From Branchiostoma floridae (Eukaryota; Chordata; Leptocardii; Amphioxiformes; Branchiostomatidae), in assembly GCF_000003815.2 (NCBI RefSeq), contig NC_049984.1, positions 7,860,604-7,924,603 of the forward strand: DNA of 64,000 bases. The letters run 5' to 3'. The translations under genes were made by a program, and so were the position numbers. The notes under the pieces were generated by a model. It saw only the letters and a program-made list of their open reading frames with translations, was not told the origin of the DNA and did not search any database. Shown one piece after another: positions 1 to 64,000 of this stretch (positions are counted from its first letter, which is position 1; each line of letters begins with the position of its first letter).

Positions 1-291
1 TGTTCACATGTATCTGATGGTACAACTGCAATTGTGATACTTTTGCATGTTGTCAACAAAACACATTCCATCACACAGCACTGTTTATACTTTTCCTGTT
101 CACTTCTTTCTCTTTTCTGTGGGCTTAGAGCAAGTGGGGCATTGGTACTGTAAAAATCCTTATTGACAGGAACATCCTGACAATGGTGCAAAAGAATCTT
201 ATTGACAGGAACATCCTATCAATCGCCTCTTCCATAAAAACATTCATGGTGCAATACATATAAGATATCAAACTTGTACTAGCTAAAATAC

Positions 292-1459
292 CTGGATCAA
301 AGTTGTCTCTGAAGAATCTCTTTGGTGGCAGGTTTAAGTGAAGGGCTGGGAAAATTCTCTGTAACTGCAGCAACGAACAGGAATGATCAACAAAACACAC
401 AGTCTACTTATCTCTACACATTTGGAAAATTTTCTGTAACTACTGCAATGAACAGGAATTTTTTATTTTTTTCATCAAATGGACAAATTAGTTAGATCAA
501 ACTTTCTTACTGTAACACTAACAGTAGGGTTCAAGCATCACCAACTGTTTAAGTAGTCTAACCTTTTAACCTAGCAAATAACCGCTAGGCTAACAAGTAT
601 GAACCAGTTAATAAACTAATCAGTTGGTCAGGCCTCAGGTGCTTGAACCCCACTGTTTAATGGCGTTACACTACTTTACTTTGGGTCATACCTTTTTGTT
701 GAGTAGCAGAAAGTCCTTGTATCTTCTGAGGACAATCCATTTCCTGGTGTCTCCGTGTTGAACTTCTACCTTGTACAGCTGGTATGTTCAAGGAAGTATT
801 TGGAAATTTGAAGAAAAAAAAACTATTTAAATGTCGTTGCCACTAACTTTAATTAAATTCACTGATATTGATATAATATACTGTGATCTAAATTGTACAG
901 TTATGAGTGAGTAACATTATATTGCTTCTTTTTCAACAAAGTCAAAGTCTAATTTGCATTAAAACGTTTTGAAAATAAACTACTGTATTTAACTTCACTA
1001 TCACTAATTAAAATCACATGCATCAGATCTAACATGGTTATGAGTGAGTAACATTATTACTTTTTTCCACAGTCAAAGTCTAATTTGCATGCAAACATTA
1101 TGTTTAAAGAGCCCAATGTTTACATTACAATAAACACACATGACCACGAACTTGGACTCAAGTTCACAAGTTGGCAACAGGAGTTTTCGTCCTCTGATAC
1201 TTACCGTAACTCTCTGCTGCGACTCTAACGTCTCTTTCCCGACAATCGCGGCCTCCAGCTGGACTCCTCCCGACTCGGAGCCGCTCACAGACCCGCTGGA
1301 CACCACACTGGCGTTCAGACTCTCGGGTTCTGCAACCGTCCATGCCCCGGGCTTCTTGGGCGTCGAAGTCCGCCTAAAAGTTATCACCGTCCTGTCCCTG
1401 CCCTCCCCTTCCCCCGGCCCGGAAAGCTGTGCGCTACTCACGCTATCAGTGTCTGTCAT
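292..1459 (-). CDS. SNX16-like: PX-domain sorting nexin, SNX16-like (5' part only; continues off the left edge)
   Basis: Three coding exons read on the minus strand: 1205-1459 (ATG at 1457-1459), 692-778 and 292-358, with donors GTAAGT, GTATGA and GTATTT and AG acceptors. Exon 1 gives a low-complexity Ser/Gly/Glu-rich tail starting MTDTDSVSSAQ. The joined frame then runs RVT-LYKVEV, WIVLRRYKDF and FPALHLNLPPKRFF. This is the PX domain: the RRY segment binds the PI3P headgroup and PPKRFF matches the PPxR-type membrane loop. PX proteins recruit to endosomes. The spacing LYKVEV / RRY-DF-LN / FP..L.LPPKR-F--DN is closest, from memory, to SNX16, but other PX proteins are possible. The rest of the PX domain and the coiled coil lie outside the window. 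A partial copy of the exon-3 acceptor sits at 426-459. Confidence 0.62.
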
Positions 1460-1539
1460 CTTCACATCACATTGCACAACTTAACTCTGGTTAAAAACCT
1501 TGCATCGCACGGGAAAGTTGGACGTGACTTTCCCACACT

Positions 1540-1600
1540 TTTTACTTCCGCACACCCGCCGCCATGTTTGGGGAAACTGAACAACTCGTGTCACGTGATC
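1540..1600 (-). promoter_or_regulatory. Probable core promoter of the sorting-nexin gene
   Basis: About 85-140 bp upstream of the ATG lie an ETS-type site (CTTCCG near 1545-1550), a YY1-type site (CGCCGCCATGTTT, 1557-1569) and a palindromic E-box (GTCACGTGAT, 1590-1599). YY1 plus ETS sites near the start are typical of TATA-less housekeeping promoters. The E-box resembles the CLEAR element used by TFEB-type factors at lysosomal and endosomal genes, which would suit a sorting nexin. The sites are seen; the function is inferred. Confidence 0.45.
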
Positions 1601-4337
1601 AGCAAGGTGCGTGCAAATAAAGAAACTTTGCTTTCTGAGCACAGGTGAATAAAGGACAAAACCTGTGCTGACTTTGACCAAGGAGGTTAAAAGGTCATTT
1701 CATTCATTTCCGATTGTTACGAGAAGTTGAAAAAAAAAAAAAAATACCGAGAAATTAAGAAGTGTTGGAATGAAATTGTGAAAAAAACTGGGCTTGGTAA
1801 CGTTAACACGTTATTGATTGAATCTGTAATTTGATGTTGATTTTGTTGTTAATTTGAGGCGACAGTACAAGTTATGTCTCTTTAATCAACTTTTTAATAG
1901 GCGAAAACAAACGATGGGGAATGACCTTGGTGCTGATTACCACATCGGTTCGGTAGAGCCGCAAATATTGCGTTTCGGAAGTAACCTGCCAGGTGGCGCT
2001 TCTGTACTGCAGTTAAATTTGACATCCTTGTCACATTTTATATCAAATGCGCATGTTAACATTATACTTATTGTTTTCTTCTTCTCCACAATATTCCCAT
2101 GCAGCTCTCTTCCTATTTTATATCCACATGAGTCATGTGTGGTAGGGTAAAGTAACAACTGTAAGAATGATTTTGAGTGCAATCTATCTGAAAAGAAGAA
2201 CAGGACATTCTTCATTGATGCCTTATATTTCAAAATAAAACAGGCTTTACAACAAACACACAAACAAAGTATTGGCACTTTCATGGACCAACTATGCTGA
2301 CAACTATGTGATGAAAGAAAGTTACATCCATCTGGCAACATGATATAGCTGGAATGTTATTTCTTTTGGCACAAACACAATACATACCACTTCAAAACAT
2401 CAAGCCTAACAGTCTCTTTGTAACATTATATGTTGACACAGAGATGATACCATAGCTTGAGTCTGCTTGACCATAGATGACTGTTTGACACAAGCGTCTT
2501 CTGTACATTTTTTAAAGAAAACCTACAAATATGCCAGAGCTGACATCTGTTTGGAGATTAGGCCTAGAAAAATCAATGCTGCATTTCACATCCAATCCTA
2601 AATTTTTTTTCAAGATTTCGGCCAAAGGTGACCTAACAAAAATGAGGTCTGTAAGGATATTGATAATTTCAACATCATATTCTAAATTATATAGATATAA
2701 AGTAACATTATACAAGCACACTTTTCTACTGCAGCAGAAATGAGGACGTCATGTATGTTAAACATGATTCTATAACAGTTTCATAACTCATATGTCAGAT
2801 TGAAAATTCCATGTACCTTATCAGCAGTTGACTTAATGAAAAATCTAAAAATACAAAAGATTTAAAAATTAGGAAAAAAATTAAGGCCAAATTTGGCAGA
2901 TTTTTGACAGGGTCGGTCAGATACCCAGAAACACAACATGTTTTTCAAGGCCTCAGGAATTCTCACCATGGCCAAGTTCTGCTAGCTGCTGTAAGCGTCT
3001 AGACTCGTATGTTGGCAAAAATGTTCATACTTGCACTTTACAATATCAATTATTGCTTTTACAGCTTGGGTATTCACCAGATATACAAAGTCAGGTAAAT
3101 ACTTTCTAACCAGCTTTGTACATGAAATGACCTCTGGTCCAGATGACATGAGTTATATATATTACATGTCAATGAGAATGAAAACACACAGGCTGGTGTA
3201 AAAGAATGTTCTCTTAGTAATGTGCTAGCTGCCCTGCCCTATGATATGCCCAAAAGGGACTGTTTGAATCATCAGCATTCCATATTGGGTTAAGTCACCT
3301 AATCATGTAAAGCAGGTGTCTCACTGTACTGTGCCAAATTGCGCTAGGAAATTGCACAAACTTTGTAAATTTGTGCCAATTATGACTAACGTGTGATGCA
3401 TGGGCACGTTAAGGCCAGATGAGCACGTTATTAGAAAATACAAATTAGAAACGAATGCACAATGATAACAAGTGCAATTTCAGGCATCACATTTCGCAAA
3501 TGTCTGGTGCACCTGCCACAATCTGTCACAGTCAAGTGAGATAATTGCCTATGGTAAATCATAAAAATTGCAAAATGATAATTTAAACAGATAGCTTTTT
3601 GTACTTACATTTGGACATTTGGAGGCAAACTTTAAACAATCTGGAATGCTTTAATATACACATCAAGTTTTGCTTTCTTGTGAAGCTTCAATAGCTACTT
3701 GAGTAGCGACAGTGTTCCCACCTTATTCTTTGTTGCACATATACCCAATATGTCTACAGAAAAAGTCCTATCTGAATGTTCCCAATGTCACACATATGAA
3801 CAACAGGCCAGGCCTTTTAACAATTTAGTCTTCACGTTTAGAGAAAAAACTCTGTGTAAGAAAAAACATCATACTTATAAAAACAGGATTCAATTATGAT
3901 CTTCCTATTGTTTGTTACCAAGTTTGACAGCATGAATTCTATATATAGTTACTGAAGAATATACATCAATACAAAAAGGAGTTCCTTATTCATTATACTT
4001 TTCTCACTGTACAGAGAAATTTTCAAAGGTGATTTTTTGCTCTTATTTGACACTGTCATTAAAAGAGTAAAAAAGATTTGGCCACCACAAAAATTTGTCC
4101 TTTTCACTTATGACAATTGGCACAACTCATAGTTATCTTGTTCCATGATTTCTCTGCTCTTGCACATAATCTACTGTACAATGTCTCTTCGACAAGATGC
4201 AGTAACGTAATTTGATACCTAGTGGCCTTACTGATCAGCCCAGCTGATTGGATGCTTACTATTGATGCAATTAAAAACTAATGGTGTCATCTGCTTTGCA
4301 GACCAATCACAATCTGCTCTCCTTCTGTCCACAATTT
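1601..4337. other. Intergenic DNA and NWD-gene 3'UTR, no gene recognised
   Basis: AT-rich sequence between the sorting-nexin promoter and the stop codon of the NWD gene, both on the minus strand. No frame with coding character was found. Around 2880-2960 there is a copy of a dispersed repeat (core: GGTCGGTCAG followed by CCAGAAACACAACATG) that recurs at about 20285-20350, 21085-21170, 30955-31005 and 32855-32905. The NWD 3'UTR must occupy the right-hand part. A TTTAAT (ATTAAA on the minus strand) at 3650-3655 is the only weak polyadenylation-signal candidate noted. Confidence 0.5.
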
Positions 4338-7300
4338 CTACTCAAGCTGATTGGATGATGTTGAAGACAGTAGTTCCAAAGTGATGATATCATGTCTGCC
4401 CTGTAGACCAATCACAACTCTCTCTCCATCAGCCAGGATTTGACAGCAGTTGATTGGTTGGTCGGGAGTCAGGACGGCTAAGCATTGACCTGGAAAGCAC
4501 AAGGTCATCATGTACTGTAAATGCAGAAATGTTCGCGGTTGATTAATGGTTGACACCTTCACCGCGAACTTAAAACCACCGCGAACATTTTTCTATTATG
4601 GTATTAGACTGCAGTCTACGGTGTTACGGTGAAATAAAAACCACTGCGAAAAGTCCTTTTCCCCGCTACCGCGAAATTAAATCACCTCGAACTTAAATGC
4701 ATTTACAGTACTCCAGTGAAAACATCTAACACTCAAACTTTCAGCACCAGAGACAGTCTCTCCTGTAGAATGAGGATGTTTCTAAATAAGCTATTCTGGG
4801 AGAATATTATTTCTATTTAAGTGAGCCTGGAAAAACAAGCAAACTGTCTCATCTCATCCAAACATTTATATGAGATCAGCAAAAACTGATACATGTGTAT
4901 TAATAATTATCAATTCACATGATTAGCTGATAATGTTTAAAAAATTTGAACCAATAGTGTCTATCAGATTAAGTTCACATGCTTTTTCCCAACAATCTTC
5001 CAAAAAATGTGAATAACATGAATAAAAAAAAAGTAATATTGAATTGCTCCACAGCGTACCTTCCACAATGTCCCAGACCCTGATGCTGAGGTCATGGTGT
5101 GAAGGGTCAAAGGTCAGACACCTCCTCCCCTCATCTGCCAGCTGTAGGGTGTTTACAGGGTGGGTGTGGCCATCCAGAACATGTCTGGGAAGAACACATT
5201 AAAAGTTAATGGGAAATATTTCTGGTTTTATCATTTGTTCTACTGCATAGCAATGTAATAATGATAAAGAATATCATGGCAACAAAAAAATTACAGCCTA
5301 ACACAGCACTCACAGACTCACCTACAGGTTCCAGTCAGCAGGCCCCACACTTGCACCAGCCCATTCTTACAGCCTAACACACACAACACTCATGTACTCA
5401 CCTACAGGCCCCACACTTGCACCAGCCCATTCTTACAGCCTAACACAGCGCTCATGGATTCCTCAGACAGTGCCAGGCTGACCACAGGTGTCCCACCAGC
5501 CCATTCTTACAGCTTAACACACACAACACTCATGGACTCACCTACAGGTCCCAGTCAGCAAGTCCCACACCTGCACCAGCCCATTCTCACAGCCTAACAC
5601 AGCGCTCATGTACTCACCTATAGGCCCCACACTTGTACCAGCCCATTCTCACAGCCTAACGCACACACAGCACTCATGTACTCACCCACATGTCCCACAC
5701 CTGCACCAGCCCATTCTCACAGCCTAACACAGCGCTCATGTACTTACCTATAGGCCCCACACTTGTACCAGCCCATTCTCACAGCCTAACGCACACACAG
5801 CACTTATGTACTCACCCACATGTCCCACACCTGCACCAGCCCATTCTCACAGCCTAACACACACAGCACTCATGTACTCACCTACAGATCCCACACCTGT
5901 ACCAGCCCATTCTCACAGCCTAACACAGCACTTACAGACTCACCTACAGGCCCCAGTCAGTAGGCGCCACACCTGCACCAGCCCATTCTCACTGCCTAAC
6001 ACACACAACACTCATGTACTCACCTACAGATCCCACACCTGCACCAGCCCATTCTCACAGCCTAACACACACACAGCACTCATGGACTCACCCACATGTC
6101 CCACACCTGTACCAGCCCATTCTCACAGCCTAACACACACAGCGCTCATGTACTCACCTACAGGCCCCACACCTGGACCAGCCCATTCTCACAGCCTAAC
6201 ACACACACAGCACTCATGGACTCACCTACAGGCCCCACACCTGCACCAGCCCATTCTCACAGCCTAACACAACACTCATGTACTCACCTACAGATCCCAG
6301 TCAGCAAGCCCCACACCTGTACTCGCCCATTCTCACAGCCTAACACACACAACACTCATGTACTCTCCTACAGGCCCCTCACCTGTACCAGCCCATTCTC
6401 ACTGCCTAACACACACAACACTCATGGACTCACCTACAGGTCCTACACCTGTACCAGCCCATTCTCACAGCCTAACACACACACAGTACTCATGTACTCA
6501 CCTACAGGTCTCACACCTGCACCAGCCCATTCTCACAGCCTAACACACACAGCGCTCATGTACTCACCTACTGGCCCCACACTGATACCAGACCATTCTC
6601 ACAGCCTTACAAACACACAGCACTCATGTACTCACCTACAGGCCCCACACTTGCACCAGCCCATTCTCACAGCCTAACACAACACTCATGTACTCACCTA
6701 CAGGTCCAAGTCAGTAGGCCCCACACTTGCACCAGCCCATTCTCACAGCCAAACACACACAACACTCATGTACTTACCTACAGGCACCAGTCTGCAGGTC
6801 CTACACCCGTACCAGCCCATTCTGACAGCCTATCACACACAGCACTCATGTACACACCTACAGATCCCACACCTGTACCAGCCCATTCTCACAGCCTAAC
6901 ACAGCACTTACAGACTCACCTACAGGCCCCAGTCAGTAGGCGCCACACCTGCACCAGCCCATTCTCACTGCCTAACACACACAACACTCATGTACTCACC
7001 TACAGATCCCACACCTGCACCAGCCCATTCTCACAGCCTAACACACACACAGCACTCATGGACTCACCCACATGTCCCACACCTGTACCAGCCCATTCTC
7101 ACAGCCTAACACACACAGCACTCATGTACTCACCTACAGGCCCCACACCTGCACCAGCCCATTCTCACAGCCTAACACACACACAGCACTCATGGACTCA
7201 CCTACAGGCCCCACACCTGCACCAGCCCATTCTCACAGCCTAACACACACAACACTCATGTACTCACCTACAGATCCCAGTCAGCAAGCCCCACACCTGT

Positions 7301-10300
7301 ACTCGCCCATTCTCACAGCCTAACACACACAACACTCATGTACTCTCCTACAGGCCCCACACCTGTACCAGCCCATTCTCACTGCCTAACACACACAACG
7401 CTCATGTACTCACCTACAGGTCCTACACCTGTACCAGCCCATTCTCACAGCCTAACACACACACAGTACTCATGTACTCACCTACAGGTCTCACACCTGC
7501 ACCAGCCCATTCTCACAGCCTAACACACACAGCGCTCATGTACTCACCTACTGGCCCCACACTGATACCAGACCATTCTCACAGCCTTACAAACACACAG
7601 CACTCATGTACTCAGCTACAGGCCCCACACTTGCACCAGCCCATTCTCACAGCCTAACACAACACTCATGTACTCACCTACAGGTCCAAGTCAGTAGGCC
7701 CCACACTTGCACCAGCCCATTCTCACAGCCAAACACACACAACACTCATGTACTTACCTACAGGCACCAGTCTGCAGGTCCTACACCCGTACCAGCCCAT
7801 TCTGACAGCCTATCACACACAGCACTCATGTACACACCTACAGATCCCACACCTGTACCAGCCCATTCTCACAGCCTAACACAGCACTTACAGACTCACC
7901 TACAGGCCCCAGTCAGTAGGCGCCACACCTGCACCAGCCCATTCTCACTGCCTAACACACACAACACTCATGTACTCACCTACAGATCCCACACCTGCAC
8001 CAGCCCATTCTCACAGCCTAACACACACACAGCACTCATGGACTCACCCACATGTCCCACACCTGTACCAGCCCATTCTCACAGCCTAACACACACAGCA
8101 CTCATGTACTCACCTACAGGCCCCACACCTGCACCAGCCCATTCTCACAGCCCAACACACACAACACTCATGTACTCACCCACATGTCCCACACCTGTAC
8201 CAGCCTATTCTCACAGCCTAACACAAACAACACTCATGTACTCACCTACAGGCACCAGTCTGCAGGTCCCACACCTGCACCAGCCCATTCTCACAGCCTA
8301 ACAAACGCAGCGCTCATGTACTCACCTACAGGCCCGACACCTGTACCAGCCTATTCTCACAGCCTAACACATACAACACTCATGTACTCACCAACAGGTC
8401 CCACACCTGCACCAGCCCATTCTCACAGCCTAACACACACAGCACTCATGGACTCACCTACAGGCACCAGTCTGCAGGCCCCACACCTGCACCAGCCCAT
8501 TCTCACAGCCTAACACACACAATACTCATGTAAAACAGGCCCCAGTCAGCAAGTCCCACACCTGCACCAGCCCATTCTGACAGCCTAACACACACAGCAC
8601 TCATGGACTCACCTACAGGCACCAGTCTGCAGATCCCACACCTGCACCAGCCCATTCTCACAGCCTAACACACACACAGCGCTCATGGACTCACCTACAG
8701 GCACCAGTCTGCAGATCCCACACCTGCACCAGCCCATTCTCACAGCCTAACACAGCGCTCATGGACTCTTCGGACAGTGCCAGGCTGACCACAGGTGTCC
8801 CAGGCTTCAGCTTCTTGAACAGCTGTCCAGTCTTCAGGTCATACACGATGACCAGACATACATCTGGGTCTATCAGCTCCTATGAAACACACATGATAGT
8901 TTTCAAATTGTCATCATATAGAGACAGTCTTATCATCCCAACCCCCTCACTATATGTTTGATGTAAACATACAGTACCTCTGGACATGCAAGGAAATACT
9001 AGGGAGTTTTGAAGATTGCATTGGAAGAAATGAAAAGAATAGAAAACTTCAATTTTGAACTTGCTCTATCAGAAATATGATATGTAGTATAGTACCACTA
9101 ATCACTTACCAAGTTGGCTACAGTCAAGGCTACCACACAAGTGTTGCTCCTAAACTACAAGTACCAAGCTAGTATCACCTTTACAGCTACACTCATGGCT
9201 ACCTCACTTGTTTCACTTCTACATAGCAGTCAACATTACCAAATGAGAAGTTATCTCATTTTTGGTATTTTCTTGACACGTTAACCATTCCTGGAAGGGA
9301 ACAGGATTTCACGATCTTGTTTTATCAAATCAGGTAAAAATCAACGTATGCACTGAAGTCATCCATAAAACTTCCTTGCTGTTTGGCCTGATCTTACCTT
9401 ACAAGAAGAGGCCACATATTTGCCATTGTTTGTGATGGCCGACAGTCTGGCATTGAACTCGTGTCCCATGATCCTCAGGTCGTGCACCAGTTTGCGGTTG
9501 ATGAGGTCCCACACGAGCAGCGGGCTGGGCTTCTGCGTCTCGTCCCCGCACACGACAGTCTCCCCGTTAGAGCTGATCAGCAAACTGTTCAAGAAACGGT
9601 CCTGTGGGTGGTATTGAAGGGGATGTTTAGGTTTGGCTGGAGATAGAGCCTGGAGTAGAGATGTGTACCTGTACCCAGTACTGATACAATGAATGTAGAT
9701 ATACAAACTGTTCAAGAAGCGGTCCTGTGGGTGGCATTGCAGGGGATGTTAAGGTTTCCTGTACACCATAGAAAAACTACCTTTGATGGTATAGCATTTC
9801 CCCATCCCAACGGGAGTGACTGGTTGGTGAAAGAACAGTTGGAGTAGGGATGTGTACTGTACCCAGTACCGATAGTTGTACCTGATGTTAGATTTAGGCA
9901 CACATTCCTAGCCTACAGAGATATACCAAGGCTATCTCTTGAAGAGAAAATTATTTAAGAGGCTAAATATGATAAATGCTATACATATACATGCAAATCT
10001 TATGATCTGTCAACCAGTGTTAGAGAAAACAGGTCATGAATCTGTGCTAGTTTTAGTGCATAGTTGTCACTAAAACACTACCATACAACAAACACTACGA
10101 ACAACTGCACTAGCATCAAAAGGTAGTTGCTGAAATGTACTAGGATAGTTTAAAACATTACTACGCACCTCTCCGGCCTTGAATGTGGACACCACATCTC
10201 CGCTGGTCACGTTGATGACGTTGACGTACATCCGGTTCCGAGAGAGCGCGACGACGTGGTCGCTGTCGTGTATGCCAAAGTACGGCATGGTGGCATTCAT

Positions 10301-13300
10301 GATGCCTTTCAAGGTCGTCTCCAGCTTGCCGGCTTCAAGGTCATACACCTGCAGCTGTCGGTTGCATAGAACAACAATATGGCGAGCGTTGATGCAGCAC
10401 ACCTGGCGCGGCTGGTCCACACCTAGGATCACCTGTACGGGTGTCTGCATGTGCACGTCCCACAGTCGGATCTCACCGGTCTCCACGGAGACGGAGATCA
10501 CATGATCTGGGTCGTCTTTGACCACAAACAGCCCTGTCAGGAAATCACAATCAGTTTCACCCTCTGGTTCCACACTGTTCCCTACTTCTCCCTCTGCCTT
10601 TTCAGACGCTATTCTTTTCCTGCTCTTCTCCGATGAGCTGCCAGGTGGTGCCACCTGTTTCAGGAACACCTTGGAAGTGGTGAACTGCCTGTTGGCAGAG
10701 CTGCTTGCACTTTTGAACATATTGCACATCGCTGGAAACCTGTCTTTTGCAGCAGATTTCATGACATCAACCAACCTCTCCACCACGTGAACACAGAACT
10801 GTCGGCCGTCGTAGCTCAGTGCCGCCGCCGACTCCTGCAGTAGAGCACTCAACAGACAGAGGTCCCCATTGTCTGGGTTGGCACGGGCTGCCATGTTGAC
10901 ATCACTAACAATTTGAATTGCGTTCCCAGCAACAAGCGCTTTTTGCAGCCAATCGAACTTTAGGAAATACTCCGCGATTGCTCTGTGATGTCCTTCAGTT
11001 TGGAATGTATGATAAGGCAACTCGACGAGCCCCCAGTGTGTGTGTAAACCAGCTTCTTGTTCCGTAGCTACCATTCTGCTACAGAACTCCTTCATGTGCA
11101 CATGTGCAGTTCTGACGTCATCTTTTGTTCCCATGTACCTTCTGACAATGATGTCAGCAATAGAGTGCGACCTCCATGTTCTAAGCACCAAGCTCTCTTG
11201 CACCCTGATGCTCAAGAGTGGAGTTAGGTCCCTTAGCAACCTCAGAACAGTGCTCTGTGGCACACCATGTAACTCTGTTCCCTTGTTCAACCTCAGAACT
11301 TCCGAATTCTGCAGTAGCAGTCCAAATAGAGCAGACTCGGTGAGTCCGTGCCTTGCCACGGTGACGTACCTGGCCACAGCAGATACCAGCTCTGCGCCAT
11401 GTTTCGCCTCAAGCCTGTCCAACATGCTGTTCACCAGACCAACAACATCTTGTGGTAACGATGAGTCAACATCGTCACTTTTCCATGCTGTACATAGCTG
11501 GGCTGCAATACTTGCATACAGAGGAAGGGGGCACTTCTCGATAGCTGCCTGGAATGTGTCGCGCTGGTTGGGGGATAAAGTTCTCTGGTTGTTCTTGAGA
11601 AGCTGGTCAGCGATGGCCATGCACTCGTCGGGAGGGAGGGTAGACATCTCCATGAAACAGTCTGGTGGCAAACTCTGCAAGTAAACATGGAATAAAGAAC
11701 AACATCAAAACAAGATGTAATGGATGATAAATTGAAGAGTCTAAAACTGTTCCCTTTAAATTTCTAATGACTTTGGCTGTGTATGTTACAACAGAACTGA
11801 AGCACCCATGATGCAGAGGGGAATTTTTGAAATGACACTAAATTTACATTTACATCCAGTATCATTGAATTTTAGTACAATGTCATGTACTGAATTTAAG
11901 AGCTCTTGTGTAGTTATCTGATTTACTAGACTTCCAGTTTTCTATTCATGTCTAAACACACTTGCTACACTATAATGATGATAATGAATACTACATGGAA
12001 CAATTTTCATGGAGGAAAGCATTTTCGTGGAGGTAAAAGCCTACAAACCTTCAAGAAAGGAGCTGTTTCCGTGTCAGTGGTCTTGACGATTAGCACCATA
12101 CTGACGTTGGGAGGCAGGGAGGTCGGAAGCCACACCAGAGATGTGCCCCCCTCCCCACCCTGAAGCTGACCCTCCAGAAGCAGCAGCAAGGGTCTGTCTG
12201 ATGTAGCTCTGCTCAAGAAATACTGAAAGTCTTGCACAAGACTGTCAATTTCCTGTGGGAACAATAAAATACAATAAACACATTGATAAGACAACATTAA
12301 AAAACATACGATTATAATAAAAACATACTTTTTATTTCACTGATGACGAACGATGGACGTCGTTCGAAACGTCTGAATTAAATTTGATATTGTCCAGAAG
12401 AAGAGATTGAACATCATCTATTTATTACTTTCCTGGATGTCTAATCTTCACAAACGTACACCAATAGTTGTACTGCATGAAATGTGCAAAAACGATATGT
12501 TTCCCTTCTGTGAAGGTAACTGTAAATGCACAACACCTACCATTTGTATCTTCCTGGTGCTGGGCCCATACAGTAACCTCAGCTGTTCACACAGGCCCCA
12601 GAGCAGCTGCTCCTCGCTGGAATGGCTGGTTCCCGGTCTAACAGCCCTGTACACACACACTGTCTGCTCAGTCTGCCACTCAGGCACCAGTTCCACTATC
12701 TTAGCTACCAGCGCCGACTTGCCACACCCGTCCGCACCATGGATGACCAATGGGAGGGTGTTCTCTGCACGCAGGTGGGATCCTATCGCGTTCAGGAGCT
12801 TGTCCTGCCCATGGAATGTGGGAGAAGTTGTGCGGCAGAAGTCTGCCTGGTGTTGTAGCTCAAGACTCAGAGTTTTGCCAAAGCCTGTAAAAAGCAGGAG
12901 ACTAAATTGAGGAACAATACGTACATCCATTGATCACTTCCTGTCACTCTATGATGAATGTGACAAAGCTACATGTATGGAATATGTATGACTGCAAAAA
13001 CACAAATAGACAGAACAAAAAATTACTTCCCTATAGATTTGTGGCCTATTCCATGATTGGCTGTTATGTCTGATTAATGATTAATTCTACCACCTCTGAT
13101 ATGCACTTCCTGATACTCTGACCTCTGTGGACAGCTTCCTACTCTCCAGTAGTTAGTTACTCAAACAACTGTGGACACACACATCAAAAACATAGACACT
13201 GTACAGCAATAATAAGGTATTAAACATTAAAGTATAATGTTACTGACGTGGCTTGTGGTCCTGTTCCTCTCCCTGTGCCTCTGTAACAGCCCTGTCCACC

Positions 13301-16300
13301 ATGGCCATCAGGTCGGCCTGACACCTGGTCTGTAGACAGTCCAGGTACTCCTGATGGGCAGGGTTAGCTTGGGGGTCAATCCCTCCACCTTCCCAGGGGA
13401 TGTTGTTAGCCATGCAGGTAGCCTGATAGTGAGGGAATTACAGAGGCAGCATTTGTAAGCAAATATGGAATATTTCACACAATTTCATGGCCCAAGCTGA
13501 AATTTCATTTCCTAGGGGTGAACTACAAATCTAACAATAAACAGCATTGAATTTCTTTGTCTACTTTTTTAAGCACAGATGGCAGCCCTTAGGCTGAATC
13601 AAAAGGCTTATTTACAATTAAAATCTCATATACTGTTATTTACCAGTTGTTTTAGTAAAGTAACCATGTAGTAAATGGGGCTCTTTGTGAACCTAACAGT
13701 GCTAGCTTTGAAAGTCTGTAGTCAGTTACTTGACTGAGTCTCTCTGCCATAGATTGCTTCATGGCAAGGTTGAAACCATTCTCTGAAGATCAGGCATCTC
13801 TGTACTCACTTACCTCAGACAGCTGAGATGTTGTTCTCTCTACCAGACCCTCCAGCCTCTGCTGCGCAGCTGTGTTCACGGCGCCCCCTGGCAGGATGTC
13901 GAGGAAGTGCGGTGCCAGAGGGTCGGCCAGGTGGGCCTCCAGCTCCAGCAGCCGGCGGGTGAACCAGGTCACCTGACCGGCCTGGAGTCTGGGGTGGCTG
14001 AAGGCACGGCACAGCTGGTGGTCCAAAGCTGCATAACGAAAAATGAAAAAGCTTTAACACACTAGCTACATGAATTATTGAATGACTGGTTGCTTTATTG
14101 GCATATAAACCCATATAAACTATAAACCTACATGAAGCGAGCGCTTAATGGGTAGCTCTAATTCCTTGTGTGGGTATGAGTCATCCTGCATGTCTGCGAC
14201 ACTGGACCAATCAGCCAATGGACTTTGAATTCTACAAGTTTCCTATTACACCTTTTACATCTTAAATTTGGTCACATTCTGACAATCTGAAGCACAAAAC
14301 TGCGGACACATATGAAGACAATTCAACAACCAAAAACACCAACAAATTGCCCCTGCAAAGCAATGTTCTTACCAGAATTTTGTTTTGTAAGATTAACAAA
14401 AATGCATGCAATGATTTTGATTTTTCTTCTCTGGGGCACTCACTGTCATACAGAATAAGCCTTTAAGTTAGTAATTTAGACTCTCCTAATGGAAAGTATC
14501 ACATTAGAGCCCAATCCCCATGACAATTGCAACATCCTGAGTGACCAACCTGACTTCAGGAGGTTCGATTCCTCATCAAGCCTCTCCTCCAAGATTCTCA
14601 GAAGCTGGTCCTGAACAGTCAACCAATCAGAGCTCTTTAACTTTCCCTCCTCACATCTGATTGGCTGTAACTTATATGTGGGTGGGGCAGAGTTGTTGTC
14701 AAGGTGATAGTAGGTGCAGAGTGTCTCTTTATCCTCCCTGCTGTCCATAGCTGCCAGTAGCTTGTCAAAGGTCTCAGGTGGGATGCTTGTGGGACACATC
14801 AACTTTCCATACTTTTGTCCAAACAGAATCTGAGTAACAAGGCAGAAAAGAAATGTTCTGCATGAAACATGGTTTATCTATAATTTTTGAAGGCATTACA
14901 GAAAATCCTTATTCTTATGGTGCATATAAAGCACACTGTGTTTGTTGCCACCAACTATGCTGAGTAGAAACTTAAGTTTAATAAAAGAAGCTCAGCTTGT
15001 GCTAACTGTACAAACCTGGTGTTTCACAAGTAAAGCAGGCTTACTAGAGGGTCTGCATGGGGGGTCCTGACAACGCTTTACGCTAAATTCGGGACGGTCG
15101 ACAACGCTTTACGTTAAATTCACGAAGGCAGGCAACGTTTTACGCTAAATTCAGACAGGCTGACAACGGTTTACGCTAAATTCTGGAAGGCTGGCAACAC
15201 TCGACAGAGGCGGGGTCGTGCTCCGCAAGAAAGATTGAAATTTTGACTCTCTGAAACACTATTCCCTGCATTTTGAAGGGAAATTTTCGCTGGCAAACAA
15301 AGCTAAGTTAAATGGCATTTCTAATTAAAGAGTCCCAGGGGTTCAGCGTAAGCTTATGAGGGTGACGCCAGCCAACTTATTTTTGCCACGTCGAGCGCCG
15401 AAGGAAAGTCCGGGAAAATTTTGAAATCCTGCCCCCCTGAAACGCCAGTTTTTTTGGCTATTATAGAAAACTAAGTGAAATTACATTTCTATCAGTAAAA
15501 ATGTGTTTGAGGTTGACACGTCACATCCCCCAGCCATGATACATATTTTTTACGAAGTCGATGACCGAAGGTGAATAGAGTGGCAAAGGAGATCCGGCTA
15601 AATTTTGAAATCTTGACCCTCTATAAAACGATATTTTGTGCATTTTGACGGGCAGATTTCTATTAGCAAAACAGATCTTTGAGGTTGACACACATCCCCA
15701 ACATATTTTCAGAATTTCGAGTTCCAAAGGCGCGAGGCGGCACAAGGAGGACCATGGAAATTTTGAAATCTTGACCCTCTAAAATGATTTTTCCTGCATT
15801 CTGATGGGCAAATTTTGCTGGCAGACTAAGCTAACTTCAATGACATTTCTATTTGCAAAAAAAAGAAAATTTTTGAGGGTATATACCATATTTTTACCAT
15901 GTCGATGACCGAAGGTGAAAGGAGTCGCAAGTGAGGTCCGGAAATTTGGAAATCTTGATCCTCTGAAACGCAATCTCCTGTGTTTTGAAGGACTAAATTT
16001 ACTGGTAGACTACGTTTCGACTTACGAAATTTGGGAGGCCAGCTACGATTTACGGGTAATTTTTAGGCTTAATTACGCTTTACGTGAAATTTTTAGGCTA
16101 CATTACGCCTTACGTGAAATACACTGGCTACGCTTTACGGTAAATTTTCCATCCTCACTACGAATTACGTGAAATAAAATAGCTTACCCTACGAATTACG
16201 GGAATTAAAAAGGCCTGCCTACGCCTTACGGAAAAGAGCATGCAGACCCTCTTACTAGTTATGCAAAATGAACTTGAATCTTTGTACCATTAGTTGTGGC

Positions 16301-19300
16301 CCAATAGATGTCTCCATACACATGTCCATCTCTCTTAGCGCAGCTTGCAGGAACTCAGGGTCGTTGACCTCCCTGTCAGACACGCCCTCATACATGTCCA
16401 CCAGCTCAAACTGATATCCCAGCATGCCGCAGTGATGTTTCAGTGCAGGGCTGACTCTTTCCCTCAACACCGCTCTTTCTTGTATGGAATCTGACAAATA
16501 GAAATGTCATAACTTTCCACGAAATCGTCTTCCGGGAGGGAGGTAAAACGGGGGTCCCGTGCTCGAGGAGGTGCCTCGACCATGTTAAACAGCCTCATTA
16601 CCCACACTTTGGGTACCTACTGGCTGCAAAATACACCCGATATTATATCATTGTTATAACAATTATTCTCCTTCAAAATTTTAACACAGTTGGTCACTGC
16701 AGTTCCAAAAATAGTGGCTAGAGGGCCAAAAACTATAGCACTTCTTCATGGGCCTAAGAGCTAGGATGTCCAAAACATGAGATATGAAAACCAGACGTTT
16801 TCTGAACAAAAAGACACTGCCATTAACTCTAAAGGCTTAAAACATGCTTCAGATGCCATATTCAGAATCCACATCTAATGTAATGAAAGAAATGACTGTG
16901 ATCCAACATTGCATGAATGTGAATAAGGGAGTCTTTAATAGGGCCAGTGGTTACTACTAGTAGCTGATATGGTATCAACAAATTTACCCACCTTCTGCAC
17001 AGGAGACTACGTATACCCTGATGAGTTTGGGCCTTAAGTTCACGTCAGCATCCACTCTTCCGCACAACAATTTCCTCTCATTCTCAGAAAAGTCTCTCAA
17101 ATCAGGCAGAGCTGGCGGGGGTTTAGGAGGCCTTGGCTGTGTGGGCGGTGCAACAGCAGGTTGTTTGACGCCTGCTGGGGCATCCTGGGATTGAGGCTGG
17201 CTGGTAGGATTTTGACCTGTTGCATCCTGGGAGGCTTTCTGAGAGTCAGATTGCTTGCTTGTCGTTACACCTTGGGAAGGTTGCTCGCGAGGCTGTGCGA
17301 CAGTGACCTCCGTAGTCTGGATGTGACTGGTTATCTCAACCGTTGTGAGGGTCAGCCGTCGCACTATTGGGGGTGTTTCCTCCGCTTGGCTGGATTGCTG
17401 AAAAAAAAATGGCAAAGTTCTTCACAAAGGACAATAACTTTTCCTATGGTGTAGGGAACTACAGAAACATGATTGACATTTGAGTGACTTTTGCATATGA
17501 TCCTTTGGGGGTTCAACCAGTTCTTCTAGTTAGCCGTATTGAATTGTTTTGCCAGTTCATTCTAGTGACAGTGAAGAAGAGTGTCTGATGTCACTTGGAA
17601 CATCTGGAAGTAAGCTCGTTTTTTTTTATCCAGTTGTAGAGATTGAATTGTATTTGAGCAAAGTTTGTTGATATTGAAACTAAAAAGTGATTACCGTAAC
17701 CCAAAACTTCAAACCTATGAAAAGAAATTATAGGAACTGTAACTTGACAAACTTATTTTATTATATTACAGATTTTGGATTGAATATTAGAAAGAAGTCT
17801 TTTTAAATACATGAACCTCACAAATCACCTGTGACTCTGGCGGGAAAGGGTCATCTCCAGTGCCAAGGTCGTACAAGGTCACTGCCACACTGCTGGATGA
17901 CGTAGCGCTGATGCGGTGTGGGCGCAGCCGTGGTCGCTGGCCCACCTGGGGAGAGGCACCTGATGATGGAGCCCTAAAAAACACAAAAAGTATCCTATTA
18001 CACCACTTCCTCTTTACATGCTGTCACTATGCAAAATTCACATTACTGTGGACTCAAACTTAGAAAAACAAACACCAACTGATTACATTTGTATATACAA
18101 TACCATCATTATCACAGAGGAAACAACAGGTGAGCATAGTCTATCAATATGCACATGAACATGTATACATAAACAAAAGAATAGAAGTTATTGCAACCAG
18201 GTATATTTTAGCAATATAGTCTCTAAGAAGAGTGACACTGGTGTGAAAAGGCACCAACACCAGGAATCTGCCGTCACTCAAACGGGGACTCTGAGGTGCA
18301 TTTCTTTTCAATAATGATTTTGCTACCCCTCCTCATGGCCATATTAACAGCATTACTGTACCAAAAATCTGCAGTTCTATGAGCAATTTACATCTTTCTC
18401 TTTTTACATTCACACAAGTGGAGCCCAAAGTATGCTGCTTTTGAAAACAACGGATATAGGTTACCCCACGGATAACGGTAAACTAGCGTTACAGTTGGCT
18501 GCCTAGGGATCCTGACGGGGGTTGCCTTCCACAAACGGTATGGAAGTAATCCCCCCGTCATCCCAACAAAGGAACAAGCTCAGCACTAAAGATCATTTAA
18601 TCAATAAACCAACACGCATGCAGCAGGATGCAGCGGGGAATGGAATGTTATACCTGGCTATTTGGCTAATTGCTACTCTTTCCATCGACCTTGTAGAGGC
18701 TAGGTATTTGTAGCCATGTAATTTAGGTGGCAATATTTTTCTCCTGGTGATAGAATGACACACATCAGCAGGTGTTGTCAACTTTCCACAGCTAAAAGTT
18801 GATAAGGAAGGGGACGTTCTGCATAAATATGCTTTTTCATAATGTGATGGGAAAACAGTAATTACATTTGCACGTCAATTAAGAGGACGCAATTTTCAGA
18901 ACTGTCTGTGCGTGGGTTTGTGGACCACGTACATGTAACCTGAGAAGTTGGGAATGGATCTATGACATATGAGAGGTGCTGGCAAAACAAAGGCAGGGCT
19001 AGAAAAATTACTGTAACAGTTATTTGCTGCAAATATATGTATACAGTAATGTTACACGAGAATATGATAAACGGTAAAAGAAGCTTATGAGGAACTTGAA
19101 ATTGAGGCCTTTTTTGTTTTAAGCACACTCGTACTCGTGCCTTAGTGATCATCAGGACAACAGAGCGCTCCTTATTTAATCTGATATCTTTGCAAGACAC
19201 AGAACACTATGTGATCAATGTCACGCTTTGACATTAACGTCTCCGTAGCTAATGATGCATGCCATATCGCTTTCATGGGGGGGAATTCATTTTCAGACAG

Positions 19301-22300
19301 GGACAGACAGACTTATGCAACTTTGTGTTTCATATTACATATTTGTTTTGAAAAGTAGTTGACCCTGTCAAACATTTCAATCTTCATCTTGGCTGCTGAG
19401 ACAGTAACTTCTGATTCTATCCTGGCTTCCCAGAAGGCAAGACGCTGAGATATTACTTTCACTTTTTTATAATCTCCAAGGGCCAAGAGATGAGATGTTA
19501 TTATCCCTGTAAGCGAGGGTGATTACAACGATCTGTTTCGCTGCACTGACGTCAGCACATTGTCATTCATTGACTCTATCCTTCAGAGCATCTCAAATAT
19601 CCCATTAGACGGCCAAGTATTTTGTCAACTCCAATTTTGTATGTACCGCACAATTTCAAAAACAACCTGCCAGAATCACCAACCGCTACATGATTGCTAC
19701 ATGTATAATTGTCCAACCTAGAGCAAAGGCACCAAAGTGATCAAACAGGAAAGATACAGCTTTAAACATTGGCAGATTGGTAAGGCTTAGGAAAAGTAAT
19801 CTTGTGTTTCGAATTATGGTCCTGGAAAAATAGGATTGGTCAATGACCTCAGTTTAGGACTCCTGAATGGCTTATAACTTGTTGACGATCAACTGTAATA
19901 TATTAGAGCATGATAAGGTGGGGGCTATGGTATTATGAAATCGATAAACTCTTTGATGAACGCAATTACTGTTGAACATCAATTAAGCCTAGGAAAAAAA
20001 TGTTGTATCTTGTTTCAGTCGAGAAAAAATCAGGGTCGGAAGGTAGGGACTATCTTTTTTTTTAGGCTGGCCAAAACTCTAGTGATAAATATTACAAAAA
20101 AGTTGAACAAAGTAAGCTGAAATGTATGAGGACACTTGTCTTTCAACTTTAATTTTGGGCATATAAAAATGGATACCTTTATCCTTCATTAGATAGGACA
20201 AGCAGGGTTTACTTCAATAGGAAGCTGGCTGAATAAATATTCTAACTGGAAGGTATATGACTCCACTGCCCACCCCCCAAAACGTCTAGGGTCGGCAGGT
20301 TTTTCTATGGTAGGTAGGGAAACTGGAAACACAACATATTTTTCCTAGGCCTTAGCTTACTTAATAGTTTGTTACACTCTACATCTAACACATCTGCTGC
20401 AGTTCCTCCCCGTTGAGATGGTACGCTCCATGTAACCTCGGCAACAAGAAAAGATAGGGTTGCCATGGCGATGGGTCCCAACTGACGTCACCAACCCGCA
20501 GGAGAGTACGAAATGATAGCGGGATGAGGGATGGTACGCAGGCAGTATCACTGTGAAGCTCCTCTGGTGCGATGGCCTGTCATTTAGCAAATTGTTTTAG
20601 CTATCAGATGGTCCATTACCAAGATACCCTAGAGATAATCAGGCATTATTAGGCATGCTGATGGCATCTCTCCCCTGCTGGGTGGTAACATGGGGAAGGC
20701 CAAGGAAAACTACTGTTGTGTTTCTTTGTACAAATTAGTGTCAGTTTGTAGGGATTCCTTCCTAATTTTTTTCTTTCTCTTTTTAAATTTTGGCCGAAGT
20801 AATCCAACAGATACTGTAAATGTAAGGCTGAAATGCATCAGGACAATGCTATTTTTTATACCATATTTCAACTGTGCACAGCATACGGGATGAAATCATA
20901 GTGTAGGGAACAAAAATCATAGCATAGCAGGCCAAAATCATACGATAGGTTAGTTGCATATTGCAATACACTGGTGATAGCCCAGGGATGTTAAAAAATC
21001 AAAGATAAAAAGTCAACAATATTTACATCACTAAGATTCACATTCAGTTCAAAAATGTTATGTCCCTTGCCACCAGTCAACAAAAAAAGGCTATTAAGAT
21101 TTGGCAGGGTCAGTAGAATGACCAGAAATACAAAGGCAAGTTGTACTGTCAATTTTTTTTCACAGCCTCACACACAGGACCTTACTTTTGTGACACTGTG
21201 AAAATCAAGGAGTGCACTGTATCTCTGAGCGTACAGCTGAAATAATTATCTATAGTTGTGATGAAAATGCCTGCGCCATTTTGCAGTGGAGAAGTAATCG
21301 CAAAAAATGCCTACCTAAACGGGTACTTTAAATGCTACAAATATTTCAAGGTCTACAGTACATGCCAGGTTCTCTTTGATGTATCTTAATACGTTTTATG
21401 ATGCTGTTAGCAATTTCTGGATGGAAACAACATGCGTGACTTGGGTTGACAGACTGGGCTGTGCAGCTGTTACAAAATTAAGTCCACCCGTCTGATCACT
21501 TTGTTGTTAAGTGCTTTCAAATTGGTGCTTCATATGTACAACATGGCACTAAGAAGGTTTTATATTGTGGTTGGTTAGTTGGTTGGTTGGTTGTGTCTGA
21601 GGGTTGGTTAGTTGTGTTTGTGGGTTGGTTGTGTTTGCGGGTTGGTTAGTTGTGTTTGTGGGTCGGTTGGCTGTGTTTGTGGGTCGGTTGGTTGTGTTTG
21701 TGGGTCGGTTGGTTGTGTTTGTGGGTCGGTTGGTTGTGTTAGTGGGTTGGCTGGTTGTGTTTGTGGGTCAGTTGGTTGTGTTTGTGGGTTGGTTGGTTGT
21801 GTTTGTGGGTTGGTTAGTTGTGCTTGTGGGTCAGTTGGTTGTGTTTGTGGGTTGGTTGGTTGTGTTTGTGGGTTGGTTGGTTGTGTTTGAGGGTCAGTTG
21901 GTTGTGCTTGTGGGTCGGTTGGTTGTGTTTGTGGCTTGGTTGGTTGTGTTTGTAATGATTGGTTGTGTTTGTGCCTTGAACCACCTGTTAAGAGGCCCCC
22001 TGGTGTCAGACCCCTGTTAATTTCAGGCTTCAATTGAAGGCTGCACACCTGAACTGTAGTCTCTGCTAGCCTAAGGGAATGATTCTGAAGCAAAATAACT
22101 GTAGCACGGTTTTGGGCATTGTCACACGAACAAAGAAAGACCAGCTGACTGTAGAGGAGACTGAGATGACAAGAGAGCCTTGTCGAGGGTGAAGTGCTAC
22201 TGCAACAATGAACAGAACTGATGCCATTTTAACCGCCTTAAAACCACCATATCCTTGATTTAATAACAAAAAATAATGTCTTTTATATCTCTGACTTTAT

Positions 22301-24904
22301 GCTTACAGGAGACAAGAACTTCCATGAGAATAGGATAGGAACATTTTAAAAGAATTCAATTTATAAATGTATATCATATTGGACAATTTGATGGTGTCAT
22401 TCGGGACACCTGAAGTAAAAGCTGCCGCTGCTGTTGAATGGCTTATTTGGTTAAAAATATTTTGCATTTTGTTGGCTGAATAATTGTGGATTCTTTACAA
22501 TACTATAGCCATATCCCAAAAAATCTACATACAAGACAAGACAAAAAATTATCTCTGGCAATAGAAATGTTCAACTTTGCACAAAAATTGGCTGATACCA
22601 AATTGAATGTTGCTGGCCATGGTACTGATAGCAACATGAAAATTAATAAAACAAACATCAACTTTGCAATAAAGACTCTGAAAAACAGTGCATAAGAGAA
22701 AATAGATAACCTTGTACTGTCTTTGTAATTGTATTCTTGTAAACATTCATTTAGTTCTGGTAATTACCTTCAAACTTGGACATTATGGTCTACCAAACAC
22801 CATGATTAATGACAGAATTTCTGCATCACTGTCAATGACTTACTATAAACCTAACATGTACCACTTTAAGACAAAGACGCAAAGAAAGACTGCAACCTGG
22901 CAATTCATCTGAATATATATGCCCAAACTGCGGACGCGACTGTCATGCGAGGATTGGGTTACAGTCCCACAGTCGACGCTGTCAACCGCCCTAACTTCAA
23001 GGAGAGAGTGCTACCATCATCTGGAAAGATGGAAGGATGCCTACTACTACTACTACCACTTTCCTGGTGGTTTTATTTTTGCAGCTTTTGTGATACCCTC
23101 TCCACCATTATTTCATGACGCTGTGAATGTGCATTTCGAAAAGGAGGTGCATACTATGTTTGAGGTTACTGCATGGATAAATGGTAAAAGAACACAGAAT
23201 AAGGCAAGAAGGTTTCAAAACATACACATTGGTGTTGTTTTGGTGTTGTCTTACCAAAGGAACTGTGTAAACTTGACTTAAATTAGAGTTTCATTTGCAT
23301 ACAAACATTTTGAGTTACTGACTCTGACATGTATAACTGTTTTCTCCAGTTGGATTTATGCAAAATAACTGGGGAAAATAAATCATNNNNNNNNNNNNNN
23401 NNNNNNNNNNNNNNNNNNNNNNNNNNNNNNNNNNNNNNNNNNNNNNNNNNNNNNNNNNNNNNNNNNNNNNNNNNNNNNNNNNNNNNAGGGGTGCGTATTT
23501 TAATTGGGGTGCATACTTTTATTCGAGAAATTACGGTAATGAATTTACAGTGCGGTAAAACTTTCAGTGAGGAAAACATTGGGCTTCTGAACTCCAAGTT
23601 GCTATGGTGACCCTGAAGTAAATGGACTCTCCAGAAAAGCCTAACAAAACAAGGCAGGACCAGAGCATTTGCACACAATAGTCGCCCTGTTAGCTGAATG
23701 CCACTGTTGACCTAGTGATAGGACGGCCATTCTCCAGCTTTGCACTCAAGCATCAAGTGTAGGGGGAAAACACAAGCCCGTTTCAACATAGTAAAGCTCA
23801 GTTGGGCCAACAAGGCTAGAAATCTTGGCATGTCCCCAGTGTCATGACTGTTCTTGTTTGTCTTTGCACTGGGGTTTTTAGACAGTTTTAAAGATTTGGA
23901 AATGTGTCTAAGGCTACACCAATTTAATTTGTCCATTCACAGTTTAAAAAGATATATAAAAGAAGTATGTGGAACAGCCATGATGCTATGGTTTCATATG
24001 CTTAACTGGAAAAACATCATAAAAACATAGCCTGAGGACCAGGTGTATGTCTTGATGCACTCAGGTTTATGGAGTGGATATGGTCATATTCAAGTTTTCC
24101 TCCCTGCCAATTATGATGTTTGCTTGCCATATTTTCACTTCAAAAATCTGAGAACCAATAAATTAAATTGGTGTGGCCCAAAACTGGTAGAACTGTAATA
24201 ATATTGATTAATTAGAAGTATTCTAAACCCTATGTGTGCAGTCCACTCCAATGATGTACTTTTCGGGGGAGAACCCCCGTATAACATATGCACCCAACTT
24301 TTGCGTTCATCTGGAACACCTGTTTGCAACTTAATGAGTTTAAAAATGTGTATGCCATTGGAGAACTTACAGTATACCAAACCAGATCAATACAAGCTTG
24401 GTTCTTCAGCTTTAATTTTGAGCTTTTTGCAGTGACCTCTCCACTCCAAATTCATCACACCACAAATGTGTCTCCCTTGTATATGACTACATACAGTGTT
24501 GGAGAATCATTTCAGCAGTAAATCCAAAACACAGCAAAACCCTCCTCTTCCTAATTCAAAATTAACCCTTAAACTGCCATAGTTTCAGCCCTATAAAATG
24601 CTATTAATGCAAGGGTTGACCGCTGACCTCCGAAAAGAGACCCCCAAACAAGGCCGAAGTCCCTAGCTTCCGGGGTTCATGGTAATACCCTATCCCGGTT
24701 ATAACCGGGCACGGCACACAGGGCATGTATATGTGTGACGGATATATCCGGGTTTGGCAGTTTAAGTGTTAAATCACTGCAAAAGTAAATGAATTCACAG
24801 TGTCATCGTGCTACTTGCTATAACCCTTACCTGAGGCCATCGTGTGAATCCTCGCCGAATTCCGCGCTCGGCACGGAGGAGCGAACAGAGCATCCGATCC
24901 CCAT
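4338..24904 (-). CDS. NWD1/NWD2-like: NACHT domain and WD-repeat protein, NWD1/NWD2-like
   Basis: Fourteen exons on the minus strand: 24831-24904, 17829-17973, 16992-17397, 16288-16490, 14550-14829, 13814-14028, 13248-13422, 12541-12884, 12049-12252, 10169-11674, 9398-9601, 8695-8879, 5060-5184, 4338-4489. They sum to 4218 nt, exactly 1405 codons plus TAG, with every junction in phase. The N-terminus is MGIGCS, then a Pro/Gln/Thr-rich linker. A DUF4062-like region (residues about 190-300) has RVYVVSCAED, GYQFELVDMYEGV and GQKYG. The NACHT P-loop GADGCGKS is near residues 549-556. Next comes a helical segment (exon 10), then WD repeats ending VWDL, VYDL, VWDL and VWDI. Walker B is odd: RPLLLLLEG lacks the usual acidic D-x-x-D pattern. 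Vertebrate NWD1/2 are longer (about 1560-1740 aa) with more WD repeats. The family is of signalling STAND ATPases; the role here is unknown. Exon 1 is the least certain. Confidence 0.86.
4515..4708. mobile_element. TA-flanked MITE (Tc1/mariner-type), 194 bp
   Basis: Inverted ends CTGTAAATGCA (4515-4525) and TGCATTTACAG (4698-4708) are each flanked by TA. The interior carries further inverted GTTCGCGG / CCGCGAAC segments. It sits in the last NWD intron, 25 bp from the acceptor of the terminal exon. TA duplication and short TIRs fit a non-autonomous Tc1/mariner-type element. No transposase is present. Confidence 0.75.
5310..8694 (-). repeat. 3.4-kb minisatellite built from a WD-repeat exon end plus its splice donor
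   Basis: Roughly 45-55 imperfect units of about 55-80 bp fill the intron between NWD exons 12 and 13. On the minus strand each unit reads TTAG-GCTGTGAGAATGGGCTG, GTGCAGGTGTGGG, then CCTGTAG and GTGAGT. This is the last part of exon 12 (CENGLVQVW...TGACR) followed by its donor and a few intron bases. Long and short units differ by a CTGCAGACTGG-type insert. A copy at about 5455-5510 carries extra exon-12 sequence (GTGGTCAGCC, GAGGAATCCATGAGC on the minus strand). There is also a higher-order repeat: the landmark CTTACAGACTCACCTACAGG recurs at 5931, 6907 and 7887, a period of 976-980 bp. Long open frames on the plus strand here are repeat artefacts. Confidence 0.93.
9582..9850 (-). repeat. Tandem duplication of the exon-11 acceptor end of the NWD gene
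   Basis: The 5' edge of exon 11 and its upstream intron are repeated with a 123-bp offset: acceptor CCCACAG at 9602-9608 and again ending at 9725. The upstream copy begins with the same GACCG codons (DRFLNSL). The 123 nt between the two acceptors are open in the exon frame (41 codons, no stop). Use of the upstream acceptor would therefore lengthen the protein without a frameshift. Confidence 0.8.
12340..12374 (+). other. Hammerhead-like core motif in a degenerate retroelement tail
   Basis: CTGATGA (12340-12346) is followed by a 6-bp perfect stem (GAACGA / TCGTTC) with a short loop, then GAAAC and GTC. This resembles the hammerhead ribozyme core CUGAUGA-stem II-GAAA-UH. A second site on the minus strand near 46745-46785 keeps the same stem-loop plan (AGTGA-TGGATG-TCACT), GAAAC and GTCTGGA, but has lost CTGATGA. 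Penelope-like retroelements are known to carry minimal hammerheads. Stem I and stem III were not convincingly found, so activity is doubtful. Confidence 0.3.
15048..16250. mobile_element. Non-autonomous DNA transposon, 1203 bp, perfect 12-bp TIR and 8-bp target duplication
   Basis: The termini AGGGTCTGCATG (15048-15059) and CATGCAGACCCT (16239-16250) are exact inverted repeats. The 8-bp target duplication CTTACTAG is at 15040-15047 and 16251-16258. Both subterminal regions are packed with repeats of a near-palindromic motif TTTACGNTAAATT: four on the left (about 15070-15185), about seven on the right (16015-16235). The centre (about 15230-16010) holds 4.5 copies of a roughly 180-bp unit starting AAATTTTGAAATCTTGACCC. 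There is no transposase. An 8-bp duplication fits hAT, but the ends do not start CAGGG, so it is left unclassified. It lies in an NWD intron 30 bp from an exon. Confidence 0.85.
21570..21975. repeat. 21-bp minisatellite (GTTGGTTGTGTTTGTGGGTCG)-type
   Basis: About 18 near-identical units made of GGTTGGTTGTGTTTGTGGGT with T/C and C/G variants are arranged head to tail. The strong G+T strand bias makes both strands open in several frames, explaining the repetitive VFVGRLV / PQTQPTD frames. This is not a gene. Confidence 0.93.
22880..23045 (+). mobile_element. 3' end remnant of a non-LTR retrotransposon
   Basis: Starting at about 22918 the plus strand encodes ICPNCGRDCHARIGLQSHSR, followed by RC. 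This Cys/His cluster, C-P-x-C-x-R-x-C-x-A-R-I-G-L-x-S-H, is one I recognise from the extreme C-terminus of endonuclease/reverse-transcriptase ORFs in invertebrate non-LTR elements. The frame is not long and no reverse transcriptase is adjacent, so only a 5'-truncated tail is present, as expected for such insertions. Confidence 0.6.
23387..23486. other. Assembly gap (100 N)
   Basis: Exactly 100 N, a conventional placeholder for a gap of unknown size. The right flank (GTGCGTATTTTAATTGGGG and GTGCATACTTTTATTCG) is internally repetitive, which may be why the assembly failed here. Confidence 0.99.
24566..24768. mobile_element. piggyBac-like MITE, 203 bp, TTAA-flanked
   Basis: The inverted ends CCCTTAAACTGCCA (24566-24579) and TGGCAGTTTAAGTG (24755-24768) differ at one position. 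Each is bounded by TTAA (24562-24565 and 24769-24772). TTAA duplication with CCCT-type ends is the hallmark of piggyBac. There is no coding capacity. The element ends 62 bp from the donor of NWD exon 1. Confidence 0.8.
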
Positions 24905-27900
24905 GGCATTGTCTTCACAAGGCTGTACACACTCTACTCCTCCTATTCACAAATCTGATCAAGTCCTGATCCAACAGCTGTGAGGATCTGCTGTGAAGTT
25001 TTCTGGGTATGTTGGAGACTTGCTGGCTACACCTGGCAGAAAAGAAAATATACAAGGTGGTTTTGTAGGGTTGTTAAACTAATAATCTAAAGGTCTTGGG
25101 TTTGGATCTCTGGCAGGCCCCAATGTTGTACCTTTTGTAGTCATTTCCTCACTTCACTGAGAGGAAAAATGCTAAATGGTTGGGGATGTCCACTCAGATG
25201 AGATGTAAACCTGGAGGTCCAGTGCTTGAGGAGGAAAGCCGTACGTTAGAGATCACACAACACAAATAAGAAACGAGTAGCAGGCCTTTAACCCAGTGTG
25301 GGTGGATCAAACCTTACAGTCCAGTTTTACGCACCAATCTTTTCGTCTTAGGCAGAGGTCTTTTCCTGCTAACTTAACCGGTTATGCGAAACAAACAAAT
25401 ATTGATCGCCTTATATGGATTTAAAACTAGGAGACAACACAAGAAAGGATTGACATACGACAGCATGTACTGTTCACACGGAGAAGTTAAAGGCAAATAG
25501 GCCTATTGTCAGCTTAGCCTGAAGTACCTTAAAGCTTATTTACAACAGTAATACTAGATGGAACGTAGCAACTAGGGCAGAACTACGTCAGCACTAGACT
25601 ATGTGATTTCACCCAGGGGTTTTTATGTTTGTCTCATTACATTTCTGGTCACGACCATCCACTAACATTGCACTTTTACTAAATTACTTCTACTACATGC
25701 TCGGGTGGGCACAGTTTGGATGAGGGAGGGAACCTGATTTGTATTATATTCAATGCAACTAAAATAAAGGTCTGTTTGGGAAGAAAGAATACTAGTAACA
25801 CGCAACAAAAAGAATCTTAATGTTATAACATGACTGGGCAAGATTTGGACAAAGTAAAAAAAAAAGGAAAAAGATATCCCAAAGATGTCAGCTAAATGAG
25901 GGTTTCCAAGCCATTTTCTTTGAGGCATAGCTTGAGCACTTCTAATTACTGTTGATCGTAGCCAGACAAGGGCCTGCTTCAATTCAATGTTAAGTGTTGG
26001 TGGAATATTCTTCGTGAATAACAATAAGTGACTACGCACATTATTTCTTACCCTGAATTCATTGTTACGTATTAGGCCACAGCAAGTAAATTTTATGGAT
26101 GACATCCTCTGTAGACTCCAAATCTAATCAGAGAGCAAAAAAACAATGTTGGGCAAAAATTCCTAAATAGTTAGATTTTCAAAACGGACGACATACATGT
26201 TATTACAAGAATTGAAGGGACAAATCAGGGCCATGGAATCACAGCCAACAAGTCTATTATTTCTGTATTCAAGATATACAAAAAGTGACACTAGTGCATT
26301 AGACTGCATTGCTTATCACAGTCATGGCTACCACGTTGGTCCCACTTTTATTATTGAACTAGTTTCACTTGTACAACTATGGTCATGGCTACATGTTCCT
26401 CACTTGTGTTACTTAGATACAAGTACAGTGAAGGCTACCAAGCTGGTGTGTTATGCCGAAGGGCGGTTACAGATACAGCTACAGATACAGATACCACATG
26501 ATATATTTTTCCATCTTGTTACTTATTCATAATGTTAACCATCTCTGGGGAAATTTTTTCCCTAAATCAGAAAAAAATTAAGGATCACGCTGGTGTCATA
26601 TAAAAAACTTACTTGCTGTGGCCTTATTGATACAACAATTATAGTCCAACGCCAAATTGTACCAAATTCACAGCAAAGTGCCCTGTTGTTTAAGTGCTTA
26701 CAGCCATGAATAAAATGGAATAATCTAATGAACTTATCCAAAAAACTTTTTCAAGAAAAAATCAATTCTGAGTCATTCCTCCTGAATTTACCATTAAGCA
26801 CTGCCTTGATTCCCCCATGTAGGCCCTCTTAATGGATGAATCCCTCTACGTAGATGTAGCAGAGGGCTGGCAAGGTTAATGTTCAGCATTCTCAGTTTTT
26901 GACGACAGCATGTTTCACCTGTTATGCCTGGACTGCATGATGACAATGGATAAAGCAGAATTTATCATTAAGCATTGCGAGGATCCCCCCAAGCAGACCC
27001 TCCTGCAAAGCTATATAGCAGGATACAGTCCACTACACTCATTGGTACATATGAATTTACACTGGTGGATTAAATGGCAGCCTTGAATTGATCCTCAGAA
27101 GAATTGTATTGACAAGAATTGGTCTGGCAAGTGAGAAGACATGTTTTTATAAAGTTTTTTTTTCTTTTTTGACTCAATGGTCACCAAGTAACAAAACCCG
27201 AAGGCCACTGCAAGGTTACGGGGAATATAAATAAGACTGAGCCAGCATCCCTTCCTCCTGAGTCATGAGTGTGACCAGTACTTATCTGCTCAGTAAATGC
27301 ATGCCTCATTTTTCTTATGCGAGGCTTAGCAAGCTATTTTGTGTCACCAATCGCTGTTAATCAAAGCTAGCCCACTCTTATTCCTCATCAAGTATTGTTG
27401 GCAAATCATCCTTTATGCTCTTTTATACAGTTGAGTTTTTCAGCCAGGTAGGAACTCCAGTTTCAAGTTTGCGCTGCTCCTCGGTAGGCTACTTTTTAGC
27501 ATGACGTAGGAGGGCGATGTATGACATTCTGAATTAATTCAATTAAAGTGCAACTGGCAAATTCAATGTACATGTAAATTACGTAATCAATCGCAAGATT
27601 GCCCGAAAGTCATAACAGAGCATCCAGTTGCTCACGACTAGTTTTGCCAGATGCCTCATGAATACAATATGGAGCAATCCAATTACATTGTTACCTAAAT
27701 TGTTTGCAGTGACAAGTCAAATTAACGTTAACCTCCTGACGTTAACCAGTCCTCCTGAATTTTTCATTCAATATTGCCTTCTCTTTTGAATTTACCATTG
27801 ATAAGCATTGCCAGAATCACCCATGCAGACCCTCTTCAAACAACTGGCACAATTGGAGCTTTCAAAATTCAAAACATATCTTGTATGATATCATAATTGC

Positions 27901-28510
27901 CTACTACTGGTATTGCCTACACTACTGGTATTGGAATCACACGAGCAGACATTGCAAATCATATTTTCAATTATGAATAATCAAAAACTACAATCTCCTT
28001 TCATGAGCATGACAAGACACACGGTGTTCCTTTTATCTCTGGGGTTTACGTAAAAAGGCACTGGTACAGGCACGGCATGGCAACCTTTTCCGTTACACTA
28101 GTATATTATTGATATTACATGAAAAATAATATCATAATTTCTTCTGCTACTAGTATATTTTTCAACCTATTCGACCAAAGTGGTTTTATATCCTTGCTTC
28201 GACGGATTCATAATCTGGGCACGATTTTGTAATTGTCTTTGATAGCAGTTGCAGTTATGATTTAAACGTCGTTTACCTTTTCCAAGGTCTACGATCTGTT
28301 GTCTCGTGTGAAGCCAGCGTGTGCACCCTTCTGCCTGCGTATCCGTGTTTCGAGCCACGCACCTGTTACCGTAAGCTGTGCACCTGTAGCTGTCCTGATT
28401 TCACCTGCATCACCTGCCCATGTCGCGCACCTTTCTGTGTCATTCTGAGAAACAATAACAAACCGCACCCGACCTGATACCTGGACAGACTATTCCACTT
28501 TCACTGGATA
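24905..28510. other. Divergent intergenic region between the NWD gene and TEX9
   Basis: The two genes point away from each other, so both promoters must lie here. The NWD start is preceded on the minus strand by an overlapping out-of-frame ATG (cat at 24907-24909). Near 25080-25270 is a sequence with a tRNA B-box-like GGGTTTGGATCTC, probably a degenerate SINE. Three copies of a 45-bp motif (ATTAAGCATTGC ... GCAGACCCTC) occur at about 26785-26832, 26958-27003 and 27790-27833. No coding exon was recognised. Confidence 0.5.
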
Positions 28511-28511
28511 G
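28450..28511 (+). other. TEX9: Probable 5'UTR exon of TEX9 (donor end)
   Basis: GGATAG followed by GTAAGG at 28506-28517 is a good donor. The TEX9 start exon opens directly at an acceptor (TTCTGCTGCCTTCAG, ending at 29073) with ATG as the first bases of the exon. An upstream non-coding exon is therefore required, and this is the best donor nearby. Its 5' limit is not visible, so the start given is nominal. Confidence 0.45.
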
Positions 28512-29073
28512 GTAAGGAGATTAGATTTTCAAAAACTTTCACTTATGTAATCTAAATGCATAGATATCCTATATAGAATATTTGTATCAATTATTTCAGT
28601 ACTATATTGCCATATAGCTACGAATCCATGTAAATTAATACTATATTGCAAATATTATTACAACCTATTTTTACCCTCAAATAAAGTGTAATATTCGCAG
28701 CTGCGCATCGGCGTGTTTGAACGACCTTTGACCTGAGCGGGATTCTTCAGGACCTTCAAAGTTGTTTGTTTTTTTCTCCCCCAAATTTGACATTTTCCTC
28801 GGATCTAGGTGACTATTTCTGCCTTTGAAAGGTAAACATTTAAATGTTTGTCTCTAAGACCCGATCCAATTATGATTGTGTTATATAACAGCGATGATAG
28901 CGATGTTTTTGTGTACGATATTTTCTGTTTGTTGGGGGAGGGGGGTGTTGTTTCCAAGGGATACTTGGACACTTGGCAATACCTGCTTTGTTAATCCATT
29001 TACTAGCTAACACGAATGACTAGGTAACAACTCAAATTTTGAAAAAGACGTTGTATATTTCTGCTGCCTTCAG

Positions 29074-34077
<5,004 letters not shown>

Positions 34078-34095
34078 ATTCAGATGATGTAGTAA

Positions 34096-34437
34096 AATAT
34101 AAAATTGGACCAACTTACGTGCAGGACAATTGTGATTGTCTCTCCTCCATGAAGCTGTGGTGATACCTAGCATTCCTCTGGCAGGCAGGCACACGCGTCC
34201 TAGCTGTTCACAGCCATATCGGAAGTGAAAAGAGACTCCTCCCACTTCCGCCTGTGGCTGTGCTCCCGTGAAACCCCAGTTACTTTGAATCCAGCTGCAG
34301 TACTGGCCGAAGAACTTAGGGTGGGCATATACCAATGCAGAACCTGCAACACAAAGATAGGGCGGGTATGACCACGGCTTCAATGGAGGAGAGACAATCA
34401 CAATTGTCCTGCACGTAAGTTGGTCCAATTTTATATT
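34096..34437. mobile_element. Short inverted-repeat element in the TEX9 3'UTR
   Basis: Arms of about 70 bp (34096-34165 and about 34367-34437) are near-perfect inverted repeats, beginning AATATAAAATTGGACC and containing ATTGTCTCTCCTCC. The interior includes a block at about 34165-34290 that recurs in inverted orientation next to the right end of the following element (38815-38920). It starts 19 bp after the TEX9 stop codon. No clear target duplication was found. Confidence 0.65.
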
Positions 34438-37400
34438 GTCTCTCTCCATTTCCGCCGTGGTCATACCTAGCATGACTTCATAGCAGAGGCCAGTACTGAT
34501 TAACCAGAGAGACAAAAAGAAATTGTTGCAGAACATTCCAAATGTCAAAACAAAAGCCCAGTTAGCTGCCTTCATCATTACTTTAGACAGAACCCTGGCT
34601 GTGTAGGCAGTAGAGGTCGGAGCCCCCTAAAAAAGTGTCCTGTGAAAAGAAACATTGGATCCAAATCTGCTAGATGCAGATAGAAAACTGCACAGCATTC
34701 CAGAGCTGAGAAGCTCGCAGAACAAGCCATGTCTGAAAAGAACGGAATATTCATATTCTATGAAAAAGAGCTTGCAAACACAAGGCATAACACCTTTAAT
34801 TAATAGCCCAAAACAAGTACAGGGAATGCTGATTGGCGAAGACCTTGTTGGTCATTTACTTGTATATGGAAAAACCATAACTCAAGTGTGAAAAACAGGT
34901 CGTTCGATCCATTTTGGTGAAGACGAAGACGTTCTATTCGCATCTGAAAATGCCAAATGTTGGACTCTTCCTACCGAGTCTCAGCATGGAGTCTCAGCAT
35001 GGGATCTGGAAGAGAACTATTTCAGGCGAGCACCTGTGGAGCAAATTCAACGCCACAGGAAAGCACCAGCCTGACACGCTTGGTCAGAGGAGAATTCAAA
35101 TGAATATAAAATGTGTACTCTCGTGCTGGGTACCACCTGATTCATTCAAAAAGAAAAAAGATGAAAAGGAGGAATAAATCGACTCAATTTTACTCAAATC
35201 TTCATAACAGAGACAGAAGTCCTATAAAACTTTCTCTGGCAAGAAAGTAAATAACGTTATAACACATAAACCGCCCTGACCTGTGGGCAAGGAACTGGGC
35301 AAACCGTCAAAGGTTGCTATGGGAACGTGCTGTAGAAACGATCCGGGAAGATCGAAGCACACGCCTGTAAGAAAAACACCGGAATCCTTGTGAAGTAACG
35401 CGTGAATACGGAACGACCCGAAACTCTGTGAAGCCGCCTACCGTTTCCAGCAAGAGCGGTAAGTATAACTGGCCGGCTGAGTACCTGAAATGAACGCACC
35501 AATCATTAACGGTTAATGCCGTAACAAAAAGTACTCGTCCCACTGTGTGGGTGAACAAGAAAGCCCATGGCTAAGAGTGCAAAATCGAAACACGTTCGAA
35601 TGCTGTAAAAGTCGTCGGAGATGACCGGGCGGTACCGTACAAGGTAACGAACACGCTAACTCGAAAGCCGAGTATGGATGCGCTACTACGGAAGCGCTAA
35701 AATCCCGTCTGCACAGACGAAAACCGAAACTGACGGCTGGCGTAGCCCACATCAGAAAAACTACAACGGTATACAAAAAACCATGGAAGTAACCCGGGTA
35801 AAAAAGACAAAGGCTCGATGAAACAACGCGGCAAAGACAATGTGTTGCACGTCAGAAGACGAGTCACTCAAGTGCGAGAGACGCCATATTAAAAATACAC
35901 GCAAAGTCTGACCTAAAAACAGCGCCATGTAGCGATTGTCGCATGAACTACAATGGACATGTAACATACGCGTTGACGGCAGACGAATGTGATGTGGTCA
36001 GGATGAGCTAAGCTTGAACTTGGAACCCGACGGACGAACAAGAGATGCTTGAACAAGGCCTATTTGAAAGGCAGCCTATCTAGTCCGTCGAGAAAAGAAT
36101 GTACCACAAAGGTCTTTCATTCATACACTCATAAGGCACACGGCTTGTGATGACAAAGGTAAAAAGATTAACACGTAAACAGCTGATGGCGAAGTCCGAC
36201 CTAACACCACGTTCCAAAGCGGCCACCGCCGTAGCGGTAAAATATTCAAAAGGTAAAATATTCAAAGAAGCGTGAGACTTCCTAACACCCGAGGTCAACG
36301 CCTGGCTAGCCTACAAAAAAACGGCGAAAATGCGCGTCTAAAAGACCCGAAAACAAATCGAAAACTGGTACGCGAGAGCGAAAACAATCGAAAACATACA
36401 TCAGCGAAAAGAAACTCAAGTAATATACCAAGTAACGAAAACCGCGAAGACCTAAAATGGTCAGACAACTCTGAAACAGCGGAAGCTGCTTGATCAGCTT
36501 GAAACAGAAAAACCAAGGAGCTTTTAAGAAAAGTCGAACACGATGGCGATCAACGCTAACGTAGCCACGAAAATTTTACATGACAGTGACGACGAGTGAC
36601 CCGAACGAGAAATATTACGGAAAATGCGCTCAACGATCCATTCCAATACATTTGCATAAAAATGCTAAGCAACTGGCGATCTAAGCCAAGTAGTAACAGC
36701 AAATTTTGCATAACAGTCAACAATAAACAGCGGAGCGAAAACAATGGGTTTAACAAACCCTCATTTACCTCTAAAGAGGCTTAGCATGGCTCCATACTGG
36801 AAGTACTGGCAGTAAAACAATGAAAACCACATAACTTTACTGCATAAACTCTCCCCATGGAGAAACATTTTTCCAACCCTACCTGGCACAATCATGAACG
36901 TACTATAACGTTCTCAGTAAACAAAGAATCAACAACTCAAGAATTTGAGAAAATTCATGAACGGTATGAAACGGATTACTTTAAAAACTTGGCAGAGACG
37001 TCGCTACGAGACTGCCAGCGTGAGAAAAATCCTCGCCAAAAGGCACTGGGTGCCTCCTACGGTCATTTTGACCTTGTTAGACGGGATTGAAGTATTAAAA
37101 AACACCGCAAAAAGTCATTTGGGCGAGTATAACACGCACCACGAAAGTGAACAAAAACATACCTCAGCTTGACGCCTATGGTTAGGCACGTTGCTATAGT
37201 CCTGAATTGGACTTTCCAATTCCACTCACCTGCAGCATGGCTTGGAATACACTTACCTACCATCGCTGCATTCGGTGCTTGTGTCCGCTCAGCGGAAGGC
37301 GCCCTGGAACCGTAGACGATTGCGGCGCCAGTCAGGATGATTCTATGTGGCCTAGGCCTGCAGTCTCCAGCAGCATGGCTCATAAACGGCCCTGCGTACG

Positions 37401-38964
37401 TCTTGATGGCGGTCTGCCAGCTGAGCAAGAAACGACGGCTGATACTAGTCACACTCCCGGTCTGCATGCCGGCTGTGTGAGAATCGTCGGGCTCCGAAAA
37501 GGCCGCACTACATCTCAGATACATTCTCGTGTCCGCTGACACCTGATAGTGATACATGCTGCTGTGACCCATGACCAAATTCCGAGGAAGACTGGTTGGA
37601 ATGGGTTCTCTGCTGTTGTGTCCCAAAGGTGTCACATGGTGCACCATTATTGTGTTGGCAGCACATCCGCGCTACCCTGCCGAAGTGGGCTCGGTGGAAC
37701 TGCAAACGTCTCCGCCCAGGCAGGAATGTGGTGCGAGCGTAGCTCACCTGAAACACTTTCATAGCAATGTATGCACGTGGATTGGGACACAGCATTTAAA
37801 CACTTTCAATATAGTGACGACAAAACAGCACTCAGCTTCTGTGCATATGTCGCTCGAGGAACGAGCAAAAACACCCTGACGTGAAACTAATTTGAACAAT
37901 GACCAGGACTCAAACGAGCTTGCTCACCTGGTAATGAAGGATAATGAATCATAGACACTCCGTGACTACTCAAATACCCATCTGCTTCCTGGCTCCGTGT
38001 CGGTAAACGAGCCCCGGTCTCCCGCGTGACAGGCGAGGATACTCGCCACTATACAAACACGGAAGTGGAGCTGCTCAAGTAAAAAAAAAAAAACTGCGGG
38101 AAATTTCCGTAAACACATATCGGTTACAAGACGGGGCGTAGTGAGGACTACGCGCGGCGACAGTATGCCGCGGAAACAAACTTACCTGATAAAAGGCGGA
38201 AGGGCCCGCGGGCGGTTGGAACATGCTGCCGAAGCGGTCGAGGAGACGAAGCCTAGACGTCGCTGTAAACAAACCGCTGAAAACTACTACGAATACCCGA
38301 AAAAACGCGGACACGGTTCGACATGTTGGTGAACGATGACTCTCTGAGCGACGTGCCGCTCTCCTATTAAACCGCCGCGGGAAACTCTGCCGAAAAACGG
38401 TCGGTCAACCGCACGTCAATATTAGCATGGGAGGATGCTGGTCATTCCACTCCTGCGGAGCCACGGGTGTCCGCCCACCTAGTAGTAGCTCGTTTTGCTG
38501 GCTACTCTCCGGAAACAAAGAGACTCGCACAACGCCAACAAGCGCTCAGCTTCCGTCGAAGATTCCAGGGGCGAGGGGGCGGATGCGTGCCTGGACATGT
38601 TGCCCGTCACACGTGTCGGAGCTGCGTAAGATTTGACGCGACCAAACCTCCTCACGCACGAAAAAAAAAACACTTCCCAGAAGTGTACTAGCAAAGAAAC
38701 TAAGAACTTAGAGGCTAGACATGTCTATTAACACTCAAACGAAACTTGTAATAGAAGTAAACGCGAAAAAACGCGGAGCTAGAAACGCGTGTGTGTAACC
38801 TGCGTAGCGAGAAAAAGAACTGGGGTTTCACGGGAGCACAGCCACAGGCGGAAGTGGGAGGAGTCTCTTTTCACTTCCGGTATGGCTGTGAAGAGCTAGG
38901 ACGTGTGTGCCTGCCAGCCAGAGGCATGCTAGGTATGACCACGGCGGAAATGGAGAGAGACAAT
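34435..38964. mobile_element. 4.5-kb DNA transposon-like element with perfect 40-bp TIRs
   Basis: The left end 34435-34474 (starting ATTGTCTCTCTCCATTTCCG) and the right end 38925-38964 are exact inverted repeats over 40 bp. The interior is unlike the surroundings: CpG-rich and, over about 35200-37200, A-rich on the plus strand, with no frame longer than about 200 codons. No transposase motif was recognised. Several strong donor-like sites lie on the minus strand (for example CAG|GTAAGT near 38180, after a short frame ending GPSAFYQ), so a decayed or intron-rich gene on that strand cannot be excluded. No target duplication is obvious, so the superfamily is unknown. Confidence 0.7.
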
Positions 38965-39084
38965 CTGTACTGTATGTACATATACAAAATGTAGAAAGAT
39001 TTGAAAAACTTGTAAATGGGGTAGTCTGTTGTTTTGTTTGTGTTATTGCACGTTGTAATTCCAACATCCCAACAGTTGCCTTTG

Positions 39085-39090
39085 AATAAA
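39085..39090 (+). terminator. TEX9: TEX9 polyadenylation signal AATAAA
   Basis: TTTGAATAAAGCTG lies about 120 bp beyond the right TIR of the inserted element and is the first canonical signal in unique-looking 3' sequence after the TEX9 stop. A second AATAAA is at 39242-39247. The distance from the stop (about 5 kb) is explained by the inserted elements. Confidence 0.5.
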
Positions 39091-39289
39091 GCTGCTGCAG
39101 GTATATATTTTGTAGAAATGTCTGGGTTCATTAAATGATACTTACTATGTTGAATGTAATCAAGAACAGTTGTATTAAAGAGCAATTGGTGGCATAAGTG
39201 CTTTAACAAGCTACATGGCTGAGGAACCTGGTATGGACAACAATAAAAACCAATACACAGAAATACATAATATGATAGATACAAAATCA

Positions 39290-39295
39290 TTTATT
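39290..39295 (-). terminator. KIF15: KIF15 polyadenylation signal (AATAAA on the minus strand)
   Basis: TTTATT on the plus strand, about 1 kb past the KIF15 stop codon. With TEX9 signals at 39085 and 39242 on the other strand, the two convergent transcripts would end within about 200 bp of each other or overlap. The 39296-40300 interval would be KIF15 3'UTR; no other feature was seen in it. Confidence 0.4.
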
Positions 39296-40300
39296 GCTTA
39301 CAATGTCTTCAAATACACAAAGCTTGCAAACTTGTGACTTCACAAATGATAAATCTAAACACTAACACTGATGATTAATAACAAAAATTCAAAGCAAGTT
39401 AATGACATTCAGTATCATCACATTTATTCTATGCTTAAAATACTAATTTCACTAACTAATCCGCACTAAAATGGCCACAAAGGGTGCAGTGACCAACAAA
39501 GCCTTCTGTAAAGTAGACATAATTAGCACCATTGACATTCATTTTTCTGGACAGCATAAAAAGTTGTAAGACTAAGAATTGACTTTAAAATCAATGGTTA
39601 TTGAGACAAGATAGTGTCTAAAATTCCTGAGAGATTTAAGTGAAAGTTTGGTATGCAAAACCTGATAGGAGAGAACAAAACAAGACATAGCACTAGTATA
39701 GGGAAGGACAGAACAATTTGGATACTAATGATTCTAACTACATTCATGTTATTGTTTCTACATGTGTGAAGGGTATTATTCTAGTATGTTGTCAAGTGAG
39801 GTTGTCTTCAGTTTCAAGGCTAGATTTCATTCACTTGAATCAATTGTGATTTCTTTTCTGCAAGTACATGCAAGTAATGTACCCACATTATCCTACAAAA
39901 GCTACAAAGCCTTCATCTCAATATAGAAGATCATACTTGACTTTCACTCTGGCATTGGTACCAGTCATCATCATACTTAAGAACCTACTGACATTTCTCA
40001 CTCCTACACATAGATTATCGTATTACAAAATGTACATTCACGACTGCCCTTCTCTGTGGCACAAATGGGACTTTGAAACAGGATAAAGTCTTGTTTCTAA
40101 TTTGTTTGGCATCACCAAATAGAGACAGAAGGTGACAGGAGACAGGATCAATATATACAAATACATGTACCACCTCTTATAGAGTAGGAGGTAGCCAGTG
40201 TGTTGAGATGTTTGACAGGCCAAGAGAAACGTGGCAGTGAGATCGGTTTATTCAGTAGCTACAGACTTGGACCGTACAGATTGTACCAGAGGTCTGGCTG

Positions 40301-43300
40301 TCATACGATGACATTGTGTGGACCAAGATGGTTGTTCTCCTTGTTATGGGAGTGACTGCTGGCGTCAGCCGACTTGTGCCGGGCACGGCCGCCTTCGGCT
40401 TCTCGCTGACTCAGCAGGTTGTTCTTCTGCCACAGCTGTTTTCTCAGCTTGCTGATTTCCTAGATGGAACATTTATATAGACTTAGTGTTAAAAAATATG
40501 TCACTCTCTAAGGCAAAGCCATCAAATGTCTACATGTATATCAGAATAAGAGAGCACTCAATAAGGCGACAGCAAGTAAATTTTGACATTATCTCTAAAC
40601 TGCAAGAGTTGGACAGGGAGAACAAACTTTGTTGTTTTCCCTGAATTCAAGCAAAAAATCCATATATTCTCATCCATAGAAATTTGCTGTGGCCCAATTC
40701 CACCAAGTGAATCTGTTATTCAAGTAAACTCACCTCCTTGAGTTCATTGTTTTCCTTCTTGATGGCTACATGGAGCTGGATCTTCTGATGAGGGTTCTGA
40801 TGGCCCACCAGTTTGGTGTTCTCCATGGACAACTGCTCACATTTAGCCTCAACCTTCTTCAATTCCTAGTGGAAGATATTACAAAGCTCAAGGAGTAAAT
40901 ATGCTGATAATTCTACTATTCAAGCTGGAGACAGCTCTGGTGTGGATAATCCTGAAAATTTGACTTGTCTGGCAATGCAAAATGCTCTCGTACTGCCCCT
41001 ATTGCCTGGTGCAAAGAAAGCTTTTGTCGCAAAGTTTTGAATAAAAAGGTTGAATATCAAAAGGAAAAATAATCTAAAAGAAAATCTTTACAAGTTGTAA
41101 CTTGACCCACCTTGCTTATCCTGCTCTTTTCCTCCATAATTTCTTCCAGACTTGATCTCAGGGACTCCTTTTCTTCAAAATGTCTCTCCTCTAGGGACTG
41201 CAACCTACAGAACAGATTATACACAAATGGACAATTACAGATACCAGCTTGTCTTGTTAAATTGTCCCATACCAAATCCAGGGCTTTAGCCAGCGTCCGT
41301 TTTTCCGTCAATTGACGGAAATTTGCTGCCTGTGACGGAAAAAAAATTAAACCATTCCGTCAACCTTGACGGAAAAAAATCACGGAGAAAGATATGAAAT
41401 CTCCAGAATTTAAATAAAGTACGGCTATACCACGCCCAAACAACCGAAAAACTGCCGCGAAAACCACGCCAAAAAACCCGCGGGCCGATTTTTCCCAGCG
41501 CACGGCAAGCGCCGGCGTTCCTTATTTGCATTAAAAGAATACACTGGGCGGGTAAATTGACGCGCCATGACCACCGACGCCAGAAGGTCTCAGTTGAAGT
41601 CTGTTATATGCGTTTTTGTTTACTTTTAATGTTAAACAACATGTGCTAACTGTAACATAACAATAAAATGAATTTACATAAAGAACGGGGCCGACTGGCC
41701 CGACTCCGACATACTGCTACGTGATATAAACAACGGCGCGGGAACGGGCCCAACTTGCGCTAGCTGTTACATGACAATAGAATAAAATAAACATCGAGCG
41801 TCTTACGAGCGCAACATATGGGCTAACTGTTACATGACAATAAAATAAAATAAACAACGGGCGTCTTGCGGAAACAACATGCGCTAAGTGTTACATGACA
41901 AAAGACTAAACTGGTCCAACGGGCGCTTGCACTAGCTTGGTAGTTGGTACGTTCCTACGAACTTTCACCCAGAAGATGACGTAGCACTTGTTGTTGCTGG
42001 CGGCCATTTTGTTGCTGGTGCCGATTCCATAATTTTGAGTGAAATTCAGTGAATGTTACGTCGACTAGTGTTGTCCTTTTATGTCGTAAGTACACAAGTA
42101 ACTTTCAATTGACGATATAGGAAACCATTGTGTAGGTTATGAAGTAAAATATTACCTACCTTGACCTACGTTGACAAATTCGTAGCACGACTCGTGAAGT
42201 CCTTTCGCTGACGCTGCCTTCCGATGACCGAGAATATCAAAGACTACGAAGTATGCGAACTAGCTTTGCCATTACCCATTGAAGGAGACGGAGACTAATA
42301 AGTAAAGTTTCTTTTATTATAGGAATTCATCAGGTAGTACATCGTTTTTATTCAATAAACTTTAATCAGGTTTGCTTCAATTCTGTGCGTGTGTGTGTGT
42401 GTTATCATGTTGACGTTGTGAATGGTGACGTTACGGAAGGGCGTGATAATGATCGCACGAGGCAGATATTGTTTTGTTTAAATTTTGTAGTCAATGACGG
42501 AAAATAATAAACGATGACGGAAAAAAATAATTTTCGGAAGGATTTTTCCGTCAATGAAAATTGGGCTGACGGAAAAAAATTTCGAGCTGGCTAAAGCCCT
42601 GACCAAATCACATTATTTTATGGTTCATGAAAATTTTTGTACTGTATGTACGTGATGTACAATTTTCTTCACTGTCTCTACCAACCTGACAAGTTCTTCC
42701 GCCATCATTGCAGTGCTCTCATCCTGCTTGCTCTGTTGTTCCTTTAAATCATCAAGGCTGCAGGGAGGTAATTTCACATCATTAGCAATGAAAACAATAC
42801 AAATGAGAAACTAGCTTCAGTTAAGGACATCCCCTTTCCGACTATCAGCAAGGGTGTGTCAGCCTGAAATACTCTAATATTATAAGCACAAAAATACCAT
42901 TGAGATAAGACCATTGAGATACATGTATTTTAAGGCGATGAGTGCTTCAATAGCTAGAGTTGAAAGTAAAATAAACATTTACTCACTCTTGCTGCAGCTG
43001 CATTGTAAGCTGCACTGACTCTTCCTGTAATAAAAGTAAATGATACATCAGTAATCGCATTGTGCTATGGCCACTCAATATAGATAAATACAATCTAAGA
43101 AGAGCCATCTACCACTGAAATATCAACACAATAGCATGTCCAAAACATAAGATATCAAAACTGGACGTTCTGCTGCAGTGCAGGAGAAAATCACTAAGAG
43201 GCCCATTATCAAACTTAATGTGCGGTTTCCCAAACCCTAGGCTACCTATACACCAAATCTCATTAAGATCCATATTTTTTGGGGATTACAAGGTAGTTTG

Positions 43301-46300
43301 TGTGATCTTACTTTTGTCTTGGTGGCCTCTTCCAGTGCTGTTTTCTGACTAGCCATATTCCTCTTCAGGTTCTCCAACTCAAACTGGTACAGAGCATCCC
43401 TGAAGAAAAAAAGCAAAGTTGCAAAAATGCTTCACTACATTTGCTACTCCATTGTCCTATGCTCAAAACAATGGCAGTTTTTAGTTTATAGCTTCATGTT
43501 GAGGGGTGAAGATGCTCTGTGGTCAAGATTGAATGTTGTGCCCATGGGAGAGGCACATTTCCTTACTCCACACAGGTAAGATTGAGTAACTAGCTTCATT
43601 TAGGTACGTCCTCTGAGATGGTAAGTAAAGTCGGACACCTTTATCTGTAACAGTAGGGGTGTGAGTGGATTAAAAAAAAATGTGCCAAACCCACCTCTGC
43701 TCTGCTTCTTCCCTGTTGGCCTCCAGTTTATACTCCAGTCCCTGCAGTGTTGTAGACAGAACGTCCCTCTCTGCTTTCAGATTCTCTTTTTCAGTCTAGG
43801 CAAAGATGAAGAAACATTCAACAGCGTCACAAAAGCAAACAACAGAGTTTTCATTTCAAGCAGCAAAAGTAAAAGCACAATCCTCAGTAAAGTTTCTGCT
43901 CGATGTTTGGTCAACGTTTTTTCTGTTGCAATTGATATCTTTCCGACACAAAATTTGGAAACTATAGGCGGGATATCATCCTGATGAATGCTAACACAAC
44001 CTTATACTACACATTCTATCAAAGTGCTCATATAGGTGCAAACTGTACCTTTAGGGCACTGATTTCCTCATTCTTCAGTTTACGAGCTATCTCGTACTGG
44101 TCGACTTGTGCCATGACTGTGGCGTTGTCGGTGCGTAACTTGTCCAGTTCTTCATTCTGTCTGTCCATGAGAGCCTTCAGCTCCGTCCTCTCAGGCGACT
44201 CTGGAGATATCTTAGGATGCAAAAAAGAAACAAGCAACAACATCAGGAAAGCAAACAACAGAATGTTCATTTCAAGCAGCAAAGGCAACAGCAAAGTCCT
44301 CTGTAAGGTTTTTGTTGGATGTTTTGTCAATGTTGCATAAAAATTTTGTCTGAGGCAATGTGAGATATTTCAACACAACATTTGGAAACTTAAGGCCTTA
44401 TACATGCTAACATGTACAAACAACATCAATGCTAATGCAAAATGCATCTGATTTAAGTATAAGACATTCTACAGATATGAAGAACAGCACTAGGAAATGA
44501 AAAATAGACAAACCTCAATGATGGCCTGCTGTTCCACTTCACGGAGCTTCTCTTCAAACTGTCTCTTTGTGTCTCTGAGCTCATTTTCTTTGTCAATCAG
44601 CTGGAGAAAAAAATACAGAAACAAGTTAAGAAAGTTGTTAATAGATAAGAAAAAGTCAAAGTTGTTATTATCAAAATAAAAGTGTTTGATTATGTGATAA
44701 ACCAAGACATACGCAGAGATGTTTGATGGCCTTTGACTTTGACTCAACATTAGAGTAGAACAGGCTAGTGTACCAATATTTTTTCAGTCCTATCAACCTG
44801 ATAAAGATTAGGCCTACGAAAAAAAAGATTTACTCCTTTGTTCAGTTTAATATATTCCCTACCTCATTTTTTCCAGGCCATAATCGGAAATGCAACATCA
44901 ACTTTCCCAGGCCTTACCACATTCTGTATCTCGAGCATCTTTCTTGTGGCCTCTTCTGCCTGGCTCTGAGATGCCGCCAGCTGCTGGTTCTGCTTGTCCA
45001 GTTCTTCTGTCAGCTGGGAATACTGCTCTGTGGTGTAAGACAGGTCCTCACGCAGCATGCTGATCTGTGGGACGGATGCATCATCATGTAAGAAGACGGG
45101 TTTAGAAAATGGTGAATTTAAATAACAAGTACATAACCCAAACCTATGCCAACAAATGCTATCTGCAACCAAGAAATGAAGACCACAGCATTCCCAACAC
45201 AACAGATACAAAACCTGACTGTTCTGCTGCAGTACCAAGGAAAGCCACCAGGAGGCCCAAGATTTGTATCTTCCCACATACCAAATAGCATTACGATCCA
45301 TCCAGAGGTTTTTAACTTTTGATCTGACCACAAACACAACAAAAACAATACCTCAATTTTTCATGAAGGTAATTAGAAAATATTAAATGGATCTAGTGCA
45401 ACAGTTCAGGGGGATATCATCCTATTAACACAATCTTATAAAAAGGTTGATAAAAAGTCTTTTAAAAAATGATACTTATGGCACTGTCAAAGTGCTATCC
45501 CTTTCCCACCTCACACTCCTGCGAACTCTTCTCCCTCTCCACCTTCAGCTGGAGATCGGCCGTTTCCTCCTGCAGTGTTGTGATAGTCTGCAGCTGTTCC
45601 TCCCGGACTGACTCCGCCGTCTGGATGGCCTGCCGACTCTCGGCCAGCTCGGACTCCACAGTGGCCAGCTGGCAGTTCTTGTCGTGCATCTGCTGCCGCA
45701 GGTCCTGTACTGTGGACATCAGGCTGGCAAGGGCTTCCTGGGGAGGGGGGCACACAACGGGCCAAGGTGAGGAACAATGTTTGAAACTAAAAATTTGAGG
45801 CCATATGTGCAATGGGTTGTTATCCGCTATGTCTGGGGCACAGTATTGTAAGGTGGAGCCCATCTCTCTCCTTCCAAGACCTTTTAACTCCCTAAACAAA
45901 GTCAGGAATCCATTTTTATAGCTGAGTGGAGTGAAGAAAGATGAGCAAAGAGCCTTTTCAAAGGACAAAAAGTTTAGCCATCTATGCCCATAATGGAACC
46001 TGTGACCTCTCAACATCGTGTCTGCTAGCTTTGGCCATTTGATGCCATTTAAAAATACTGGCATGGTTACATCGAACTTCAGATGGTTTCCATACAATGC
46101 AGACAACACCTTCACATGACCTTGAACATTACCTTATCTTCAGCCTGTCGCTTCTGAAGAGTTTGTACGCTCCCCTTGGCCTGCTCCAGTTCTCTCCTGA
46201 CGTCACTAAGCTCCGACACCTTCTCCTGGTACTGAGTGACCAGCCCCTCGTGTTGAGCCTTCAGCGTGGCCAGGTCCTGGTTCACTCTGGTCAGCTCCTC

Positions 46301-49300
46301 CTGTTCGGTCATTTCTTCCACCAGCCGGGCCTGCAGGGTCTTGTTCTCAGCTTTCTGGTCCTCTAGCTGTTCTGTGAGGGACTGAAATAAAGGAGCAAAG
46401 TTGTGAAGACCAAAAATTCTAAAGCCCCAAATACCTCTGCCTGAGGCATTGTGAAACATGCTCTAATATAAGTGACTGTGTGGGTTTAGCCCTAAATCAT
46501 TCTGTCTCTCAGTCATCCTAGTTCTCAACTACAACCACTGGACCCAAGCCAGACAACACTTCCCATTCTCCATGTATCCTATTACACTACTTACACCTAA
46601 CATGCTGCCACTCTGCAACATTTTCATGACTGCAGACACACACCAAAACAAGCAAACACACCAACTGATAATCATACCTCTGTTATCATGAAAATAAAGG
46701 CTTACTTCAAATAAGTTCAATTCCTACAACAGGATAAAAAACTGAGATCCACTTCCAGACGTTTCGAGTGACATCCATCACTCTTTTCACCGTCGCTAGA
46801 ATGAACTGACAGAACAATTCAATACAAGTACAGCTAACAAGAAAAGGGCTTACTTGCTTGTCCTGTTCCAGTTGGGTGCTGAGGCTTCTCTGCTGTTGCA
46901 GCAGCGCCCCCTCTTCCTTCTGCTGATGCTTGAGGAACTGCAGCTCCTGCTGCAGACTGTCCAGCATGTCCTGCAGCTGCATCTTCTCCTCCTCCACATG
47001 GTCCATGTCCTGCCGAGTTGTCGACAACTCCCCGCTCAGACCCACAATCTGGAAGTTATGAACAAGTATGTTGATCAGGGTTAGAAATCCAGGTACTGTA
47101 ATTGACTTTGTCTTCTCTGTATCAAACTTTCACGGTCTGAAAAAATTTAACTTGTTCTCGGAACTAAATGTTCACGGTTGCAGCAGGTGCATGTAAAAAA
47201 GACTTGTACTATTTGTTGTCGGTAATGATAAGTTCACGTAACAGTCCTCACCGTGAAAACCATGAAGATAACAGTACATTGACAAAATCAGGAATTACAG
47301 TAATAAGAAACGCCAAAAAGCAGTTACTCAAGCAACTGGATAGCTTTTGGAAATGGTCAGATGTTTCAGATAGCCATCCGGCACATTTCTTCTATACAAC
47401 AACCTAAACCTGATTTGACACTTTTTAACTCGGGACAGGTTTCTTGCTTTTCTTTTTCAATTTAACAGTCTAACATAAATCTGAAGTTGTGACACTGCAT
47501 AAGATTCCCTTACTATCTTTAAATGAAGATTACCTTGGCTTCAAATTCTGCCAGCTTGGAGAGGTGTTTGGACTGCAGTTCCTCCATTTTCTGCTTGTTG
47601 TCACTCAGCTCACGGTCAGCAGAAGACAGCACAAGGCGGAGGTCCGACACCTCACCGTTTAGCACTAGAGCAAGAAGTGGAGGGAAACACATCTGAATCT
47701 AATGCCTTAAAACAAGGGAACATAGTACCAGTACAGCACCACGAATATCATTTAAGTCCCGGTCTAAAATACTAGAACATCAATGTAATACCAGTGCTGC
47801 ACCTAAATAGGCTGACACTCAAGTATATAACGTGTCAACTTACTCTGTTACTAAAACCATATCATTCCTATCATGAAGATGAAAATTTAGCATTAGAAAA
47901 AGATGAAAGCATATATGGTTGTTGAAATCAGTATCTCTTATTTGAGATCCTGTCTAAAGCATGAATTCTCTGCATAAAATAGCTGAAGTCTGAATAAATG
48001 TGCTGGTAACTGTTTGTTCATGCTCCTACCATCAACGAACACCACAGGTTACTTTATCATATTGTCTAAGTACAGGTACAGATAAAAACCTTAACCTATA
48101 GTAAACCTATAACCTAAACCTATAACCTAAACCACTGGTACATGTACCTGTATGCTGATGTTACGTTTAGGTACACCTCTCTAGTGTACATTGTTTGCAA
48201 GACAATGCCCCCTTGATGTTTCTAAAACCATACCCTCTTGTTGTTTCAGTGACACCTACCTGTGTTACTGTCTGTTAGTTCCTTGAGCTGCTCTTGGAGT
48301 TTTGCTTCTTTAGTGGTCAGTTCCGACAGTTTTGCCTCCTTAGTTGACACAAGCTGAAGGAGAAGATTTCTTTCATTTACCATGTCCCAGGGAAGAACAA
48401 GAAGAAGACTATGCCCCATCAGAACAAATATGCACATCAAAATTCTTAAGTATGGAAACAAAGTAATAGATCAATCCTGACTGTCCATCACAATAATCAG
48501 ATCAACCAATGACAGCAAGGCAATTAGTATCTCCACCAATGAGACAGTGGCAGCATGCCTGTCAGATATTTTCAATTTTTACTATTATTTTTATTTTGCA
48601 TTTCTTTTGGGCTATGGGATTCGTCTATTGCGTGTTACAAACTCCTTTTGAGTCATCTCAAGAAATATGATGGACAACATGTATGAAAGCTTCTCACCAG
48701 CAGCAAACTAGTCGTGAGTAACAGTTTAATTTCTTACATTCCTATATCTTATTTCATGTTAGGTTTGTTGACCTCAGATTAGCTGAAGTAAGCGCTGTAA
48801 TTTCATACAGACCTGGTTCAACTGCTCCACCTGGTGTTCGTACTTGGCACTGCTTTGCTTCAGTTTCAGCAATTCTGTCTCCCGTGCCTCCAGATCGCGA
48901 GTCAGGCTGTTGTTGACATCCTGATAAAAAACAACAACACATACTTATTAGGAAGTTTCCACTGACGATCCTAGATACAAGAAATTAAAGAAAAAAAACA
49001 ATTTCACTCAAGAATATGGAGGTTGTCTCTCTCTCCAGGCCGGTGTCACCAGGGTCCCGCTTTCTAGGATATCCTCAAGGGTTTTCTTCAAAACAAAAAC
49101 AATGCATGCCCTGTACAATTCCTGGAATTCTTACAATAGGTATTCCAACCAAAATTTCAAAAACATAATACAATGTTAGTTTTTACTGTTTCTGAAAGAG
49201 CTAATAAAGAGAAGCAAAATGCTTTTTAAATGAAGCAAATATCTTAAGCGGTTGCTGAGATATGGCTCCTTGAAGTTTCCAAAATCTGCCCTTTGGAATG

Positions 49301-52300
49301 GCCGGCCGCGCGATAAATTACGAAAATTAACAAAATAGCTTTTTTAAGGGGTGATAAAAAGGTAAGTGAAGGCTGAAAAGCGTATTTTATCTTATTTACT
49401 TGTAATATGCACTACATAGAAATATTCTACAGGATTCCAGACATTAATATCTTTTTATTATGTTTTTACACAGGGTCAAAGTATGCATTTTGCAACAAAT
49501 TACTCAGGTGGCAGCGTGACCTTTGACCCCTGGGGAAGGAAAATTCCTCCAAAGTTTACACACTTGTATCTCTTGACAGGAATGACCATGTCTTCCAATA
49601 TTTCACATAAAACAGCACCCAGTGGTGTTCTTTCACACAATAACAGTCATGTTATCTGTACTTCATAAGAAAATGAGTAAATTTGGGTATATATACATAC
49701 ATTTTTGGTTGTGTTCTATGGTATTTTGCTGGTGAGTATACTATACGGTGCACTGTACTAGACCGAGTACCATACTTAATATACTTTTACAATGTACAGC
49801 ATTATGTTATTTCCTATTACCAAAGAATGTCACATCCACAGAATGTCAACAATGGTAACTTCTTTAATAAGAAGGTCAACTTGGTCAAGGTCAAAGGTAA
49901 GATTGCATGAACATCTCGCATTATTTGATGAGGCACAATGTTACACTGCATCATTGGCATAAGTTCACACTTGCACAATACAGTCAAACCTGTATTAGGG
50001 GCCACCTCTACAGAGGGGCCACCTGTCCATTATAAGTGGCCACTTTTTGTCGGTCCCTTGGGTATTTTATCTACAAGTTGCCACCTCTATACAGAGGCCA
50101 CCTGTCTATAGTGGCCAAATTTGTCCAGTCCCTTGAGTGGCCGCTATAGACAGGTTTGACTGTACATGACAGATGTTAGTACTATAAGAAGAGATAAAAT
50201 AATGATAAATAGACAATGTAAACACTGAATTTATCATGACAAGGTAAACATTTTTCAAGGTCACAGGCTATTTTCTGTAAATGTAACGTTACATAGATTT
50301 TTTGTATGTACTTCCCGATAATTCTTATAATCAGTAATTATCACCTGTATCATGCAAAGTACACAAAGTTTTGCACAGTCACAAAAAAAGGCCTACTTAT
50401 CATTTCCTGTGGCACTAACTGTTCTGTGCTTTCTTAACAAACTTAACACTTTCATTCAGTTAAACTGGCTGCACAACTAGTTAACTTGTCAACTTTACAT
50501 TTGTCCTACACCATCCTATACATGTGTATCTCGCTCTACTTATTGGTACTACAACCTACATTCTTCAAGTTTTTTCTCTGCTGGTCTTTTATCAGCCTCA
50601 TCCCGGATTAGATAGAATATTCCTCCTAATAAACAATTAAACTTTTAGTTTTACTATTGTGTCTACCATGGTGATGAATGATGATGGTCATCTATCTGCG
50701 GCGAAGACGTCCTACCCAAGTACCCGACACCATCACTACGGTGATTTGTAGTTATACAGTTCTTTTTTATGACGTTATAAAGTGGTTATAAAGAAAGAAT
50801 CAGACTGACACATGCATGTAACTGAATTCTATATAATACATCAAGAAGATTTGAAGTTAAAATAGATTAAGATTAGATAAATTCCCAAAACCGGATGGAA
50901 GAAGGTAAGTCAGTGAGTGTCATTGCTTCTACGTACTACACCATCTTCTACGACTGAACCTGGGTACCAAGTCTTGGAGGTCGCCATTACCAAACTGTAG
51001 AGACAAGAATATAATATTGCAGGTAAGTACTGCAGATTTATGATCTTTACTTAACTATCCAGACGTGCAAAGTCAAACAAAATGCCACATGGCACAAAGA
51101 GCACTTGAGCAATCTGGTTGTAACAAGCTTACTTCACAATGAAAATGCCATAAGTATCTTTTTTAATTGGGCATAGCTTCCCCGGCTGACCCTAACAGGT
51201 GGCCACACAAGTGAAAAAATACACTTGGTATTTTGGACTCGGAACGAGGTAAGAAATGATTTGACAAATAATAACAATGACATTGAAAATGCCATTGATT
51301 TCTTATTTTGAAAAAAAAATTGGGCACAGGTTCCCCGGCTGACCCCTAACCGGGGGCCACGGTTGCCTCAAGTTCAACAAGTAAAAAAATACACCATGGT
51401 ATTTTGGACTTGGAACAAGGCAAGAAATGATTCACACAAATAATAACGAGGGTATTAAAAATGCCATTAATTATTTGTTTTGAAAAAATTGGGCATAGGT
51501 TCCCCGGATGACCCCTAACCGGGGGCCACGGTTGCCTCAAGTTCAACAAGTAAAAAAATACACTGTGGTATTTTGGACTTGGAACAAGGCAAGAAATGAT
51601 TCACACAAATAATATGGAGGATATTGAAAATGCCATTAATTATTTATTTTGAAAAATTTGGGCATAGGTTCCCCGGCTGACCCCTAACCGGGGGCCACGG
51701 TTGCCTCAAGTTCAACAAGTAAAAAAAATACACCATGGTATTTTGAACTTGGAACAAGGCAAGAAAATTTATGATTCACAAGGCCAATAACAAGAAAGAA
51801 ATAAATAAAATGATTAATAAATCTAAACCTGCAATGTTTTACATTGTCTCATGACTTAAAAACATGAATAAAGACATGATTTTGCATTGCTGGCATTGTC
51901 TATAGACAGAACAAAAAAATAAAAAAATGGTCAAAACAAACAAAAAAAAGAAAACATTTTCTTCCTTTAGGACACAAAAGCCCCCCATCCCAAAACAAAC
52001 CTACAATCTACAGACACTAAAAATGCATCAAAGTATTTTACCTGGAAATTCCTGCTCCATAGCGTCGAAAAGGATCTGTTTGTGCCGCTTCAGTCACATA
52101 ACTTCTATTTGTAATAGGCGCGCGGCCGAAGTTCGGCGCGTCAGGATCGCGTGGCCGGCCAAACACGGCGCGCTCGGGCCGACCTCGCCAGGAAAACAAG
52201 CTCCGCGATCCGCCGGCGTGCATGCAATAGACATGCCGATTACATCAAAACGTAGCCTATTTTTTTGTCGTCATTTGGACAGGGGTGACAACCGGCAAAA

Positions 52301-55300
52301 ATAACATTTTTGCGGAGATTTTTACAATTAAAGATCGATCAATCGCTTCAAGTGGAATTTTTACCGGCAAAAAATAAAAGTTTACAACTGTCACCGGTAT
52401 CATTTTAAAGCCCTTAATCTGCTCTTTGCAATGATACTACTTTCATTCTGCTGCTGTCTAACACAGCGATGCGCAAGCGCTCCAAACACAAGGTTAGAGG
52501 TCGCGTGCAGGCGGAAGTGTTGGGCCCGTCCCGCGCAACGCCGGGCGTTCCGCTCACGGCGCGCCGTTTTCACCGGCAAATTTCTGGCGTCTTGAACATT
52601 TTACAAACTAAACAAACATATCACAAGAAAGAGAAACTTATATGCTTTATTTTCATGGGTAACTTTGCCTCTAGGAACGGATAGTTTTTGTGCCGCGGGT
52701 GTGGGAAGATGGTAAGAAATTTACCGATCGCCGTGCGGTGGAACGTTTTCGCGGTAGCGTTGGAATACCTACTTACAAACAAAAACAATGCATGCCCTGT
52801 ACAATTCCTGGAATTCTTACAAACTGTACAGAATACTATAATATTAGGCTTGCTTCCTGACGTCATTGCAAAAAAACTGGGAGCTTCTGACCTGCAGTTG
52901 CTTGATCTCATCATGCAAGGCCTCGGCACACTGCTGGATCATTTCCGGGGGAGGCAGCTCATCATCAATGTCCTCGCCTTTCTCATCACCTGTCTCCCCC
53001 TCCAGGTCAAATGGTATAGGCTGTTGGACCACCCTGGTCCTCAGGTGGTACAGGGCCTTCTTACTGGGAGTCAGATTCTGAGGGGTGGACAGGATAATCA
53101 GATTGGCAGTCAACTTTAACATGACCTGAAGCATTACTCAGATGTTCAATTTCATTAAAAAATCTGTCTAGCATTCCAAAGAAAGTGTAAGACAGGGAAG
53201 TCTGAGACCCCTAAGGAGTTGCACATATACAAAACTGCATATAGAAGCAAAAATGATAACGCTCAGCACACAGTAGTAGCCATTTGGCTATCAATATTCT
53301 GTTGGTTGTAGCAGGGAGATGGTCATAAGCTAGCTACCACAGAAATTTTGCAATTATAAAATCCCTACAAGTGACCTAACCAAAGGCACAAAAACATCCA
53401 TGACCAAAGTGTCAACGATATCTGGAAATCAGTAATAACTCTTTCCACAATATCTGTCAATCGGAACATGGAACATGATTATAAAACAAAGCAATATGAC
53501 CTTGAAACCTTTACTGACCTTGATGGTTTCCATGTAGATGTCATAAGACAATGGAACATAAAACAAAAGCAATGTGACCTTGAAACCCTTACTGACCTTG
53601 ATGGTTTCCATGTGGATGTCGTTCATGGTTGTCCTGTTGATCCTGTTGCGGACCTGACAGGCCTCCAGAACCTTCTCCAGCTCCTGAGTGGATGTCTTGT
53701 ACGAGGCCAGCTCAGACTCAAGCTCCAGCTTCTGTTTTTCCCAGGAGGCCTCCATCTGCTGAAGGTTCTCCTTAGTCTGCAAAAAACAATTCCTTCAGTT
53801 ATCCTGATTGGCCCTTGCAGTTCCAGCTAGGGGCCCCAAATTTACACTGCTTCTTTTCAACAGTTACACCAAAAGCTACCTGCTTTAAAAAAAATCAAAA
53901 CCCTAGCACGTCTAAGACAAAAGATACAGAAAACTAAGAAAGTTTTGCTCCAGTACAGAGAAAGAATATGATAATGTATATTAGTATTTCATTGTATCAC
54001 GCAACATTTCATTGCAATAGTTTGTTGTGCTCACTATGGTTGCAACACACTGCAAACATGTCCTCTGCATACTGCACTGTGCCAACAGTAAAACCAAAAC
54101 ACATTGAACGAATTCTGTCTCCAAACTTCAAACTATCTACAATAAGTATTAATGGAAGACCCTTACCATGTCCAACTCCTCCTGAAGTTTTTGCACCTTT
54201 GTCTTCAGTTTCTCCACTGTTGCCACGGCAACAGTCTCAGCGGCAAGAGGCGTGCCTGCAGCACTCAGGCTGGTTCTACGGTCCACCGTTGGAGCACCTC
54301 CTGAAAAACAAGATTCCAGCACTCATGTACTTTACTACCTTCCAGAGTATTACTTTAGAATGGACTAGTTTAGAATGGACTGAGACAAAAAATACACAGT
54401 GTGGCATATCTGAAATGGCAAACATGATAAAACTAGCAACCCTTCTTTACGGTATAAACTCCTTCAACACCTCATCAAGTACAACTTTTTTACTACAACC
54501 CTATACAAAATTATGCAAGTTTGATACAACTGGCTGTCATATTGTGAAAAGCTCTAAGTAGGTACTCCTAACGGCTTGACATTACCTCTATGCGTGTGAA
54601 GCCATGTGCCATCCTGGCAGTCAACACCACCACCACTGGACCTGTGCAAACCCTACTTCCACTTCTTCAAGTATACTATTATACCACTTTTGCCTTACAT
54701 GCTGCAACTCTACAGTCTCTACACAACTTTGGACTTACATCAACACAAAGAAACACATCAACAATAACTCCATTTTCAGAAGGGTAACAAGTAACAGTAG
54801 CTACAAACATGCCCTGGTGTGCAATGGTGCAAATCAACCGGGTGGAGGCCTGGCAAACCTCTGTCTCATATCAGCTATACAGTGATTTACATCATTTACC
54901 CAGACTTCAGGAAGAGCAGTGATGTATCAACCAAACAAAGCAGTTAAGTTAAAGTTAAAGTTGCCCGTACATCAGTAACAGATGCGTAGGGGTGGCGCCC
55001 ATCTCCATTTCTGTAGCCCTTGGGCCACACATGTGCAAGCCATTACAGCAAGGGGCTGGCCCGCTGGTAGTGATGTGTGTTTAACTTCCATACTCTTCCT
55101 CATTAGTGCTGAGTGCTAAGCAGAGAAAGCAGCATGTACCATTTTTAAAGCAGCACATTCTTTTAAATCATCATTCTTTTAAAACTAACCATCTTCCTTT
55201 GCCATGAGTTCCTTGAAGCTGTTCTCCAGCTCCATGACCTGCTGTGCGCTGTAGGCCTTATTACTTAGGTACTCAGGAGTGCGCATCTCCTTCAGTTTCT

Positions 55301-58300
55301 TCCTCAGGCCGTGGTTCTCCATAGCGAGGCGTGTGACCTCTGGGTGATGCGACACCTGATCTTTCAGAAGCTCAATCTGAAAAGGCAAACATTAATATAT
55401 TTTTTTAAATTACCGTTCTTAGTGGCAAATGTTGACACGTACATGTGGACATTGGCAAACCAAATTCATGTGTGTTTTTGGCACACTATTGACAGATCAG
55501 CTGAAGAGGTTCGGTGGGTGTCACCAACTGGGGTTTGCTCAATTTTCCCCATCAAACTCTGCTTGGAGAGTAAAACTTGGCACAGAAATGTGTGCCCAGT
55601 GCTTTAGACTGGCAAAAGGATCCCTTTGAAGACAAACATACATGTGTAGTAGAGAAAAACTTGCCCACCTCCTGACGAAGATCCACAATGATCTGGTCCT
55701 TTTCCGTGTCTCCCAGAGTTCCTGCACCACTCTTCTCCAGCCGGCTGATGTGACTTTCTCGCAGCTTGATGATCATTTTACTGGACTGCACAAACTTCTC
55801 CTTCTTCTTACACAGGTCTTCAAGTTGATGGATCTTGTCTTCCTTTGCCTGTAAAACACATTCATTTGCAGTCTCATTGAAAACAAGCTGTTTTGTGTTT
55901 CAATCCTACAGCACTTTTTCCTCACATCAAAGCTAACTTCATAACCATAAAAATTATAACCGCTGGTGGTCTACAATATGTGATATAAAAACTAGAAGTT
56001 TAGAGTACTTGGGAAAACTGCGAGCTGGCCAAAAGTTTTTGTCACAAACCATAAAAATAATCCATTCAGCTGTTCCTCAGTTTTCATAGTGACCAATAGA
56101 CAAATGATGCCTAAATTATAAGAACACACTATGTTGTATGCATGTTTCAAACAATGATAAAGACTAAATTCTGTTACCTTCTGTTCTTCTTCTGCCTGGT
56201 TTCTGAGGAACATTGCATCGCAGAACCATTTCTTGTACTTGCTGTCCACAGCACCGCTATTCCCCTCTGCTACAGAAGAAGACGATAAAATTAAGAAATT
56301 CATACTACAGACAGCAGTAGAGTTGTTACAATGAAACAGCTTTCAACTACAATGTTGTTGTTTCTCTGTCAATATAGGGAAGTCTTATGGTTAGAGTTGT
56401 TGACTTAACTTAAGAGCCTTAAAATTCTGGGTTTGAATCCCTTTTTAGCTTTGGTTAGGGACGTTCTCTTGGGTGCAACATGAAGTCAGAGGCCCTGTGT
56501 TTGAAGAGAGCCAAACTTTCAACATGTTACGGATCCAACCGACTGCACTTATTGGAAAGGGGTCCAACCCGGCACAAATGAATCTTACTTTACAAAACTG
56601 GTGCGTTCTATCTGAAGGTAATTATGCAAAATAAACAAGAACATCATCTTACCTGCAATCCCAGCTTGTGGAACACCACCTGCTTTGTAGTCTGCCAGTT
56701 CTTCCTTCAGTTTCTTGATCTCAGCTTGTAGCTGTGATACGTTACCGTGGAGATCTTCATTGACAACAGCCTTATTCTTGATCATCTTTGCTCGTCGAGC
56801 AAAGTTCAGGGTTGACAAGGTTTCTCCAAAACACCTGAAAACACATTTATCAAAACTTACCACAGAACTAACTGTATTGTGAATATGAGGTGACTGATGC
56901 TAAGTACTGAAGTCAAATCTTAGAATAGAGACTTACAATAAAGTGCCCAAAATATCAAAACTTGTGGCACTGCAATTTATTTTTTTCTCTAATAGTTTAC
57001 AATTGTCACATTGGATGATTTAACCTTTTGTTCACCCCACTCAATGTTTGGGAGCCTTATTTTGGACACAAGTTATAAGAAGTAAACTTTCTGTGGAGGG
57101 ATCCATACAGTGATAACGGTAGTATACCTATGACTATCTTAAGAGTGTTCTTTTTTAAATGTTAACTCTCTAGTGATTCTGCAACAATGTACATTACAGC
57201 CATGCAAAACATGAACCTATGAGGACACAACCCTTGCCTTCATGTGAGCTTAAGGCTTATGATATATGTAGCTATAACTACAGTAGAAATCTTAATTAGT
57301 GGCTGGGAGCCCCTGACCAGTAATTATATCAAGTACATTGTAGCTCCCTTAATTCTATCCTGCCACAAAAACTATTTGCTCCACAATATCTTCTCTCTGT
57401 ATGGCTCAAAATCATCGTCATCATTATCATTAAGGCCCATAACGGTGGCGTAACAATGTCTGCTCTTTTGTGCTGAGTAATCAATCCAAAAAAACATAGC
57501 CTGAGGCAAAAACTGGGAAAGGTCACAACAATGGCATGGGTCAGAGTGCAATCCTGACGCAAAAGTCACATAGATCTAGATTTGTTGATCAGAGCTGATT
57601 GTTTTAGCCAGGATATATAAGATTTGGCTATTGGGCAGTTAGATAGATATCTTACTCTAGTACAGGTTAAATGGTATTTGTTTGTGGAATTTTACTGGCC
57701 AGGGGCAATCCAGTATCAAACTGGGTAAACATGCTGCTGATAACGGCAACCACCTTAAAGTTTGTTTATCGAGAAGTTCTGTTTATTTGGAAGTCCTGTT
57801 TGTCAAACAGTTGCCCATACCACATGACTGGTATGAACCTTGTTCTATTTATTCCTAAGCCATTATCTAAGTGATTGCAACCTGACACTAGGTGACGCGT
57901 AACACAATAGGTCTTATTTGCATACAGTGACGCAGCCATTGTTCACAGCTATTGACTGGAAAGTATAGGTGAGTCCCGTCATTTCCCAAAGCAAGTAACA
58001 ACTTGTTGGTGCTTAAGCGTGACTCAAGGGTTTTCAAGAGTTATAAGGTGAGTAAGCGTTCACAGATGTAGCATGGTCTAGGTATAGGAATCTACAATGT
58101 ATTGTGCATGAAGGAAATGGGAAAATGTTCAAGCAGGTACAGTATGTGCTCTTGTTGTGACTTATACAAGACATACCTGTATAACATAACTGCCAACTTT
58201 TCTGCATACAAATAGATTTATTCTCAATCCATTTACCTGTGTACTAGTAATACTAACAGACTAAATCTGTAAAGATTTAGATGTACATTACTACAAATTT

Positions 58301-61300
58301 AATCCCCTGTAGCAACTGCTGATTAGCACTATCACCGTTGTGATATATTAGCCTGTCATTAACATAGAACCCAAATTGAATGTTGCTTGTATCTAATTTG
58401 TACTTGCTATCCATGCACTGCCAAACCATATTCTTTCATGACAAATGTAAAAAAATTAAGATTGAAATAAATTTCAAATGAAGCCAATGTTAATTATCAA
58501 ATAGCATTCATATCTAGCAGTTCATATATTATACATGCCAAGCTGCAAAATAATGTTTATTGAAACTGAGTGCTGTTAAAGCTGATGACAATCCAGCCCC
58601 TGGGGCTGTCAACAAGCTTTTAATCCATCGAAACGAGTCTACTATCAGTACTACACGCATGGACGAATCAGTAGTAGGAAGGAAGGAAACTGACTAATTA
58701 TACTGCAAACATTTTAACATTCTCTTCCTCTTCTGTTTTTGTGGATTACAGGAGGAAAAACTCCATGAATTAAAAGAAAACGAGATCAAATATCATCAAG
58801 AAGACAAGTTGACTGCTTAAATAACAAGCAACAATGGCTCTTCAACCAAATCCAGTGTACCAGGCAGAACATGTTTTGCGTAAAGTTGCCATCCCAAAAG
58901 CAGAAAAAAGCAACAAGAAAAAGGCAGGAGACTCTAGCAGCGAGGATGTTGTACGAGAACTGAACGAGGCTTTGATGCAAACGTCTATCACTGAGCACGG
59001 AAAACATCCCTTCAGATACGGCATTGCTTCTGTCAACTTCAAGGGAGACACAAAGGGTGCTGGGAACGCAAATTTGCGTAAACTTCTTCTCAGTCAGCTT
59101 CAGGGTCAGATGCACGTATCTATAGTTTTCGTGCAAGAGTGTCCGTGGGCAGATGCCACAACACAGCTTCAACTCGGCGACAAGTTTTGCTACACAGGAG
59201 TTGCCAATGAAGCAGGGATCCTCTGGAATAGTGAACTGTTTGAAGTGGAACGCTTAGACTCATACAGACTGATTGGAGACAAGTATCCAAATCTAATCCA
59301 ACACCGAGGACGAACATGCATCTGCAAGTTCACACTTAAACCTGAGCCTGAATGCCATACAGCAGGTAACAACATCGCATTGGAGAGGACAGCACACGTA
59401 TCCGACTTTATAGCCATCTCCTGGCATGGACCGCACAAGTGCATTGATGCAGAAAAACAGATGATATTTCATGACCTCCTCAACTTTGTCAAGACCCTTA
59501 CAGAAGGCAGGAACGGCCAGGCAGCATGCATTATCGGCGGGGACTTTAATTTCAGTATTGACAAGGCACACAAGAATATAGACAGTTTCCACGGGTTAAC
59601 CGTTGCTACTTCTTATGGATCAGAAACAATTGACTACTTCATATTTACCTCTGACTCAATCAATGTTCTGCATGCTCAGCAGTTATCTTTGAACTATGAT
59701 ACTGGAAGTGTGTACACAACGCAGGATAGAGACAGGGCCAGAGCAGAGGCTTGTAAAACTGCATCCAACAAGATCATTGACCACAGCCCAATCTTTGCCG
59801 TGTTAGACCTCGGAAGCCCATCGCCATTTGCCTCTCCACGCAAGAGCAAAGTTGGCCAAAACTCAAGAAAGTGACTTTAAACAAGATCAGTAAAATCTGA
59901 AAGTTGCAGACTGTCCTCCAAAACCATCAAATCACTTATTTGCCAGTTTGACATGCTGCAAGTAGGCTTACACATTTTGTAACAATTGAGAGGATAGAAA
60001 TGTGAATGACTGTGAAGATGGCAAGTACATGTACAAAGCAAATTATTTATTGCAGTCTACTGATGTGTTGAGAAACATTGAATATTGACACAAGAATATT
60101 GACACAAGAATATTGACAGTTTTCATGGCTTAACCATTGCTGCTTCCTTTGGATCAGAAACAATTGACTACTTCATATTTACCTATGACTCGATCAATGT
60201 TCTGCATGCTGAGCAGTTATCTTTGAGCTATGATACAAGAAGTGTGTACACAACACAGGATAGAGACAGGGCCCGAGCAGAGGCCTGTAAAACTGCATCC
60301 AACGAGATTATTGACCACAGCCCAATCTTTGCCATGTTAGACCTCGGAAGCCCATTGCCATTTGCCTCTCCACGCAAGAGAATACCGGGCAAAATTCAAG
60401 AATAGCGACTTCCTACAAGGGATCAGTAAAATTTGAAAGTTGTAGGACTGTCCTCTAAAATCTCAAATAACTTATTTGACTAAAGTGATGCAAGTCTGCT
60501 AACACAACATGATGATGATAGAGACTACAAAAATTTAATGCAAATGACTGTTAAGATGGCAGGTACATAGCAAGTTACTTATTACAGTCTGGAGATGTGT
60601 TCCAAGACACAATGTCTTGGAATGCCTAGAATGTATTTATAGCACAGAGTAACTGTCATAATCTCAGTGGTCAGCAGTGGCCAGTCGGGCAGTGGACACT
60701 CCTTGGCCAGCTTTGATACTATCTTATGCCACTGGTAAACGTGCCTGGAGACTTAACAGTCACAGATCTACATACCATCATAGGAAAATGCTTCTAGGAT
60801 ATCTCAGCAAGTATCATAGATTACCGCTCTTTACATATGTGTAACTTGCAGTATAAATAATATAGATACATAAAACCAACATCTATCTATTATGTAACAT
60901 CATTAAAATCAACAACTTGTTCTTCGGGTCAAGGTCTATGCTCCAAGATAGAAACTGACATTTGGTCGTAACTTTTTGAATATACTGTTTAAAAAATTCT
61001 TAGTCTAGTAAAAACATAATCCTGCTTATCTACTTACTTGGAGCCGGGATGAACATTGGCAATAATGTACGTCTTTGCATTGCCTCCAAGGGAATCCTGT
61101 AAGCAAAAACAAGCCATGTTAAAGGGCTATACAGTTCTGTCATTACTCTCTAAGCAGCTTTGTCGTATCATACCAAATATCATAAAGATGCATCCACAAA
61201 TTCTTGAGTTTTGCTGTCTACAAAAACACACACATAAACGGCATTGAAAACATAACCTTCGTGGTGAAAGTATCAAGTAAAACTAAATGAGGGATGTGTC

Positions 61301-63843
61301 AATAAAGTACAGTAGGTTACAAGGCAGAACACGACCTACCCTGAGAAGAAAGGAGAGTTTGGAGTCCCTGTATGGCACATGGCGAGTCTTCCCGTGGGCA
61401 ATGTCCACTAAGGCCATGATGACGTTTCCCAGAGCACTGAGAGACTTGTTGATACTACCAGCTTCCTGTAAGTAAATAAAAAATTCCACATAAAAAATCA
61501 AAGAAAACAAAACTGAAATACTTTCAAAATCAAAACTCTCTCAGTCTCATAACATCTTCACAGGCATGCAGCACAGCATGGTATCACCTGACTGTTTACA
61601 ATGAATGACAAGTCAAACCTCTAACTGTAAGACTTAGTGATATTTAGCTATCTAGTGAGGATGCGCCTACAGTGCTTAGTGGCAAAGAGTTCCACTCTAC
61701 AATAGCCCCAGGAAAACGAAAATTTTAGAAGACATCAATCCTGGGTTGATTATTTGGGCACTTGAGGACTTGAATTTTTTTATTCTGTGCTGGTTCATAC
61801 GTTTTGGAGTCTTTTCCACAAACCTTGAGTCGTACTCCAGCCGTGTGTGTGTCCTTCTGCCTCTCACTACCCGCCAGATCCACCAGGTTCAGCTGGGAGC
61901 ACCGGATGTTCATCACACCTCCCTTCTTCTCCTGAAATTAAAAAAAAAACAAAGATTTCATACTTACATCAAATATATCGAGTCTATGTGAATTTGTTGT
62001 TTTAATTATTTTATAATTGTGAATTTCTCACTAATTCTGCATTTTCCTGCCTTTTCTTCATGCAACTCTGGCCAAGCCAACGGTTGAACCTTCCTATCCT
62101 AGAGGAACAACTTTGGACCGGGCCAGGCCACTTTTCCCATCTTGCCACTCCGTGTTAACACCATCTTCTGCTTCTCATTCCATCACTCCTCTACAATAGT
62201 GAAATAACTGCAAACATTACAAACCAAACAAACACAGACATATTTACGGAAGTAAAAACATAGGGAGCTTTATGGCCAGAGGCTTTGAGAATGACGGTCA
62301 AAACTACTTTGATCCAATGTTGGGAATTATGCAAGTGCTTTTCTAATGGGTAGACAGTAACAATACCTTGGATTCAATGGTCAGAGTGAAGACAGCATGG
62401 CTCCTAGAGGACTCCCTGTTCATCGATGTGGAAGCAACCCTGCGGTTCACCCACCCTGCAGAAAGGACCTGCAACAACAAACACTGTTGTAGCTTCTCAC
62501 AGCAAAAATAATCCTGACACCCGAGTCATACAAACTTAATTATACCAATGACATCCACTTCGGCATGGATGCTAAATTGCCAAAGACTTCAAAAGCGTAA
62601 AATTCACTAGCTTTTTTAGATATTTACTTTCACAGTAAAGGAGGTCTCTGTGGTATTCGTGGGTTAATCAATAATACAGCTCCAAATTCATGGTAAAATG
62701 ATTATGCAAAGGAGAGGCACCATCACAAAATATTTCAAAATTTACAGCAAGCATCCCATAGGTTGTTATCTTTCTTGGTATGGTGGGAAGCACTGTATCA
62801 AAACTGACAAAGAAACCATCTACGTGAAGTTGAACTTGCAGCTAAGTTTTCTTCCTTTACTGTTATCAGTACATTTGACACCTTTAAAACTTTCTCCCTT
62901 CTTATATTTAGTGCCTTGTATCTATATACCTGGTGGGCCTCAATTGCACTGGTGACGTTCTGTTCAATCAGTCCGTCGACAAACACCCCCTTCTTGATGT
63001 TCTCGCGCAGGTGCAGTCCTGTGGAAGCCGTGTCCAGCAGGTCAAAGATCTGCTCGTTGTAGATCTCCAGGAATGAACACCTGGTAACAAACTCTACAGC
63101 ATCACCGCGCTAAAAAAAAAACAGGAAATGAAGTCAAATCCTTTCATTAAAGAACATGGCCACTTAGACAATAGAGCACGACAATAGAACATGACAATCC
63201 ATCCATAGCTTCTTTATGATGATGATGATGGCTGTTTCTTCGTATCCGAAGATCAATGGTAGGCAGACAGGTTGATAAAGACGACCAGTCTGCCTGGCCT
63301 GCACGTGACTTTTTAAGGTGAAGGAGGGGTGTGCACTTCCTTCTCCACCCTCTCGTCTACTGGCGCACTAAGTCCTACAGGGACAGAACTGTTTGCCACG
63401 TAGCTTCTTTAGATATACTGCTAAACCACATACATACATACATACACCATAAATAAAAGCATACAAATGCCTGCGCAAGTTATAAAATAGCACGGAACAA
63501 GATTTTACCTTTTCTTGCTCCCTGCTAATCAAGTTGAACAGGTATTCAAAACTGCGGGGGATGACACCACGTAACTCATGACGAAAATCGTCACCATCAT
63601 CGAGGGGTCCTAGAAATGACAGGAAAAGAAGCAAATCTTTCATCAGCATTCGTGATTAACAGATTTATCTGATTGACAAGTCACAAGCCATGGATAACAA
63701 ATCTAAAGTTCTTTTCAAACAGTTATTTCATTGACTGTCTGCCACATTGCTCAGGCAATACTAAGTCAGTATGTATGTATGTATGAAAAGTAAAAGCTGA
63801 CGTACCCAACATGGTAAAAGTCTTCCCTGATCCAGTCTGTCCA
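40301..63843 (-). CDS. KIF15: Kinesin-like protein KIF15 (kinesin-12), 5' end off the right edge
   Basis: Thirty exons on the minus strand give 1312 codons plus TGA, all in phase. The motor part is in 63806-63843 (P-loop [12 protein letters not shown]), 63509-63609, 62930-63109, 62367-62468 (switch I NRESSRSH), 61824-61931 (switch II DLAGSE), 61340-61465, 61038-61096 and 56653-56834 (neck, [15 protein letters not shown]). The stalk is in 56178-56269, 55669-55848, 55190-55376, 54167-54300, 53597-53776, 52892-53077, 48813-48920, 48260-48353, 47534-47664, 46854-47048, 46133-46381, 45510-45737, 44918-45064, 44514-44600, 44049-44210, 43695-43795, 43312-43399, 42987-43024, 42686-42757, 41111-41204, 40734-40865 and 40301-40459. 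The C-terminal [13 protein letters not shown] block is diagnostic of KIF15, a plus-end spindle motor that cooperates with TPX2 and Eg5. Human KIF15 is 1388 aa, so only about 85 N-terminal residues are missing. Confidence 0.95.
41279..42601. mobile_element. hAT-type DNA transposon, non-autonomous, 1323 bp
   Basis: The ends CAGGGCTTTAGCCAGC (41279-41294) and GCTGGCTAAAGCCCTG (42586-42601) are perfect 16-bp inverted repeats. They are flanked by the 8-bp duplication ACCAAATC (41271-41278, 42602-42609). CAGGG ends with an 8-bp duplication are typical of hAT. Both subterminal regions are dense in TGACGGAAA / TTCCGTCA, probable transposase-binding repeats. The interior has about four copies of a 60-70 bp unit containing GCTAACTGTTACATGACAATA and a YY1-like GGCGGCCATTTTG (about 41999-42011), possibly the old transposase promoter. 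No transposase frame remains. It lies in a KIF15 intron. Confidence 0.93.
43800..44420. repeat. Paralogous sequence in two consecutive KIF15 introns
   Basis: About 43833-43985 and 44251-44410, on either side of exon 44049-44210, are clearly homologous (shared AGCAAACAACAGA, TTCATTTCAAGCAGCAAA, ACATTTGGAAACT in the same order). The offset is about 418 bp, which spans one whole exon. This suggests an old tandem duplication of an exon with its intron inside the coiled coil, or two copies of one dispersed repeat. Confidence 0.6.
46560..46690 (+). repeat. Dispersed intronic repeat (CTATTACAC...CACCAACTGAT family)
   Basis: Order of landmarks: CTATTACACTACTT, ACATGCTGCCACTCTGCAA, TTTTCATGACTGCAGACACA, then CAAACACACCAACTGATAA. 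Diverged copies with the same order and orientation lie near 14240-14340, 17990-18090, 54660-54760 and 62150-62235, all in introns of minus-strand genes. No box A/B or TIRs were recognised, so the element class is unknown. Confidence 0.55.
47096..47300. mobile_element. TA-flanked MITE, probably the same family as 4515-4708
   Basis: The short inverted ends CTGTAATT (47096-47103) and AATTACAG (47293-47300) are flanked by TA on both sides. The interior contains inverted GTTCACGGT and ACCGTGAA segments reminiscent of the GTTCGCGG / CCGCGAAC arms of the element at 4515. It lies in a KIF15 intron. The short TIR makes this less certain. Confidence 0.5.
49981..50162. mobile_element. Tc1/mariner-type MITE, 182 bp, nested
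   Basis: The ends CAGTCAAACCTGT (49981-49993) and ACAGGTTTGACTG (50150-50162) are perfect inverted repeats flanked by TA at 49979-49980 and 50163-50164. The interior has repeated GGCCACCTCT / CAGAGG..CCACCTGTC blocks. It is nested within the larger TIR element. Confidence 0.88.
51160..51790. repeat. Four-copy tandem array, unit about 169 bp
   Basis: The landmark TTGGGCATAGGTTCCCCGG recurs at about 51168, 51321, 51490 and 51659, a spacing of 153, 169 and 169. Each unit continues with CTGACCCCTAACCGGGGGCC, then GGTATTTTGGACTTGGAAC. The last three copies are the most alike. It is part of the 49137-52771 element. Confidence 0.9.
53464..53620 (-). repeat. 78-bp tandem duplication of a KIF15 exon end and its donor
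   Basis: The 3' edge of exon 53597-53776 (HMETIK, donor GTCAGT) is repeated 78 bp further into the intron (donor GTCAGTAAAGG at about 53513-53518, preceded by YMETIK). The intervening sequence is open in the exon frame. Use of the distal donor would add 26 residues that repeat [12 protein letters not shown] in tandem. Confidence 0.85.
56375..56580 (+). mobile_element. tRNA-derived SINE
   Basis: TGGTTAGAGTTGTTGAC (about 56390-56406) matches a pol III A box. GGGTTTGAATCCC (about 56431-56443), about 40 bp further on, matches a B box (GGTTCGANTCC). A tRNA-unrelated body of about 120 bp follows (TTAGGGACGTTCTC, GTCCAACCCGGCAC). It lies in a KIF15 intron. Confidence 0.65.
57950..58833 (+). other. 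5' leader of the EEP-fold gene: 5'UTR exon, intron and second exon start
   Basis: A donor TATAAG|GTGAGT (exon end at 58047) and an acceptor TGGATTACAG|GAGG (exon start at 58752), with a pyrimidine-rich TTCCTCTTCTGTTTTTG tract, define an intron of about 700 bp upstream of the start codon. The ATG at 58834 follows 82 bases into the second exon. The transcription start is not visible; the left limit is nominal. Confidence 0.55.
58834..59874 (+). CDS. Endonuclease/exonuclease/phosphatase (DNase I-like fold) family protein, nested in a KIF15 intron
   Basis: A single uninterrupted 346-codon frame on the opposite strand to KIF15. All catalytic landmarks of the EEP superfamily are in order: N68 in ASVNF, E102 in VQECPW, H199 in SWHGPH, D237 and N239 in GGDFN, D267 in TIDYFI, and D316-H317 in DHSPI. 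In the family these bind the divalent metal and activate water to cut a phosphodiester or phosphomonoester. The first 55 residues are Lys/Ser/Glu-rich and probably disordered. No signal peptide or membrane segment is seen. The substrate cannot be told; I do not recognise a named orthologue. The intronless coding region with an intron only in the leader suggests a retrocopy or lineage-specific expansion. A 3' partial copy follows. Confidence 0.85.
   Translation: MALQPNPVYQAEHVLRKVAIPKAEKSNKKKAGDSSSEDVVRELNEALMQTSITEHGKHPFRYGIASVNFKGDTKGAGNANLRKLLLSQLQGQMHVSIVFVQECPWADATTQLQLGDKFCYTGVANEAGILWNSELFEVERLDSYRLIGDKYPNLIQHRGRTCICKFTLKPEPECHTAGNNIALERTAHVSDFIAISWHGPHKCIDAEKQMIFHDLLNFVKTLTEGRNGQAACIIGGDFNFSIDKAHKNIDSFHGLTVATSYGSETIDYFIFTSDSINVLHAQQLSLNYDTGSVYTTQDRDRARAEACKTASNKIIDHSPIFAVLDLGSPSPFASPRKSKVGQNSRK
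60103..60612 (+). pseudogene. Truncated tandem copy of the EEP-fold gene
   Basis: About 510 bp repeats the last third of the preceding gene and its 3'UTR with an offset of about 534 bp. It runs from the region after GGDFN (DSFHGLT) through IDYFI and DHSPI to a stop at 60403-60405. The copy lacks the N68, E102, H199 and GGDFN parts, so it cannot encode an active enzyme alone. The reading frame is still open ([16 protein letters not shown]), which points to a recent duplication. A short CACAAGAATATTGA triplication marks the junction (about 60083-60117). Confidence 0.82.
63195..63410. repeat. Probable dispersed repeat in a KIF15 intron
   Basis: A compact, GC-richer block (ATCCGAAGATCAATGG, GACGACCAGTCTGCCTGG, GGTGAAGGAGGGGTGTGCAC) sits within an otherwise AT-rich intron, preceded by a (GAT)n run. 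It resembles a common amphioxus interspersed repeat by recollection only. No termini were identified. Confidence 0.3.
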
Positions 63844-64000
63844 CTGAAGAAAACAGGAAGGAAGGTGTGACAAGGTAAAATATCTTAATGACAATGATAA
63901 TGACAATAAGCTTACACATATGTATAAAGACAATCAAGAGTCTTGGAATCTATGACATGAAACCAGCGTGCAAAATACCCACTTGCACATTGCAACCACT

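Follow-up and report, generated by a model that had tools for sequence, protein, structure and literature searches.

The intron downstream of one exon of a minus-strand gene of Branchiostoma floridae is filled almost entirely with tandem copies of the 3' end of that exon, most of which bear a donor-like GT. This raises the question of whether the array acts on the splicing and output of its host gene or is passively carried and removed with the intron. All positions given below are those of the window, i.e. the whole 64,000-nt stretch of contig NC_049984.1 that was analysed. In our judgement it is likely that the array is a passive minisatellite of the kind published as "mirages", grown by slippage or unequal exchange and excised by normal splicing; errors in DNA copying would have produced it incidentally, and it would simply leave with the intron in spite of its unusual size.

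Host gene and anatomy of the array

The minus-strand gene was modelled with 13 exons, which, when the array is skipped, join into a single open frame of 1,380 aa with a stop codon at its end; this is consistent with undisturbed splicing of the mRNA, a trait of mirages. Pfam analysis of the product suggests an NWD1-like NACHT-WD40 gene, in which the winged helix (HTH_NWD1; 45.7 bits, cut-off 27) and WD40 (28.9 bits, cut-off 27) pass their thresholds and NACHT (24.7 bits) lies under its cut-off of 26.7.

The exon that served as the source of the repeat unit (8695–8879, minus strand; 185 nt; exon 12 in the numbering of the first-pass annotation, the 11th of the 13 modelled here) ends at the donor 8695/8694. 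The next exon (exon 13 in the same numbering; 5060–5184, minus strand) carries the strongest acceptor of the array intron. The intron between them (8694–5185, minus strand) measures 3,510 nt, compared with 288–1,458 nt for the other eleven introns modelled in the gene. The array occupies about 3.4 kb of it (approximately 5292–8694, minus strand), leaving only about 110 nt. This intron tail (5185–5294, minus strand; 110 nt) starts with GTAATT and ends with the acceptor CCCAG, and may represent the remnant of the original intron, with GTAATT as its original donor.

Tandem Repeats Finder (TRF) scores for the array reach 3424. The anchor gave 50 matches, of which one is exon 12's own copy and one a chance match; downstream of that copy the intron holds 48 units. 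The first-pass annotation, which had placed about 50 copies of the exon end in the interval 5310–8879, was right about the array; the interval covers the array plus the exon but misses approximately 18 bp of the distal end. Units u01 to u47 are 62–80 bp long and the last one, u48, is truncated.

Alignment of the units with exon 12 established their origin. The basic unit (76 bp) consists of exon bases 112–185 followed by GT, and is thus almost entirely exonic. Its upstream arm starts at base 112 in 39 of the 48 units and within bases 111–114 in 45 of them, so that the unit spans the exon-intron boundary as in mirages; the arms of the remaining three start at exon bases 77, 78 and 126. Longer units contain additional TG (TG-length changes), and a 14-nt stretch near the exon end is kept in 15 of the 47 regular units and absent from the other 32. 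Exact counts within 5290–8900 were 40 for GTGAGT, 32 for AGGTGAGT and 37 for TTAGGCTGT (exon 12's own TTAGGCTGT included). Among the 47 regular units, 34 different sequences occur.

This alignment also corrects the earlier description of the unit as an exon end joined to the GTGAGT donor and an acceptor-like TTAG. The TTAG is coding sequence of exon 12 (codons GTG TTA GGC), and donor positions +3 to +6 (GAGT) likewise match exon sequence (codons GAG TCC). The GTGAGT donor is completed at the duplication joint, where GT meets the exonic GAGT, and this applies to the first copy too.

Over the 56 columns compared, unit u01 does not differ from exon 12, a result to be expected from a recent duplication or from conversion. 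Conversion between array and exon would make the array a template reservoir, supplying variants to a WD repeat of an NLR-like protein, and the long units do encode variants of this segment. Such a role is nevertheless extremely improbable: the 14-nt deletion, present in 32 of the 47 regular units, would cause a frameshift, some of the long units (u13, u27) contain a stop, and recent duplication explains the identity of u01 equally well.

Splice-site content and reading frame

Donor-like sites were scored with two matrices, one built from 26 other donors of the window and one for vertebrates, and their density was compared with that in the gene's other introns (5,982 nt). With the window-trained matrix, 35 sites of the array intron (9.97/kb) score at or above the 25th percentile of real donors, compared with 11 (1.84/kb) in the other introns. 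With the vertebrate matrix, 75 sites (21.37/kb) reach at least the real median, compared with 4 (0.67/kb). At the median of the window matrix, the strictest of the three measures, there are 3 sites in the array intron and 3 in the other introns; by the remaining two, donor-like density in the array is 5 to 32 times that of the other introns. In addition, a match to CAGGTRAGT at 8 or more of 9 positions was found at 36 sites (first donor counted) and at one site in the other introns.

The acceptors present a different picture. Acceptor-like sites are about as dense in the array intron (16; 4.56/kb) as in the other introns (24; 4.01/kb), and in matrix scoring every array acceptor fell short of the median for real ones. 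The highest score in the intron, 12.4, belongs to the true acceptor (it was among the 25 acceptors of the training set), and the next best, an array site, scores 7.9. The first-pass annotation had described a field of decoy splice sites in which each unit resembles a mini-exon. The high density of donor-like sites bears out part of that description by two of three measures, but the acceptors are ordinary and selection for decoys was not seen; the mini-exon reading itself is disfavoured by acceptor strength and by the frame.

Three related candidates are not favoured either. An array of poison-exon cassettes supposes a usable acceptor together with a usable donor in each unit, at odds with sequence scores that put acceptor density at an ordinary level and every array acceptor below the real median. 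Recursive splicing at CTGTAG/GTGAGT was set aside, the best such site scoring 7.9 against 12.4 for the true acceptor. Mini-introns of about 28–32 nt between units were set aside by inference, because the modelled introns of the gene span 288–3,510 nt.

Examination of the reading frame confirmed that, among the sites scored, only the first donor keeps it open, as previously claimed. Read-through beyond this donor gives ...GACR and then a stop, and none of the scored products that use the array has an open frame, whether made with a cassette of 9–400 nt (279 scored), an alternative acceptor (69) or an alternative donor (35), although these negative outcomes are not independent because the units are copies of one another.

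The strength of the first donor depends on the matrix: it scores 6.0 with the window-trained and 10.8 with the vertebrate matrix (real median 7.6 in each case), so that the two disagree. Its 9-mer recurs within the array. The candidate original donor, TAG/GTAATT, scores below TAG/GTGAGT in both matrices (4.05 vs 6.04 and 7.49 vs 10.77, respectively). The predicted unpaired probability of the first donor is 0.005, compared with a mean of 0.084 for 46 array donor hexamers, a little above the 0.048 of hexamers on average. One 341-nt stretch folds better than its shuffled versions (z −2.36; equalled by 1 in 100), and no Rfam match at gathering scores was found in the window. Since the first donor is outstanding in neither score nor openness, its selection would rest on frame and position, not on strength. 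Because donors abound in the array while none of its acceptors can compete, the first donor would pair with the strong distal acceptor, and the whole array would leave as one intron; for the animal we infer clean splicing.

The excess of donor-like sites may also be read as a regulatory decoy, in which U1 snRNP is retained at dozens of sites able to pair with U1, and these sites delay excision of the intron, feed poison exons or block premature polyadenylation, with copy number tuning the protein level. The 5-fold (window matrix, 25th percentile) to 32-fold (vertebrate matrix, real median) density of donors would suit such a role, as would the closed frames of all scored array-using products and the absence of AATAAA and ATTAAA from the sense strand of 5290–8900. 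Against this reading, the excess disappears at the window-matrix median, and the acceptors are neither in excess nor strong. The donors show no extra conservation and some are broken, that of u15 since the block duplication described below; the closed frames, belonging to mutual copies, are not independent observations. We regard a regulatory decoy as improbable. A more specific version, in which a U1-binding field without matching acceptors slows the removal of this one intron and the amount of protein shifts whenever alleles, or somatic cells, exchange 14-unit blocks (a copy-number rheostat), appears highly improbable.

History of the array and constraint on its units

Comparison of the units with one another revealed a higher-order repeat, in agreement with the 980-bp structure noticed earlier. 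Block A (7166–8145, minus strand; 14 units, 980 bp) and block B (6190–7165, minus strand; 14 units, 976 bp) are separated by 4 substitutions and 4 gap positions, i.e. 972 positions of 976–980 are identical. They are followed by a partial block C (5848–6189, minus strand; 5 units, 342 bp), which differs from either of them at 5 positions. When units lying 14 apart are compared, 13 of 35 pairs are identical; every other offset from 1 to 24 yields no identical pair.

Near-identical blocks such as A and B may arise from faulty assembly, which would make the copy number or the 14-unit blocks wrong and the true array shorter or longer. There is precedent for this in amphioxus: assembly of one globin mirage went wrong in the draft genome (PMC3087553), and the number of PGBD5 repeats differs between two assemblies (PMC3902484), with 2 or 7 copies of a 60-bp unit and 3 or 6 copies of a 108-bp unit. 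We consider a partial artefact unlikely in the present case, given the substitutions and gaps that separate A from B, the 5 differences in block C and the distinct sequences of 34 of the 47 regular units. Such an error would, moreover, leave the nature of the unit unaffected.

The distal part of the array contains a further copy of exon 12 (5420–5494, minus strand; 75 nt), which comprises exon bases 79–153 and so reaches upstream of the unit breakpoint. It is identical to the exon at 71 of 75 positions, and all but one of the 4 differences are synonymous. This copy must derive from exon 12 by an event separate from the one that gave rise to the units. The synonymous bias, which amounts to three changes, would fit drift of a constrained working exon.

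The passive reading may then be spelled out as a series of steps. The first extra copy would have arisen when the last 74 exon bases and the intronic GT (76 bp) were duplicated in tandem. The joint of this duplication would have fused that GT with the exonic GAGT, creating the GTGAGT donor found in the copies, including the first donor, which to judge from the frame is the one exon 12 now uses. Slippage and unequal exchange would subsequently have expanded the array to 48 units, the duplication of the 14-unit block being the latest step. The distal end speaks against a simple single founder, since it contains the truncated last unit and the 5420–5494 copy, which needs a separate exchange. Growth polarity away from the exon, sought as a trend of identity with distance, was not established, either for 47 units (Spearman −0.06, P 0.70) or for the 15 long units alone (Spearman −0.47, P 0.08).

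The units were also inspected for signs of selection. No excess conservation of the donor was found among the 34 distinct units, in which donor columns show 96% conservation compared with 93% elsewhere and rank 21 among 51 six-column windows. GT is kept at the donor place in 43 of the 47 regular units, a duplication of splice signals (AG/GT) that is characteristic of mirages, and is lost in u02, u15, u19 and u33. The loss in u15 postdates the block duplication, because its partner u29 retains the donor. Unit u46, which contains the exon copy, is without a donor, and u12 and u26 read GTGTGT. Types of substitution relative to the exon are spread evenly over the three codon positions (10, 9 and 11), by cell, most substitutions fall at codon position 3 (72, compared with 46 and 40 at the other two), and there is a mild surplus of synonymous types (11 of 28, compared with 32 of 132 possible). 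These patterns of conservation and substitution would call for no function; a regulatory role of the array is possible, but is not suggested by conservation.

Related systems and other repeats of the window

Minisatellites on exon-intron junctions at an amphioxus Adh locus had been mentioned at first pass, and this precedent is indeed published: two papers describe mirages in amphioxus Adh3 and globin genes (PMC3087553) and in PGBD5 (PMC3902484). The present array fits this class as a new and large member, with more copies than the globin and PGBD5 examples, and its near-identical 14-unit blocks point to the concerted evolution, or homogenization, typical of mirages. According to the same papers, mirages have been suggested not to interfere with splicing in Adh3 and globins (PMC3087553) or in Adh and TnC (PMC3902484), and Adh3 mRNA was reported to be undisturbed (Canestro et al. 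2002, as cited in both). The Adh3 units are 10–72 bp long, compared with 62–80 bp here, and somatic instability has been demonstrated for them, whereas the present array is known from one sequence.

The boundary duplications of the globin genes BflGb6 and BflGb9 have the same architecture as the present array, and that of BflGb9 likewise duplicates the 3' boundary of an exon; homogenization is described for units D1–D6 (PMC3087553). The globin units are longer (150–160 bp) and number at most 6, as opposed to 48 copies with a higher-order repeat. In lancelet PGBD5, imperfect tandem repeats within the gene abut 5' splice sites, as they do here, but the units of 60 and 108 bp occur in 2 to 7 copies (PMC3902484).

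Some parallels are found in more distant systems. Intron gain in potato RdRp also involved a tandem duplication crossing an exon boundary, with a donor formed from exonic bases (PMC4974935); in that case a new intron was created, whereas the present array enlarged an intron that already existed, the donor of which seems to have been rebuilt. CeRep25B of C. elegans is likewise an intronic minisatellite proposed to bear on splicing, but unlike the present array it apparently does not derive from the neighbouring exon, and its link with alternative splicing is statistical (PMC4039745). Introns of VCBP3 contain exon copies with splice sites (PMC2632668), and tandem repeats, not mirages, are mentioned in the portion available for the amphioxus huntingtin gene (PMC2206037). 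No title of a paper on the present array was found in the open-access literature searched, which is weak evidence.

The phenomenon to which the array belongs has been published but has received little study, and as a large example of it the array suggests through its anatomy how duplication of an exon edge can make a donor site from codons, and how an intron may fill with donor-like sites while the gene stays readable in frame. It also provides a natural setting in which to test donor choice by the spliceosome when there are many near-identical donors and good acceptors are scarce.

Several other exons of the window have duplicated edges. In the same minus-strand gene, the exon at 9601 has its acceptor and initial bases duplicated (9581–9634 and 9704–9757; 54 bp, 93%, 123 bp apart). 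A PX-domain gene contains a duplication of the acceptor side of an exon (349–384 and 424–459; 36 bp, 89%, 75 bp apart), and a kinesin-like gene, named from motor-domain pieces elsewhere in it, one of the donor side (53481–53542 and 53558–53620; 63 bp, 94%, 77 bp apart). The latter gene also contains a 173-bp duplication (43809–43969 and 44225–44396; 76%) that ends shortly before an exon acceptor.

A placement test within the window did not reveal enrichment of local duplications at exon edges (3 of 12 families, compared with 2.5 expected; P 0.48). Rows within the array had been excluded beforehand, and 11 of 23 rows were dropped, 7 (at 21.5 and 29–30 kb) because they lie beyond the three gene regions that were modelled and 4 because they overlap kept families; the exon map of the kinesin gene used in this test is incomplete. 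Exon edges are thus not shown to be favoured, and local duplication may therefore simply be common in the window.

Further repeats include a 21-bp minisatellite of approximately 20 copies outside the modelled genes (21568–21973) and a tandem repeat of about 169 bp with 3.3 copies (51136–51780). A run of exactly 100 N at 23387–23486 represents an assembly gap or a mask. Finally, a tandem duplication of about 500 bp (59568–60069 and 60102–60601; 83%) overlaps a plus-strand frame (58825–59874) that matches Exo_endo_phos with 26.1 bits (cut-off 24.5).
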